NCBI GenBank assembly: GCA_026874595.1
Contig: CM049308.1
Coordinates: forward strand, 51,967,624-52,031,623
DNA: 64,000 nt
Origin: Sipunculus nudus
Lineage: Eukaryota > Annelida > Sipuncula > Golfingiida > Sipunculidae
Direction of reading: 5' to 3'
In this document: positions 1 through 64,000 of the stretch, one piece after another
Numbering within the stretch: position 1 is the stretch's first letter
How the letters are laid out: each line of letters begins with the position of its first letter
Position numbers and translations under genes: made by a program
The notes under the pieces: model-generated
The model's database searches: none
What the model was told of the DNA's origin: nothing
What the model saw: only the letters and a program-made list of their open reading frames with translations

Positions 1-2580
1 AGGAGATTAATAAGAGTATTGACACTAACGGAAGATATATTATAACAGAATGTAAATTGAAGGACTTCACTGTATACTTTTTAATATTTATGCACCGAAC
101 TACGAAGCACAGCAGGTCTTTAATCAAAAAGTGTTGGAAGAAATTTTGGATATGTCTCAGAATTTAAAAATTTTGATCTATTTAGGGTGGAGATTTTAAT
201 GTACATCTTACTGAACTTGATGCTGATGGAGGCAAAATAAATGTGAAGCAGGCTTCAGTCAAACTTTTAAGTGTGATGGAAGTTTTAGATATTTGTGATA
301 CATGGCGTGTTAAACATGAAAATACACAGTCTTTTACATGAAGGTCACCAACTCCTTTAATTCGAAAGCACTTGGAATATTTCTTTATATCAAATTCTCT
401 TCAGTTACTTATTGAATGTTGTGAGATTATTTCTGCTGTAGGTACTGATCACTCAGCAGTCCTGTTAAAAGTAAATAAGTCAAAGCAAATCATCAGGGGA
501 TCGTCACATTGGTGTATTAATAATGATTTAATTAACGACAAAGAATACATAATTGCTTTCAGGTGTAAAATTGCTGAATGGAAAAATGAAGTTTAAAGTA
601 AAACAGCAAGATTTAAATGGGTTTACTTGAAATACAAAATAAGAGAGTACACTATTAAGTAAAGTAAAGATAAAGCTAGGAAGTTTAAAGGAAATGGTAA
701 AATATTAGAAGAAGAGGTTAATAAAATGGAACAAAACATAAAGAGTACAGAAACCATATCAAAATATGAAATGTAAAGTACAAGAACATTATGATAAGAT
801 AACAAGAGGTATTATAGTGAGATCTAGGGCACAGTGGTTGCATCATGGTGAGAGAGGTACAAAATACTTCTTGAACCTAGAAAAACATAATCATAAAAAA
901 AGGTGTTATAAGAATTCTGTCAAAAGACGGACAAGATATTGTTCCCCATGCAGCAGTCATGTCATTCATTAAGAATTCTTTTATTGATAAATACCAGAGA
1001 AAAGTAATTTATACTGAAAAAGAGTTCAACAGTTATTTTGAATGTCTTCCTGTACATGAGAATACTTTCAGTGAGTCTGAAGCAAAATCAGGTGGGAATT
1101 TAATTACAAGAAATGAAGTGTATTCCTGTTTGAATGCAATGAAGAATAATAAAACTCCAGGTAATGATGGATTGACAAAGGGATTTTATTTGGCTTTATT
1201 TAATGAACTTGGCCCATGCTTAAAAGATTGTTTGAATGAAAATTATGAACAGGGATCTCTGACATCTTCACAAAAGCAGGCCCTTGTTAAATTAATTCCT
1301 GAGCCAGGGAAAGATTTAAAACACTTAAGTGGTTGGAGACCAATACGTTTGTTGAATGTTGATTTAAAATTGTTGAGTAAAATACAAGTCAAAAGAATAG
1401 AAAGATATCTACCAAAATTAATAAAATATGATCAATATGCTTTTTTAAGGAAAGATATATTGGAGAACCGATCAGATTAATATGGGATGTGTTGCATTAT
1501 ACGGAATTTGAACATAAACCTAGAATTATGTTTGCAGCAGGCCCAGAAGCTGCTTTCGACAGTGTCGATCATGGTTTGTTTTATATATGAGACTTTTAAG
1601 GTATTTTGGTTTTGTTAGTGCTTTTAGCAGATGGATTAAAATATTACACACTGATGTACAAAGTTCAGTTATGAACAATGGCTTTTCCACAAGGTATTTT
1701 CAGTTAGAAAAAGGGACCCGGCAAGGTGATCCGCTTGCTCCATATTTATTTATCATTGTGTTAGAACTATTTGCAATCAAGATTAGAAATGACAACAATG
1801 TAAAAGGAATAGACATTGGAAACACAGAAGTCAAACTATGCATGTTTGTAGGTGATACAACATTATATGTTGAAAATGTTAAATCACTTGAAAATGTACT
1901 TTCGAGTAATTGAAAGATTTCAGTATTTTTATTCACCCAAGTTAAATTATACGATATCAGAGGTTGCTTGCATAGGATCTATAAAACATGTGACCAAAAA
2001 TTTGTATAATCTGAAATGGGTAGACCTCTCAAAAGCAACCATAAAAATACTTGGAATTCATTATTCTTATAATAAGGACTTGATTTAAAAAAAGAAAATT
2101 TTACACGTGTGGAAAATAACCTTGCAACAACTATGTCAATATGGAAAAGTCGAAATTTTTCAGTGTAAGGAAGGGCAGAAGTTGCCCGCACATTAGCTCT
2201 GTCAAAGGTTTTCTATGTGACAAATATGATGATACCGCCAAAAAACACGTTGAAGCATTTTAAAGACTTCTCTGTGACTTTATTTGGAGGGGAAAAACCT
2301 AAGGTTAAATATACTACAATAACGGGGAAATCTGAAAATGGGGAAAAAATGTCCCAGACATTGAGAGCGAGATAAAATCACAGAGAATTCTGTGGGTCAG
2401 GAGGTTAGTTTGTAATCAGTCGTCTATGATTACCGAGATACTGGATTACAAGTTAAGGAACATTGGTGGATTAAGATGTGTTAGAAGTAATTTTGATGTT
2501 AGTATTCTACCAACTGATTTACCTAACTTTTATATCAGGTGTTTTGAAGACTGGGTAAATTATGTGTCAGTGGAACCAAC
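1..2580 (+). pseudogene. L1/Tx1-like LINE ORF2 remnant, endonuclease plus reverse transcriptase (5' part)
   Basis: Degenerate non-LTR retrotransposon polyprotein that would nick target DNA and copy its RNA into the site. An APE-type endonuclease is visible: GGDFNV from about 186, ending in the catalytic TDHS box at 444-455. The RT domain follows at 960-1915, with fingers/palm motifs such as TPGNDGLT and GWRPIRLLNVD, a decayed FDSVDHG palm motif near 1555, and a GTRQGDPLAPYLF block. The catalytic FADD box reads FVGD (1845-1856), so one catalytic Asp is lost. Many stops and frameshifts separate the open pieces (372-596, 766-972, 959-1480, 1587-1913, 2426-2611). The frame breaks off at 2580, where a pearl-like element is inserted, and resumes at 5859. 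The 5' end lies outside the window. The clade (L1/Tx1) is assigned by motif style; element name unknown. Confidence 0.85.
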
Positions 2581-3245
2581 AAGTGACCCAGGGGTCATGA
2601 CGCTCAGCTGACCAGGAAGACATTGACAAAAGTAATTTTATCATATGAATGTCAAATTTGAATGAAATACTTTTTCCAAACTTGACCTTTTGTATAAAAT
2701 CATCCAATACTCATTGGGGTACTATGGAGCTCTGTAGTATGAAGGATATGGGTAACAGACACCTATTTTCAAGGTTTACAAGATGACTTTTCAGGGGTCT
2801 CCCAGCATGTCAAAAAATAAAATTCTAGGTCCAGTTATTATGATTTGTGCCCTGTTTACAGATGACCAAATGTTTAAAGATCACAAAAGTAGAGAATAAA
2901 AATCGTAAAAAATAATTAAAATATAGGTGGCGCCACCAATCTCCAGAAATTGATGAAACACTCCATGAACAATATCCATGCAAAGAATCATGGTGATTAA
3001 TGCATTAGTTCAGATACTTGAGCTTTTGTATTAAATTTTGCATTATTCTGGGGGGTACTTCAGAACCCCATAGCTCGAAGAATATAGGTCACAGTGACCT
3101 AATTTCAGGTTTACAAGGAGAATTTCCATAGACCTCCCAGGATTTAAAGTAAGAAGATTCCCGGTCTAGCGGTTACGATTTGTGCCCTGTTAACAGACAG
3201 ACGCCTGGATGGCCAGACGGATGACGGACAAAAGGTGATCCCTAC

Positions 3246-3278
3246 AGCTCAGATGACTTTCAGTCAACTGAGCTAAAA
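3246..3278 (+). repeat. Internal pearl-like 3' terminal hairpin
   Basis: AGCTCAGATGACT, TTC loop, then AGTCAACTGAGCT and AAAA, preceded by CAGACGGATGACGGACA. It is a full 3' end lying inside the composite block, with another core unit starting directly after it. Confidence 0.75.
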
Positions 3279-3762
3279 ATTGAAAAAATACAGGTGGCGC
3301 CACCAGAATGCAGAAACTGATGAAACATTTCATGATCAATATCCATGCAAAGAATCATAGTGATCAATATAATAATTGTTCAGATACTTAGCTTTTGTAT
3401 CAAATTTTCCATTATTCTGGGGGGTACTTCGGAGCCCCATAGCTCAGAGGTTATGGGTAACAGAGACCTAATTTCAAGTTTTTAAGGAAACTTTTCATGG
3501 GCCTCTCAGCATGTCAAGAGAGAAGATTCTAGGTCCAGTTGTTACGATTTGTGCCTAGTTTACCGATGACCGCATCTTATTAGGTCTCAAAAATAGAGAA
3601 AAAAATTAGTAAAAATAAAAAAAATACAGGTGGCGCCACCATAGTGCAGAAACTGATGACACATTCCATGATCAATATCCATGCAAAGAATCATGGTGAT
3701 CACTGCAATAGTTGTTTAGATACTTGAGCTTTTGTATCAAATTGTCCATTATTCTGAGGGAT

Positions 3763-3795
3763 ACTTCAGATGACTTACAGTCAGCTGAGCTAAAA
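3763..3795 (+). repeat. Second internal 3' end, fused to a core unit
   Basis: TTCAGATGACTTACAGTCAGCTGAGC followed by TAAAA. The left hairpin arm is joined directly to a core GGATACTTCAGA stretch, without the usual microsatellite, suggesting a deletion or template switch between core and terminus. Confidence 0.6.
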
Positions 3796-5858
3796 ACACT
3801 TAATGTTCAATATCCATGCAAAGAATCATGATGATCTCCGTATTAGTTCAGATTCTTCAGCTTTTGTATCAAATTGTCCATTATTCTGAGGGATACTTCA
3901 GAGTCCTATAGCTTGAAGGATATGGGTAACAGAGACCTAATTTCAAGTTTCCACAGGCACTCTTCATGGGCCTCCATGCATGACAAGAATGAAGTTTCTA
4001 GGTCCAGTTGTTGCAATTTGTACCCTCTTGATAGATAACATAGGTGGCGCCACCAGTCTGCAGGAACTGATGGAACATCTCATAATCAATATGTATGCCA
4101 AAAATCATGACCATCAGTGATGTAGTCATTGAGATATTGAAGTTTTTGTATGAAATTTTTGACTACTCTGGGGGGGTACTTTGGGGCCCCATAGCTCGAA
4201 GGATATGGGTAACAGAGACCTAATTTCTGGTTTCCATGGAGACTTTTCATAGGTCTTCTAGTGTGTTGAGAATGAAGATTCTAGGTCCAGTCGTTACTAT
4301 TTGTGCCATGCTAACAGATGACAGCATCCTTAAAGGTCTCAAAAATAGAGGAAAAAATCGTAAAACATCTAACGATACAGGTGGCGCCACCAGTCTGCAG
4401 GAACAGATGACACATCTCATGATCAATAGTTATGCCACAAATCATGACCATCATTCAAGTAGTTAATGAGATATTGAAGTTTTTCATAAATTTTTTACTT
4501 TTCTTGGGGGTACTTTAGGGCTCCATAGCTCGAAGAATATGGGTAACAGAGACCTAATTTTGATTTCCATGGAGACTTTTCATAGGTCTCTCAGTGTGTC
4601 GAGAATGAAGATTCTAGGTCCAGTCGTTATGATTTGTGCCACGTTAACAGATGACAGCATCCTTAAAGGTCTCAAAAATAGAGGAAAAAATCGTAAAAAA
4701 TCAAACAATACAGGTGGCGCCACAAGTCTGCAGGAACTGATGGAACATTTCATAATCAATATGTATGCCAAAAATCATGACCATCAGTGATGTTGTTATT
4801 GAGATATTGAAGTTTTTGTATGAAATTTTTGACTACTCTGGGGGGGGGGGGTACTTTGGGGCCCCATAGCTCAAAGGATATGGTTAACAGAGACCTAATT
4901 TCTGGTTCCCAAGGATATTTTTCATAGACCTCTCAGTGTGTCAAGAATGAAGATTCTAGGTCCAGTCGTTACGATTTGTGCTATGCTAACAGATGACAGC
5001 ATCCTTAAAGGTCTCAAAAATAGAGGAAAAATCGTAAAAAATCGAACAATAAAGGTGGCACCACAAGTCTGCAGGAAGTGATGACACATCTCATGATCAA
5101 TAGTTATGCCACAAATCATGACCATCAATCAAGTAGTTAATGAGATATTGAAGTTTTTGTATGAAATTTTTTACTTTTCTTGGGGGTACTTTGGGGCTCC
5201 ATAGCTCAAAGAATATGGGTAACAGAGACCTAATTTCTGGTTTCCATGGAGACTTTTCATAGGTCTCTCAGTGTGTCAAGAATGAAGATTCAAGGTCCAG
5301 TCTTCACGATTTGTGCCTTGTTAACAGATGTTTACATTTTGAAAGGTCTCAAAAATAGAGAAAAAAATTCGTAAAAAATTGAACGATACAGGTGGCGCCA
5401 CCAGTCTGCAGGAACTGATAGAACATCTCATGATCAATATGTATGACAAAAATCATGACCATCAGTCAAGTATTTAATGAGATATTGAAATTTTTGTTTG
5501 AAATTTTTTACTTTTCTGGGGGGTAGTTTGGGGCCCCATAGCTGGAAGGATATGGGTAACAGAGACCTAATTTCTGGTTTCCATGGAGACTTTTCATAGG
5601 TCTCTCAGTGTGTCGAGAATGAAGATTCTAAGCCAGTCATTACGATTTGTGCCTTGTTAACAGTTGTTCACATTTTTAAAGGTCTCAAAAATAGAGAAAA
5701 AAAATTAGGATGTCAAGTAAGAAGATTCCAGTTCTAGCGGTTACGATTTGTGCCTGGTTAACGGACAGACAGACAGACAGACAGACGGACAGACAGACGG
5801 ACGACGGACAAAGAGTGATCGCTATAGCTCAGATGACTTTCAGTCAGCTGAGCTAAAA

Positions 5859-6783
5859 ACACATGAGGATGTTCTTTATCAGTTTGTGTGGAACAACAAA
5901 TATATAACTAAGAATGAAATATCTGTGTAAAATAATAGAATGCACAGTTTGGGCATTTGTTATGTTAAGGATTTATCTGATGAGAAAGGAGTATGGAAAA
6001 TATATGATGTATTTAAGAAAAGTCCCCTTGATTATATGTACTGGAAAGCATTGAGGAATGCAATACTGTATCGCTGGAAAATAATGTTTATGAACTATGA
6101 AATATAATCAACAGAGGTTGATACAGATATTATTGTAACAACTGAAGGAAATCAGTCCATGGACAAATTAAATTCAAATAAAATATATGGCACATTAATT
6201 GAAAAAATATGGAAACCTCCTACAGCTCAGAATTTTTTTAATACATTGAACACGAAAAATAATATTGATATTTATTGGAAAGATGTGTACGAAGGTATCT
6301 ATAGAACAACAATGGATACATATATGAGAGAATTCAAGGACAAACTATTGAATAATTACATTCAACTGAATGAGCATCTGTATACGTGGACAATAAAGGA
6401 AACACCCAAATGTTCATATTTAACTATAATGAAAGTATTGTTCATTTGTTTGAATGTACAGTTGCCAAAAACCTTTATTTTAGAATACACTCATGGTTGC
6501 AAAATAGTGATATTAATATGCCAGACCTATCACTAGATGTTATATTGTATGGTATACTCCCAGTCACCTCGAACAACATGCTGATTAACCAGATCTTGAT
6601 GTTATATAAATATGTTTTGTATATGCAAAGAGAGGACAATCCAGCTGCTTTGTTTTCAGTATTCCAGAGGATTTTAACCAAGACGGAGGTTACAGAAAGG
6701 TTTTTAGCACATGAAAAAGGTTTAAAGTCTAAACATACTTTGAAATGGGGTAAATTAAGAGATGCATGTGATCTAGACTATTG
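5859..6783 (+). pseudogene. L1/Tx1-like LINE ORF2 remnant, C-terminal part
   Basis: Continuation of the LINE interrupted at 2580. The segment before the insertion ends in CFEDWVNYVSVEPT; this one opens with THEDVLYQFVWNNKYI, the usual join in the post-RT region of L1/Tx1 ORF2. Further conserved-looking blocks follow: LGICYVKDLSDEKGVWK near 5950, FKKSPLDYMYWKALRNAI near 6015, and a C-terminal stretch with GTLIEKIWKPP, two overlapping frames at 6159-6536 and 6386-6784. Stops and at least one frameshift make it non-functional. Confidence 0.75.
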
Positions 6784-6955
6784 AATTTTGGATTTTTGAA
6801 TTTGTGGTCAGAATGGCCTTCAATTGTTAGTCTTGTGGAGTCCTGTACAATGTAAATTATCTGTATATCATGTCATTTGTGTTATAGATTTAATCGCCGA
6901 TGATAAATTTAGAAGGTTGAGTTAATTCAACAATCTGAGGCGGAAAAAAAGTTTG
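6784..6955 (+). other. Probable LINE 3' UTR
   Basis: AT-rich sequence following the last LINE codon and ending in an A-rich stretch near 6945-6950. It is assigned to the LINE only by position. Confidence 0.35.
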
Positions 6956-7551
6956 ACAATCATATCTCCCCAGACTGCAGATGCACTCTGCTCATATATG
7001 AAAATGGAGCTTGTAGTAGCGATTAGATGCTGCCATGTGGCTGGCTGATCTATAAGAATAAGTGGAGACGTCAGCAATTAAGGGGAACACTCCCGTGTAT
7101 TATCAACATTTGACTATAAAGAGAAAAGATGAATATGCCAAGCGTTTTCTAGAACCGCTGTCGATGACATGTTAAAAACCGTGCCTTTGTGCATTTTCAT
7201 GTGCGAAAATGCGTGAAAAATAGGCGTTTCAATGTGAACTGGCAGACTCATATATTTGTACAGCGGATCTAGCAGATCTTCCACAAAAGGATGCTGATTT
7301 ATCCCGATCAAAGCAGCCCCTATACGCTGACGGACACAAGGAAATACCCGAGAAACATAAACATATGACTAAGAGGCGATTTTAAAGGGAATTATACAAG
7401 GGTCAGTGCCACCTTGAATGAGATTTCCCATCTTGAGATGTCGACGAAAAAAGCAATCCGTAACTGCTTCTGTGCAATCCCAAAATAATATGTTGTAATC
7501 TGCAACTGGCTTGATTTAAAAAGCTAATCATCATACTATAATTCACGGGAA
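6956..7551. other. Unassigned sequence
   Basis: No recognisable gene. A short minus-strand open frame (7114-7311) has no visible domain. Confidence 0.4.
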
Positions 7552-7887
7552 TCTGTTTGTCTGTCCGCATGGGAATCTGTTTGTCTGTCCGGATTCATTC
7601 GCACGCTACGGATCGCACGGTCGTCAAACTTCGTGGGAGGGTGCCTCTTGGTCCGGGGAAGAACGAGTTTATATTTTTTAGGCGTTTGGTCAAGAAATGG
7701 CCTCAAAATCGATAAAAATATTATGGGTTTAATACCTGCGGTGTGCCATGGCCATTCTCACATAGTGCGCCCGCGTCGTCCGGATTCTACTCTCGCTAAC
7801 CAATCAAATCAAACCTGACATAGTCTGCCAAACATTCACTACGCGTCGGCCTTTTCTAAGCAGTCCGCTAGGTCAATACAAATGAAT
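7552..7887. repeat. Unidentified repeat with a short direct duplication
   Basis: GGGAATCTGTTTGTCTGTCC occurs twice in a row at about 7550-7590. A GC-richer stretch follows (7600-7660, 7740-7800). It resembles dispersed repeat sequence rather than a gene; no family recognised. Confidence 0.4.
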
Positions 7888-8220
7888 GTTGTTGTGGGTT
7901 CACCGCGGGTACGGATTTAGGCCGGGAACATCTCACCACTGCCCATATCGGCAATTTTGGCACAAGTGAATCATGTTGCGGGTTAATCGTTGGGACGAGT
8001 TGTTGTGGGTTAACCGCGGGGACGAATTTAGACCGGGAACATCTCACCACTGCCCATATCGGCAATTTTGGCACAAGTGAATCATGTTGCGGGTTAATCG
8101 TTGGGACGAGTTGTTGTGGGTTAACCGCGGGGACGAATTTAGACCGGGAACATCTCACCACTGCCCATATCGGCAATTTTGGCACAAGTGAATCATGTTG
8201 CGCGTTATTCGTTGGGACGA
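7888..8220 (+). repeat. 111-bp minisatellite, three units
   Basis: Units begin at 7888, 7999 and 8110, each starting GTTGTTGTGGGTT and containing CGGGAACATCTCACCACTGC and CATATCGGCAATTTTGG. The period of 111 bp is a multiple of three, so the minus strand stays open across it (7868-8263), giving a 37-residue repeat (LVPKLPIWAVVRCSR core). No start context or homology supports expression. Units 2 and 3 are almost identical, unit 1 slightly diverged. Confidence 0.9.
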
Positions 8221-8364
8221 TTTTGGACGCGGAACATCTCACCCCTCGCCACATTTGTGTCACTGCATTTCAAACGCGCACGCCATGTCAGTGCTTACTC
8301 ATAATTTAAGAAAAGTGTGGATGCAGGTACTGATATGGGTATATTCTAGTAAAAATAACCTGTG

Positions 8365-9300
8365 TCACAGCTGCCATATATTTTGAGTTTTGTGGGTGAC
8401 AAGTCGGAGGAATCCTGCAGTGCTCCTTGGCACAGAATACCTAGAGACTCTCTCACCTGAAAACAGAAACAATGTAGTTTTAATCTTTCTATTTTGCCAG
8501 AACCATTCACCCTGCATGACCAAGAAATGTTGTAAGTTAGAGTGACGCATTCCCAGGCCTTTTAATTTTTTATAGAATGTGCACATGTTGTGGCACCAGT
8601 AACCTGGTAACATGTTTCCTTTTGAGTGTTTGGCATCATCTTGTACGAACCCTGTAAATCATTTTCAGTGTACGTCTGTATACAGGGTTGCCCCTGCATG
8701 TAGTATCTGCAATGCGCTTCGCAATCTGTCATGACTATACAAATAGCAAGTGCTGGTAAGTCCCGTGAAATTGTGCCAGTTGAAGTGTACAATGGGGCTG
8801 TTGCAGAATCAGGTACATCCTGTTCCAGTTTCCACCGAGGGAGCGAATCTGCAGCATGATCTTTGACGAGCATTTTACCCTAAACTTTTCCACTCTGAAA
8901 AGGGTATGAGGCCAAAGCTTAGGTTTGCTTGAGTCCACAGCAAGGTGGGTCCTTTGATCACCAGCCATCTTTTCAAGATGTTCAGCATCTAACAAGTCAG
9001 TGTGAAAACGGTTGAAAATAGATGCACCGAACTCTTGTCTGCCAGCAATGGGTCCGCTAAGTGTTCAAGCAGCATACAGTTCTCTTCATACACACCACCT
9101 AATGCCGTTTCCTGTATGATGCTGATCAATGGGGTTTCAGCCTGACCATGTAACTTACTCAACAGGACGTTATGTGGAAACACGAACACCCACTTCCTGG
9201 TGGTGAAACAACTATCCCACATCCCCATGAAGCAGATTACTAACTGGTGGGAACTAGTAAAACTCACAAGAGGCAATGACCTGTGTGGCAAAAATAGATA
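8365..9300 (-). pseudogene. Unrecognised frameshifted coding remnant
   Basis: On the minus strand four open frames follow one another (8989-9291, 8735-8995, 8562-8873, 8365-8613), overlapping in shifted phases as expected of one decayed reading frame. Pieces with protein-like composition: KWVFVFPHNVLLSKLHGQAE, then HTDLLDAEHLEKMAGDQR, VDSSKPKLWPHTLFRVEK, and MTDCEAHCRYYMQGQPC. No family is recognised. It could be a transposon protein or a host-gene retrocopy; no introns or poly-A tail were identified. Confidence 0.35.
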
Positions 9301-10154
9301 ATTGCTGTTCTCAGCAAAACGACAGACCAGTTATCTTAATAGAAAGTATAGGTATTTTATCAAGTATGAGCACCTCGGCGCCTGACAGTGGCAAAATGAT
9401 CATCGCGTGTTATACCGACCGTCCAGTAGTCCAGCCCGCCTAAGGATCAAGAGATGTTGTATTTAAGATGATGCTTTTTTATGGTGTGAACCTAGACCCA
9501 ATTTTACAATTTGCCTAATCCCTCTGTTTTTAGGGCATTCAAACTGCATATTTTAAAAGTGTTGCCAAACCTGAAGAATCCTGCTATTTCCCAAAGCCTG
9601 TGAATGGAAGGTCACCAGGAGGTCACGCGCTGTGTTCAGAGCGTACATCAGGCCTCTACTATAAGCCACATACTGTTAATGTAACAATTCACAGGTTGAA
9701 TAAACAAGACGAATCGGCTTACAGCTATATATTTTAAAAAATAGCTGTACTGTTGAAATTCCTTATTTTCTGCTCTTATTTACTCGCTATTTTATAAGCT
9801 TGGACAAAATCTATCCCAAATCAATATAATAGGTTTTACCGTTTTACAGTGCAAAACTGCAAGGCTGGATTCAGGATTTAGGCAAAGTGGAGGATGTACA
9901 ATCAGAGGACAAAAGGTTCCAATGTCCAGAAGAGTTGGGGATCCATGCCTCAATTTTCTATGAAACCCTTAAAAAAAGCTTGCTTCAGCTGTAAAAAGTT
10001 TTGACCCTCTCCCTTTATCCGCTTCTTAACTTAATAAGTGCATTAGATATTGTCTACAGACCACCAATTCCAATGTTGAAATGACATTTAGGCAGTTGTC
10101 CAATTGTGCATACATTGGTCCTAAGTTTTATAAAGTTATATTATATGTCAAAAG
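9301..10154. other. Unassigned; contains a ~95-bp repeat shared with 38187-38281
   Basis: At 9558-9650, TGTTGCCAAACC, GGAAGGTCACC and AGGTCACGCGCTGTGTTCAG match 38187-38281 in the same orientation with moderate divergence. The remainder is AT-rich with no gene seen. Confidence 0.5.
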
Positions 10155-10380
10155 GTATATCGGCGCGGTGTTGAGATCTATTTACGCGGCCGACCGTAGG
10201 AATCTTGCACGGCACCCGTATGACCTCTAAATCGGCCGGCCGTATGGCCAGTAGATCGGCCCTTGAGGCTAAATGCCGTGGGAATGAGGAATACTCCTTG
10301 CAGTTTATCGGCCGTACTCCCGCACATCGGCGTACCGTGGGGGCGCGGCAGGTCCGCAGACTTGTGATGTATATACACCC
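10155..10380. other. GC-rich island
   Basis: A sharply GC-rich stretch (ATCGGCCGGCCGTATGGCC near 10231) in AT-rich surroundings, open in several frames on both strands, which is expected of GC-rich non-coding DNA. Possibly part of an unidentified repeat. Confidence 0.4.
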
Positions 10381-10772
10381 CTTACGCAAATTTTAAAGGC
10401 ACGATCATTGCGCACTTTGGCTTTGACATGTACCACATATGCCACATATACCGCCTCAACGCTTTAGAGTGCAACATATTGGACTGGATCTAGAGCATGA
10501 AATGAACAGCAAACAGCCATTTTGGCTGCACTTGACTTTTGATGGACACCCTAGCTCTTCGTCTTCCTCTTCACAATATAGGGGATCATCCCTTGGTTCA
10601 GCTTCTCTCTGGGTTCCTCACATATTTATCTCGATGTTGGCCATTCTTTAGCCCATCCTTTCATTCCCTTTTGATTTACCCCCATATGGCATGTTTCCTC
10701 CTTGATCCTCTTCGACTGATATGAAATTACCAAGAGCTCCGGCGCCTTTTCATTCCCACAAAATGACACCCG

Positions 10773-11084
10773 CTAACTTGCTGTGACTGCTCGTGCGCCG
10801 TGTTCTCGCCTTGCGGCTGCTTTACGAGTACCGCACGATTGATAAAAAAACTCATTGTGGACGCATTTTCCGGGAGCTAATTTTATCCCTAGGACAGAAT
10901 AAGCATTTAAAATGTTAGATTCCTTATCTGGAAATCTTTCTGGGATGTTTGAAATCAGTGAACTTATGGAATCTGTCTTGAAAGACTTGTGATTGCCCTT
11001 CCTTTGCAAGATGTGGATATTGCTTTCACATGCTCGAAGACAGTTTTTGCAGGATTCCCACAAAAACGCGCCTTGGATCATACC
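10773..11084 (-). CDS. Candidate internal/terminal exon with Cys-rich N-terminus
   Basis: Minus-strand open frame bounded upstream by a good splice acceptor (ATCAGCAG before GGTATG, exon 5' end 11084) and ending in a stop at 10773. The product has ESCKNCLRACES near its start, later SSLISNIPERFPDKESN, LGIKLAPGKCVH and a basic tail GTRKAAARREHG. The C-x2-C start and the later LGI-L-x3-C block recall the N-terminal zinc modules of zinc-finger and transposon proteins, but the second Cys pair is incomplete. Function unknown; could be a fragment of a mobile element protein. Confidence 0.35.
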   Translation of the reverse strand, partial: GMIQGAFLWESCKNCLRACESNIHILQRKGNHKSFKTDSISSLISNIPERFPDKESNILNAYSVLGIKLAPGKCVHNEFFYQSCGTRKAAARREHGARAVTAS

Positions 11085-11579
11085 CTGCTGATGTAATAAT
11101 TATTACTATAGGGGTCTTTACACAGCCTATCATCTCATATGAATGTTATATCATTAAGGTACTTTAGTACATTTAGGTAGTGCATTAAGGTACAAGTATA
11201 TTATAATTGGCCATATTGTACCATAACTGCTCAATATTAAGAGGGAACTGTTATATTCACGAGAATATAGGTGCAATGAACAAAGACTAAATGTTGACAA
11301 ATACATAAGGACCAGCAAATTACCTCAAATGAATGTTATTTCATTTGGGTACTAGTACATTAAAAAGGTACAAGTACACGGTATTGGGCCAAAATATCCA
11401 ATATTGAGAGAGAACTGCAAAATACTGCACTTCCTTAAGGATGTTATTATCAAAGAATACTATTGACATGTTAAGTATAATGTAACATGAAAAAATGTCA
11501 TGCTGTATGGCTATGTTGATATGTTATGTCAGATCTGATTGTTATTGCTGAGTTGAGGTCCGATTAAGATTCTTCAGAA
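11085..11579. other. AT-rich sequence without recognised features
   Basis: Contains two related stretches (GAATGTTAT..TCATT..GGTAC near 11140 and 11325) that look like a diverged local duplication. No gene seen. Confidence 0.4.
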
Positions 11580-12236
11580 GTTTGGAATTCGGTAACAATG
11601 GAGCGTGTACAGGCGCGTGTTTGATAAATATCGGTCGCTGTACGTATGAAGATAACTGGTTAGTCGAAACTCAGTTCACATCTTGGCTTAAAAAAAGTCC
11701 GCGCTGGAAGTATGATGCTCACTGCGCAATTTGTTTAAAGACTTGAGCACAAATGGATCGCACTGCTGTCATTTAACACACGAACCGTAAAAACATGCCG
11801 AGCGAGAAGCAAACAGACTTAAGATGAAGGCTGAAAGAGAAGCTTTTGAGAGATCGCTGAGAAGTCCTACACCGTTTTCATCAAGGCTGAGTTCTGATGT
11901 TGCTTCATCTGGTAAAGTTGATAAGCCTAGACACAGTAGCATTGGCGGGAACGAGACGCTCAGAGCAGAAGCTGTTTAGACCCTAATGACTGTATTGAAA
12001 CATCACTCGTACAAGTCCAACGAAGGTATTGGTTCCGTTTTTAAGCTCATGTTTCCAGACAGTCAAATTGAGCAAATCCTGAAACGATTTTATATTGAGA
12101 GAAAAAAACATTATTTAACCACATTGGGCTAGAACCTTACTGTAAATAACTCCTTGATGAAATTAAGAACAAAACTACTACCACAGAGCAAATGGATCTT
12201 CATATTCGGTGGACATGTTGGATAATTTCAAGGTAA
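11580..12236 (+). pseudogene. BED-finger transposon protein remnant
   Basis: A broken reading frame starts with EDNWLVETQFTSWLKK-type sequence near 11645, then YDAHCAICLKT (C-x2-C) and a degenerate TAVI-HTNRKN (expected H-x4-H), the layout of BED-type zinc fingers. After a basic linker comes SYKSNEGIGSVFKLMFPDSQ at about 12013-12065, a block I associate with invertebrate transposon-encoded proteins, and the frame ends at a strong splice donor (CAAG/GTAAGG, 12236). At least seven stops interrupt it. Likely a hAT-like or related element, but no catalytic domain is present, so the superfamily is uncertain. Confidence 0.55.
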
Positions 12237-12484
12237 GGTTTAGTTATATGTAATCGAAAATTAAAGGTCACCTAGATTTAAATAATTAATAACAAGTTAA
12301 AAAGCTCAAAATTAATTTTAGTTGTATTAGCATGTGACCAATGACATTAACCTTAATGAATGGGGTTGATATATTGTAAAAAATACTGTTTACTCAGATG
12401 ATGTTTTGTTGTATGGTTTAAATTCTATTTAATTAGGCCTGTGCCCATTCCTTCATTGCTGCATACGATTTTGGATTTATCTGC

Positions 12485-12490
<6 letters not shown>
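12237..12490. other. AT-rich, no feature seen
   Basis: Possible intronic continuation of the BED-finger remnant; nothing recognisable. Confidence 0.3.

Positions 12491-12538
<48 letters not shown>
12491..12538. repeat. (AT)24 microsatellite
   Basis: Uninterrupted AT dinucleotides. Confidence 0.98.
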
Positions 12539-12542
<4 letters not shown>

Positions 12543-13185
12543 CGTATGGCAAATCTCATAAATTTTGTCTTGGCACAACATTGTCGATGAATGGCACAAA
12601 GAGGAAAAGAGAGTTGATGAAAAATCTGGCGATGTATGTCCTCTGTGAATATTTGGATAGATACATGTTCAGTATGCTTGATGACAAAAAAGTTTTGGCT
12701 GAACAATTTCAGGAGCCATAACATGTAAACATTGAAATGTCTGAGAATCGAATCATCCGGATTGAGCAGGTTGAAAGGTGTACCCTATCCCAAGTTCTCA
12801 GTTGTCACTTGAAAGTTATTGGTTTTAGAAAGAGTTACTAGTTCAGCTGACAAGGTCATATGAGCTAATGTGATGAATTTGTCTTGTCGAAGTCTGTCTG
12901 TTAATAGCAGAACACCAAGGTTCAAACCTCTGTTGCTAGAGGTCATGACTAGTACTCTTGGGAAAAACAGAGTTAGGCGACTGAGCATTTTAAACCCATT
13001 TGCTCTGGACGCTTTCCACTAAAATCATATGCGCTTAAAGTATAAAAAGGAAAAGATATTTAAATATATTTGAGATATCAATATAAAAATTCAAACTGTA
13101 CGACACAGTGTGCCCTTTTAGTGTAACGGATTTAATAGTGTAACGTTTTAGAAAGAAGTTGCAAAAGGTAAGTAGGGTTCAAGTG
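12539..13185. other. Unassigned sequence
   Basis: Minus-strand open frames at 12425-12724 (running through the microsatellite) and 12785-12988 show no domain. Nothing recognised. Confidence 0.4.
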
Positions 13186-13610
13186 TCACACCATCTTAAG
13201 TTGCACGGTAGTTCGTTCCATAGTATGCAGTAGACCAGTCAAACTGAATGCCCGTGTCTGTACGGAAGAGGAAGTGGTGAATGGCACAGGGAGCAAGACC
13301 TGGTCACCAGATCTGAGTAACCTTGATTTAGTATAAGGCAGTTCATGAAGGTAAACGGGTGCTTTGTTGTTAATAGCCTTCTCAATAAAAAAGTAGTCTT
13401 GAATTGAATACCTTCTTGCACAGGCAGCTATACATTCGTTCCCGAACGGGCAGCCAATGTAGACAGGAACTGTCAAGACTTGCAGTACCATAAGTGATCC
13501 TGGAGTTAGCCCGAACATTCAGATTGCAATCAGAAATGGAGTCCGAACATCGTTGGTAAAAGTTTCCCCGCATACTTGACCACAATCCAAAAGGGAATCA
13601 CATGCACATT
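13186..13610 (-). pseudogene. CR1-like LINE reverse-transcriptase C-terminus
   Basis: Two overlapping minus-strand frames form one decayed stretch. The first (13382-13585) has SSCLHWLPVRERM, the LHWLPV block near the C-terminus of CR1-type LINE polyproteins. The second (13186-13518) continues with AINNKAPVYLHELPY, RSGDQVLLPVP and VQTRAFSLTG, matching the usual order K-A-xN-x2-AP-Y-x2-L, LR-S, L-VP and RAFS-x-G. One frameshift near 13400 joins them. The RT core upstream is absent here. Confidence 0.7.
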
Positions 13611-14639
13611 ACCAGGGGGATCTAAGCAAATTATATAAAACACCAAAATATGGTGGTTCCCTCATAAAGAGCTGAAGGACAGACCCTCCTTAGCCTTCCT
13701 AGCATGCCTTGCCAGGCTGTAAACAAGACCCAATGGAGGTCGCCATTGTCAGGTTTTCTTATGAGTAGCCCATTATTCCATACATACTGAACATTAAAGC
13801 TACAATTTATATCTCAAATGAATAAACACCTCTGTATTATGCGTAATATGTAGGGGCTGTTGCATGTCCTCTCGCTGAACGCCGAATTTCGTGGTCTGAA
13901 CCGCTTTGGTCAGTTCTGACTAAGCTTTAGAGGGTAAACTCTCCACCTTGGGAGCTGTAACGCCAACAAGAAATAACAAAAAGAGCTGTTATAGGTTGTA
14001 GCTAGACTGAAGTCTGCTGATCTGCGTGGATGGTACACCGTACAACAAACAATAGACAAGCATCACCGTTACAACAGCATGGATCACATTCTTTTATGAC
14101 TCCCTGTCGAGAAACCCTCTTTGTTGACTGAGGTTCATCCAATGTAAAAAGTCTCGAACTATGAGACTACTGAACCACGAGAATCGTGGCAGCTTGATGT
14201 AATTACTGCTAATGGAGAGAGATTGAGATGTTATTATGTCGGCAAATTGCTTTTATGAAATAATTAAAAACGAATTTTATCGCCATTGATATTAAGGTGA
14301 TCTGACGATGCCTTGGTTTAAACAACTGTTTTTAGGAGTCTTGCATTTGTGTAGGCCCTATTATATACAGGCGGTACTATTTATACAGTTCAGATGAGCC
14401 CATTAACTATATCTTATCTTTATCTAGTACATCCATACTGTTACTCTCTTATAGTGGTGTGTGGTAGTGGAGTTAACTACCATGGTTCCTTCTATTTTCA
14501 CATCCAACAGAGAGTAAAGGTCAAAACTCTCAGGGTTTCCATTTTCATGATACCTGGGGAGTTCATGTAGAACTAGAGTGTCTGATGTGAAGGTCCCTCC
14601 GGTGTTTCAGTAGTAACCGCTGGAGTATGTGTTGGTTGA
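13611..14639. other. Unassigned sequence
   Basis: No convincing coding or RNA gene. Part of it may be LINE sequence too diverged to read. Confidence 0.4.
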
Positions 14640-14735
14640 AGGTCAAGGGCAGCAGTTTCGATAAGAACATTCTAGTAGCCCATACCATCGTATCAAATGC
14701 TTTCTCCAAATCAAGGGCGAGTATGAAATTTTATT
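14640..14735 (-). pseudogene. LINE reverse-transcriptase fragment
   Basis: Minus strand encodes LALDLEKAFDTMVW, the D-x2-KAFD palm motif of non-LTR reverse transcriptases, followed by a short open stretch that soon decays. Too short to place in a clade. Confidence 0.5.
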
Positions 14736-14811
14736 TTCTCTTCCGTGAATTGATATCAATCTTTATCTTGTAGTTCTATTTTCGGTCCAAAAATAAATTT
14801 GTATTGCTATA

Positions 14812-15054
14812 GAACAAACATTTGGTGTTCTCAAGGGGAGATTCCGGAGACTAAAATTCCTAGATGTTCAAGAGCTGGAGCATGCTGTCAAAGTTGTTAT
14901 TGTAGCATGCGTGCTACATAGCCTCTGCCTTGCAGAGATTTGTGCTGAATCAGAAATAGGCACTGATGAACAACATGAAATAGACATTTTCACACAGGAC
15001 AAAGCTGGAGCCTGCAAACGTGCCAGAATAATGCAGGATCTGTTTAAAAAATAG
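14812..15054 (+). pseudogene. PIF/Harbinger (HARBI1-like) transposase C-terminal fragment
   Basis: An 81-codon open stretch ending in TAG. It opens with EQTFGVLKGRFRRLKFLD, the block after the third catalytic Glu of HARBI1-like DDE transposases (usual form E-x-xFG-LK-RFR-L), and continues with VIVACVLHSLCL, matching the AA-x-LHN-C motif. A charged tail follows to the natural-looking stop. The leading E may be the catalytic Glu. Catalytic D1 and D2 regions are missing upstream, where LINE sequence lies. It converges with the Myb/SANT-like gene on the opposite strand (15652-17025), a common two-gene plan for Harbinger elements, so the two are probably remains of one element. Confidence 0.75.
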
Positions 15055-15651
15055 TGTCATCAAATTTTGAAATGGCACAAAACTAGTTTCACCTGTTTGC
15101 TTAATCCCTGGCGATAAATCATATAACCACTCAGTCTCATTTGTTATTTATTACAAGATTTATTTAATAAAATTACAAATAATTTGGCATAAACATAAAA
15201 AAATACAGTTTATATAAATGATCATTTAACTACAATGTAAAATTACACATCACTACGCATAAAAAAATATAGTTATAGTTCAACACCCTTGCAAAACTGC
15301 AAACTTGTAAAATCTCTACCACTGGTCAATAAATGTTAATTTAGTCAAAAAGGAATTTTCAGTCTTAAACTTCAAAAAGGACGAAAAAGTCCTTCAGTGT
15401 TAAAAATTTGTATGGTCATCTTCTAAAAGTGTGCCTTTAAAGTGCAAACAAATAAACATGTAAAAGTTTTAAATGCACCCATTGAGCAAATTACAGGTTT
15501 TATATGCCTGTTATGACTGCTTAATTCATTTTTCCTAAAGATATCAATGAGGGAGCCCATAAGCTTCATTCTGTCGTCATACATTTGCCTCATCATTTCT
15601 AATGCTTTTGACTGATTTTCCGTTTGAGTTTTGATTAGATTTAATATTTCA
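15055..15651. other. Convergent 3' region between Harbinger genes
   Basis: AT-rich, with several ATAAAA-type stretches, between two genes converging on it. Probably the 3' untranslated parts of both; nothing else seen. Confidence 0.4.
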
Positions 15652-17025
15652 TTAGACTTCCTCTGTTTCTTTTGTTTCTATTTCCTTGTTCTGTGCAGCT
15701 CCTTTGTTTTCTTCTTTGACACTGTCGCTATCATTCTCATGTGATCTCTTTTGGCTGATCAGACTTACACTTGCAACAACTTTGGTAGTTATATTCGGCC
15801 TCTGCCCTAAGACCTCTTGTAAAAGGTAAAAGAAAGGACAGGTATTTTTGTCCATGCCCGATCTGTGTTTGTTATCAACAAGATCCCTGAATTTCTTGGT
15901 GATGTTTTTCATTCTTTTGTTCAACTTGGCCAGGTTGTTTTTTTTTCAAGTGACCCATCTCAACCAATTCTTTCCAAATGAGTTCCCATACATTCTTCTT
16001 TTTGTATTTGACACAAATAGTGTAGAGCATAGAGGTCAATAAGTTTATGCACAGTACCTGACGTCCAAATACACTTGCTGGATGAAGGTTCAGTGTAGTT
16101 GTCAACCAATGAAGCATTCTGTGAATACAAAAGGCACAAACCTTAGAGTATTATTGTAATGTGTGCTAATATGAAACTGAAATCCTGAAAGATCACAGGT
16201 GTGTGGGTGTGTAAGAGAGAGAGAGAGAGCTTCATCAGTGTTATTAAGTTTTACCAAATATGGTGAATCCTGAGTGGAAACCTTTATGAATTAAACTTTA
16301 ACATAAAAAAAGTTGAAAGCAAAAATTTCATTACTATTTATTCTGTAATATTTCTTGTGTCTGTTTTTTTTTTGTAATGTTGCATAAATAATGTGCTGCA
16401 TGCTCGTATAGTCATACATTACATTTGTATATTAGTGTCACACTGTTGAGTGGCTTGCCCTAAAATCATGAAAAAGACAATTACAAAATAATTGGTAGCC
16501 TTTTTAATTTCTAAAGCAACCATCACTTTCCAAGCTTTCTATGTTAATGCCACTTTTTTTTATAAATTAACACCAGCTTTCTAAGGTTTCACCGAAATGC
16601 CCTGTTTTATTTGTGTGGGGACAACGTTTTCACAGTCAGCATTGTTAATGTATAATGCATTAGCTAAAAGTTACAGTATTATAGGTATAATGGAGTACAG
16701 CTATAAGTTTTTTTTGTATTTTAATAAAGTGAAAAGAAAATCTAAATTTACTTACTGACAATGTGTCAGTTTCATTTGCAGACTCCACTGATGCTCCAGA
16801 AGTTCCTCCGTTTGTGGCAAACTCTCTTTAACAAGGCCACATTTGGCTGCACTTTTTCGTATTTGTTCCATTATTTAATAAAGTGAAAAGAAAATCTAAA
16901 TTTACTTACTGACAATGTGTCAGTTTCATTTGCAGACTCCACTGATGCTCCAGAAGTTCCTCCGTTTGTGGCACACTCTCTTTAACAAGGCCACATTTGG
17001 CTGCACTTTTTCGTATTTGTTCCAT
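15652..17025 (-). pseudogene. Harbinger-associated Myb/SANT-like DNA-binding protein, two exons, frameshifted
   Basis: Exon 1 (17025 to 16910) starts MEQIRKSAAKCGL and ends at a TCA/GTAAGTA donor. Exon 2 begins at 16118 after a CACAG acceptor, and the frame carries across the join. Exon 2 encodes NVWELIWKELVEMGHLKKK, then after a one-base shift in a poly-T run near 15947 NKRMKNITKKFRDLVDNKHR, CPFFYLLQEVLGQRPN and an acidic tail. This W-x3-W-x10-KM-N-KK-FRD-VD-N pattern is that of Myb/SANT-like proteins encoded beside Harbinger transposases, thought to bind element ends and help import the transposase. Exon 1 is tandemly duplicated (16721-16874 and 16875-17028). The initiator ATG is the nearest in frame; an upstream exon cannot be excluded. 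Confidence 0.6.
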
Positions 17026-17028
17026 TAT
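16721..17028. repeat. 154-bp direct tandem duplication containing an exon and its donor
   Basis: 16721-16874 and 16875-17028 are almost identical (one clear difference, GCAAACTCTC versus GCACACTCTC). Each holds the same ATG and GTAAGTA donor on the minus strand, so exon 1 of the Myb/SANT-like gene is present twice. Confidence 0.9.
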
Positions 17029-18450
17029 TGATTCATCTGAAATATTAAAATGTCGTGATGTCACCTCTAATGTACCCTGTCATAAGTTACATCGGATATT
17101 TTCTTATTAGTATTAATTCTTGACCTGATACCCAGCGTTACTTTTGGACAAAAGGTATAAGTTTCAGAGTTCCCAGCAAACATCTCTGAAAAAATTCCCT
17201 GACTTTCCGTTGGTTTTCTAGGATAAATCATCATTCGGCAGATTTTGAATTTTGTCGCAAAAAAGTGGGAAACACCAGATTCATACACCAGGTGCTCGGA
17301 AGAGAATTGGTCCATCATTAATTGTTGGTGTTATATGTTGTGTATCCATACTCTGCATCATCAACCTTGGATATCATCAACCTTAGATTTGTATACAAAA
17401 GTTAAAAGGAAACAAGATTAAATCTGCATATTACTTGCACCGTTTTTATAAGTGATGCCACACTCTTTCAACCTGATAACTAACTGTGATCGTCAAAGAT
17501 ATTAAAAATTCCCTGACCTTGAAAAAAATATTTTTTTCCCTGACTATTCCCTGACCACTGGCAACACTGATTTTTATTGCCCCATAAGTACTAGCGGATG
17601 ACAGTGTTGGGTTTTAAACTACTGAAAACCTATCTTTACCACCGTAAAAATCTGTAAATAATTAAAGAAAAAGTTGTAACTTTAACTACATTTCACACTC
17701 ACAAGTTTATGTATTTTTGCCAATTCTTTAGTAGTGTCATAACATATTATGTCATATATTTACAGATAAAAATCTATTCTCCCGTCTTAGTAAAATATAA
17801 CAGCGAATCCATTTGCCAATGTGAAAGGTCCTTATCAGAGCATAATTATAACACACTCCTCTGATAGTTTTTTTCTGCCTCCATGCAGTCCCATTTTTAA
17901 CTTGTGTGCCATGGTGTTCCAACTAGCACTGGTAATCATGAAGTGTGTTTATAAGCATACCTTACAGACAAAGACTTTGACACAAGAACTCAAGTCTCAC
18001 AGGCAGACTGACAGAAGATGTATCCTCTGTATCATCCTCCTTCATACCTACCAATTGATTACTTACCACGGAACATCTGCGGACTATTAGCAGACTTGTT
18101 TTAGGTGGCTCATTGGACATCAATCAGACTGTCCATTAATTAATTGACATGATCATTGTCTAAGATTACAATGCCCAATTTTTCAATCAGGTCTTCTCAT
18201 TATTTTACAAAAAAAAATAACATGAAATTCATTAATGTTAATTGTGTAATTATGTTGGCATAAAAGTTATTAGGCTTGACAAAAAAATAAACAATGTTAA
18301 AATTATTGTACAACCTACCGCCTGACTGTAATCTTTCTGCTGTCGCTTTATCAACCCTAATTTTGAGAGTGAACCCATCTCGGTACTTATAGAGTGATTT
18401 TTTCCACAGAGCTATTAAAAACAGATACATTTATGAAGTCACAGCAAATG

Positions 18451-18452
<2 letters not shown>
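17029..18452. other. Unassigned sequence
   Basis: Holds TTCCCTGACTT / TTCCCTGACCTTG / TTCCCTGACTATTCCCTGAC clusters (17200-17560), probably part of an old repeat. Open frames at 17067-17318 (-) and 17821-18090 (+) show no domain. Confidence 0.4.
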
Positions 18453-18520
<68 letters not shown>

Positions 18521-18526
18521 CGTGCG
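18453..18526. repeat. (AT)n-(GT)n compound microsatellite
   Basis: AT repeats to 18499, then GT repeats to about 18526, ending in CGTGCG. Confidence 0.97.
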
Positions 18527-19577
18527 TTAAGGCGTGTGATGAATCTGGATCACGACCGTCGGTTTCGCCTCGTCAGGTTACTGAAATTCAGCTAGTTGCG
18601 ATATTGGTTTATATTATTTCTTTTTAGCACGGTTGGGTGCCCTTGGACCATGGCGGCAGGTGGAAACAATTTCCGAACGTTTGTTCAAAAGGTTCTTTTG
18701 TTTTGAGCTTATGATTGCTATTTTCTCTGCAAAACACAGATTGCACTGACGTGAAGAGGTCATAAATATGTTTGACTGCTTGATTATAGACCATAGACTG
18801 CAGAGATATGAGTGATTTTATCCCAAGGCAGGCGGTGGCGTCCGACTGAAAACATAGTATCCGCAGAACTCTGGTTTGGGGGATACAATAAACTGCCAGA
18901 ATGTAAATGCCTATATATATATAAAGCTCATGACCCCAATTTAAATAAACATCCCTTATTATTGTTATATTTAAATGCACCAATAATAAGGGAATCACAT
19001 CGGTGCAGAAATAGTGGTTCAACGCCATTGTCGTCTCTGCAATGAACAAGCTGGTTTTTTTGGTCATCTTTCTTTTCCACTTACCTGACAACTTCACAGC
19101 ATGAATCCTCTTGAAAAAGGTATTGTTTGGACTTTTTACGAGAAACTTTTGAATCTCAAAAGTATTTCAAGCAGGATCTTCAGTACTTTCTGCCTCAACC
19201 AGTCTCTTTGCTAATCGAGAAATGGGATTTTTACCCGACTTTACCATGTTCTTCAGCGTCTGCATGTAGCGTGGTGGTGGTCGGGAAGGGGGAGAAAGTT
19301 ACAACACCTGTGCATATAGATATGCAGGATGAAATTTTATAGGGGAGCAAGTATTACAAGGGAAAAGAGTATTCATAATTATTAACTTTTTAAAAACAGG
19401 CAAATATATTTAAAACAGCAGACTCCAATGCCAGAGGTAGGAGAATAATGAACGAATGTTTGCATAAGATCCTCCTTTTATATTGCATCAATTTAAATTC
19501 TCTCTCTAAATTTCATCTCATTCTTTTCCCTCTCTCCTATCCCCTCTCTGTCGTTCCTTTATTGCGGTATGGCTCTT
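18527..19577. other. Unassigned, with a perfect 12-bp hairpin
   Basis: CCCTTATTATTG (18953-18964) and CAATAATAAGGG (18981-18992) form a perfect stem with a 16-base loop. The long minus-strand open frame 18624-19097 (157 codons) overlies repeat-like sequence and shows no domain; I do not call it a gene. Confidence 0.45.
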
Positions 19578-20012
19578 CTATAGCATGGTACATTTCCCTC
19601 CGCCAATCCTGACACAAGTTTCTTCATGTCTTCGTCGGGATTTGGTTTTTGGTGCATGGTGGCTGGCAAGGCATACAAATGTCCTACATGCACCTGTCAT
19701 CCCAGGATCTCTTGCACAACACCCCAACTTCCGCCACAGAGAGAGAACTCGAGGGTACATCCGTGTGGACGATGTGCTTGATGTCTGGTATCTGCACACC
19801 CATCTCGAAAGCTATGGTGGCTATCATGCAGCGGAGTGTGCTGTCAGGAAGAGGAAATTCAGACAGGTAGAAGTGCTCAAAATTATTGTCCATATTGCCA
19901 TGATATGTGCCTATGAGATATCTTCGGGTTTGAATCCAGGCTGCTGCCAGCATCCCTACCAAGTTGGGTAATCAGATACTCCTGGATATCGATCAGTGTT
20001 GTTTATGTCCTT
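19578..20012 (-). pseudogene. RecQ-like helicase domain remnant
   Basis: Minus strand, several frames. Near 19970-20010: EYLITQLGRDAGSS after a possible splice acceptor (TTTTTCAAG). Then RRYLIGTYHGNMDNN, the VGMYH block before helicase motif V; TLRCMIATIAFEMGVQIPD, which is motif V (IRVVFATIAFGMGVD-P in RecQ); IKHIVHTDVPSS, then after a shift WRKLGCCARDPGMTG, a decayed motif VI (YWQEVGRAGRDG). The last part HEETCVRIGGGKCTML resembles the C-terminal Cys region. RecQ enzymes unwind DNA 3'-5'; the motif VI arginine finger stretch is altered and the N-terminal ATP-binding half is missing. Whether this came from a host RecQ paralogue or a helicase-bearing transposon cannot be told here. Confidence 0.6.
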
Positions 20013-21289
20013 GAAAAATAAAAAAAACACTTTAGAATATACAGATTGAACGTGACCTTAATAGAAGAATTGATCAAAGTAATAGACATGACAGCAGTAG
20101 AAAACAATTAATTGCTGAATTATTTACATGACAGCAATAGATAACAAATACTTGCTTAAAGTTATACACATAGCATTAGTAAAAAACAAATACTTGCTCA
20201 ACATAAATGTATATTACACTGATATATATCAATCATTTGCCACATAATGCACATGACATAAATATAAACAATTGCTTGCTTTCCATATAAATACAACATA
20301 AAGAGAAAAAATATAATTCCTTGCTAAAAGTATGATAAGAGTGAATAGATAAATTCTGAAGGGACATTTGTGCAAAAAAGGAGGTTCATTCTATATTAAT
20401 CATTCTTCCATGTAGTGTTTCTGCACTTTAGATGTACAAATATATGCCTTCAAGTGTACTTTTTTTATTATTGTACAATATTTTGATTTTATGGTCAATT
20501 TTGGAAACATACTTGGAAGAGACAATGGACGTTGGTGCAGTCCCTTCTTTTCCTTCAGGTCTTGCAACAGCTAGTTGAGCTACTCCTCAACCTTCTTCCC
20601 TCTGGGAACCTTTAACTCAAGGACTGCCACTTTCTCAATACTGCTGATTTCAAGCCACCTGCAGGTGGTACTCAGCATGCTGTTTTTTTTAAATATATTA
20701 GCGGGGGTTATTCATTTAACCTGTAATGACCCATGTTCATATATCGCTTGCACCTCAGACATCCGTTTGTCTTCTTCCCTTTCAACATGCACCTCTATTT
20801 GTCGACTTCATATATATGAAAGTTTAAGGTTATTTTACATTTTATATGTTTACTTTTACATGCTATTTGATCATGAGCAAACTCATATATGCGAAAGAGA
20901 GCAAACTTCTGATTCATATGTGAAAAATTTTTTATCACTTTTGTCTTTCGGCTTGAGTAAAAATTGATGTAATAACATAGAACCCAATTCGATTTGTAGA
21001 CGCATTCTCGGATCTAAGCCTTTCTGGCCTCAGCCATGACCAGTCGTTTGAAAGAATGTTTCTGGAATGTGAGTTGTGTTTACATTATTGGGTGGGCATG
21101 TAATTTACACTACGTAATGAAAAGATCCAGGTTTCAGCGTAAGCACCGGGACGAAGTTATTCTGTTGTTCTACCAACAATTTGTTCTGAAAACTAGAGGA
21201 CAACTGGACCTTATTGCTCTGCAAAAAGTATGGGTTAGTTGCCGTTTCGAAACAGATGCGACATGTCGCACATTATAATATGCTTTATA
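20013..21289. other. Unassigned sequence
   Basis: AT-rich, with short similar stretches around 20100-20200 (ACAAATACTTGCT repeated) suggesting local duplication. Open frames at 20575-20967 and 21036-21278 (+) show no domain. Nothing else recognised. Confidence 0.4.
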
Positions 21290-22612
21290 CAGACATGTTT
21301 AAAACATGCGGTACGGTACTTTTTTCCAGTTGTGAGACGCTTCAACATGTTTCACACACGTTTTGCTCACAGTCAAATCGAACGGGTGGGCTTTTTCGGC
21401 GTTTTAACGGACACTCGATGACGTGATGTCCGTCACAGCAGAATCGCCCGGTAAACGGGGTGGAGCAAGGACAGTGGAAAAACTCTGGAGGGATATGGAA
21501 GAAAAATCGAGAAGGATTGGTGAGTGGACGAAGTGGCAGCTTGGGCTCAACGCATATTTAAAGTTGAAGCAGTTGCAAACAGGCCGAAAGGTAAAATACT
21601 GCTGTTCCCTCAAAGCACCTCTATTATGTTATGTTTTGTGAAACGTCAGGTATTTTGAAGGGTATAGTGCAAGGAACAATATACTAATATGTACAGCTAG
21701 TGATCTGAAATGTTCCATGTTAAGTTTTGTACGCATGGTGCAGAATTAATGCCATAAAATGATGTATCTATGAATTAATGTCCATATTACATAACTTGAT
21801 TAATCTGGTCATGTTATTAATCAAGTTATCATTGCTATTTTATTTAATGGAGGTCATCAGTTTAATGTAAGCCAGTTCTTTGTAGGGTTAATTAAATAGA
21901 AAAATAGCCAATGGTATACGTGAAAAAGCTAACATGACGGGTCTGTTTTATCAAGTGACAATATAACAGGAAACATGTATGTAAAGGATATGGTTTTATT
22001 GGTGCTCTGTAACATTAGTTACTTCGGGTTATATAGAACTTCTTAAGGCATTCGATACTCATTGACGGAAAAGCGGGGGGGGGGGGGGGGGGGTCCTCTT
22101 CGAAGCTTATACAGTGAGAATACAAAATGTCCACTTTATTGTTGTTACCGTTTAAAGTTGCCGCTCGACAAGGTTTTCGAAAAAGAAGCTTGCGTTATTG
22201 ATAACATAGAGAACGAAAAGACCTTAAACAAATGGTTATTTGGGTAAAATGCAAGTATTAAACGGGCATGTTATTCAGCATCACTCATGTGCATAATGAA
22301 GATAACGAGATTTCATGTGCGGAAGAGCTAGAAAAGAGGAGAAAATCTGATAGGAAAAAAAATCCATTTTCCTTCCGAAAGAAACTAGTTCATTCGACCT
22401 TATAACAACATATTCATTCATGTGTTTTGTTTACTGTTATTTTCTTTAAGTGTCATTCTGACATATAATTAGTATTAAGACCGATCGAAAATCTCTGATT
22501 CTTGCACTTATATAAAAGTATATAAGGCGTTCTCCGACTTCAGGGGAGATGTACGTCTTTAGATTTTTGTTTTATATCATTCAGTTATTTGTCTAATCAG
22601 CTATCCGGTAAA
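21290..22612 (+). repeat. 1.3-kb dispersed repeat, copy A (inverted relative to 60812-62152)
   Basis: Matches the reverse complement of 60812-62152 along its length. Landmarks: GAGACGCTTCAACATGTTTC at 21336, GAAGAATTGG-type sequence near 21515, a G19 run at 22075-22093 (C14 in the other copy), ACATGTATGTAAAGGATATGG near 21973, and CAGTTATTTGTCTAATCAGC near 22580. It contains a 72-codon open frame (21423-21641) with SRRIGEWTKWQLGLNAYLK, followed by an AAAG/GTAAAA donor-like site. Family unknown. Confidence 0.8.
22075..22093. repeat. G19 homopolymer
   Basis: Nineteen consecutive G; the homologous site in the inverted copy is C14 (61367-61380). Confidence 0.95.
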
Positions 22613-23784
22613 TCATACAGGTATGATGTGGAATGTTTTAGAAAAAGACCGCATGTTTCGAGGTCCGATCCTTTCAGCCTTGAGGTGTGAGTGGTATGTT
22701 GTTTTTTACACTAGTTGAGCTGCTTTTTTGCTTTATATAACATTTGTCGATCATAATAATGTTATACATAAATCATAGGGTTCAGAAATTAATTTGCAAG
22801 CCTCAGTTTAGCCTGGTTCTTGTGTTACAAGCTACAGTGGTTTGTCTTGGTCAAAAGATATATTATTCTGGTCAGTTGACTGCCATTTTGTAAATGAAAA
22901 CAGCAGGCATTTTGAAAAACAACAAAAATAATTGTGCCTTGATGTTGGTGAGAATACTTTAATAAATAATTCCATAAACTAGACACCTTCAGGTAATTTA
23001 TCTATACTTTCTGGAACTCTTACTGGCAGTATTTGATTCACATCGAATGCCATTTTGAAAAATAAGGGCTATTCTGTAAAATGGCGGCCATACAAATACA
23101 TGTATTTCTTTATTTTTTAATTGGTGTTCACGCCAAGTAATTTCATTTAGGTGTGATAAAAATATTGTGTAGAAAAATTGAGACATAGCCTGTGAAATAT
23201 GATAACATATGAAGAATACGCTGTCTGAGGCAACCATTTTGGAAAATGGCCGATACCTAGGTGGCCAGAGGTTGATATTTATTTATACAGATACGCATCA
23301 GATGCATGCCAAATTTCATGCTTATATCACCATTTGAACTATTTTCTGTTTTCCCCGCTCCACTACAATGGCATAGAATAAAAACACAGGCAAGTTATCA
23401 GTGCAGCCATGTTGTTTGTAGAGTATTCGAATTGGCGTTTGTTGCATCCTGCAAGTGTATGCCGCCCTGCCACCTGGTGCCCATGTGCAGACAAAGCAGC
23501 GTGTAACCAGAGTTTATTACATGCAATGGGTTACCACTGCGTGTGGAGCGTAGGCATTAGTATAGTTCCAGCTTTTACAGTATCATTCTAATTTAATTAC
23601 CTATGAAAAGCTGCACTTGAGAAGTCTGAAGTTCCAATGCCTGTTGTTATCGATTTCTTTTCTTTCGTGACATCTTCTTTTTTCCAACAAACCTCCTGAA
23701 TACAAACATGCAATGTTTATACAGCTGCAATATGGTATTCAATTTCGAAAGCCAACATTATTATTGACCTGAACTAGGGGTGTT
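22613..23784. other. Unassigned sequence
   Basis: No gene recognised. Open frames 22998-23237 (-), 23306-23506 and 23409-23591 (+) have no domain. Confidence 0.4.
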
Positions 23785-24146
23785 AACTTAAAAAAGTTAG
23801 ACACGGCCACCCAACTTGAAAGACTGCACCATAAAATAGCAGTCACCCTACTGAAACCAGGACCATTGATCCACGTAGAAAGTCCAAAATCAAGAAAATT
23901 ATGCTTTTCAGTGGACTGGCAGTGACCAATAGGAACTGTTCAAGGACACTTAAACTTAAGGCTACAGAGGTTTTTAAATACTTAGCAGCCTGCCAGCAAA
24001 GAAATCTGGGGCAGGTGAAGTTTATTAACCGGTGCGAGGTACTGTACAAACTATGGATTCACTTCGGGCACTTGGAACTGGTGTCAACAAATATCGAGAG
24101 GCAGTTTTCATGCCCGCGTGCGGCGAACGCTTTCAGTAACACATAA
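23785..24146 (+). pseudogene. Unrecognised open stretch
   Basis: From 23901 an 81-codon frame reads KATEVFKYLAACQQRNLGQ, KFINRCEVLYKLWIHFGH and NIERQFSCPRAANAFSNT. The composition is protein-like and the upstream part is in frame with earlier stops. No family recognised; may be a transposon protein fragment. Confidence 0.25.
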
Positions 24147-24629
24147 TTTGTGATTTTTTTTTTAGTATGATATCTTATGAAAAATAACAGCGACATCTAG
24201 TGACAGACGTGAAAAACAAAGCAAGGGCAAGTAAAACCCTGAAAAATCTAACAAAATCTCAGACAGATTGATTTAACCTAACTGTTTTTTATTTGAGAAA
24301 ACAAATATCCAGTTTGATTCCGAAGAAGCTTTACTTATAATTAATTAGACATTTATCAATAACCATACTTTTAAACAGACCTCAAAAAGTGATCCATCAA
24401 GACGTTATGGCGTTTTTTTTGTTTTTTTTTTGTGTCATTGACTTATATGACTATTGTCGGAGAAATTATCAGACGCTGCCAACTTGGCGCAATTGCGCTT
24501 CATCATATTTCTATCTGCCTATTTCAGTAATATCTGTTTCATGTAACAAGACATTGCCTTTGAGGTACGCACAAATATATGTAACGGAGCCCTAGTCAGG
24601 GCAAAATGTCCCACGTACTATATATTTAA
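24147..24629. other. Unassigned sequence
   Basis: Poly-T stretches, no gene seen. Confidence 0.35.
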
Positions 24630-25330
24630 AGCGAGCCACTAACAAGAGAAAATTTGAAGAAGTACTCCAAGAAATACACAGCATCATTTCTTTTTGCAAA
24701 GATGTTCCCGGACAGCATCAAAGCAAAACAGTTTTCTTGCAAAGAAAAGCCAGCTACTTTTCAGTATTTGGCGTAGCAGAACATTCCAAGAAGTTGATTG
24801 GATCCAGTGTGAGAGGGCCAATAGTTCTTCTGTTTGACGAAAGAACAAAACCTTGGGAAGACGCTGTAGTGGTGAAATAGTATGCTTGTGACAGATTTAG
24901 CCATATCCTCGGAGTGTAAAGATTCAAAATATTGATCGACAAGCTGAGAATAAGATTGATTCAGCTCGCGCAGAATAATGTTCTTGCCTTAGGTTTTTAA
25001 ATTGTGCGCAGTTTCACAGGCTTATTGTATCATATCGTGCTCTAGCCAAAGGTCTCACAATCCAGAAGGTATTTACACTTATGGATATATACAAATGTGT
25101 ACTTGTAAAGCGCACTTGTGTTTAAAGGATTATTTAAATCATCAATGCTAATCCAGTTGGTTAGAGAATATTGGAGAACACACACAACATCATTGCTCTC
25201 CATTGGTTTTGTATTTTGCAACTGATATAGTTCTTTTTCCTTGATTTTCATGTAGAAATTAAAAAACCCTTACCCGAGACTCCAAGAATTTTGACTCCAG
25301 ATTATGAAACGATTGGCGACAGGACATAAC
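24630..25330 (+). pseudogene. Unrecognised coding remnant, part 1 (interrupted by a pearl-like element)
   Basis: An open run from about 24630 reads ATNKRKFEEVLQEIHSI, SKTVFLQRKASYFSVFGVAE, RGPIVLLFDERTKPWEDAV to a stop at 24880, then decays. Near 25300 the frame reads QIMKRLATGHNK and is cut by the insertion at 25331; it appears to resume at 26271 with QSEKLELQLREYLGTG. Protein-like composition, no family recognised. Confidence 0.4.
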
Positions 25331-26270
25331 AAGTGAGCCAGGGGTCATGACGCTCAGCTGAGTGGGAACACATTCACAGAAGGAATTTTATCATCTGAAA
25401 CCAAATTTTGTAAGTGGTATCCAAATTCAACTAAAGCATAGCTCCAAGGATATGGGTAACAGAGACCTTATTTCAGGTTTCCAAGGAAACTTCTAATGGA
25501 CCGTCCTGGATGTCAGGTCAGACGATTCAAGGTCCAATGGTTATGATTAAACAGACTTGTGCCCTGATTAACTACTGCTTCTTTAGAAGTCTCAACGATA
25601 GAGAAAAAAAGCGTAAATTTCGAAAAAATACTGATGCCGACACCAATCTGCAGCAACTGATGAAACCCAACATGATCAATATGAAAATTATTTTAAATAA
25701 TTGATTTAAATTTTAAACATTAATTATTCTAGGGCGTACTTTGAGCCCCATAGCTTAGAAGATATGGGTAACAACGACCTAATTTCAGGTTCCAAGGAGA
25801 TTTTCAGGGAACTCCCTGGATGTTAAGTGAGAAGATTCTTGTTCCAGTGGTTACGATTTCTACCCTGTTAACTGACTACCGTATTTTTGAAGTTCTCTAA
25901 AAAAATATAAAATATGCGTAAAAATTAGAAAAAATATCAAGATGGCGTCACCAGTCTGCAGAAACATTTCATGATCAATATGCATGCAAAGAATCATGAT
26001 GATCAACGCATTAGTTGTTCAGATAGTGAAGCTTTTATATCAAATTTGTAATTATTCTGGGGGTTACTTCTAAGCTCTATAGCTTTGAGGATATGGGTAA
26101 TAAAGACTTTATTTCGTGTTTCCAACGAGATTTTAATGGACCTCCCTGGACGTAATTTTAGAAGATTCTAGGTCCAGCGGTTACGATTTGTACCTGGTTA
26201 ACTGACCGACGAACGCCGGACAAAGTGTGATCCCTGTAGCTCAGATGACTTTCAGTCAGCTGAGCTAAAA
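25331..26270 (+). mobile_element. Complete pearl-like (HINE-type) element, about 940 bp
   Basis: Starts AAGTGAGCCAGGGGTCATGA then GCTCAGCTGA, ends with hairpin AGCTCAGATGACT-TTC-AGTCAGCTGAGCT (26238-26266) and AAAA, the same termini as the composite at 2581-5858. Inside are three core units with CATAGCTC/T-x-GGATATGGGTAA near 25436, 25748 and 26078, and a short CGACGAACGCCGGACAAAG tract before the 3' hairpin. No protein encoded; the frame 25510-25704 is part of the repeat. Confidence 0.85.
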
Positions 26271-26880
26271 TAAGCAAAGCGAAAAACTCGAACTTCAACT
26301 ACGGGAATATCTGGGTACAGGCATGTGTATTCCCAGTCAAGTAAATGATACTACTTTTCAGCTGTACTTTAACAACCAGAGCACTGAAATTTACAAGGAT
26401 TACGGGAGTCGGCTTGTACATTTCAGTGTCACAGCTGGTTCTGTCAGGTACGTGTTTGCCAGCAAAACTTCATTTAAACACTCCCAGCTCATGTGGACAT
26501 TGCTAGACTAAACATAAAAATTACTCTCATTGAGATGCGAGGCAAATTATTTTTTTCCTCAAAACTTTTCTAAAGATTCAAGAGCTTTTACCCTTTTCAT
26601 AGGTTTTAAAGATTTTATCACCCTTCGAAATATGTCGATCTCCCTGCAACCCTTTGCAGCCAACATGATACAATGGACCCAGGTAGAAAGACATGCTTCT
26701 AATGTGGGCAAATAAAAACTGGTCATATATAAACATGAGGAAGCTTATAACTATATGTCAGGAGTAAGGAGGAATGCTAATGAGAATAATACCAGTTCAG
26801 AACCAGACAATGACGAGGACCAAGTCGACGACCATAGTGATCAAGCAGACTTTTAACAAGAGAGACATGGTGCCCATGAC
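26271..26880 (+). pseudogene. Unrecognised coding remnant, part 2
   Basis: After the insertion the frame reads QSEKLELQLREYLGTGMC, then FQLYFNNQSTEIYKDYGSR and SVRYVFASKTSFKHSQLMW to a stop near 26510, then a second run RAFTLFIGFKDFITLRNMS and an acidic tail (SSEPDNDEDQVDDHSDQ) ending near 26855. It looks like the C-terminal half of a protein with an acidic end. No family recognised. Confidence 0.4.
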
Positions 26881-27385
26881 CAGGTCCATGATTATGAAGT
26901 AATGGTAGTTGATTTTATTTGTGCTATATTAATCATATTATTGTCAACTATGGTGTAAACATATATTTTATTGATAAAATTAAAGTACACTTGCACAGTT
27001 CTCAACATGCGGAAGCTTTGGCCAGCGAGTGTGCTGCTCAAAAAACGTTGCATGTAGGTACGTAGGCTACCCCTCCGGTGCCTCAGTTACATACAGTACA
27101 GGTGTACTTATAGAACCTCGGACATTCGCACTAATGTCTTAACAAGTTATGACTTCTGGATTACAAGCAGTTATTTAGCATAGAATGTATCCAGTTGCAT
27201 GTTTTCTAGATATTTTTAGTAAACAAAATTGACTTATTTGTGAAAAAAACTTGTATTTCTTCATGACAGCTTGACTGGAATGTTGCGAATGTGAGAGGGA
27301 CAACGACATAATTGTAAATTTATGATGTATTAATTTATTACAACAAAACAATAATATTTGACATTCTTGGGCAGGCCGTGGCATT
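26881..27385. other. Unassigned sequence
   Basis: No gene seen. Confidence 0.35.
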
Positions 27386-27393
27386 AGTACCTG

Positions 27394-27930
27394 TAGACCA
27401 GAACTGGACTCTTCGGGGCCTAGTTATAATCTGATGTCTATGTTGCCCCGTCACAGTCCAGCACCAACATGCCACTTCCAGGGAGTCCAGTGGAGTTTCC
27501 CACCGGAAGGCTGTAGCTACTGTGACTCAGAATTCTAACTCAGTCTTATCAAATAAGTTGTTATTTACCCCTCTGTGTCAAATCCACTCCTTCCCAGTAC
27601 TGATAAATGCATATATTTTCACAATTTCCTAATATATTTTCCAAACGCAAATGACTACCGGATACGACATGGGTTTACAGGATATATCAGCTCATGGGGA
27701 TAATAAAGGAAAAAAAATAGATATATCAGTATTGGGAGGATGTGGATTCGATGCTGAGAGGTAAATAACAACTCTGTTGATAAGAGTGAGTCGGTATTTC
27801 GACACGTGCTGGACTGTCATAAAAGTTTAAGCCTTCCAGTGGGATTCTCCACTGGACTCCCGGTAAGTGGCATTTAGGTGCTGGACTGTGATTGGGCAAA
27901 TAGGCCCCAAACAGTCCAGTTCTGGACTAA
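27394..27930. mobile_element. hAT-type MITE with ~200-bp terminal inverted repeats
   Basis: Flanked by a perfect 8-bp duplication AGTACCTG (27386-27393 and 27931-27938), the length typical of hAT transposition. Left end TAGACCAGAACTGGACT; right end, reverse complemented, TTAGTCCAGAACTGGACT. Inverted similarity runs about 200 bp inwards (CAGTCCAGCACC, AGTCCAGTGGAG, GTTGTTATTTACC on both arms), leaving a spacer of about 130 bp. No coding capacity. Confidence 0.85.
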
Positions 27931-27938
27931 AGTACCTG

Positions 27939-29103
27939 GACCCCATTGTGGATCTGCAGTTAAGATTAATTTCTCTTTTTGATGGAGCAAATACATTTGA
28001 CTGCACAGCACTTGACTTGGTCTAACACAGTGTTGGGTGCCTGTCACAATGAGCAGACACGATTGCTTCAGCCCAGCTTCCTGCATGTGGTACATCCTCA
28101 CTGCATACTTCATGGCCCGTCCAGATGATAAATAGTATACATGTGAATGCACCTCCCATGCTGAAACCGCCTGGTGTGTACCAGTGGTCTATAGTTATAA
28201 ATATATAAATCACATGCCATAAGAATTATCTTATGGTGTCATTTAACAACAAATGTTAATTAAGATGTTTTTATTTGTACCAATGAGGGGCTTGGTTTAG
28301 CAGACTTGGGATTTAAAGAGATCGTGAAAAGTTACAAGCTTAACAAGCCATACTTTTGCTCAAAGAAGTATGAAGTGGAAAAAATCCGTTACCATTTTTA
28401 AAAAGTGCGTGTTTTTAATGACGGATTGGGAATGCCGTTATGTTGTCTGATAAGTCCCGGTTCAAAATGAATTTTCATTTTACCCTCATTCTCATTGTCA
28501 ATGTTTGAAATGTCCCTGTCTAATCACATGTAATATGCAGCTGAAGTGCTACGTATTTTTCAAACCCAATCACCTGTTATTTCCAATTATCCATTTTTAC
28601 CATGGCCGTGTTTCACGACGGTCCCATGACAAGCACCCAACGAACCCCACTCGGTCTTACAACAAAATTGATTGATTTACTTATTTTTAAAACAGCATGC
28701 AAGCTGAAGTATAGTATTTCTTTCTTTAAAATGGAAGATATAATGATATTCACCACTGACTGGTTACATTTTTTTAACTTTTCTTGAAATTATACAATAC
28801 CCAGATGCGGACGGCCAGACAGACGAAAATCGCAACGACGATCAACTCAATATTTACTTAATAGTCCATTTTTCAGCAACCGGCCTGTGGGAGTCGGGGG
28901 GGGGGGGGGGGGGGGCACATTGTAAATTGTTATGGGATTTAGTTATGATTAAATTTAGTATATATTACACACAGACATAATATAGTATACTCTGAAAAAT
29001 ATATTCACAAGGCTCAAATTCTTGATATTTTTAGCCACGGTTTGCAGCCTGACACACACCAGTTAAATGAACAAATGTTAAATGTTTTTACTTTTTTCAA
29101 CAG
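27939..29103. other. Unassigned sequence
   Basis: Contains a G20 run (28896-28915). Minus-strand frames at 27874-28213 run into the MITE; an AMKYAVRMYHMQEAGLKQ stretch looks protein-like but is not recognised. Confidence 0.35.
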
Positions 29104-29266
29104 AATGGCGGTCAGAGCATGTACGGAGTCAGTTACCATGACTTTAGCCATTTCGAATGCCAACAGTCAAATCATCATTGCCCACATGAGGACCATATTG
29201 GCATTTGCAAAGGATGCTTTGCCTATCACCAAGCTTTCCAGTTTTCTAGATCTGCAGATGATGAAT
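29104..29266 (+). CDS. Candidate internal exon, Cys/His-rich
   Basis: Bounded by a polypyrimidine tract plus CAACAG acceptor and a GAAT/GTAAGTA donor. The 163-bp interval is open in two frames. One reads FECQQSNHHCPHEDH and GICKGCFAYHQAFQF, a Cys/His spacing (C-x5-H-x-C, then C-x2-C-x3-H) that could bind zinc. The other reads RACTESVTMTLAISNANSQ. No family recognised, and splice signals alone do not prove a gene. Confidence 0.35.
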
Positions 29267-31683
29267 GTAAGTAAAAAAATAGTTATATTTACTCATCTTT
29301 ACATTACAACACATATATATATATAAGGTTTTTTGATTTAACTTGGCACCCTTTACTAAATTATTACTTTCCTTACAACATTCTACTGTTATTTTGCCTC
29401 TGTTGATTTATTAGTATATTTATACAGCATAACTGAATCTGCTTGGATTTCTAAATTGCAACACAATGTAGCATTGGCTGATGTGGGATACTAATTTAAT
29501 ATGGTGACCCATTCGTATACAAGTAAATCACTCTAGTTTTTTCCCCCTGAAAATTGAAATCAAAATCTCTTGTAATGTATGATAACCTGTTTTTGCTTAC
29601 ATTCACAGTTTTTGCAAAGTAAGAGACTTCTATGAAGCTGCTATTGAGAAAATGGTGAAGTGCTTCCCATTTTTTCTATAATATTTTTTTCTTCTTATTT
29701 TACTAGCTCCTGTTGCATTTGTTTTTATTCCTTGTAAGTATCCAAACACTTTACTACTGGTGTCGGAAGTGCGTTATTCCCTTCTGGCATTGCAAACAAA
29801 GCATTATCAAATGTTTTTGATTTTCCAGAATAACCTTCCCTCTTTCATGATTTGGCAAGACGGCTTCTCTCTGTATTAAGCTCTTCCAGGGCTTTTATAT
29901 ACGATTTCTGAACAATGCGAACAGAAGCAGAAGTATTGTTTTCAGACAAGTTTGCTGTTTCACGTTTGCCATTTACTTCCATATGCTGTAAAAACAATTT
30001 GACTTGTAAAATATTTGGAAAAGTCACTTGTAGAACTGGAGGCCACATTACTTGTTTTCCTGTAGACTTGATTTCTCTCGCAGTTTCTCATTTTCTTCCT
30101 CCAATACATCTTTTCTGGTCTGCAGACGCCCCCCCCCCCCCCAAAAAAGAACCATAACCATGAGCACTACATGTGCTTATAGTTAATTCCTTAGAATTTA
30201 AACTCCCCGTGTAGTGTTAGCATCAGAATTAGAATATCCTTTCCCATTCCTATCATTTATATGTAGTCTTCACATATACAGAGACTCGAAAAATACCAGG
30301 ATATTTCAAGGACGTTTCCATGACACACCCAGAATTTCCATTGCTTTCCATAACTTTTCAACCCTGGAAAATGAAATTGCCATTTTCTTTATCACAGCCT
30401 AGTGCCGCAGCTATTCACTTTCATAAAGGGTTGTCTTTGTTTTAGAGCTTCCCTGTTTCCCAGCCATGGAGTTGGTGAACCATGATACGTTTTCCTCTTG
30501 GCTTGCATATTCCATGCTAGACAAAATCGTTGGAGGTATACATGTGGTCGCAGACTATCGTATACTAGTTTATCTGTATCAAGTGAAACAAATGTGTTCA
30601 TCAGGACTAAATTAAACTAAAACTGAAGTAAAAATATTACTAAATTTTGTTAATATACCTGGATTTAATATTGTAAATTGCATTTGGGATTTTTTTTAAC
30701 ACTCCCCACCAGTCTAAATATGAACATACAATGGAGCATTTTTCATGTAGTTTACAAGTAAGGCCAGACTTTTTCAATTTTTTGGTTTACGAACATTTTG
30801 GAAAAGAGTCATAGGTAGGAGGTAGGGAAAAAAACTTTCGGCTTACACCTGCATGTATATGGGTGCTCGCAATGCTGTATCATTCAAACAGGTTACAACA
30901 TTTCATTCTTAAAATGGCACAAAAACTAACAAATACTTCTCTACCATGCAGAATAATGTTCCATATCATTACCAGTGTTTACTAAACATATAAATACCTG
31001 CATCTAATATATATGAACCTTGTCCATCGTTAGCTTTATCAATACTGCTATCTGTGAAATACCTTTGGTTGTATCAAATAAAAGAATACCCAGACAAAAA
31101 TGGCAAGCTGGTTTACATATTCCAATGATAAATTATGGTAATATTAAATTAAAAATGGAGTAACACATTGGTATTGCAGTCTAAGAAACACATAAAAAAT
31201 AAGCATAAATTATCATGATATATCAATATCTATTGCTTCAGAGTATTACTCAATTGTATATATATTACTAAAGTGTTATCGCAATACCTCCAATTTGAAC
31301 CATTCAGTATGATCTTTATAAAAACAAACAAAAAATAATAAAAATATACATGGTGGAATGCTGGCATATTTTGCATCCAGAATATGAACCAGGTCTATAT
31401 TTCTAAATCTTATCTTAGAACAGTTTAGAACACACTAAGATCCATGAAAATATGTCCATTTTTACCCTGCTATAATGTGGCAGAAATACTGTGCTTTAAC
31501 TGAGATTTTTAGAATTTTTAGTCACAAGGGATTTCCCAGTGTGTGGTGTCACTGCCGAGATGACAGTGCTCATTAGTTTTTCAACTTTTTGAACAAGTCA
31601 CACAACCTCATGTTTTTAGTGGAAAAATATATAGAAAAATATTATTCCTCAAGGAATTAGGCTCATTTTATGTAAAATATATT
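29267..31683. other. Unassigned, AT-rich
   Basis: A C14 run at 30129-30142. A minus-strand frame (29845-30048) reads SYIKALEELNTERSRLAKS, coiled-coil-like, without homology I recognise. Rest shows no gene. Confidence 0.35.
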
Positions 31684-31965
31684 TTAATACTTTTTTTCAT
31701 AACCAAATATGTTATATGATAATATGAGATTTGGAATAGGTTTGCTTGACCTGAATTTACGGAGTCGAAGGTTCGCATCGAGCTCCACGTTCAACAGTCG
31801 CATCACCGCGCACTTTGTTATCTCTCGGCCTATTTTTCGGCATTCTGTCTTGATATTTATGCAAACCCAGGTATTCTTATCCTTATCGTTTAAGGTATTA
31901 AAATGATGCAGTCGAAGGTCCCAGGCGTCTTGAAAACAGCGTTTCAGTCGTGCCATGGGTAGCAC
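31684..31965 (-). CDS. Small open frame of unknown function
   Basis: 93 codons; a more likely start is the internal ATG at about 31953 (MARLKRCFQDAWDLRLH). The product is basic, with NTWVCINIKTECRKIGREI and NVELDANLRLRKFRSSKP. Composition is protein-like, but no domain, neighbour gene or splice signal supports it. Could be chance. Confidence 0.25.
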   Translation of the reverse strand: MLPMARLKRCFQDAWDLRLHHFNTLNDKDKNTWVCINIKTECRKIGREITKCAVMRLLNVELDANLRLRKFRSSKPIPNLILSYNIFGYEKKY

Positions 31966-32938
31966 TTCTAAATGACGGATAAGTAGCGACGCAGAAGATT
32001 TATCGGAGAGTTTCCACAGTAAATTACGATTTTTATCAATTGCATGTTACGCTTTACATCTATTCTTTTTTATAAACTTTTATAAACTTTCGACAGATCA
32101 TTATTTGATTTTGCAGTTTCTATTATGTTATCTATTTTGTAAATATTATTAAATTGAAAGATTCATAATAAACCTCTGAAAAGAAAATATCCGTGAATTC
32201 TCCATTTCTTCGTACCTTTTAGACACTCCAACCATTTGCCTTTATGGCCGAAGAATACGCTATCGTGATTGGCTTAAAAACTCCATTTGCAAACAGGAAA
32301 GCTAACTGATCAGCCAATTAAAAGAGTTCATACACTTTCGCTGATTACAGATTCATAATCAACAAGGCTTTTTATGCAATGACAACAGTTACGGACTCAG
32401 CGGCGCAATATTTTTTTTATTGTATACTGATCTCCTGTCAGAAACCTTGTAATTATATATAAAACAAATTCATTTTTTTTACATATATGCATATTTAAAA
32501 AAAATAATTTTTAGTTCATATATCACTCCTTTCATTTAAACATGCAGCTACATTGAAGCCAGTGTTACAAGTAAATACACACTTACAAAGAGTGAAGAAT
32601 CTGTCTAAACTGAATAGTACTTAAAATCCATTATGACAGGTATTGAAGTTAAATTGAAAGAATTTAAAGGAGTGCTTTTTCTTCAAATAATTTTGTATGT
32701 ATTAACAAGAGTATATAATAACGGCATACACAACAATCAGACACTGCCTAAAGCACAGTGATAATATTTAGCAATAAATAAGATTATCTGACAACACAGA
32801 AACATTAAAATGCATTGAGCTTGGATGTAGTTATATTAAAATAGTAATGTTTTTGTCATATAAACACTTGTATTTATGTAAGATTTAATTTAATTATCCT
32901 TGGGTGAAAATTATATTAATAATAAAACAAGAACACTC
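31966..32938. other. AT-rich, no feature seen
   Basis: No gene or recognisable repeat. Confidence 0.4.
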
Positions 32939-32969
32939 AAAAGTCAAAGTTTTCAAAACTTTGACTTTT
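32939..32969. repeat. Perfect 15-bp inverted repeat
   Basis: AAAAGTCAAAGTTTT, one C, then AAAACTTTGACTTTT. Role unknown; lies 130 bp outside the Harbinger element. Confidence 0.9.
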
Positions 32970-33102
32970 GAAACAATCTTGTGTTGCTTTGCAAAAGATA
33001 AAATAAGAGAGGTACTGAATCAAGTCAACAGGCATAGACAGTGAAAACAAAGTGAGAAAGCGATGTCTCTGCATGTTTTAAGAAGGGCTCTCGAATGCAT
33101 AA

Positions 33103-33310
33103 AGCTGCGTGTCCACTTATGCGGCACGGATACGGATGGGGATGCGGACGCGTTTTTAATCGCGCATATGGAATAATGGAGTGTGTCCACTTATGCGGTG
33201 CGGAGTGCGTGCGACGTGCGGAAACGTATACGTTTTTTGAAAACCGGACAATGTAGCCACGGGTACGGAAACGTATGCGGAAACGCACAAGTGGACACAG
33301 AACTTGTCGT
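33103..33310. repeat. Left terminal and subterminal inverted repeats of the Harbinger element
   Basis: GC-rich end: AGCTGCGTGTCCACTTATGC at the tip, GTGTCCACTTATGCGG again at about 33183, AAACGTATACG / AAACGTATGCGG and CACAAGTGGACAC inwards. The flank beyond 33100 is AT-rich. The open frames here (33025-33381 -, 33183-33449 +) are shadows of the repeat. Confidence 0.85.
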
Positions 33311-33412
33311 ACGGAAATTTCCACTGATGACATCAGCTCACTTTTCATACCAGGTGATGCGATCATTTCATGGTAAATCACGTGTAGTCACCGTGCATCA
33401 GAGTGCATTAAA

Positions 33413-36055
33413 ATGCCCAGACTGGACAAAGAAGTTTCTGAAAAGTTGATCGAACAAGTGCGCGACCACAGATGTCTGTAGGATCCGATCAGCGCCGAGT
33501 ACAAGGACGCTCAGCTAGTTTTCAACGTATGGAATAGCATAGCAAAGGCTATGAGGGATCCTGCTGTGGCTGGTGAGTGACTGTTTCTGGATGTAAAATT
33601 AATGACAAGACTTTTCGCTCTGTTAAACATGTGTAGTTTGTAAAAAAATCTTTTGTTTTCAAGACATGAGCTCAGAGTGAGATATCATCATTAATGATTG
33701 TGTATTTACTACAGCAGTGAATAAAAATGACAGAATTTATTAAATACTCAGTTAAATTAGATTAAGACTTGGTGATTGATTATTTTATACAAGATTAGGT
33801 CTAAACTGAAGTTGTAGGAGAACTACAATATTAAACAAATTGTCGCTACATGTTATTCACGTGTTATATTGCTTGCAGGTCTGGACTGGAAGAAGAAATG
33901 GCGCAATTTACGAGACATTTACATGACAAAGAGAAAACAGGTTAGAACAACCAAATGTGGACAAAGTGCCCGAAGAGCAAGGAAGTGGATATATTTTGAC
34001 AGCATGTGTTTCCTCGACCAATACACAGAAGAACAATGGTAATTAGACTTAACATTTAATGCATGAATATTTCAAATATGTCAAACTCTTACTCTATATT
34101 TTGAAATATTTATGATTGGCTCGTCTGGCTTTTCCACACTGTTCTATGACTTTTTTTTTAAATACTGTTCCAGCACTGAAACTATTGTCCCGCAGGACGA
34201 AACAGAGAGTGAAGAAGAAACTGGTCTCGAGGGCTCATAGGATGAACCTTATATGTCATAAAGGTTTGAACAAATTAATATAAATTACATTATTTGAAGA
34301 AAACATTTGTAGGGTTCTGTTATTTAAATAAAAATCCAGTTTAAAAGTTAAAAAAGACAGACTTAACGCGTGTTAGCTCATAAAACATATCAAAATTTAG
34401 TTTTCAAACTGTCCCCTACGAACATGTCTTTCATGCCTGGATGCAGGTGCTACATCATTGAAGTATTCCTTGAAAATTGCTCTGATTTGCTGTGCATTCT
34501 GTGCTCCTCCATAACCAACGCCGGGAAATCTGCGAAGCCCCTGAGTTGGTTCTGCTCCTGCATGTTGTAGCAATGAGGATATCTGAGAAGGCGTTGATTG
34601 CGATTGAAGAAAATTATGCAGCACACAAGTTGCCTTCACTACGTCATTTGCGACCCCAGTTCCAACTGCAAGTTTTGTGTGAAACACTCTCCACCGAACA
34701 GCCAGAACACCGAACGCGTTTTCTACGATCCTTCTTGCCCCGGACAGCCTGTAATTGAATACTTGCTCATCATAGGGACATCCCCTTCCAGGGTATGGTC
34801 TCATGATATGGCGCTGTAAGGGGAAGGCCTCATCCCCTATAACCACACAAGGAACTCATCATCGGGAAAGTTTAACTTTTCCGTTACTATGGCTTTTCCG
34901 AGATTTGAATTTCCGAATATGCCCCCGTCGCTGTTCCGACCGTAAGACCCAACATCAATCGCAATAAATTTCAAATCTGCGTCCACCAGTGCCATGAGGA
35001 CTATTGAGAATGTTCCCTTATAATTAAAATACTGGGACCCTGTGTTGTTTGGGCACTTTATGACCACATGCTTCCCATCAAGAGCAGCTAAGCAGTGAGG
35101 AAACTGCCATTTATCTTTAAAATTTGCGGCTATCGATTTCCATTCTTCTGTTGTTGTTGGTAATTTCATGTAGATGGGTACTAATGTTTGCCACAAAAGC
35201 TGACACACTTCTCGCACAATATTGCTTACGGTCTTCACTCCCAGCTGGTAGGCAAAGGCTAGAGAATGGAAGGACTCCTCTGTGGCCAAGAACCTGTATA
35301 AGTAATACAGGAGCATATTAATGAAAATAACTTAAAATTATATAATTACATAATCGCAATTAAAACAGTGGTTAGATAGTGGCAAAGTAAATTTTCTATG
35401 GGTATTTCAAGTATATAGGATTCAAAGGTTTGCTTGTAAGGTTGTATGTGTCACTGTATATTTTACCTAATTTATTTTAAAACATTCTTAAATTTTCAGA
35501 TCAATGACACCGTCTGTTGTGCAGCAATCTTCCTCAGTCAGTGATTTGCCTTCATTTGTGGATATGCAAGGGCCCTCAAAAACAACAAAAGCACATAAGA
35601 GGAAAGCAAACTCAAAGGAATCTTCAGATTCAACAAGCTCCATGGAGAGAGCTCTGGCCGATCTAATCGTGCAGCACAGGAACGTCGCAGGGAAGATGCT
35701 TGAAGGTGTTGATGTAACAAGGATCAAGTCAGCCGAAGAACTGTATTTTGAAAGCGCTGCTCAGCGTATGGACCGATTGCCAGAAAAGACAAAGTCAGAT
35801 TTGATGTTCCAAATCTCCTCCTTATTATTTAATGCAGAGAACACTGATATTGCCCCAATGCCTGTCCCCCCTTTACCTACACCAAACTCCCCAGTTTCTT
35901 CGTTTTCTTCAGCACCAGGACCATCAGTGGAACCGCCTCAATGGACCTGCCCCACACCTGCTACGGATCGTGTACACAGTACACACAGCATGGACTTTGG
36001 CAGAGAAACGTCCATCATTGCACAAGCTATGAATTTGGCCAGTAATATGTCGTAA
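33413..36055 (+). pseudogene. Harbinger partner gene: MADF-BESS protein, four exons, with in-frame stops
   Basis: Exon 1 33413-33572 (GCTG/GTGAGT donor), exon 2 33879-34038, exon 3 34174-34263, exon 4 35500-36055, all with AG/GT boundaries and compatible phases. Exons 1-2 form a MADF domain, a Myb/SANT relative: KLIEQVRDHRCL, YKDAQLVFNVWNSIAKAM, GLDWKKKWRNLRDIYMTKRK, ARKWIYFDSMCFLDQY. Exon 4 has a basic stretch and a BESS-like helix pair, RMDRLPEKTKSDLMFQISSL, then a Pro/Ser-rich tail. Such proteins bind element ends and cooperate with the transposase. Breaks: the conserved Trp after HRCL is TAG, and exon 3 ends with two in-frame stops (34238 and the TAA just before its donor), unless its true donor differs. 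The transposase catalytic exon lies in intron 3 on the other strand. Confidence 0.8.
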
Positions 36056-36816
36056 TATCTGGACATTTGGAACATCATTTATGATGCCTTTTGGAGTACA
36101 CCGTAATTAAATTATTGTTATTACGTTTTCTTAAATTAAAACTAGAGTATCCCATAAGTGTATAAATTATTAGTTGATACATTTGGGGTTTTGAATGTTA
36201 TTATACTGATAATAGGTTGTAATATATTATTTTGGGATTTGGATAACAGTGTAATTAAATTATTGTAATTATTTTTTTTAAATAGTTGATACATTTGGCG
36301 TTTTGAATGTTAATTTACTGTCAATAGGTTGTTATATATCATTTAAGGAGCTAAAACTGTTAACTGAGATTTGGACAGTTTAAAAACCACATACACAAGC
36401 TTGGACAAAGAGTGTTTTGCTTTATTATGTTTTATTTTTTGTAATATCCGGTATTATACCGCTGGGTTTTTTTAATAAATAAAGACGTACCTCAAGCACA
36501 CAGCTAATCTTTGTCTTGGGCAGATAACTTTTCTAAATCGAGAGTACTTCACCAAGTGTTCCTCGACCATTGACAGGACAAAACCAAACTGCTCTCTGTC
36601 CAGTCTCATGTACTGTTGGAATCTCTCTAAATCAGATTCCAGCTCCTGTATCAGATGGTATGCCCCTTGTTCATATCTCCTCTTATTGATAGCGTGCACC
36701 CACCAACGGTGTTTTCTTTTGTTCCTTTTTTTTGTTTTCACTACTATATACGCCCCTGTAATTATGATAAGCTGTTCCTGATGGTGAAGAAGCTGTGAGG
36801 ATGTGCTGAGTGGCAT
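34397..36816 (-). pseudogene. PIF/Harbinger (HARBI1-like) DDE transposase, two exons, one 2-bp frameshift
   Basis: Exon 1 36816 to 36491, intron 36490-35294 (GTACGT...ACAG), exon 2 35293 to 34397; phases join CLR to FLATEE, a conserved HARBI1 boundary. Residues about 40-108 hold the N-terminal helical part (RRYEQGAYHLIQELESDLER, EEHLVKYSRFRKVI). In exon 2 the DDE nuclease is complete by motif: D near 180 in LAALDGKHVVIK, D near 230 in GSYGRNSDGGIF, and E near 298 in ARRIVENAFGVLAVRWRVF. It would cut and join transposon ends. The only visible lesion is an extra TG at about 34846 (GTGTGG for GTGG) before GDEAFPL, causing an early stop. About 407 residues if read through, normal for the family. 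The intron holds exon 4 of the MADF gene on the opposite strand. Confidence 0.9.
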
Positions 36817-36846
36817 TATGGAGAAGCGAAAGAACGAAAAACGCAC

Positions 36847-36909
36847 CAATGGACGCACACAAAAACGCATCCGTATCCGCAACGCATCCGTACAAGTGGA
36901 CACGCGGCT
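36847..36909. repeat. Right terminal inverted repeat of the Harbinger element
   Basis: CGCATCCGTATCCGC, CGCATCCGTAC and AAGTGGACACGCGGCT at the tip, mirroring the left end, followed by TAA. Confidence 0.85.
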
Positions 36910-36912
36910 TAA

Positions 36913-37032
36913 CTCCTCATCAAAGAACATGTGTTCATATTCTTTCAGCTTATGTTAAGTCTCTTTGACTTAGTCACCTACCTGGCTGACAGTGTAACGG
37001 ATCCATCCTTTCCTACCTGTTGATTGGAATGC

Positions 37033-37082
<50 letters not shown>

Positions 37083-37774
37083 GGAAGCAGAATTCAGCGG
37101 TACCTTTCACGTGACTTTATTCAATAATTCACTATCATTTCTAGTTTTTTAATCATTTGTAATCGATTGAGATGGTTCACTTAATAAGAGGCTTTACAGA
37201 GGTCCATAAGTTTTTCTGAGCCCTGTTGGTTCGCGGAAGTCTTGAATTTTAGTTTATAGTTAATTTGAATCGATAAGCGAAATGAATACATTCAAAGGTT
37301 TTCCACAATATCTTTTATATTTGGAAACATTTTGTATTGCTTAAAAATTGCAGATAAAACAGCTTCATCTCAATCCTTGTATAAGCAACAACACAGGGGA
37401 AATCAGCACTAAATAATGAATATAAAACACAGAATTATACACTAAAGAAGGTATGTTAAAAGTGACTACATGGACGCTTTTGTATAAGCATTATTCATGT
37501 AAAATGAGATGTACAATAACATTCAAAATATAACAACATTCAAAATATAACATTCAAAATATAAAAAAAAAATATGAGACCTTTTAATTATCCATATATT
37601 CTACTTGCACAAATACAGACATGACCCGTTCCCTAGTGTGACTGCAAATATACCTGCATGAATATTCCCTGATGATGGAATTCCTGTGGGCTGGGTTCTA
37701 AATACGCTCCATTAGCAGCGGCTACGCTACGCTCAACTAATAATTGCTACACTACCCGCTGCATTAAACCGCGG
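36913..37774. other. Unassigned, with (AT)n microsatellite
   Basis: (TA)n at 37037-37079. Near 37523-37560 TTCAAAATATAACA occurs three times in tandem. No gene. Confidence 0.5.
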
Positions 37775-38359
37775 TTGCCGGTCAGGTTTGGCCACCAGGC
37801 GACGCTGTTTCTGTGGAATTCCCCCTGCGTTATACTTGACCAAACACATTACACGTTATCATCAGCACAAACAGATGTTCTTCGAGGCACCGGTCACTTT
37901 ACACTGCTGTGGAAAGCGCTTGGTAGCACAGATTATTTTCGTCCCCATTGGAATACACATGATGCAATCGCCAGCTTTCAACACAGTCTGTATACGGACT
38001 TGCTTGAGGTCCGTTATCCCCCACTGTCTGCTGCTTCCTGCATTTCGTGCCGCAAGAGCTATCCCCGCAAAGCTATGTTTGTTTACACGCGCCTTAAGAC
38101 AATCAGATTTCTTATCAGTTCTGCAATTTTTTTATTAAACGCAGAGCCAATCAGATTTTATTTTATCCAGCGCAAACTGACCGGGTGTTGCCAAACCAGA
38201 AAAATCCTGCTAATTCTCACAGCGTGTGAGTGGAAGGTCACTGGGCCGGGAGGTCACGCACTGTGTTCAGAGTGTAGGTTCGAAACAAAGGAACCTTTCC
38301 TTGGACTGGCTGAAACCCGTGTCATCTCAGCCTCTAACATGCGCTCATCGGACACTTGA
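37775..38359 (+). other. Long open frame in repeat-like sequence
   Basis: 194 codons from ATG 37775, the longest single frame in the window, but with no recognisable domain and an overlapping second open frame (37788-38138). The last third overlaps the repeat shared with 9558-9650, so coding is doubtful. GC content is higher than the surroundings. Confidence 0.25.
38187..38281. repeat. Short dispersed repeat, second copy (see 9558-9650)
   Basis: TGTTGCCAAACC, GAGTGGAAGGTCACTG, AGGTCACGCACTGTGTTCAG; same orientation and order as 9558-9650. Confidence 0.7.
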
Positions 38360-39186
38360 TCCCCGTGACAGGGAATACAATTTGGTTATCCTGTCTTTTC
38401 ATATCCACGTCAGCGAACTAACTGGTTGAGATGTTCCGTGGTGTCACGGACTTCTTGTCGGATCAGCATCAAACACATATTGAACATATCAAGGAGCTGT
38501 ATATTTAGTATAATTCAATGAAATAGTCTAGAAATAATAAAGGTTAGATAAAATTTATGGGTTAGCTATTTTGCACTATCGCCTACATAACTATGTAAAT
38601 AGGCTTATTTTTTAAAATTAATTTATGACATAAAACATTTCATATTCAGCTGCTGATCGTCATGACCAATGGGTCACTTGTCTTGAAGTGTAGTAAGAGG
38701 ATTTCAATGGAAAATGGAGACAAGTTACTACAAGCAAGATACCGAGACCGTGGGGGAATTAACAACGTTCAGTTCATTAGAGACGTGATAAACTGTAAAT
38801 AAACTGAGTTGGGTATAAACTGAAGCACCAAAGTCCATCGATGTTCAGTTAAATCTATTAATACTTCAGTCCCGTGACGTCATATGTTGGGACTGACGTC
38901 ATATGTTTACAAAGTCCGATGGTCACGTAAAAAGATAAATGATCAAATATATCAATAATATCAAATCAAAGTCAAATCAAACTGAACAGTTATATGATCA
39001 GTGTGATGTGAATTATGTCAAAGTTCACCGTAATAAACAGTCGTAGCGATGGTATATGCAAAGTGATAGTGTGTAATCAGATAAATCATGCAATATAGTG
39101 CGAGTCTGACGCTAGACAAAGGAAATCACTGGTCTGTGTTCTGCCTCACTGGAACCAATGACTTGGTACAATGGGAGCCACCTCAA
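38360..39186. other. Unassigned; holds a CRE-like pair
   Basis: GTGACGTCATATGTTGGGAC followed directly by TGACGTCATATGTTTAC (about 38875-38912): two TGACGTCA palindromes 20 bp apart. If the LTR element below is real, this would be its internal region, but no gag or pol is readable. Confidence 0.35.
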
Positions 39187-39204
39187 GTCCCTTATCGGGC
39201 GCCA
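39187..39204 (-). other. Retroelement primer-binding site (tRNA-Lys type)
   Basis: Minus strand reads TGGCGCCCGATAAGGGAC, matching 16 of 18 bases of the classic Lys primer-binding site, and lies 2 bp from a TATCGACA that would be the 3' end of an LTR (39207 upwards). Confidence 0.6.
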
Positions 39205-39206
39205 AA

Positions 39207-39536
39207 TGTCGATATCGATCGGCGCACCAGTAATTTCACACCCTGTGACACTTGAGCCCACCGTGGGGTTCGAGGAGTGGTGGTAAATGTCATTACCTCC
39301 ACCCAGTTCATTGATGTGACCTCCGGGATGGTAACCCTGCCTCTTCTCTGGCGTACTCTTTTTGTTTTGCAAGAAAGCGAGAGTTTCTGATTTTTCCAAA
39401 GCCTTTACTCCAGTATTTGTTGTAATTAATGATAATATTGGTTTGCCATATAAACATGATTATCCTACAAATACAGGTTTTTATTTAAGGTTACGTATAC
39501 CTTTTATAACGATCAAGACTTCATACAGCTTCAACA
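39207..39536 (-). mobile_element. Putative LTR adjoining the primer-binding site
   Basis: On the plus strand it starts TGTCGATATCGATCGGCGC and a candidate outer end is CTTCAACA near 39536. Only the inner edge, next to the primer-binding site, is supported; the outer edge is a guess and no second LTR was found. Confidence 0.35.
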
Positions 39537-39554
39537 AACTGTTTTTTTATATAT

Positions 39555-39812
39555 GTAGGCATAACAGCAGACCAAACATATTTTCTTGTTTTGAGAAATT
39601 CTGGGACATTTTTCAAGTACTTTTGTCCAAGGTACTCCTCCACTAACAGTTTCATCTTCTTTCTTTGTCTGCCAGATATTCATTCATCTTTTCAAATTCT
39701 TCAGTTGTTTGGACAGGACCACTGTCCAATATTTCACCCTCACATTCATTTCCATCATCTTTTGTTAGTAGTTTTCGAAGGACAGCAGTGATATTTCTCT
39801 GTTCTTCACGAA
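39555..39812 (-). pseudogene. DUF4806-like fragment
   Basis: Minus strand reads REEQRNITAVLRKLLTKDDG, TTEEFEKMNEYLADKER, then after a shift KLLVEEYLGQKYLKNVPEF. The T-EEFE-x-xNE-L-D-E-x-x-LV-x-LG layout resembles the start of DUF4806 domains found in many invertebrate transposon-related proteins. Short and frameshifted, so tentative. Confidence 0.35.
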
Positions 39813-40149
39813 TTTCATCAAGTTAATCAGTACAGTCACCCTGAAATCTATCAAAATAAACATACAATGTACAAACTTGTTCGTCATCCACAGACCTGAT
39901 TTCCCTAATATATGTGTTTGTTTAATAACATAAAGCAATTTGCCTAGAAATTGAGAGAGAACAACATTGAGGACCTTAAAAAAATATGACTTCATATGGT
40001 ATCATACTCAAATAGTTTCCAAGCTGTCCTCAAGACAAGTTTCATTTGAGTGATGAGCAACAGCACTATACTAAAATTGATTATGAGAATAGTTAAGTAA
40101 AACCCTTACTGTTGTGTTTACTGTGCACATTTTGGACTACAAAGATGTA
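39813..40149. other. No feature seen
   Basis: AT-rich; nothing recognised. Confidence 0.35.
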
Positions 40150-41048
40150 GAAGATTTTCATGATCAGAAACTCTCACTCGTCCACAACCCCCCGAACTCA
40201 CTTTAGACTCCACTCAAATCCCCTGCTTTCACTAGGTCACGCGTCTCCTTTCTCTCCTGCTCTTTTACACTACGCCTTGCTCGTTCCACATGCTCTGTTA
40301 ACCGATCATCACCCATACCTCGCAGCCACCTCCAGGTGTTCTTCCTTTGAAACATTATGACACCCTCCATAGCACAACTACTTTGCATTCGGCCCTTCTA
40401 GCACCAGGTAATCTAACATACCAAAATCTCTGTCAGATTTTATATTCGTAATGGGCACACTGGCAGTCTCACTCATTCTCTTACTCAGATCAGCATTCAC
40501 TCCTCGTAGCTGATCTTGAAGCAACTTCTGGGTCTTACTAAAGAAGGATGCCACTCATTCACCAAAGCACCATACAGCCTGTCCTTTCTAACACTGATAT
40601 CCACATTTAAACACTCCACCACTTTCATCTGGCTAAAAGCATCCTGTGCAAACACACCAGTGACCTTTTCAACCTTGCAGTCAGTCCACTAATGTGCGTC
40701 ACACTCTCCACAACGGCCATGTCAGCAACTTGTCAATCAGCCTAAAGCACGCACTCAACACACAAACTTTTCCACACCCAGGTCAGCATGCACCGTTTTC
40801 ATCAACAGGTCCTCATCTTTCACACACACCAAAGGTCGCACAACAAAAGGTAAAATCAACAATACGCTGGTAAAACTGCTCTTCTGAATGTTCAGCCTCC
40901 TGACTGCCTCCAACATTCCTGCAAAGATGCTTGATGAATTTGAACGGTCAACAAATTTGGAATAAACAAAAAATACCTTGATTACTACCTGTTTGGCAGC
41001 ACGAATGTAGAAAAGTTCTTTCTCCGTCACTGCTGTATTCCCAGCCAA
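40150..41048 (-). pseudogene. Unrecognised decayed reading frame
   Basis: Minus strand from ATG 41048: MAGNTAVTEKELFYIRAAKQ, SIFAGMLEAVRRLNIQKSSF, VCVKDEDLLMKTVHADLG to a stop at 40755. Shifted frames continue with KVVECLNVDISVRKDRLYG, ALVNEWHPSLVRP and, near 40300, WRWLRGMGDDRLTEHVERAR. The succession suggests one long eroded protein. Family not recognised. Confidence 0.35.
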
Positions 41049-41489
41049 AACAGTGAGCTCATCATTATATCACAGTGACATCACTTTTTAATTCTTATCA
41101 CGACCTTAGATTAGTCCCTCACGCTGTTTAGGGAGAATTTGCTAACGGTTTTAAAATAATAACAAATATAATGACTGGTCTATTAGACACACAAGCATCT
41201 TCATGTCTCTCTCTCTCACTGACCCGCTCCTCTAGTTCAGCTAATTAGTGTTTGCCAAAAAGCAAAGCTGATTCATACAAAGTAGGACTGAGAACATATT
41301 TTTATTTCTGTAATGTACTTCTGTTAGTGTTGTCTGTATCCATGTATGACTTGTATATTGTCAATGTCTATTTACTGTCATGATGTACAATGTACTTTGC
41401 GATAGCAGACGGCTGACGCGCGCGCAAGTCTGTTACTACATTGATAAACAGATTGGAGCGACTTTTTCAGATTTGACGCTTGTGTTTTG
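41049..41489. other. No feature seen
   Basis: Nothing recognised; an open frame starting at 41380 runs into the repeat that follows. Confidence 0.35.
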
Positions 41490-42619
41490 GGCTTTTTTCT
41501 GCTTGATAGACTTTATATTACAAACGAGAAACCTGTACAGTTTATACCGTAAAGTAGAACAGCAGGATTGCTTATTTAATGACGAGATACTTTTATAAGA
41601 TTAGCATACACATTTGGAGTTGAAAAGAAGGGATAGTGGTAAAGGGATTAGTGTCTGGATGATAAACTAATCACCGACATTACTGTAGAAGATGAGAGAT
41701 ATTATAGTTTAAAGACGTAGAAGTAGCAACTTGAATGTGGTCTGACATGTTTTGGGGGTTTTTTTGGGGGGGGGGGGGGGGAGGCGGAAATTGTCCAACC
41801 CAGTAGAAATGAGAAATCCTAGCGGGGACTAAAAGTGGAAGGGGTGGGGGTTGAGGTGGCAGTTCGGGATAGCTGGACCCCTTAAACAGCAATATGTATT
41901 AGCTTTTTAATGTTTTGTAGCTTTTTCTTCCCTTTCTTGCGTTTCTAGGCCTCTGTTGATTTTGCTTAGAAACGGTTCTTTATATTACGCTAAAAAAGGT
42001 TCTTTATATTGTAGCCTGTCAAAGGTACATCGCACCACACCATTACGGGAACGGTCGAAGGAGTTATATCAAGGAAGGACCAACTGAAGATCTCTGTGGA
42101 CACCGGGAAGAGTATCCAAACCCTCAAGGTTGACACCGGTGCTATTTGGAGGGACCTGATGGTGGGCGAAGATCAGAACGCGGACCCTGAGAAAGCCTTT
42201 CTACAGAAAATTCAGTTTCGCTGCAGTGTAGTAATAAAAACGAGATCGTATCTTTCGAAGTTTAGGAAAGACAGTAAAAAAGACAATTAAGTCGTAAGAA
42301 TCGATTACTTTCAATAAATTGATTACCTTCAATAAAGTGGTGTGGACCATTTTTTCTAGTCGGGTCTATGCCTGGCATTTGGTATCTGCATGTGCATCGT
42401 GTACGGTCAACATTAATGTAAGTAGCTTTATATTGTTGTGAATGTGATGTTGTGATTGGGAAATGTTAGTTGTTGATCGTTTGTGCGAAGTCATCGGGGG
42501 CTTAGTATTTGTAACAGTCATTAATCTCGGAAGAACTATATACCCAGAAATCCCTTTTCCTGACAGGTGGGAGGTTGTTTATGGCATGCCCTTTAGGTTT
42601 CCAAATTTTAAAGACCATA
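41490..42619 (+). repeat. ~1.1-kb dispersed repeat, copy 1
   Basis: Direct copy of 48066-49430. Shared landmarks: ATAAGATTAGCATACACATT, GAAGGGATAGTGGTA, a G-rich tract (G16 at 41766-41781), GAGGTGGCAGTTCGGGATAG, ACGGGAACGGTCGAAGGAG, TGCCTGGCATTTGGTATCTG and CCTGACAGGTGGGAGG. An open frame 42096-42290 has no domain. Family unknown. Confidence 0.85.
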
Positions 42620-43639
42620 AGTAGAGTGGGATGCATTTTTTGTGAGAGAACGAAAGTATTTTAGCAGAACTTGTTCAACCTGGAATGGGTATTATAGCGA
42701 TTATGATGTGGTTATCAGAAAACTCAAACCTCCCGTAATATAAGCACCCGTGATCCTCCTTTTTTTTAACTTCCACATTGTGTTAGACTAGACAGAACCG
42801 TATAAATCTTATTCATATACCTCCTATCACGTTTATGGATATCAAACTCTCGAGAGACTTCCCAGCAATATGCCTTTCTAGATATACCCTGCATCGACAG
42901 CATTACTTAAATCGGCCGTGATAAAGCCCTTCGTGCTTTTCAAGCAATTTAGTGATTATTTAACAGGAGTAAACTTTATTCGTATGTGACGTTTTAGGCC
43001 CTCTGTGCCACAGGAGCGTTATCCAGTTTCAATAGAAGGTGTAACACGACGAGCCAGAACTTGATTGCACACCCCTTAATGACACTTGACCAAAATAAAT
43101 TATAGGGAAGGCACCGGGAACAAGACGAGCGAGTCTATGTTGATCGTAAACTGATTTTTCTTAGAGGTTCCAAAGAGAGTAAATTTGATATTTTGAATAA
43201 ACTTTTTTCGGAAAGTTGGAAAGTTGGTCTGGATTTAGCTCTACAAATGACCTATTTGCCTTCTCTATTAATACATCAGCTTGGAAAGGCTTGATAACAA
43301 CAAACCCTGTCTTTGCCTGATGATACAACTTTCCAAAATGTAAAGTTACAGTCTGGAAAAATACCGTCTCAATGACTGGACATTCTATCTGCAGAGAGGG
43401 GAATGCAAAATGCTTACTTTTTGGGGATGGGGAAATTAATAATAGTTAAGGGTTTTCGCACTTTGTGCCCCTATATGAATGTGAAATAAAAGATGAGAAT
43501 GTTTACTTTGTGGAGGGTATGTTCTGGTGCGAGGTCATCACCATGATCTCAGATACACTGATAGTTAGCATTAAATGGCTCGGTTTTCTTATCTTTTATG
43601 TATATGTAGCCGGTTGTTCCTCAGGTGATATATACATGT
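42620..43639. other. Unassigned sequence
   Basis: A plus-strand run near 43130-43270 (KLIFLRGSKESKFDILNKL, SESWKVGLDLALQMTYL) is protein-like but unrecognised. Nothing else seen. Confidence 0.3.
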
Positions 43640-44100
43640 ATCAGTCTGTGTAGGTGTGCGTAAATAAAACAACAAATTATGATTAAAAAGGTAAAAATAA
43701 TTTTTAGTTGTTTTCTTTTTGTTTGCTGAGTAGGAGATTGTTTTACCTCTAATCAGACATATTAAAGTTTCCCGTAGAAGGGCAGAGTTTGCAAAGCTGT
43801 TGTTTCTGACTGTATCCGTAATGCATTCTTTGATGGAAGTTAAATATTCTTTATCATCTAATAAAGAAAAAATGAACTTCCAGTAACCTGGACCACGTTT
43901 AAACTCAGACATTTTTATATATACTCAGGAATGATCAGTCTTATTACCTGCTTCAATTCCTAAGCCTTGAATAAAGTTACAAAAACCTTCACTTATAAGA
44001 AAATAATCCAACCTGCAGAAAACAGGTTTGGGTTGGTACCTGTGCCAATTTTATTCATGTGTCTGTGAATGCTGTGATCTACAATTTAAACTACAAAGGT
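43640..44100 (-). pseudogene. L1/Tx1-like LINE endonuclease fragment
   Basis: Minus strand: CRLDYFLISEGFCNFI and GIEAGNKTDHS, the RLDY-LIS and catalytic DHS boxes closing an APE endonuclease domain, then one stop, then KRGPGYWKFIFSLLDDKEYL, ECITDTVRN and ICLIRGKTISYSANKKK, the linker to RT. Same clade as the 1-6783 element but opposite strand and a separate insertion. Confidence 0.75.
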
Positions 44101-44189
44101 TCATCCATTCAAGTAAATTTTTTCTTGGTTTTATCATGACCGAATTCAATTCCACCTCTTTCATCAATTGTAGGACGTAAACTTAGATG

Positions 44190-44375
44190 AATAAGCAATG
44201 TAAAAGTGAAAGAAAATAAGCCATAGTTTGTGAAGATAGGACCAATATTAACAAAGTTCAGAAGAAAATAAGATTTTGATATGTTTTGATCATCTTGACC
44301 TTGACTTATTTGAATAATAAACATAGGATTCCCAGATATCGTTACGATAAAATTATTTATAAAATCGGTTTCTGG
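44190..44375. repeat. Repeat shared with 62660-62830
   Basis: GTGAAAGAAAATAAGCCATA, GACCAATATTAACAAAGTTC, AAGAAAATAAGATTTTGATA and ATTTGAATAATAAACATAGG occur in the same order and orientation at 62660-62830. Confidence 0.8.
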
Positions 44376-44429
44376 TTCAGCTCATTCATAATGGCCAATT
44401 TGGCCCAAAAAGGTTTTGCCAACATTATT

Positions 44430-44840
44430 TATAAATTCGAGAGGTGTCACCTGTGCTGTGGATGTGTCTAAGGGTGCTCCTACTGCGAAAGGCAGGAGAA
44501 TATATTCTGCCAAGTATGACGCTAATAGTGGGCAGCGGAGAACCTTGTGTGAAATATCAGCTGATATTGCGACCTTTTTCCAGCTCAAGGCTAACAAGAA
44601 GCTTATTGTTTGTGTTACATGTCACAATACACAGCCGAATACGCAGTGCCACAGACAGAATCCGTAAAATCGAAACCGACCTAAACAAAGAAACCACAAC
44701 GATACAGCAAGGTCTGAAGCTTTTTTATAAGCAGTCTGTATCATTCAAAGTGAAGAGGACTGCCAAAAGCAGCCCTGCTACAGAATGTGATCTCTCCGAA
44801 AAAAGTTAGGACGAAATCGCCCCACAAAGAAAGCAGCCAG
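44430..44840 (+). pseudogene. C2C2 zinc-module N-terminal exon, frameshifted, ending at a donor
   Basis: Across three frames: FERCHLC, then GRRIYSAKYDANSGQRRTL, FFQLKANKKLIVCVTCHNT, then DRIRKIETDLNKETTTIQQ and a basic/Ser-rich tail. CHLC and CVTC give a C-x2-C...C-x2-C module of the kind found at the start of many mollusc and cnidarian transposon-related proteins. Exon closes at CCAG/GTAAGTAA (44841). At least two frameshifts and one stop (44808). No downstream exon recognised. Confidence 0.5.
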
Positions 44841-45777
44841 GTAAGTAAATATTTATTCACATTTCAACTGGTATTCATTACTTAATGTACCTGTAATCTA
44901 AAGACACCACTGGGTCTGCCTTTGTTGTACTAAGCCCTGCCCAACCTTCAAGTTCATAATTACCATGATTTTTAATTTTTTTTTCATGTAGTAAAAACAT
45001 GACCTTTTCAAAATTTCCCCAATAAAAAAATGGACAACCTTCTGGTACCCTGTTAGGGGATGCAACATCCCCCCCCGCCTGTTTTTTTTAAACTACAATT
45101 TAATGTTGTCATTTTTTTAATAAAATAAATGCAAATACAGTAATTAAGAGGATATTATAGTTCAAAATAGGATCTGATAAGCTTTGGCTCCTGAATTATT
45201 TTTTTATGCTCCCCTTATCAAGGAAAGCTTTGTTTGTTTCTCCAGTAACATCTGCTTTACAGGTATACTTCTAGATTGCAAAAGCATGAAAAGCATTATT
45301 TAAGAAAGTTTTATCGGTGGAAAGTTTGAGTTCTAAGCTAACAGAGTTGGAACCCTGATTAAAAAATGAACAAGTGTTGTTGAATATCTCAAGGGAAAAT
45401 ATTTTCTCAAAATCTTTAGATCTATAACAATATACTATGGATTGTGGTTAAAAAGACATTCACTTTTGTGATTTTTATTTGTCAGTTGGAAAAAAAATAT
45501 TTATTTTGTTTATGAACTGTACACTGTTTACAAAATATGAGTTAATGGCATTATTTGATATTTGTTTGAGTGAACATATGTGCTGATAGTGTTAAAAGGA
45601 TAAAACACAGGTGAAGTTTTCAAATACACATATATGTAAAAGTTCTACATGTAAACTTAATTTTTGTCCAGTAGTAAGAAACTGATTTTTTCATAATTTA
45701 CAAGTTAAAAACATGCATTTTCAGTTTGCATGGTCAGTTTGACATTCTACGTTGACTGTTTGCATGATTTTACACAT
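44841..45777. other. AT-rich, no gene seen
   Basis: Probable intron or intergenic sequence; nothing recognised. Confidence 0.35.
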
Positions 45778-46508
45778 TGTTGCATGGACGTCACCCGGAC
45801 ATCGGAGGATGGCGCCACGAAGTGGTGTGGCCGCCCCCGTTTCCACGCTTATGGATCCACCCCGCTATCAGTGACTACTGACGCGCTTTTAGAAACATAA
45901 AAACTATTCTTGGACCATTCAGTACTGGTTTTGCAGTTCTGCCGGCGCTATCGTTTGTCTCAAGCAAAACCACAAACTTCTGCGGTTTTCACCCTTTGTT
46001 GAAAGCCTATAAAACGAACTCGCCTGCAGTACGAGGCGGGACTATTGACTTTACTACGCCACGTTACAGTTTTCCCCGGGGACCGTGACCGTGGGCTCTT
46101 GGTCCCCAAGCCCACGGAATGCCATGAACCACGCCATGAACTTTATTATTTAGGAAGAGGAGAGACTTTGTTTGTTTGGTGCCACATGGATTAATACAGG
46201 ACTTCAGTTTTGTGTGTGCCCGAATTATGTGTTGATGATGGACTTCAGTTTCTCGTATACCGGATTCAGTTAAGTATTTCGTTACAGTTCGTTATTTAGA
46301 GACTCAGTTTTCGTCAGAGACTTGGTTATAAATTACGTTATGTATTGACTATTATATTATTTGTGTACGATTGTAAATATTGTGATATAGGAATATAGCA
46401 CTGTTTTTGCTCCCATATTTTGGTTACGTATTCATTTGAAGAGAACGTGTCTGAGCATATGTGTTACGGTTCGGCCTAAGTTGTTTGGTGTGAAAAGGGA
46501 CCGTAACA
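45778..46508 (+). mobile_element. Solo LTR, 731 bp
   Basis: Begins TGTTGCATGG, ends GGGACCGTAACA, and is flanked by ACAT on both sides (45774-45777, 46509-46512). A TATA box (TATAAAA, 46008-46014) sits in a GC-richer promoter-like part, followed about 30 bp on by a possible start region. No primer-binding site follows and no second LTR is seen, so it looks like a solo LTR left by recombination. The Gypsy remnant next to it lies on the opposite strand and need not be related. Confidence 0.6.
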
Positions 46509-46532
46509 ACATGTAATTTAGTTATTGTTGGT

Positions 46533-47335
46533 TCATTTATTTGTTCTAAGATGAAGTGGGGCATCGTGATGGTAATTTGTGTGGAATACTTGGGTAGGTC
46601 TGTTCTTAAATAATTTTATAAATGGAGCTACCAAAACTGGTGAGCTTTGCAGAATCGCTTTCAAATTCTGAAATGCATTTTCACACTGAACATTCCATAC
46701 AAAATTTTGTTTCTTCTTTAACACTGAGGTGTAACAATGGACTTTGCTGAACTATCAGGACTACTATTACTGGGTGACTGTGCTTTAAACTTCTTTTGAC
46801 CATACTGATTTGCATTCGTGTTTGTGAATGACTGGTCGGATTTGCTAGAAAAGGACATTTTGTGTGTTAACGAATAATCATCAGCTAATTGAGCAGCAAT
46901 GTCAAGTGTGTCAGGACTTTTCTCATAAAGAGAAGTATTAACATCTGCGTTAATGCAGCGCTTAAATTCTTCAAGCAAAATCAACTGGCGCAAATTGTCA
47001 TAATCTTTCATTACATTTTTAGAACTATACCAGCGATCAAATAACTGCTCTTTTGTCCTTGCAAATTCGACGTAGGTCGGTTCTTTGCGCTTTTCCCCAT
47101 GTTCCGAATTTCTGGCGGTAAGCCTCCGGAACTCGTAACCTTTTAGGATTAACCGTTTAACCAGGTCATAGTCAGTAGCAGCTTCTACTTAAAGTTCTGT
47201 ATAAATTTCTCTGGCCTTGCCAGTCAATACACTTTGTAACAGCATAGTCAAATTTTCCTTAAGCCATTTTAAATTTTCAGCTACCTTATCAAAGTGTAAG
47301 AAATATTTTTGATTCAGTGAAACATGGGCAAGAAG
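46533..47335 (-). pseudogene. Ty3/Gypsy gag and RT/RNase H remnant, internally deleted
   Basis: Minus strand, from 47335: AHVSLNQKYFLHFDKVAENL, MLLQSVLTGKAREIYTEL then a stop, YVEFARTKEQLFDRW, DNLRQLILLEEFKRCI and AAQLADDYSLTHK, the capsid/SCAN-like order of gag in Gypsy elements. Directly after it (46724-46533) comes KKKQNFVWNVQCENAFQNL and LQSSPVLVAPF, the RT to RNase H junction (usual F-W-x2-EC-x2-AF-x-LK-x-L-SAPVL). The protease and most of RT are missing, so gag is joined to late pol by a large deletion. Confidence 0.75.
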
Positions 47336-47664
47336 TCACGGTGGAAGGCAGAATTGAATGTGTACGGAAATGTTTTATTTAAGTGAAATATGTGCTCGAT
47401 CGATTGTCAGTACCTGATTTCTGTGTTAAAACGGTCCTAAAAATGTAAGCTGTGCTTAATGAAAGCTAGTCAAGCGATATGTTTTTATAAACAACCGGGT
47501 ACGAGTCGTGTTAATGTAGGCGCAGATTAGTATTAACTTTGAGATGGCTTGTCGCTTGTATCCTCTCTCGCTTGAGAGATGGGACATTTGATCTCAGTTT
47601 TTAATATGAACAGGATTTATGACGTGCCATTGAAAGGTCCCAATATATTTAATTTTTTTTGCAG
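47336..47664. other. No feature seen
   Basis: Sequence between the Gypsy remnant and the next exon; possibly Gypsy leader or intron. Confidence 0.3.
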
Positions 47665-47869
47665 ATTAAAAGACCGAGAAAAGTGTGCCTGCAAGTGGGA
47701 ACTGCATGAGCTGTCGATCAAGGAAGATACTGGGATAACTGATGTGACTCTATGGAGACAGGCGACAGAAGCAGGGGAGTGCCTCGCTAGTGGTCAGACG
47801 GTTGAACTGGTGGATGAAGGGGCCAGATATTCCAAATACCACAATGCGGTGACTTTAAATGTGAATTAA
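47665..47869 (+). CDS. Candidate terminal exon, OB-fold-like
   Basis: Starts after a strong acceptor (TTTTTTTTGCAG) and ends in TAA. Reads KCACKWELHELSIKEDTG, ITDVTLWRQATEAGECL, GQTVELVDEGARYSKYHNAV. The G-I-x-V-TLW...L..GQ-V-L-x(6)-Y-x-Y...L pattern resembles an RPA-type OB-fold strand order, which suggests single-stranded nucleic-acid binding; this is an inference from pattern only. Host gene or transposon cannot be told. Confidence 0.4.
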
Positions 47870-48065
47870 GAAGATCAGATTATTGTGAGTAATACATTGT
47901 CTACCTGATCAAGACAGGAATGATTATTAACCTGGGTATATATTTAAATTAATATTTTGTCTATATTGTGGTAAGATAATGGGATGGGTATATTAATTTT
48001 TAGTTATTAATGCATTTGTTTCATAGTCAGTTGATTTCTCTCATTGTTCTCTTTCCTTTGGGTGA

Positions 48066-49430
48066 TTATTTTTTTCTGCTTGAAAGATTTTATAGTACAA
48101 ACGCGAAACCTGTACAGTTTGTTTATACTGTAATGTAGAACAGAAGGATTGCTAATTGAATGACGAGATACTTTTATAAGATTAGCATACACATTTGGAG
48201 TTGAAAAGAAGGGATAGTGGTAGAGGGATGAGTGTCTCGGTGATAAACTTATCACCGACATTACTGTAGAAGATGGGAGATATTATAATTAAAAGTAGTA
48301 GAAGTAGCAACTTGCATGTGATTAACCAATATTTGGCAGGTCTGACGTGTTTTGGTTTTTTTGGGGGGAGGGGGGGGGGAGGCGGAAATTGTCCAACCCT
48401 GCAGAAATGAAAAAATCCTACTGGTCCGGAAAAGTTCGGGGACGGGCAAGCCCAAAAATATGGTTTAAAAAGCTTTGTTTTTAGCTTGCGGGGACTAAAA
48501 GAAGAAGAGGTGGGGGTTGAGGTGGCAGTTCGGGATAGCTGGACCCTTTAAACAGCAATATGTATTAGCTTTTTAGTGTTTTGCAGCTTTTTCTTTCCTT
48601 TCTTGCGTTTCTAAGCCTCTTTTGATTTTGCTTAGAAATAGTTCTTTATATTACGCTTAGAAAAAGTTCTCTTTATATTACGCTAAAAAATGGTTCTTTA
48701 TATTGCAGCCTGTCCATTTTCCATCGCACAACATCATTACGGGAACGGTCGAAGGAGTTATATCAAGGAAGAACCAACTGAAGATCTGTGAGGACACCGG
48801 GAAGAGTATCTAAACCCTCAAGGTTGACACCGGTGTTATTCGGAGGGACCTGATGGTTGGCGAAGATCAGAATGCGGACCCTGAGAAAGCCTTTCTACAG
48901 AAAATTCAGTTTTGCTGCAGTAGAGTAATAAAAAACTACGAGATCGTATCTTTCGAAGTTCAGGAAAGACAGTAAAAAAGACCATTAGGTCGTAAAAATC
49001 GATTACTTTCAATAAATTGATTACCTTCAATAAAGTGGTGTGGACCATTTTTTCTAGTCGGTCGTATGCCTGGCATTTGGTATCTGCATGTGCATCGTGT
49101 ACAATTAAGTCTGGAAAATCGATTACTTTCAATAAATTGATTACTTTCAATAAGGTGGTTTGGACCATTTTTTCTTGTCCGGTGTATGCCTGGCATTTGG
49201 TATATGTCCATCGTGTACAGGTAACATTCATGAAAGTAGCTTTATATGATTGTGATGTGATGTTGTGATTGTGAAATGTTAGTTGGTGATCGTGTGTACG
49301 AAGTCTTCGGGGGCTTAGTATTTGTAACAGCCATGAAACCCGGAGAACTATATACCTAGAAGTACCTTTTCCTGACAGGTGGGAGGTTATCTATGGCATG
49401 TCCATTAGTTTCCAAATTTAAACGACCATG
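48066..49430 (+). repeat. ~1.2-kb dispersed repeat, copy 2
   Basis: Direct copy of 41490-42619 with extra pieces near 48325 and 48450. It also has a tandem duplication of a 120-bp segment, GATTACTTTCAATAAATTGA at 49001 and again at 49121, each followed by GGACCATTTTTTC and GTATGCCTGGCATTTGGTAT; copy 1 has that segment once. G-rich tract near 48363-48380 corresponds to the G16 run of copy 1. Confidence 0.85.
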
Positions 49431-50579
49431 ATCTTGTTCTAATCTTTTTTTTATGATTTTTATTCTGAGCCTATTTGTACAGGGCGAATTCTGGCACGAA
49501 GCGAGGATAGCCGGCAACGACATGATATGGAAGTAAAGATAAAATATTAATATTCACAATCAGAAAAGCAGAGAAGACGCTCTTGCTAAAGTTTGATAAC
49601 AAGGCCTACAGGCCTAATGCCAACCTGTGAAATGGGATGTACACCTGGTGTATGACTTCAGTACTGGCCATTAGGTTTCAAGACAATTGTAACATGTATA
49701 TGAAGAATGCAAGTCGTAAACATTTTTAAACTAGAACCAATAACAAATAACACGATGAAATACTTACAAAAGTGCGCACAGCACAAAAAAAGTAGTAGTG
49801 CCACCAGTCTTGTATATCATGAGCTATCCAAGATGTATTCATTTGACCAATTTCACGCTGAAATATCAAACCCCTCCTGAGAAATAAGCATGGGTATACA
49901 CTGTGTCCAAAATTATTGTAGATAGCTCCATCAGTCCTGTATACAACAGTGCTATCCGATAAGTTTAAATATACATAATTTCAGGTTAATATAACAAAGC
50001 AATTCTGAAAAATGAGCAGGAACATACAATGTGCTTTTAATTATGGGATGCTAGCAATACCTGAAGAGCGGGTGCATGATAATTTTATTTGTTTTATGGG
50101 TATTTTCTAACAATTCTTGCCAGTTAACGATACCTGCCACGCAATTGTAATCCAAATGTGGGCTATTTTGTTGAGTGATATCAGTTCATTTTAATTTCCA
50201 TCTCATACCTGCCATGCTTTCGAGCAAACAGGCTTCTTTTTGGTCAGCCACTTATACAAAATTGTTTCCTATTGGTCCATTAATTATTGTGCACTTGTTA
50301 AGTGGCCCTACATCTGGTATAAACTTCCATCCGTGAATGACAACAAGCGCACGTGTGCGGGCTAGACATGGAACACCGAGCTTGATCATGTTTATGATTG
50401 TTTTAGTTGTAATTAATTTTGTGTAATGAAATACATTTTAACATCCGATTGTGTGTCTTATTTGTTTGTGTTGACAAAATCAGACGTGAGGTCTCCACAG
50501 TTATGGTTTTTAATACAACTGAAGATCAGGATATTTTTTTATCTTTAATTGTGTTAATTTTTTATCAACTGATCTGTGA
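49431..50579. other. Unassigned sequence
   Basis: Two mildly similar stretches (CTATCCAAGATG.. near 49820 and CTATCCGATAAG.. near 49950, each followed by CTGAAAAATGAGC-like text) suggest a diverged duplication. No gene. Confidence 0.35.
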
Positions 50580-50877
50580 TTGGTTACGTCTCATCTATCA
50601 AGAACCACCAAAATGTGTTGCGTGAAGTGTGACAAGTCTTTCATTCAAAAACAAGGAGGTTATAACTGGAAACTCCTGTCAAGTCGAGAGAAAAATGGGA
50701 TAACCGCACGTAGTTTTATGGAAATGATAGGGACTGAGAGCCAGAGGGGCCAGAAAAATTGATGAAAAACAGTACATCTGCCCAGACTGTTTCCCATATT
50801 TGGCAAAGTTTTGGGAAGACGCCAAGGGAAGATTCGTTGGAAAAGAATTTCACCAGAAGCGACCGCTGTCACTAGTG
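50580..50877 (+). pseudogene. C2C2 zinc-module exon ending at a donor
   Basis: Reads MCCVKCDKSFIQKQGGYNWK (50613 on), EKNGITARSFMEMIG, then after one extra G near 50750 ARKIDEKQYICPDCFPYLA, KFWEDAKGRFVGKEFHQKR, closing at ACTAGT/GTAAGTA (50878). C-x2-C at both ends of a 60-residue module matches the plan of the 44430 exon. With one single-base insertion in a G run it could be an assembly error rather than a true break. Confidence 0.5.
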
Positions 50878-51088
50878 TAAGTATATTTACAAAAAATAAA
50901 ATTAAAATAATACACACGCAACAATATAATGTTAAAATTTTCCAAATTATTTTTAACTGTGGCATTTAACTTACCATTTATAAAGAACATTCAACTTTAC
51001 AAGAATGCTTGCCAGATATGTGATGTTTATATATTGCCACCAATTATATTTGAAATACCTAAAGAGTATGTGTCTGTTATTTATGTGG

Positions 51089-51150
<62 letters not shown>

Positions 51151-51255
51151 AAATCAAGCAGGCTACATTGGTAGCATTATATTAACATCATCTATGTTTT
51201 TGGAGTATGTCTTTGTAATCTTTGACCTAAATAAGGTCATACATGGCCACATATG

Positions 51256-51293
<38 letters not shown>

Positions 51294-51721
51294 CATAAGT
51301 CTTAAAATGGACATGAGGCCCCATGTTGTCCTTCCATTTTTACCAAGCCTGCCCAGTGTTCCCTTTAAAACACGTTTCGGTGTTCATTTGTAAACAGGAT
51401 GTTTTCTAATAACCACGTGGCGTTTATATTACATGAACGCCTAAGGTGTTGAAAAATAAACACTGGTGTTTTAACATCAACACCTGAACGGGTTTTTCAG
51501 CTTGAGCCAAGTTTAAAACACCAAAAGCCATTTATCCCTGAAGTGACGTTTATCCTTCAACACCTGATGGATTAAACAAAGGGGGTTAACTTTAGTCGAT
51601 CTCTTTCAATGTTAATGCTATCTGGAACCATATCACAATATGGACTGAATGGAGAGTCACTTCATACCACTCGAACATGTTCTCACCTGAAACATTAAAA
51701 ATAACACAGGCAATGAAATAC
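50878..51721. other. Microsatellites and a palindrome-rich stretch
   Basis: (TA)27 at 51091-51144 and (AT)n at 51259-51291, the latter within an inverted ACATATGTAAAT..ATTTACAT frame. At 51350-51600 GGTGTTGAAAAATAAAC and GTTTATCCTTCAACACC, with CTGGTGTTTTAA and TTTAAAACACC inside, form nested inverted repeats, likely a MITE remnant. Confidence 0.55.
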
Positions 51722-52199
51722 ATGTGAAACATTTATTTTGTCGGTTTGATGTTTTCTTTTACCAAATTTTATCTTTGTCGAGTTGGTGAGAAAACTGTAT
51801 TCAGTGTTTTACTTTCTTTCCAAGGTATAAAACGGTAGACCTACTGTTGCTATAGAACAAGAATTGGTGAATGGCATCCGACGTAGCTTATGCATGTAAT
51901 GAAGTAGTATACATACGAGTATGTAAATGCCATGCCAAAATGTTATATTTTGGCAGGGAAGTGAAAAATATGAGAACCATTTATTTTGTTTATTTGTTTT
52001 CTTTAACCAAAGTTTATTCAGTTTTTAAGAAAACTGAACCCAATTCTTTCCCTTCTCCTGAAGGTATGGCTCTCCAATTACATACTGTTATAACAGACCA
52101 AGAATATGAGAGTGGCACCTGAGGTAGCTCAGCCATGTTATGTAAAACATACATACATTATGTAAATGGCCTGCCGAAATGTCATATTTTGGCAGGGAA
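51722..52199. repeat. Diverged 239-bp tandem duplication
   Basis: Both units contain ACCATTTATTTTGT-like, AAACTG, AAGGTATGGC/AAGGTATAAA, GTAGCTTATG/GTAGCTCAGCC and end ATATTTTGGCAGGGAA (51960 and 52199). Confidence 0.7.
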
Positions 52200-52326
52200 G
52201 TATAACAGAGTCTGCAACAGTGACGCACTCTACGATTGTGGCTTCCTCTGTACTGACCAGCAGCCTAGGGGCCGCCTCGTTCCACTCCTCTGAGTGGACA
52301 GCTTCAAGCTGGTCTGGGCTCAGGTC
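52200..52326 (-). CDS. Candidate exon, unknown protein
   Basis: Minus strand, after a TATTTTACAG acceptor (exon 5' end 52326): DLSPDQLEAVHSEEWNEAAP, RLLVSTEEATIVECVTVADS, then into the tandem repeat at 52199, where it loses coding look. No family recognised. Confidence 0.35.
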
Positions 52327-52576
52327 CTGTAAAATAAGAAAATAAAAATAAATACAAGACAATTAAGGGACCCATGGGTCTCGGACCTCATTTGAAATTT
52401 TAAAATTTAGCAAATGCATTTTCGATATATTAAGAAATTTATATTTTTATTTTTTTTACACATCGCCTAGCTATTTTGTGTGAATCAAATACTATATATA
52501 TGAAAGCAAGACAAACTAGAATCTCAGCTAACTGACAAGGCCTCATTCAAAAGAACTGTATTTATGGGTGGTAACA

Positions 52577-53757
52577 GTAACAAGTATTCATGAAATAATC
52601 GTTCTAACATGGATGTATATCTGTACATATGTCTCTTGTTCAAGTTATAAATTTGATCAAGAGAGGTATGTAGTACATGTTAAAGTCTGTAAAAATCAGA
52701 AAAAAATACAAGTGGCGCCTCCACTTTTTGGGGAACTGACAAATCTACTCATAGTCAATATTCAAGGCAAGATTTTGATTATTCTAGGAGGTACTTACAA
52801 GCCCCATAGCTTTGGAGATATAGGCCGAAGCGACCTAATTTCAGGTTTCCATGAGTTTTTAGGGTCTTAATAGTTTTCCATACTTGAACAAGTAGGATAT
52901 GGCAATTTGATCCTTATTTGAAATTTTTTATCCTTATTTGAAATCAACATAAAATATCATGTTGAATATACAATTATTATCTTATACATTTTTTGGAACA
53001 TTTATGGTTTTGTCTAATTTATTTCAGAACTCCACTCCCAAAATACTCTAATAATGTTAATCATTTTTCATTAACTTGTGATACCTAGATCATCCATGAT
53101 AATACGACAGGTTGCGGCAGATGATAGTTCCCTTATGGTTCCTAAATTCTACAATGTCACCACTGGGTAACAAGTATTCATGAAATAATCGTTCTAACAT
53201 GGATGTATATCTGTACATATGTCTCTTGTTCAAGTTATAAATTTGATCAAGAGAGGTATGTAGTACATGTTAAAGTCTGTAAAAATCAGAAAAAAATACA
53301 AGTGGCGCCTCCACTTTTTGGGGAACTGACAAATCAACTCATAGTCAATGTTCAAGGCAAGATTTTGATTATTCTAGGAGGTACTTACAAGCCCCATAGC
53401 TTTGGAGATATAGGCCGAAGCGACCTAATTTCAGGTTTCCATGAGTTTTTAGGGTCTTAATTAGTTTTCCATACTTGAACAAGTAGGATATGGCAATTTG
53501 ATCCTTATTTGAAATTTTTTATCCTTATTTGAAATCAACATAAAATATCATGTTGAATATACAATTATTATCTTATACATTTTTTGGAACATATATGGTT
53601 TTGTCTAATTTATTTCAGAACTCCACTCCCAAAATACTCTAATAATGTTAATCATTTTTCATTAACTTGTGATACCTAGATCATCCATGATAATACGACA
53701 GGTTGCGGCAGATGATAGTTCCCTTATGGTTCCTAAATTCTACAATGTCACCACTGG
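52577..53757 (+). repeat. Recent 590-bp tandem duplication of a pearl-related core
   Basis: Units 52577-53166 and 53167-53757 differ at only a handful of bases. Each holds AAGTGGCGCCTCCAC, GGGGAACTGACAAATC, GGAGGTACTTACAAGCCCCA and TAGCTTTGGAGATATAGGCC, then ACCTAATTTCAGGTTTCC, clearly related to the 335-bp units at 2690-5700. The paired open frames 52568-52870 and 53203-53460 are repeat-derived. Confidence 0.9.
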
Positions 53758-54930
53758 GATATACTGCGAACATTCATGTACAATTATGCTAAAACAACAA
53801 AGACCCTATACCAACCTGAATTTACCTTATTTATCTGGTTCTAATAATAGTTACATGTAAACCTATTTAAAGCAGTAAATTCTTGCTTGGTATCTCTGAG
53901 AATCGTGTTTAAAATTTCATAAGGATCCACCAACAACTTTTCAGATTATCAATCATAACATTAGGGTACAGTGTGTCAAAATTCAGAGTGTGTAAAAACC
54001 TAAAATTAATCTGAACAGTAAAGGGAATGTTTTGTTAGAACCTAATACAAACAGGAAAGTGGTTGCTCCTTTCCCCATGGCGTACCCTGTCGCTTGTTCC
54101 AAGAACTAGAAAGTGCTGTCAGACAGCTCTTCCTGAAAATATATTAGATATTTTCTTCAGGCTTTTACTTCCTGTCATTAGAAAACAGTGACCCATGGAC
54201 TATGATGCCCAGCTGAGTATACGATGGTATTTTGACCTAACATCTGCAGAATTTCAGGATTATATGTATAAATCAATCCCTCCTGAAAAATAAGCAGGGA
54301 CATACACATGGCAAAAAGCAATATTTATTTATGTTCATAAATTGTATGTGACATATTTATTTCATGTACTCTGAGAAATGTAAATAAATTATATAAATTA
54401 CATGAAACTTTTTTTCAAGCACAACTTACTGCACAGATTACATGAAACATTTTTTTTTTCATGTTCATACATGACAGATAGCTGTAATGTCATGTAATCA
54501 TTCAAAGTATTACCACTAGTTAACTTGCAGATTGTGGGAATCTGATCAGTGTTTTACATCCATGAATATGAGATAACTGGTATATATGCATTGATAAATT
54601 CTTTATTCTGCTTTGATTTTTAGTTCACTGTATGCATGTGCATGCATCCATTGCAACAAGGGTGGTATAGGATCCCTTTCCTGCGTCAGGACTTTAATTC
54701 AATCAGGTCCCATACAACAAGCATTACTTAGTAAATGATATAATTATTGATATATGTACTTTGAATGTTATAAATTAGTTGTTTTTGAAAAAATGCGATT
54801 AATATCTTTTTTTAATTTATATTTATAGAAACCAGTCAATTTATAAACAAATGAACAAGCTGAAATTGGGAATATAACTGCAATAACAACCATTCAATGT
54901 TATAAATATGGCATTTAATGCATAACAAAT
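53758..54930. other. AT-rich, no gene seen
   Basis: Contains two similar ATTACATGAAAC(A)TTTTTTTT stretches near 54400 and 54440. Nothing else recognised. Confidence 0.35.
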
Positions 54931-54936
54931 ATTTTT

Positions 54937-55209
54937 TTGAAGACCAGATTTCCTGTCAGTGAAGAAGATATGCGTAAGGTGAAGAGGGGGCTCTACGCCT
55001 TTGCTGGTTTTTCAAATGTTTTGTCATGGACACATGTGAGAATTGATAAGGCTCACGACGACGAGCATCTGTATGTGAATAGGATCGGCTACCACAGTGT
55101 CAACGTACAGGATGAAACTCCAATCATGTATTTGTATGGATATGTTTGCAAAGCTACTTTTAAAAGGAGCAGAGATGTTAAAATTTCGATGTTTTTAAAT
55201 GTAAACTGA
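54937..55209 (+). pseudogene. HARBI1-like transposase fragment
   Basis: Reads RFPVSEEDMRKVKRGLYAFA, GFSNVL then SWTHVRI, DDEHLYVNRIGYHSVNVQ. This is the stretch round the first catalytic Asp of HARBI1-like transposases, where GFPNVVGAIDGTH-RI is usual. The GAIDG segment with the Asp is lost by a short in-frame deletion. After NVQ the similarity stops at a possible exon edge. A fragment of a different Harbinger lineage from the 33103 element. Confidence 0.75.
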
Positions 55210-55641
55210 CATTCTGGCAGTTAAATATTGTAAGGGTAAAGGATATATGGCTAAAGTTTCTTCCAGCTGGTTAGATGTACTTTTACTGGAAAAGTAGAAC
55301 CTTCAACTAATAGCTTACACGCGGAGGCCGCCGAATCACCATAAGGCCAGTCTTAAAAACAAAATTATTTGTGGTTTCACTCAACCAAATAGAAATAATC
55401 CGTGAGGAAGGCAAGATTATTTTTTTATAAAGAACATTTTCATGAGTATTTATTGGCATCCAATCAATATTGTCCGTCTGGTTACGGGTTAATATTCAAG
55501 AAAAAAAAGAGAAATACTTGAAATTAAAGATTTATTTGAAAGATATACAAAAACACACTGCTTTAACGAAATATGCGAATCAAATTTCTCATTTATTTAC
55601 TTTTTGCTCTTTTCGCCAACAATTGATGCCCTTTTTACGGA
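55210..55641. other. No feature seen
   Basis: Nothing recognised. Confidence 0.35.
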
Positions 55642-55787
55642 TTAGTGTCCTATTGAAAGCTGGATTCCACACATTGGCAAGACTGTCTTTAACTGCTTTT
55701 TGAGCTCTTTATCTACAGTTCCACCGTCTCTACCACAGTGAGCACAGAGGTGCATGGAGGACAAGTCGGAAGAGTAGTAAGCCTTCT
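55642..55787 (-). CDS. Candidate C2C-type exon, unknown protein
   Basis: Minus strand after an ATAACAG acceptor (exon 5' end 55787): SSMHLCAHCGRDGGTVDKE, LKKQLKTVLPMCGIQL. C-x2-C followed by K-x-VLP-x-C recalls zinc modules in transposon-related proteins. Stop at 55642. No close family recognised. Confidence 0.35.
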
Positions 55788-56485
55788 CTGTTATTATATA
55801 AATTATTATCAAATGGTTTAAAACATTCAGTTTTATCATTATATCGTAACAATGGTGTTCGGGTTTATAAAAGTATAAGATTATGCAAACATCATGAGAG
55901 AACACATACACGTGTTGGTATCACTTTGTTTGTCTAATATGACGGTTCCATTTTATATCAGAAATGATCGCTCTGGTTAAGATTTCAGGAAATAATAAGA
56001 TTCCACATATTATAACAGACACATGTATTAAACATACCAGGTCGTCGCTATAGCTCAGTAGATTGAAGCTCGGATCTAATTAAATTGTGGGAGAACAATC
56101 TTTATGAATAAAGGATATATTTAATAATATTCCGTGTGTGTAGTAATATATGATATGAATATATATATATGTATTCAGTGAAAAGAAATGTGAATGCCTA
56201 CACGAGAAAACGTACTTGTTTAATTATATTGATTTTTCTGTTTAATGGGCACGTCATGTTGAACCTTATTTTCATACGAGTCATATACAAAGGCTGAAAT
56301 CATACCATTTTGTGAGACATCAACATAACATAAAGCACTCTTAGGCTTTGAAGGCTGTGACACCAGCAGTAGGAAGCTTGTTTTTAGTGACTCTTTGTCA
56401 TTTGAAATTTTCTTTCATGAAATATTGGTATAACGCTTTATAATAAATGAAATATTGGTATAACGTTTTATAAATAAAATTGTAA
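55788..56485. other. No gene seen
   Basis: GTCGCTATAGCTCAGTAG near 56042 resembles both a tRNA A box and the pearl-like 3' end; no full tRNA or SINE can be built. ATGAAATATTGGTATAACG is repeated near 56415 and 56448. Confidence 0.35.
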
Positions 56486-56650
56486 TTGACAATCAATGGA
56501 GACCGGTCTATCAAAAATATTCCTGCATTGGGTTTGTCAGTATCACGTGGTTCATGGGATATCCAGGGCATTGAAATGTACAACCAAACTTGTATTTATG
56601 CCTCTGATAAGATCAGTTGTATGATGTTTTTGTTATGGTTCCTTTCGCAG

Positions 56651-56920
56651 CAACAACAAGGGCCAGTTTTACCTCACACGGCACAGATGATTGGTCCAAG
56701 AGACGAAGATGACGATATTTCCGAGTGTGGGAGTTATATCCAACCAAATTTTGAATGGATCATGGAAAATGAAACGTCTGAGGATGAGTCCGATGAGGGA
56801 GAGGACAGTGATGTGATTAGCTGTAGCTCAGGAGATGAGATGCATGGCAACAGTGAGGCATCTCGAGGATCTAGACATATATCCCTCAGTGACATGATCT
56901 CTGAACTTTTTTTTATTTGA
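56651..56920 (+). CDS. Candidate exon, acidic protein
   Basis: Starts after a TTTCGCAG acceptor: QQQQGPVLPHTAQMIGPR, then strongly acidic DEDDDISECGSYIQPNF, ETSEDESDEGEDSDVIS, and LSDMISEL to a stop. Lies just upstream of a LINE endonuclease remnant, so it could be the LINE's first open reading frame or N-terminal part. No family recognised. Confidence 0.35.
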   Translation, partial: QQQGPVLPHTAQMIGPRDEDDDISECGSYIQPNFEWIMENETSEDESDEGEDSDVISCSSGDEMHGNSEASRGSRHISLSDMISELFFI

Positions 56921-56959
56921 ACTTTATCTCATTACATACTGTGTAGCGAGTGCCACTGT

Positions 56960-57470
56960 AAGGAAGCTTACTGCCTGTCTCATTAACATTAAAAGCCTCT
57001 CCCGAAACAAGATTCAACTATTAAAATCAGATATTGTTACATATATTGATCTTATATGTATCGCAGAATGCAACTTATATACAAACACAAATCATTATCT
57101 TGATCTTTTGGGCTTACGCCCAATTTTTCGGCATGAACGCAGAATTGGTGTCGGGCAGGAGTAGCAGTTTATGCAAAACATGACTTCTATATAAACACCG
57201 TTGTCACTTTGAAAATAAAAAAAATGATACCGAAACCAGTTAAAAATATCAAAATATTTTGGTTGGACCTTCAAATTAAATCTAGATTCTGTTAACTTGA
57301 TACATGTTACAGACTGCCTTATGCCCAGGCGTCAGTTTGGTCATGTTTTCAGGGAAACGTAGATGAGATACGCACTTGAGGCTTCTATAAAATTATGTAA
57401 ATAGGCGATTTAAAATCCCAATCCAGCGACGTATAATAATACCAAACTAGATTCTTTTTGTAAATCGTAC
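56960..57470 (+). pseudogene. LINE endonuclease domain remnant (CR1/Jockey-like)
   Basis: Reads INIKSLSRNKIQLLKSDIVT, YIDLICIAECNLYTNT, LGLRPIFRHERRIGVGQE (GGGVA box decayed), then IFWLDLQIKSRF and DTCYRLPYAQASVWSCF, the W-x-L...YR-P motif, and IGDLKSQ near the GDFN position. This is the start of an APE endonuclease as in CR1/L2/Jockey-type LINEs. Frameshifted and followed by a C14 run (57472-57485); no RT downstream. Confidence 0.6.
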
Positions 57471-57833
57471 ACCCCCCCCCCCCCCTCCCCGGCATCACTG
57501 AGAACAATGCGACCCTGCATCCTAAATCCAATTTTTACCACTTATGCAAGTTTTATTAAATGTATCCTTCCCCCCGCGAGATAATAATGATCATTGCTCA
57601 TTTTCTGAGAGATCTAAGTAAACAAAAGATCAATGAGTATAGAATGGATGTACTCACAGCCCGACTCCGATAAATACCGCCGAGTGTTACCACCATAGTC
57701 TTATTTTTTTTTTTGTGGCTGGTTTAAGGAGGGGTGTACCGGTGTTGGAGGGATGTTCTATTGTTAGGGGAGCGTACTCGTGATGGCTGGATGTACTTGT
57801 GTTGGACTCACTTATGTTGATCTTGTCTTCCAG
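57471..57833. other. No gene seen
   Basis: C14 run at 57472-57485 and nothing else recognised. Confidence 0.35.
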
Positions 57834-57961
57834 CTCAGAGAACTAGATTACGTCACTGGTTCCTGGAGTTGGCGGGGTTACTCTTTCACTTTTGAACGTG
57901 CGGCATCCACATGTCTACAGGATCTTCCAGAGCCTGAACCCTGTCGTGTTGTACAGATTAG
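57834..57961 (+). CDS. Candidate internal exon, unknown protein
   Basis: Bounded by a TCTTCCAG acceptor and a GATTAG/GTAATT donor. Reads LRELDYVTGSWSWRGYSFTF and RAASTCLQDLPEPEPCRVV. Open throughout with no stop and protein-like. May belong with 59758 and 60110 as one gene; a hAT MITE sits between. Confidence 0.4.
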
Positions 57962-58840
57962 GTAATTCAAACAAAGAATGGGTCTATATAAATGGGTCTA
58001 TACATTTTTTAAAAAGAAATTAATATTACATAGAGTTAAATTAATGTGATATTTATTTTTCATAGTGAAAACCTTAAATGTTTTATACAAAACAGGTACT
58101 TTTAAGAAGAGGTGTTTTGTTGTTAAATTAATCATTTTTTTATGTAACAACAGAAATTAATATAAAACATCAGATCTCTGTGTACATTAATTAAGACCAA
58201 CAATATTAAAAAAAAAATAAAATAGAAACAAGTAGATTATTTTTATTAGATAATAATATCAATTTGCTGATCGAGGAGTGCTACAGCCAATAACTACATG
58301 AATACAAAAGGTATCACGAACTGGGTCTCAACAGATAGCTAAAACTCGGGGCTTTCTGATGATATGTCAGACGTGTAACATTTATGCATTAAACATCAGT
58401 GGCAATACTAATATTAACCCCTACCCCTTAAAATTGCTGAAAATTCGGTATTTTTATTCACTTTAATTAAGACTGCAGGAAGGTATACACGACAGTTAAG
58501 CTTTTGCTATTTGTTTTTTGGTTGAATGTTAGGTACCAGCTTGGTTTTCCTTGTTTCTTTAAAAAAATGTTTTGGGAAATTCTGGATAACATTTTAGGCA
58601 AAATGTGCTCGGCTGCAGTTGAACTTGAGGGAAAAATCTATAATATCAAATGGAGATAACGTCTGAGAAGAAGTGACTGGTTTGTTTTGATGGGTAAGAA
58701 TTAATTGCAAATAAGATTTTGTGACCAGACCACGCGTCTCCTAATGCTGAAACTTTAACGTGAGCAGTTTGTGAACGTAAGCTCTATATTATTACCATGA
58801 TCATTGGTTTGCTTTTTGATAATTTGCTGGCAGTTCAGTT
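57962..58840. other. AT-rich, possible intron
   Basis: No feature recognised before the MITE. Confidence 0.35.
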
Positions 58841-58848
58841 GTTTACAC

Positions 58849-59682
58849 TAGTGGTGGGCCGATCATCGAGTTTTTTCGCAAGTCAGTCGGTTTGCTGCCA
58901 CTTTCAAGCGCTACATTACGAAATGCAACTATCGATTACATCATACTCATGATTGTTTTTAGCAGAATGTCTTTAAGTTATAGGCAAAAATTACTCTTCC
59001 ATTTTTCACAACATTCCGCGCTTCAGATAATGAGTCTGTGTTCCCAAATAACTGGCAGGGAGCTGCAGAATTAGCGGAGAGTTTTCTAACGAGATGTTCA
59101 TTGCAAAATAAGGGCGGTATGGCGTTAAAATGCTCCATAATGCTCCAGGTCTATGCCAATATTGCAAGATTCTCTTAGAAATAATCTCCTCAACTGATGT
59201 CAGGTGCCTCTGCCGCATGAGTAATTATATTTTTAGCTTTCAATTATTATTTTTTAATTTTACCAAAAAATATATGGGTCTGTAATTTTTCTGACAGGCC
59301 TGTAAAACCAGTATTAATTTCGGCAGTCATCATAATTTTTATAAAATGAAAATCCTGGTGATGAAATTAAAATGATATGCGGGAGTATTCATGAGGGCCA
59401 GCAAGTAGATGTCCTGGACTGTGGTTTAATTCTTGATTACTATAACTAATAAAATGAAACTTTGAATAGCATATCTTATTTATAAAAGTAAAATATAAAA
59501 AAGGCAAAAACTTCTTTTCGTCAGGTAGAATTACTAAGACATGCCGGCTGGGTTAAGAGAGTACAGTTTCACAGATAATTGCACATTTCTTTATATTTGT
59601 CAGAACCGATTAATAATCGATCATCGATCGGTTTGCCCAAACCGATGATCGATTATGAAAAAGGAACCGACTCCCACCACTA
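58849..59682. mobile_element. hAT-type MITE, 834 bp
   Basis: Perfect 8-bp target duplication GTTTACAC at 58841-58848 and 59683-59690. Left end TAGTGGTGGGCCGATCATCG, right end reverse complemented TAGTGGTGGGAGTCGG, with ATCGATCATCGG near it; TAG-GGTGGG ends are typical of hAT elements. A palindrome ATCGATCATCG...CGATGATCGAT (about 59617-59654) lies near the right end. No transposase; the frames 58892-59074 and 59006-59218 are chance. Confidence 0.9.
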
Positions 59683-59757
59683 GTTTACACACTTGTTTAA
59701 TTGGATATATTTTTATGCTATTAAACTATTATGTCTTGACACTGATGTAGTAAACGT

Positions 59758-59917
59758 ATGTACCACCGCTTGGCGTCACTTTGTCGTGAGAGCCCACTTG
59801 TTACAAGACTGAACGTCAAAGGTTTCATTGAAAGAACTGTGGAGCTGGACCCAAGAGACCCTCGAAGAATCAATAAAACTGTCCACCCAGTGGTGAAACC
59901 ATCGATGGCAGAAAGTT
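59758..59917 (+). CDS. Candidate exon, unknown protein
   Basis: Reads MYHRLASLCRESPLVTRLNV, FIERTVELDPRDPRRINKTV and HPVVKPSMAESW, then runs into a G21 homopolymer (59918-59938) that may hide the true end. Protein-like, no family recognised. Confidence 0.4.
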
Positions 59918-59938
59918 GGGGGGGGGGGGGGGGGGGGG
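59918..59938. repeat. G21 homopolymer
   Basis: The longest of seven G or C runs of 14 or more in the window; it abuts an open coding-like stretch. Confidence 0.95.
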
Positions 59939-60109
59939 AACAGATCTGACAAGAGAAATTCTATAAGTTTTTGTGATCAACAATCAAGAATTATGAAATA
60001 TGTGATGTTCATACATACAACAAAGACTACTTGGTACATCTATACATTATTTGCATGAGTTAAAAAGAGAGCCTGTGTAGCATGATTAATGTTAATCTCT
60101 CTGTGATGA

Positions 60110-60418
60110 ATGGTTCATACTACAGCAAGCAAAGTAAAGTTGGACACCTTCAGCCAAGAAAACACCGTTTTTGTGGAGAAAGTCGTGATTAATGGGCCAG
60201 CAGTGTATTCACCAGTAATTCCCAAGGCCCAATACAACATGGGCAGAGCCTTGATGGCATTGAAGAGGCAGCTCGGCGAAATCACAGGAATTTGGAGATG
60301 CATTCGTGTGGATTGTACACATTTGACTGGCAGATGCCTTCCCGCTCTCAGTGGAAAGTATCTTATAATCTGGAATTTTCTATCATTAAATATTTACTGT
60401 GACAAAATATTCAAGTAA
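60110..60418 (+). CDS. Candidate terminal exon, unknown protein
   Basis: After an ATACTACAG acceptor (near 60125): KVKLDTFSQENTVFVEKVV, AVYSPVIPKAQYNMGRALM, ALKRQLGEITGIWRCIRVDC, HLTGRCLPALSG. Protein-like for about 80 residues, then AT-rich. Not recognised; could be the 3' part of a gene with 57834 and 59758. Confidence 0.4.
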   Translation: MVHTTASKVKLDTFSQENTVFVEKVVINGPAVYSPVIPKAQYNMGRALMALKRQLGEITGIWRCIRVDCTHLTGRCLPALSGKYLIIWNFLSLNIYCDKIFK

Positions 60419-60811
60419 ATTAACCAAATTGACAGTCATTGAAAATAATCAGGGGTGCATAGGGGTTAACAATCGCGTGGCTCATGGAACATCCAGGGCA
60501 ATGAAATGTACAGTTTAAGTTTTTCAGTGACATTGCAAGCCTTGTTTAAAAGAACGTTGCTGTTAAGCTTCAGTCATAGCTAGTTTTGTTTAAATGTACG
60601 TACTGTGATGATATGAGGGGGCGTTCGATCCGGGAGAGCGACAGACATCAGTAACATGTCGGCAGCACAAGTAACAGTTGTTATTATCGAGACATTTATG
60701 AAAATAACGTGAAGACTATCCATTCTCTTTGGTTTAGTGTTGTATTTGATTTTAGTGGCACAGCGAAACCTTGACGAAGATAACATTCCATATTATACAT
60801 GTATTATCACC
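60419..60811. other. Unassigned
   Basis: CATCCAGGGCAATGAAATGTAC near 60490 repeats CATCCAGGGCATTGAAATGTAC-like text at 56558. No gene. Confidence 0.4.
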
Positions 60812-62152
60812 AATTTAGGATAGCTGATTAGACAAATAACTGAATTATATAAAAGAAATCTATAGCTGACATCTCTCGTGAAGTCGATGAGTGGCTTTTT
60901 AATATACTTTTATACCGGGGCAAGGATCAGAGATTTTCGATCGGTCTTAATACCAATTATATGTCACAATAGATTCCCTTCGAGACAATGACTATGAAAA
61001 TGACACATATAGAAAATATCAGTAAACAAAACATTTCGGATGGATGTGTTGGTAAAACATCGACTGAACTATTTTCTTCCGGATGGAAAATGGATGTTTT
61101 TTCTTTCAGATTTTCTCCCCTTTTGTAGCTATTCAGCACCTGAAATCTCATTATCTTCATTATGCACATGAGCAAAGCTGAACAACATGCCCGCCTAGAA
61201 TTTGCTCTTTACCTAAATGACCTTTTGTTTAAGGTCTTTTCGTTCTCTATGTTATCAAAAACGCAAGCTGCTTTTTCCAATTCCAGGTCGAGCGGCAACT
61301 TCAAACAATAACAATAATGCGGACAGTTTGTATTGTCACAATATAGGCTTTGAAGGGAATTGAATGCCCCCCCCCCCCCCGTCAACGCGTATCGAATGCC
61401 TTAAGAAGTTCTAGTAGCACCCAAAGTATATTGTGCCGCTAATGTAAAACCATATCCTTTACATACATGCTTCCTGTTAAATTGTCACTTGATTCAACAT
61501 ACCCATCATGTTAGCTATGTTAGCTTTTTCACGTATACCATTGGCAATTTTTCCTTCTAATTAACCCTACAAAGAACTGGCTTACATTAAACTGATGACC
61601 TCCATAATATAAAATAGCAATGACAATTTGATTAATCTGGTCACATGTGATACATCAGCTATGTAAAATGAACATTCATTCATAGATACATGATGTAATG
61701 GCATTAATTCTGCACTATGAGTACAAAACTTTAAATGGAACATTTCAGATCACTAGCTGTACATATAAGTATATTGTTCCTTGCACTATACCCTTCAAAA
61801 TACCTGACGTTTCACAAAACATGACATAATAGAGGTGTTTTGAGGGAACAGTAATTTACCTTTCAGTCTGTTTGCAACTGCTTCAACTTTAAATGTGCAT
61901 CGAGTCCAAGCTGCCACTTCGTCCACTCACCAATTCTTCTCGATTTTTCCTTCCACATCCCTCTAGACTTTTTTCCACTGTCCTTGCTTGTTCCAACTCC
62001 ACCCCGTTTACCGCGCGTTTCTGCTGTGACGAACATCACTTTATCAAGTGTCCGTTAAAACACCGAAAAACCCCACCCGTTCAATATGACTTTTTTGAAA
62101 CATGTAGCAAAACGTGTGTCAGACATGTTGAAGCGTCTCATAACTGGAATAA
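60812..62152 (-). repeat. 1.3-kb dispersed repeat, copy B (inverted relative to 21290-22612)
   Basis: Reverse complement of copy A with scattered differences; C14 run at 61367-61380 opposite the G19 run. The copy stops at about 62152, where a pearl-like 5' end begins. The frame 61893-62174 is an antisense shadow. Confidence 0.8.
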
Positions 62153-62154
62153 AC

Positions 62155-62640
62155 AAGTGACCCATGGGTCATGACGCTCAGCTGACTGGGAAGAGATTCG
62201 CAAAAGGAAATTTTATCATCAGAATGGTAGTATATACCCATTCAACTGAAGCATCAAACAGATTAACCAACAGGCCAAGATTTAGTCTGTATTTATATAT
62301 CTCAAAAATAGAGAAAAATGTGTAAACTTTTAAAACTAGAATACAGGTAACCGACAAGTGACTACATGTATCTGCCAAAATCGGATAGTGAGGCATGGAT
62401 TGAGTGGCAAGGGGAAATAGAGTGAGGTATGTTGCATATTAGCATGGATGTCTGCAGCCTAAATGTGTATGTAGGTTGTGCCACCTACCACAAATCCAGA
62501 AAGCTGTCCAAGTTGTATACACCTGCAAAATTTTAGGCAGAAAAGTCAAACCACTACATGTATATGAGCGATTTTTGCCCATGGCAGACAAACAGACTAG
62601 ATGACCTGAGGTCACGCGCTTGCCGGAAATGATGTAAAGT
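62155..62640 (+). mobile_element. Pearl-like element 5' end, incomplete
   Basis: AAGTGACCCATGGGTCATGA then GCTCAGCTGA and TTTTATCATC, as in the copies at 2581 and 25331. A degenerate core (CTCAAAAATAGAGAAAAA near 62302) follows. No clear 3' hairpin; it grades into the tandem array below. Confidence 0.6.
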
Positions 62641-62659
62641 TAGTCAGATGAACGAGCAG

Positions 62660-64000
62660 TGTCAAAGTGAAAGAAAATAATCCATAGTTTGTGAAGAAAG
62701 AACCAATATTAATAAAGTTCTAAAGAAAATAAGATTTTGATATATTTTGATCACCTTGACCTTGACCTTTGACTTATTTGAATAATAAACATAGGACTTC
62801 CAGATATCAACACGATTTATGACAAGTGTATTTACAAAACGATTCCTGCAAAACTGTGGCCAGTAGAATGCTACATGTGAGACGAAAGAACCAGGAAGCA
62901 GGCGAAATTGAGGACAACTGACAAACAGACAACATACTGACAAACTGACCCAAGATTGTGAACAGATGACTTAATCATGTTATGGAGAAACCTCAGAGGA
63001 AGATAATAAGCTATAGTTTATGTAAATGAGGTTTATAGTTTTGGAGATATGGCCAAAAAATGATATGTTGTGCAAGTTTGAGTGCACCGCCCCCTAGCGG
63101 CCAATTCTGGAAAATGAAAAATCTGTTTCGAGATATTAGTGTAAGACATAAGATGTAATAGTTTTAAAAGGATTCTTTCAAAACTGTGGCCTGTAGAATG
63201 CTATATGTGAGACGCAAGAACCGGCAAGCAAGCGGATTTGAGGACAACTGAGAAACAGACGGACACACAGACAAAGTGACTCAAGATTGAGACCAAATGA
63301 ATACACCAGGTTTTTGGAAAGACCCAGAGGAAGAACATAAGCTATAGTTTATGTAAATGAGGTTTATAGTTTTGGAGATATGGCCAAAAAATGATATGTT
63401 GTGCAAGTTTGAGTGCACCGCCCCCTAGCGGCCAATTCTGGAAAATGAAAAATCTGTTTCGAGAAATTAGTGTAAGACATAAGATGTAATAGTTTTAAAA
63501 GGATTCTTTCAAAACTGGCCTGTAGAATGCTATATGTGAGACGCAAGAACCGGCAAGCAAGCGAATTTGAGGACAACTGAGAAACAGACGGACACACAGA
63601 CAAAGTGACTCAAGATTGAGACCAAATGAATACACCAGGTCTTTGAAAAGACCCAGAGGAAGAAAATAAGCTATAGTTTTTGTAATTGAGGCTTACAGTT
63701 TTGGAGATATGGCCAAAACATTGTATGTTTGGGAGGTTTGCATACAGCGCCCCCTAGCGGCCGCATTCAGAAAATGGAAAAACAATTTCGAGATAATAGA
63801 GTAGGACTTACCATATGTCAGTTTCAAAAAGATTCCAGCAAAACTGTGGCCTCCAGGGCAAGACTACTGAAATCTCGAAATATCTCGTTTGACGAGAAAT
63901 TATACAAGATATCACGAGACTTATAAAAGAATCTTGCAGTACTTGTTGAATGCTACCTGATGCAAAAAACTAGACCTCTCTAGCTGTAAAACTGCCAAAG
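62660..64000 (+). repeat. ~330-bp tandem array, about four units
   Basis: CCCCTAGCGG recurs at 63091, 63422 and 63751 (331 and 329 bp apart); CTGTGGCC(A/T)GTAGAATGCTA or close variants recur near 62855, 63187, 63515 and 63845. Units include TTTTGGAGATATGGCCAAAA and GACGGACACACAGACAAAG-type ends. The first unit shares 62660-62830 with 44190-44375. The array continues past the window edge. Open frames here are repeat-derived. Confidence 0.9.

Follow-up and report, generated by a model that had tools for sequence, protein, structure and literature searches.

The locus examined here raises the question whether two genes of a single transposon can be locked through each other's introns, and whether such a layout is an inherited state or an accident of one copy. 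The window, which is the whole stretch of 64,000 nt of Sipunculus nudus DNA that was analysed, contains a PIF/Harbinger element at 33103-36909 with both ends present, a TAA on either side and terminal inverted repeats (TIRs) of about 14 bp (Table 1). The TIR/TSD scan, which looks for these repeats together with the target-site duplication (TSD), gave agreement at 13 of 14 bases, and the limits that had been proposed for the element were exact. A longer imperfect inverted repeat, with 76% identity, links 33102-33146 to 36866-36910. On the minus strand the element carries a two-exon DDE transposase gene and on the plus strand a four-exon MADF gene. It is very probably a decayed two-gene PIF/Harbinger element from a clade in which the transposase and MADF genes are interdigitated on opposite strands, a judgement that concerns the anatomy and its inheritance in one clade only.

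Table 1. Features of the PIF/Harbinger element and its flanks (window coordinates; splicing predicted)
Feature	Position	Strand	Description and evidence
Target-site duplication, left	33100..33102	.	TAA; direct sequence and TIR/TSD scan
Terminal inverted repeat, left	33103..33116	+	AGCTGCGTGTCCAC; TIR/TSD scan
MADF exon 1	33413..33572	+	N-terminal half of MADF domain; codon 23 is an in-frame stop; homologous exons in L013, L014, F2, F8
MADF exon 2	33879..34038	+	C-terminal half of MADF domain; acceptor tgcag|GTC, donor ATG|gtaatt; Pfam match
MADF exon 3	34174..34263	+	Acidic linker; two in-frame stops in window copy; donor AAG|gtttga
MADF intron 3	34264..35499	+	1236 nt; transposase catalytic exon inside, antisense
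Transposase exon 2	34397..35293	-	DDE catalytic domain, 897 nt; frame break near 34850; stop at 34397
Transposase intron	35294..36490	-	1197 nt; MADF exon 4 inside, antisense; donor GAG|gtacgt, acceptor tatacag|GTT, phase 2
MADF exon 4	35500..36055	+	Last exon, 556 nt, BESS-like C-terminal part, 184 aa open
Transposase exon 1	36491..36816	-	tblastn to L013 E 1.9e-29, to L014 E 1.7e-33
Terminal inverted repeat, right	36896..36909	-	Reverse complement AGCCGCGTGTCCAC; TIR/TSD scan
Target-site duplication, right	36910..36912	.	TAA; direct sequence and TIR/TSD scan

The MADF gene is predicted to contain three GT-AG introns with exon-end phases 1, 2 and 2, and the transposase gene a single GT-AG intron of phase 2. 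As shown in Table 1, the 1.2-kb transposase intron holds the last MADF exon, and the last MADF intron holds the catalytic exon of the transposase, which takes up 73% of it; both halves of the original prediction were confirmed on this point. The four splice sites concerned were readable as GT-AG sites, as had also been claimed, and the joined frames of the window copy stay in phase across all four predicted introns, with the same phases recurring in the relatives L013, F2 and F8 described below. Pfam matched MADF_DNA_bdg at 33881-34042 (E 1.1e-6) and DDE_Tnp_4 on two pieces of transposase exon 2 (E 7.4e-12 and 3.3e-13). The motifs GDEAF and ARRIVE presumably hold the second D and the E of the DDE transposase.

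The window copy is dead and able to make neither protein. Its MADF model has in-frame stops at codons 23, 129 and 136, once in exon 1 and twice in exon 3, and its transposase frame is broken (Table 1); an autonomous element would have both genes open, and this copy has neither. The junction between exons 3 and 4 is in phase only beyond the two stops of exon 3, so that the window by itself is insufficient to assign exon 4 to the MADF gene. In L013, F2 and F8 the corresponding exon 3 is stop-free.

Relatives of the interlocked kind were sought in one genome, that of the window itself (1.43 Gb, 153 contigs). A protein search with the catalytic exon gave at least 150 matches, the best 30 of which were excised with 1.5-kb flanks. 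Of these 30 loci, 11 (window counted) have an antisense homologue of exon 4 upstream of the catalytic exon; in 16 the intron seems to be absent, the first part of the transposase apparently running straight into the second. In two further loci (L027 and L031) the intron is short and nothing homologous to exon 4 lies upstream, and one (L035, with its longer stretch L054) has a long intron and no detectable exon 4. At the DNA level, the catalytic exon matched the window at 100%, C6 and C15 at 65% and C11 at 70% over 123 nt. A DNA search with exon 4 gave one decayed relative, on C7, and a protein search with the window exon 4 gave five matches at four places including the window. The C7 relative (L048, C7:44977800-44987700) has 73% DNA identity and several stops, and no transposase or MADF match was found in the 9.9 kb around it.

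Eight loci belonging to seven families have the catalytic exon, exon 4 and transposase exon 1 in this order: the window; C6 and C15; C2:33.1; C8:24.1; C13:52.05; C12:42.5; and C16:37.6. In longer stretches, the MADF exons followed by these three exons were read in the window, L013, L014, F2 and F8, and the same order was read in F13 from MADF exon 2 onward; L052 and L053 have the last three exons in order, with no secure MADF exon found there. For L064 and for two of the three copies of F2, the stretch followed ends short of transposase exon 1. Exon 4 has homologues at the equivalent place in L013, L014, L025/L052, L046/L053 and others. The interlocked anatomy that had been described from a single Harbinger element thus recurs, in order, strands and phases, in several families that have diverged within this genome. 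For the window, L013, F2 and F8, the catalytic exons are 50-63% identical and the fourth MADF exons 22-32%. L013 shares the phases of the window but is no longer intact, its MADF exon 1 being interrupted by one stop and its transposase by more than one; further relatives are also broken. Another exon-4 homologue was noted at C10:6100227-6101486, on the strand opposite a nearby catalytic-exon fragment and in the same order.

Two families retain both genes in open form. The C2:33.1 Mb copy of F2 has stop-free frames for a MADF protein of 318 aa and a transposase of 413 aa, and F8 (C8:24.1 Mb) for proteins of 433 aa and 426 aa, respectively. Their intron phases, 1, 2 and 2 in the MADF gene and 2 in the transposase gene, equal those of the window. 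Pfam found MADF (E 1.5e-14) and the whole DDE_Tnp_4 domain (E 8.7e-33) in F2, and MADF (E 4.9e-15) in F8. Both protein components of PIF/Harbinger elements were recovered, the DDE_Tnp_4 transposase in pieces in the window and whole in F2, and the MADF_DNA_bdg second gene in window exon 2, F2 and F8. F2 comprises three copies (C2, C10 and C16), which are 98.5-99.5% identical over the main aligned 3.0-3.4 kb, with shorter aligned pieces at 92-95%; exon 4 is open in two of the three and frame-shifted in the C16 copy. Most of MADF intron 3 is occupied by the catalytic exon (88% in F2, 89% in F8 and 84% in L013), and the two back-to-back acceptors are separated by 96 nt in F2, 100 nt in F8, 148 nt in L013 and 206 nt in the window. 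Comparisons of dN and dS among close copies were mostly uninformative. Between F8 and L064, exon 3 gave dN 0.008 and dS 0.097 over 51 codons, which speaks for the interlocked reading, and the ratio was not low in the larger exons (0.036/0.062 in the transposase exon, 0.044/0.057 in exon 4), which speaks against it. Relative to its near relative F8, L064 has about 1.2 kb extra between the back-to-back acceptors (2910-4084, oriented).

The ends of these elements are of the same kind. The 3-bp duplication has the TWA form throughout, TAA in the window and L013 and TTA in F2 and F8, which are each bounded by TIRs. Agreement between the TIRs in the scan was 14/14 in L013 and F8 and 15/16 in F2, while a similar TIR/TSD scan found no ends in L014; a matching TIR pair with a TSD is therefore present in four of the five elements scanned. 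The decay of the window copy would fit a chance rearrangement, in which dead fragments of two elements had merely fallen into the window's order, but the open families F2 and F8 contradict this. Moreover, the antisense exon 4 is repeated in ten other loci, the phases are equal in L013, F2 and F8, and the paired ends enclose the two genes as just described, so that we give the chance origin practically no credence.

Whether exon 4 is part of the MADF gene can be judged from the same relatives. Two stops precede the donor of the window exon 3 and an ATG begins at nt 5 of the window exon 4, as would be expected if exon 4 were a separate gene that is not spliced to the MADF exons. However, a cag acceptor in the same phase opens exon 4 in the window, L013, F2 and F8, the first 30 residues of exon 4 in F2 and F8 contain no methionine, and in L027 the stretch read as MADF tail, acidic linker and BESS motif forms a single frame. 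A separate gene is accordingly very improbable. As for its domain content, the second gene had been named MADF/BESS. The MADF part of this name holds, while the BESS part finds no Pfam match in the window exon 4, in F2 or in F8, the window exon 4 having no significant Pfam match of any kind. Pfam does find BESS in the sister element L027 (E 2.3e-6), and a profile comparison aligns the exon 4 and BESS regions weakly (probability 1.7%, E 0.028). On the strength of these relatives, exon 4 may weakly be called BESS-like.

In order to place the interlocked loci, a tree was built from 30 catalytic-exon rows, with the 16 no-intron rows as outgroup; 15 of its 26 inner branches were strongly supported. 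The interlocked loci and L035 form one clade (support 99/95), and its sister is L027 plus L031 (support 99/97). At L062, which is the L031 locus, the transposase has a 304-nt intron at the same R^FLA codon and in the same phase 2, with no exon inside; MADF exon 1 and a BESS frame lie downstream of the transposase and convergent with it, and no MADF exon 2 was detected there. The single frame of L027 ends about 0.3 kb before the transposase stop. In both sister loci the MADF/BESS frame is therefore beside the transposase gene and not within it. At the no-intron locus L063, a MADF frame (E 4.3e-7) lies more than 2 kb from the transposase, in convergent orientation to it; among the 16 outgroup loci, the second gene was located in this one. 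Element ends were not established for L062, L027 and L063.

Since the sister lineage shares the transposase intron but has its genes side by side and convergent, the most economical history has the transposase intron arising first and a single later interlocking event. The evidence for this polarity comes from one sister lineage, represented by two loci with 96% agreement over 2.4 kb, and from L063; alternatively the sister lineage could have lost its MADF introns. The side-by-side genes of the sister lineage mark the interlocking as a lineage-specific state and not an artefact. The original prediction had held that copies with the two genes side by side would speak against it. Within the interlocked clade the layout is consistent with the prediction; outside it, in the same genome, the sister loci L027 and L031/L062 do have the side-by-side arrangement. 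In comparison with its relative F13, L054 has a net loss of about 1.3 kb, exon 4 included, from inside the transposase intron. Exon 4 has thus been deleted in this locus, itself decayed, and the two genes are not inseparable.

The ends of the window element also occur without its genes. Of 371 candidates 40 were scored, and 39 of these are places outside the element that match its left 180-185 bases or so. Seven of these matches were inspected, and five (L002 to L006) proved to be 283-337 bp units bounded by both ends; no resolved unit was obtained for L007 and L008. L002 and L005 have equal duplications on either side, and in L003, L004 and L006 TTA flanks one end and TAA the other. These short derivatives carrying the ends of the window element have presumably been mobilised in trans. 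L003 and L004 (C13:10.54 Mb) lie 5.2 kb apart and are equal in strand, match scores and length, possibly as the result of a local duplication.

Known Harbinger biology suggests how such an element would work. Each gene would run inward from its own end of the element, and each pre-mRNA would splice out the exon of the other gene as part of an antisense intron. The MADF protein would carry the transposase to the nucleus and to the element ends, and movement would need both proteins. A side-by-side convergent pair may have been rearranged once, leaving the catalytic exon between MADF exons 3 and 4, and the layout could have been kept because the clade continues to produce both proteins and because separating the genes is difficult. 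The weakest step is the antisense overlap of the transcripts, in which the transposase 3' UTR would probably reach MADF exon 3 and one gene may dampen its partner or supply small-RNA silencing. In four elements (the window copy, F2, F8 and L013), the first polyA-like hexamer downstream of the transposase stop falls within MADF exon 3 or past it; this is weak evidence, from which the mature mRNAs may be complementary there.

Three readings of the role of this layout were weighed. It is doubtful that the pairing of antisense transcripts (an intron of one gene with an exon of the other, and probably the 3' UTR of the transposase with MADF exon 3) acts as a self-limiting device that holds expression and copy number low. 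The coding spans of the two genes overlap by about 1.66 kb in the window copy, the hexamers lie in or past MADF exon 3, and the one copy with the window catalytic exon found by DNA search stands against the 39 other left-end matches. Nevertheless, the hexamers carry little weight, and in Harbingers it is usual for one long copy to be accompanied by many short derivatives. A broader proposal, in which the clade consists of mutually intronic gene pairs that couple expression and inheritance, with antisense limiting over-expression and with loss or exchange of a single gene made hard, seems to us similarly unlikely. We lean instead towards a layout that is real and inherited but neutral, left by one rearrangement, for example through a head-to-tail dimer with complementary exon loss, and without regulatory role. 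It is confined to one clade, the sister Harbingers and the one outgroup locus are convergent and non-overlapping, and excerpts of a Medicago study (PMC2213677) report a composite formed from two related Harbinger elements. Its retention across families at the low identities given above, and the tight packing (84-89% of MADF intron 3 in three of the four measured elements), count against a neutral layout to some degree but are compatible with it.

The two genes of the zebrafish element Harbinger3_DR are reportedly separate. This element has in common with ours a transposase and a Myb-like protein whose physical interaction is needed, according to excerpts of PMC9710019. Excerpts of PMC9179366 likewise state that Harbinger transposition requires both proteins and that the Myb-like partner serves in transposase import and end binding. 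With two-gene PIF/Harbinger elements in general, the present elements share the TWA duplication, short TIRs, DDE_Tnp_4, a MADF or Myb-like second gene and short derivatives; in contrast, two ORFs and no interlocked exons are described in the excerpted text of PMC9179366 and PMC4482050. The order of the two ORFs is variable in Medicago (PMC2213677, in excerpt). Insect PIF elements and the co-domesticated PLG/MADF pairs also combine a transposase with a MADF protein; as far as the excerpts of PMC9710019 go, these pairs adjoin, not always in equal direction, and are adjacent (e.g. 179 bp apart) or annotated as dicistronic, unlike the mutually intronic genes found here. Genes within each other's introns are known as nested or interleaved genes, the latter being called fairly common in metazoan genomes (PMC2291194, in excerpt). 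Those are host genes, whereas here the interlocked pair makes up the coding part of a mobile element and is common to its families.

No report of an interlocked gene pair within a transposon was found among the titles and abstracts searched, which were those of openly accessible papers. Of the papers PMC9179366, PMC9710019, PMC2213677 and PMC4482050, the three in which the term 'overlap' was looked for do not contain it, and the two in which 'antisense' was looked for do not contain that term. Two scans of viral contigs gave 13 and 87 pattern matches and no relative. Nested and interleaved genes are reportedly beyond what gene predictors can predict (PMC2291194, in excerpt), and such elements may therefore be called in halves. 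The open families and the side-by-side sister lineage offer a natural comparison of the antisense layout with respect to expression, small RNA and single-gene loss.

Elsewhere in the window, tandem arrays were observed at 4042-5703 (337-bp unit, 4.9 copies) and 62836-63852 (329-bp unit, 3.1 copies). A 154-bp tandem pair at 16720-17029 matches at 99%, so that this duplication is probably recent, and at 7888-8220 a 111-bp unit is repeated three times in tandem with 97% matching, both strands being open. Two separate reverse-transcriptase frames at 881-1913 (Pfam RVT_1, E 8.7e-6 and 2.8e-7) are what we take to be LINE-like sequences. Finally, a frame on the minus strand at 46721-47188 matches the Pfam SCAN domain (E 1.6e-7) and, given its setting, is perhaps a retrotransposon gag remnant.
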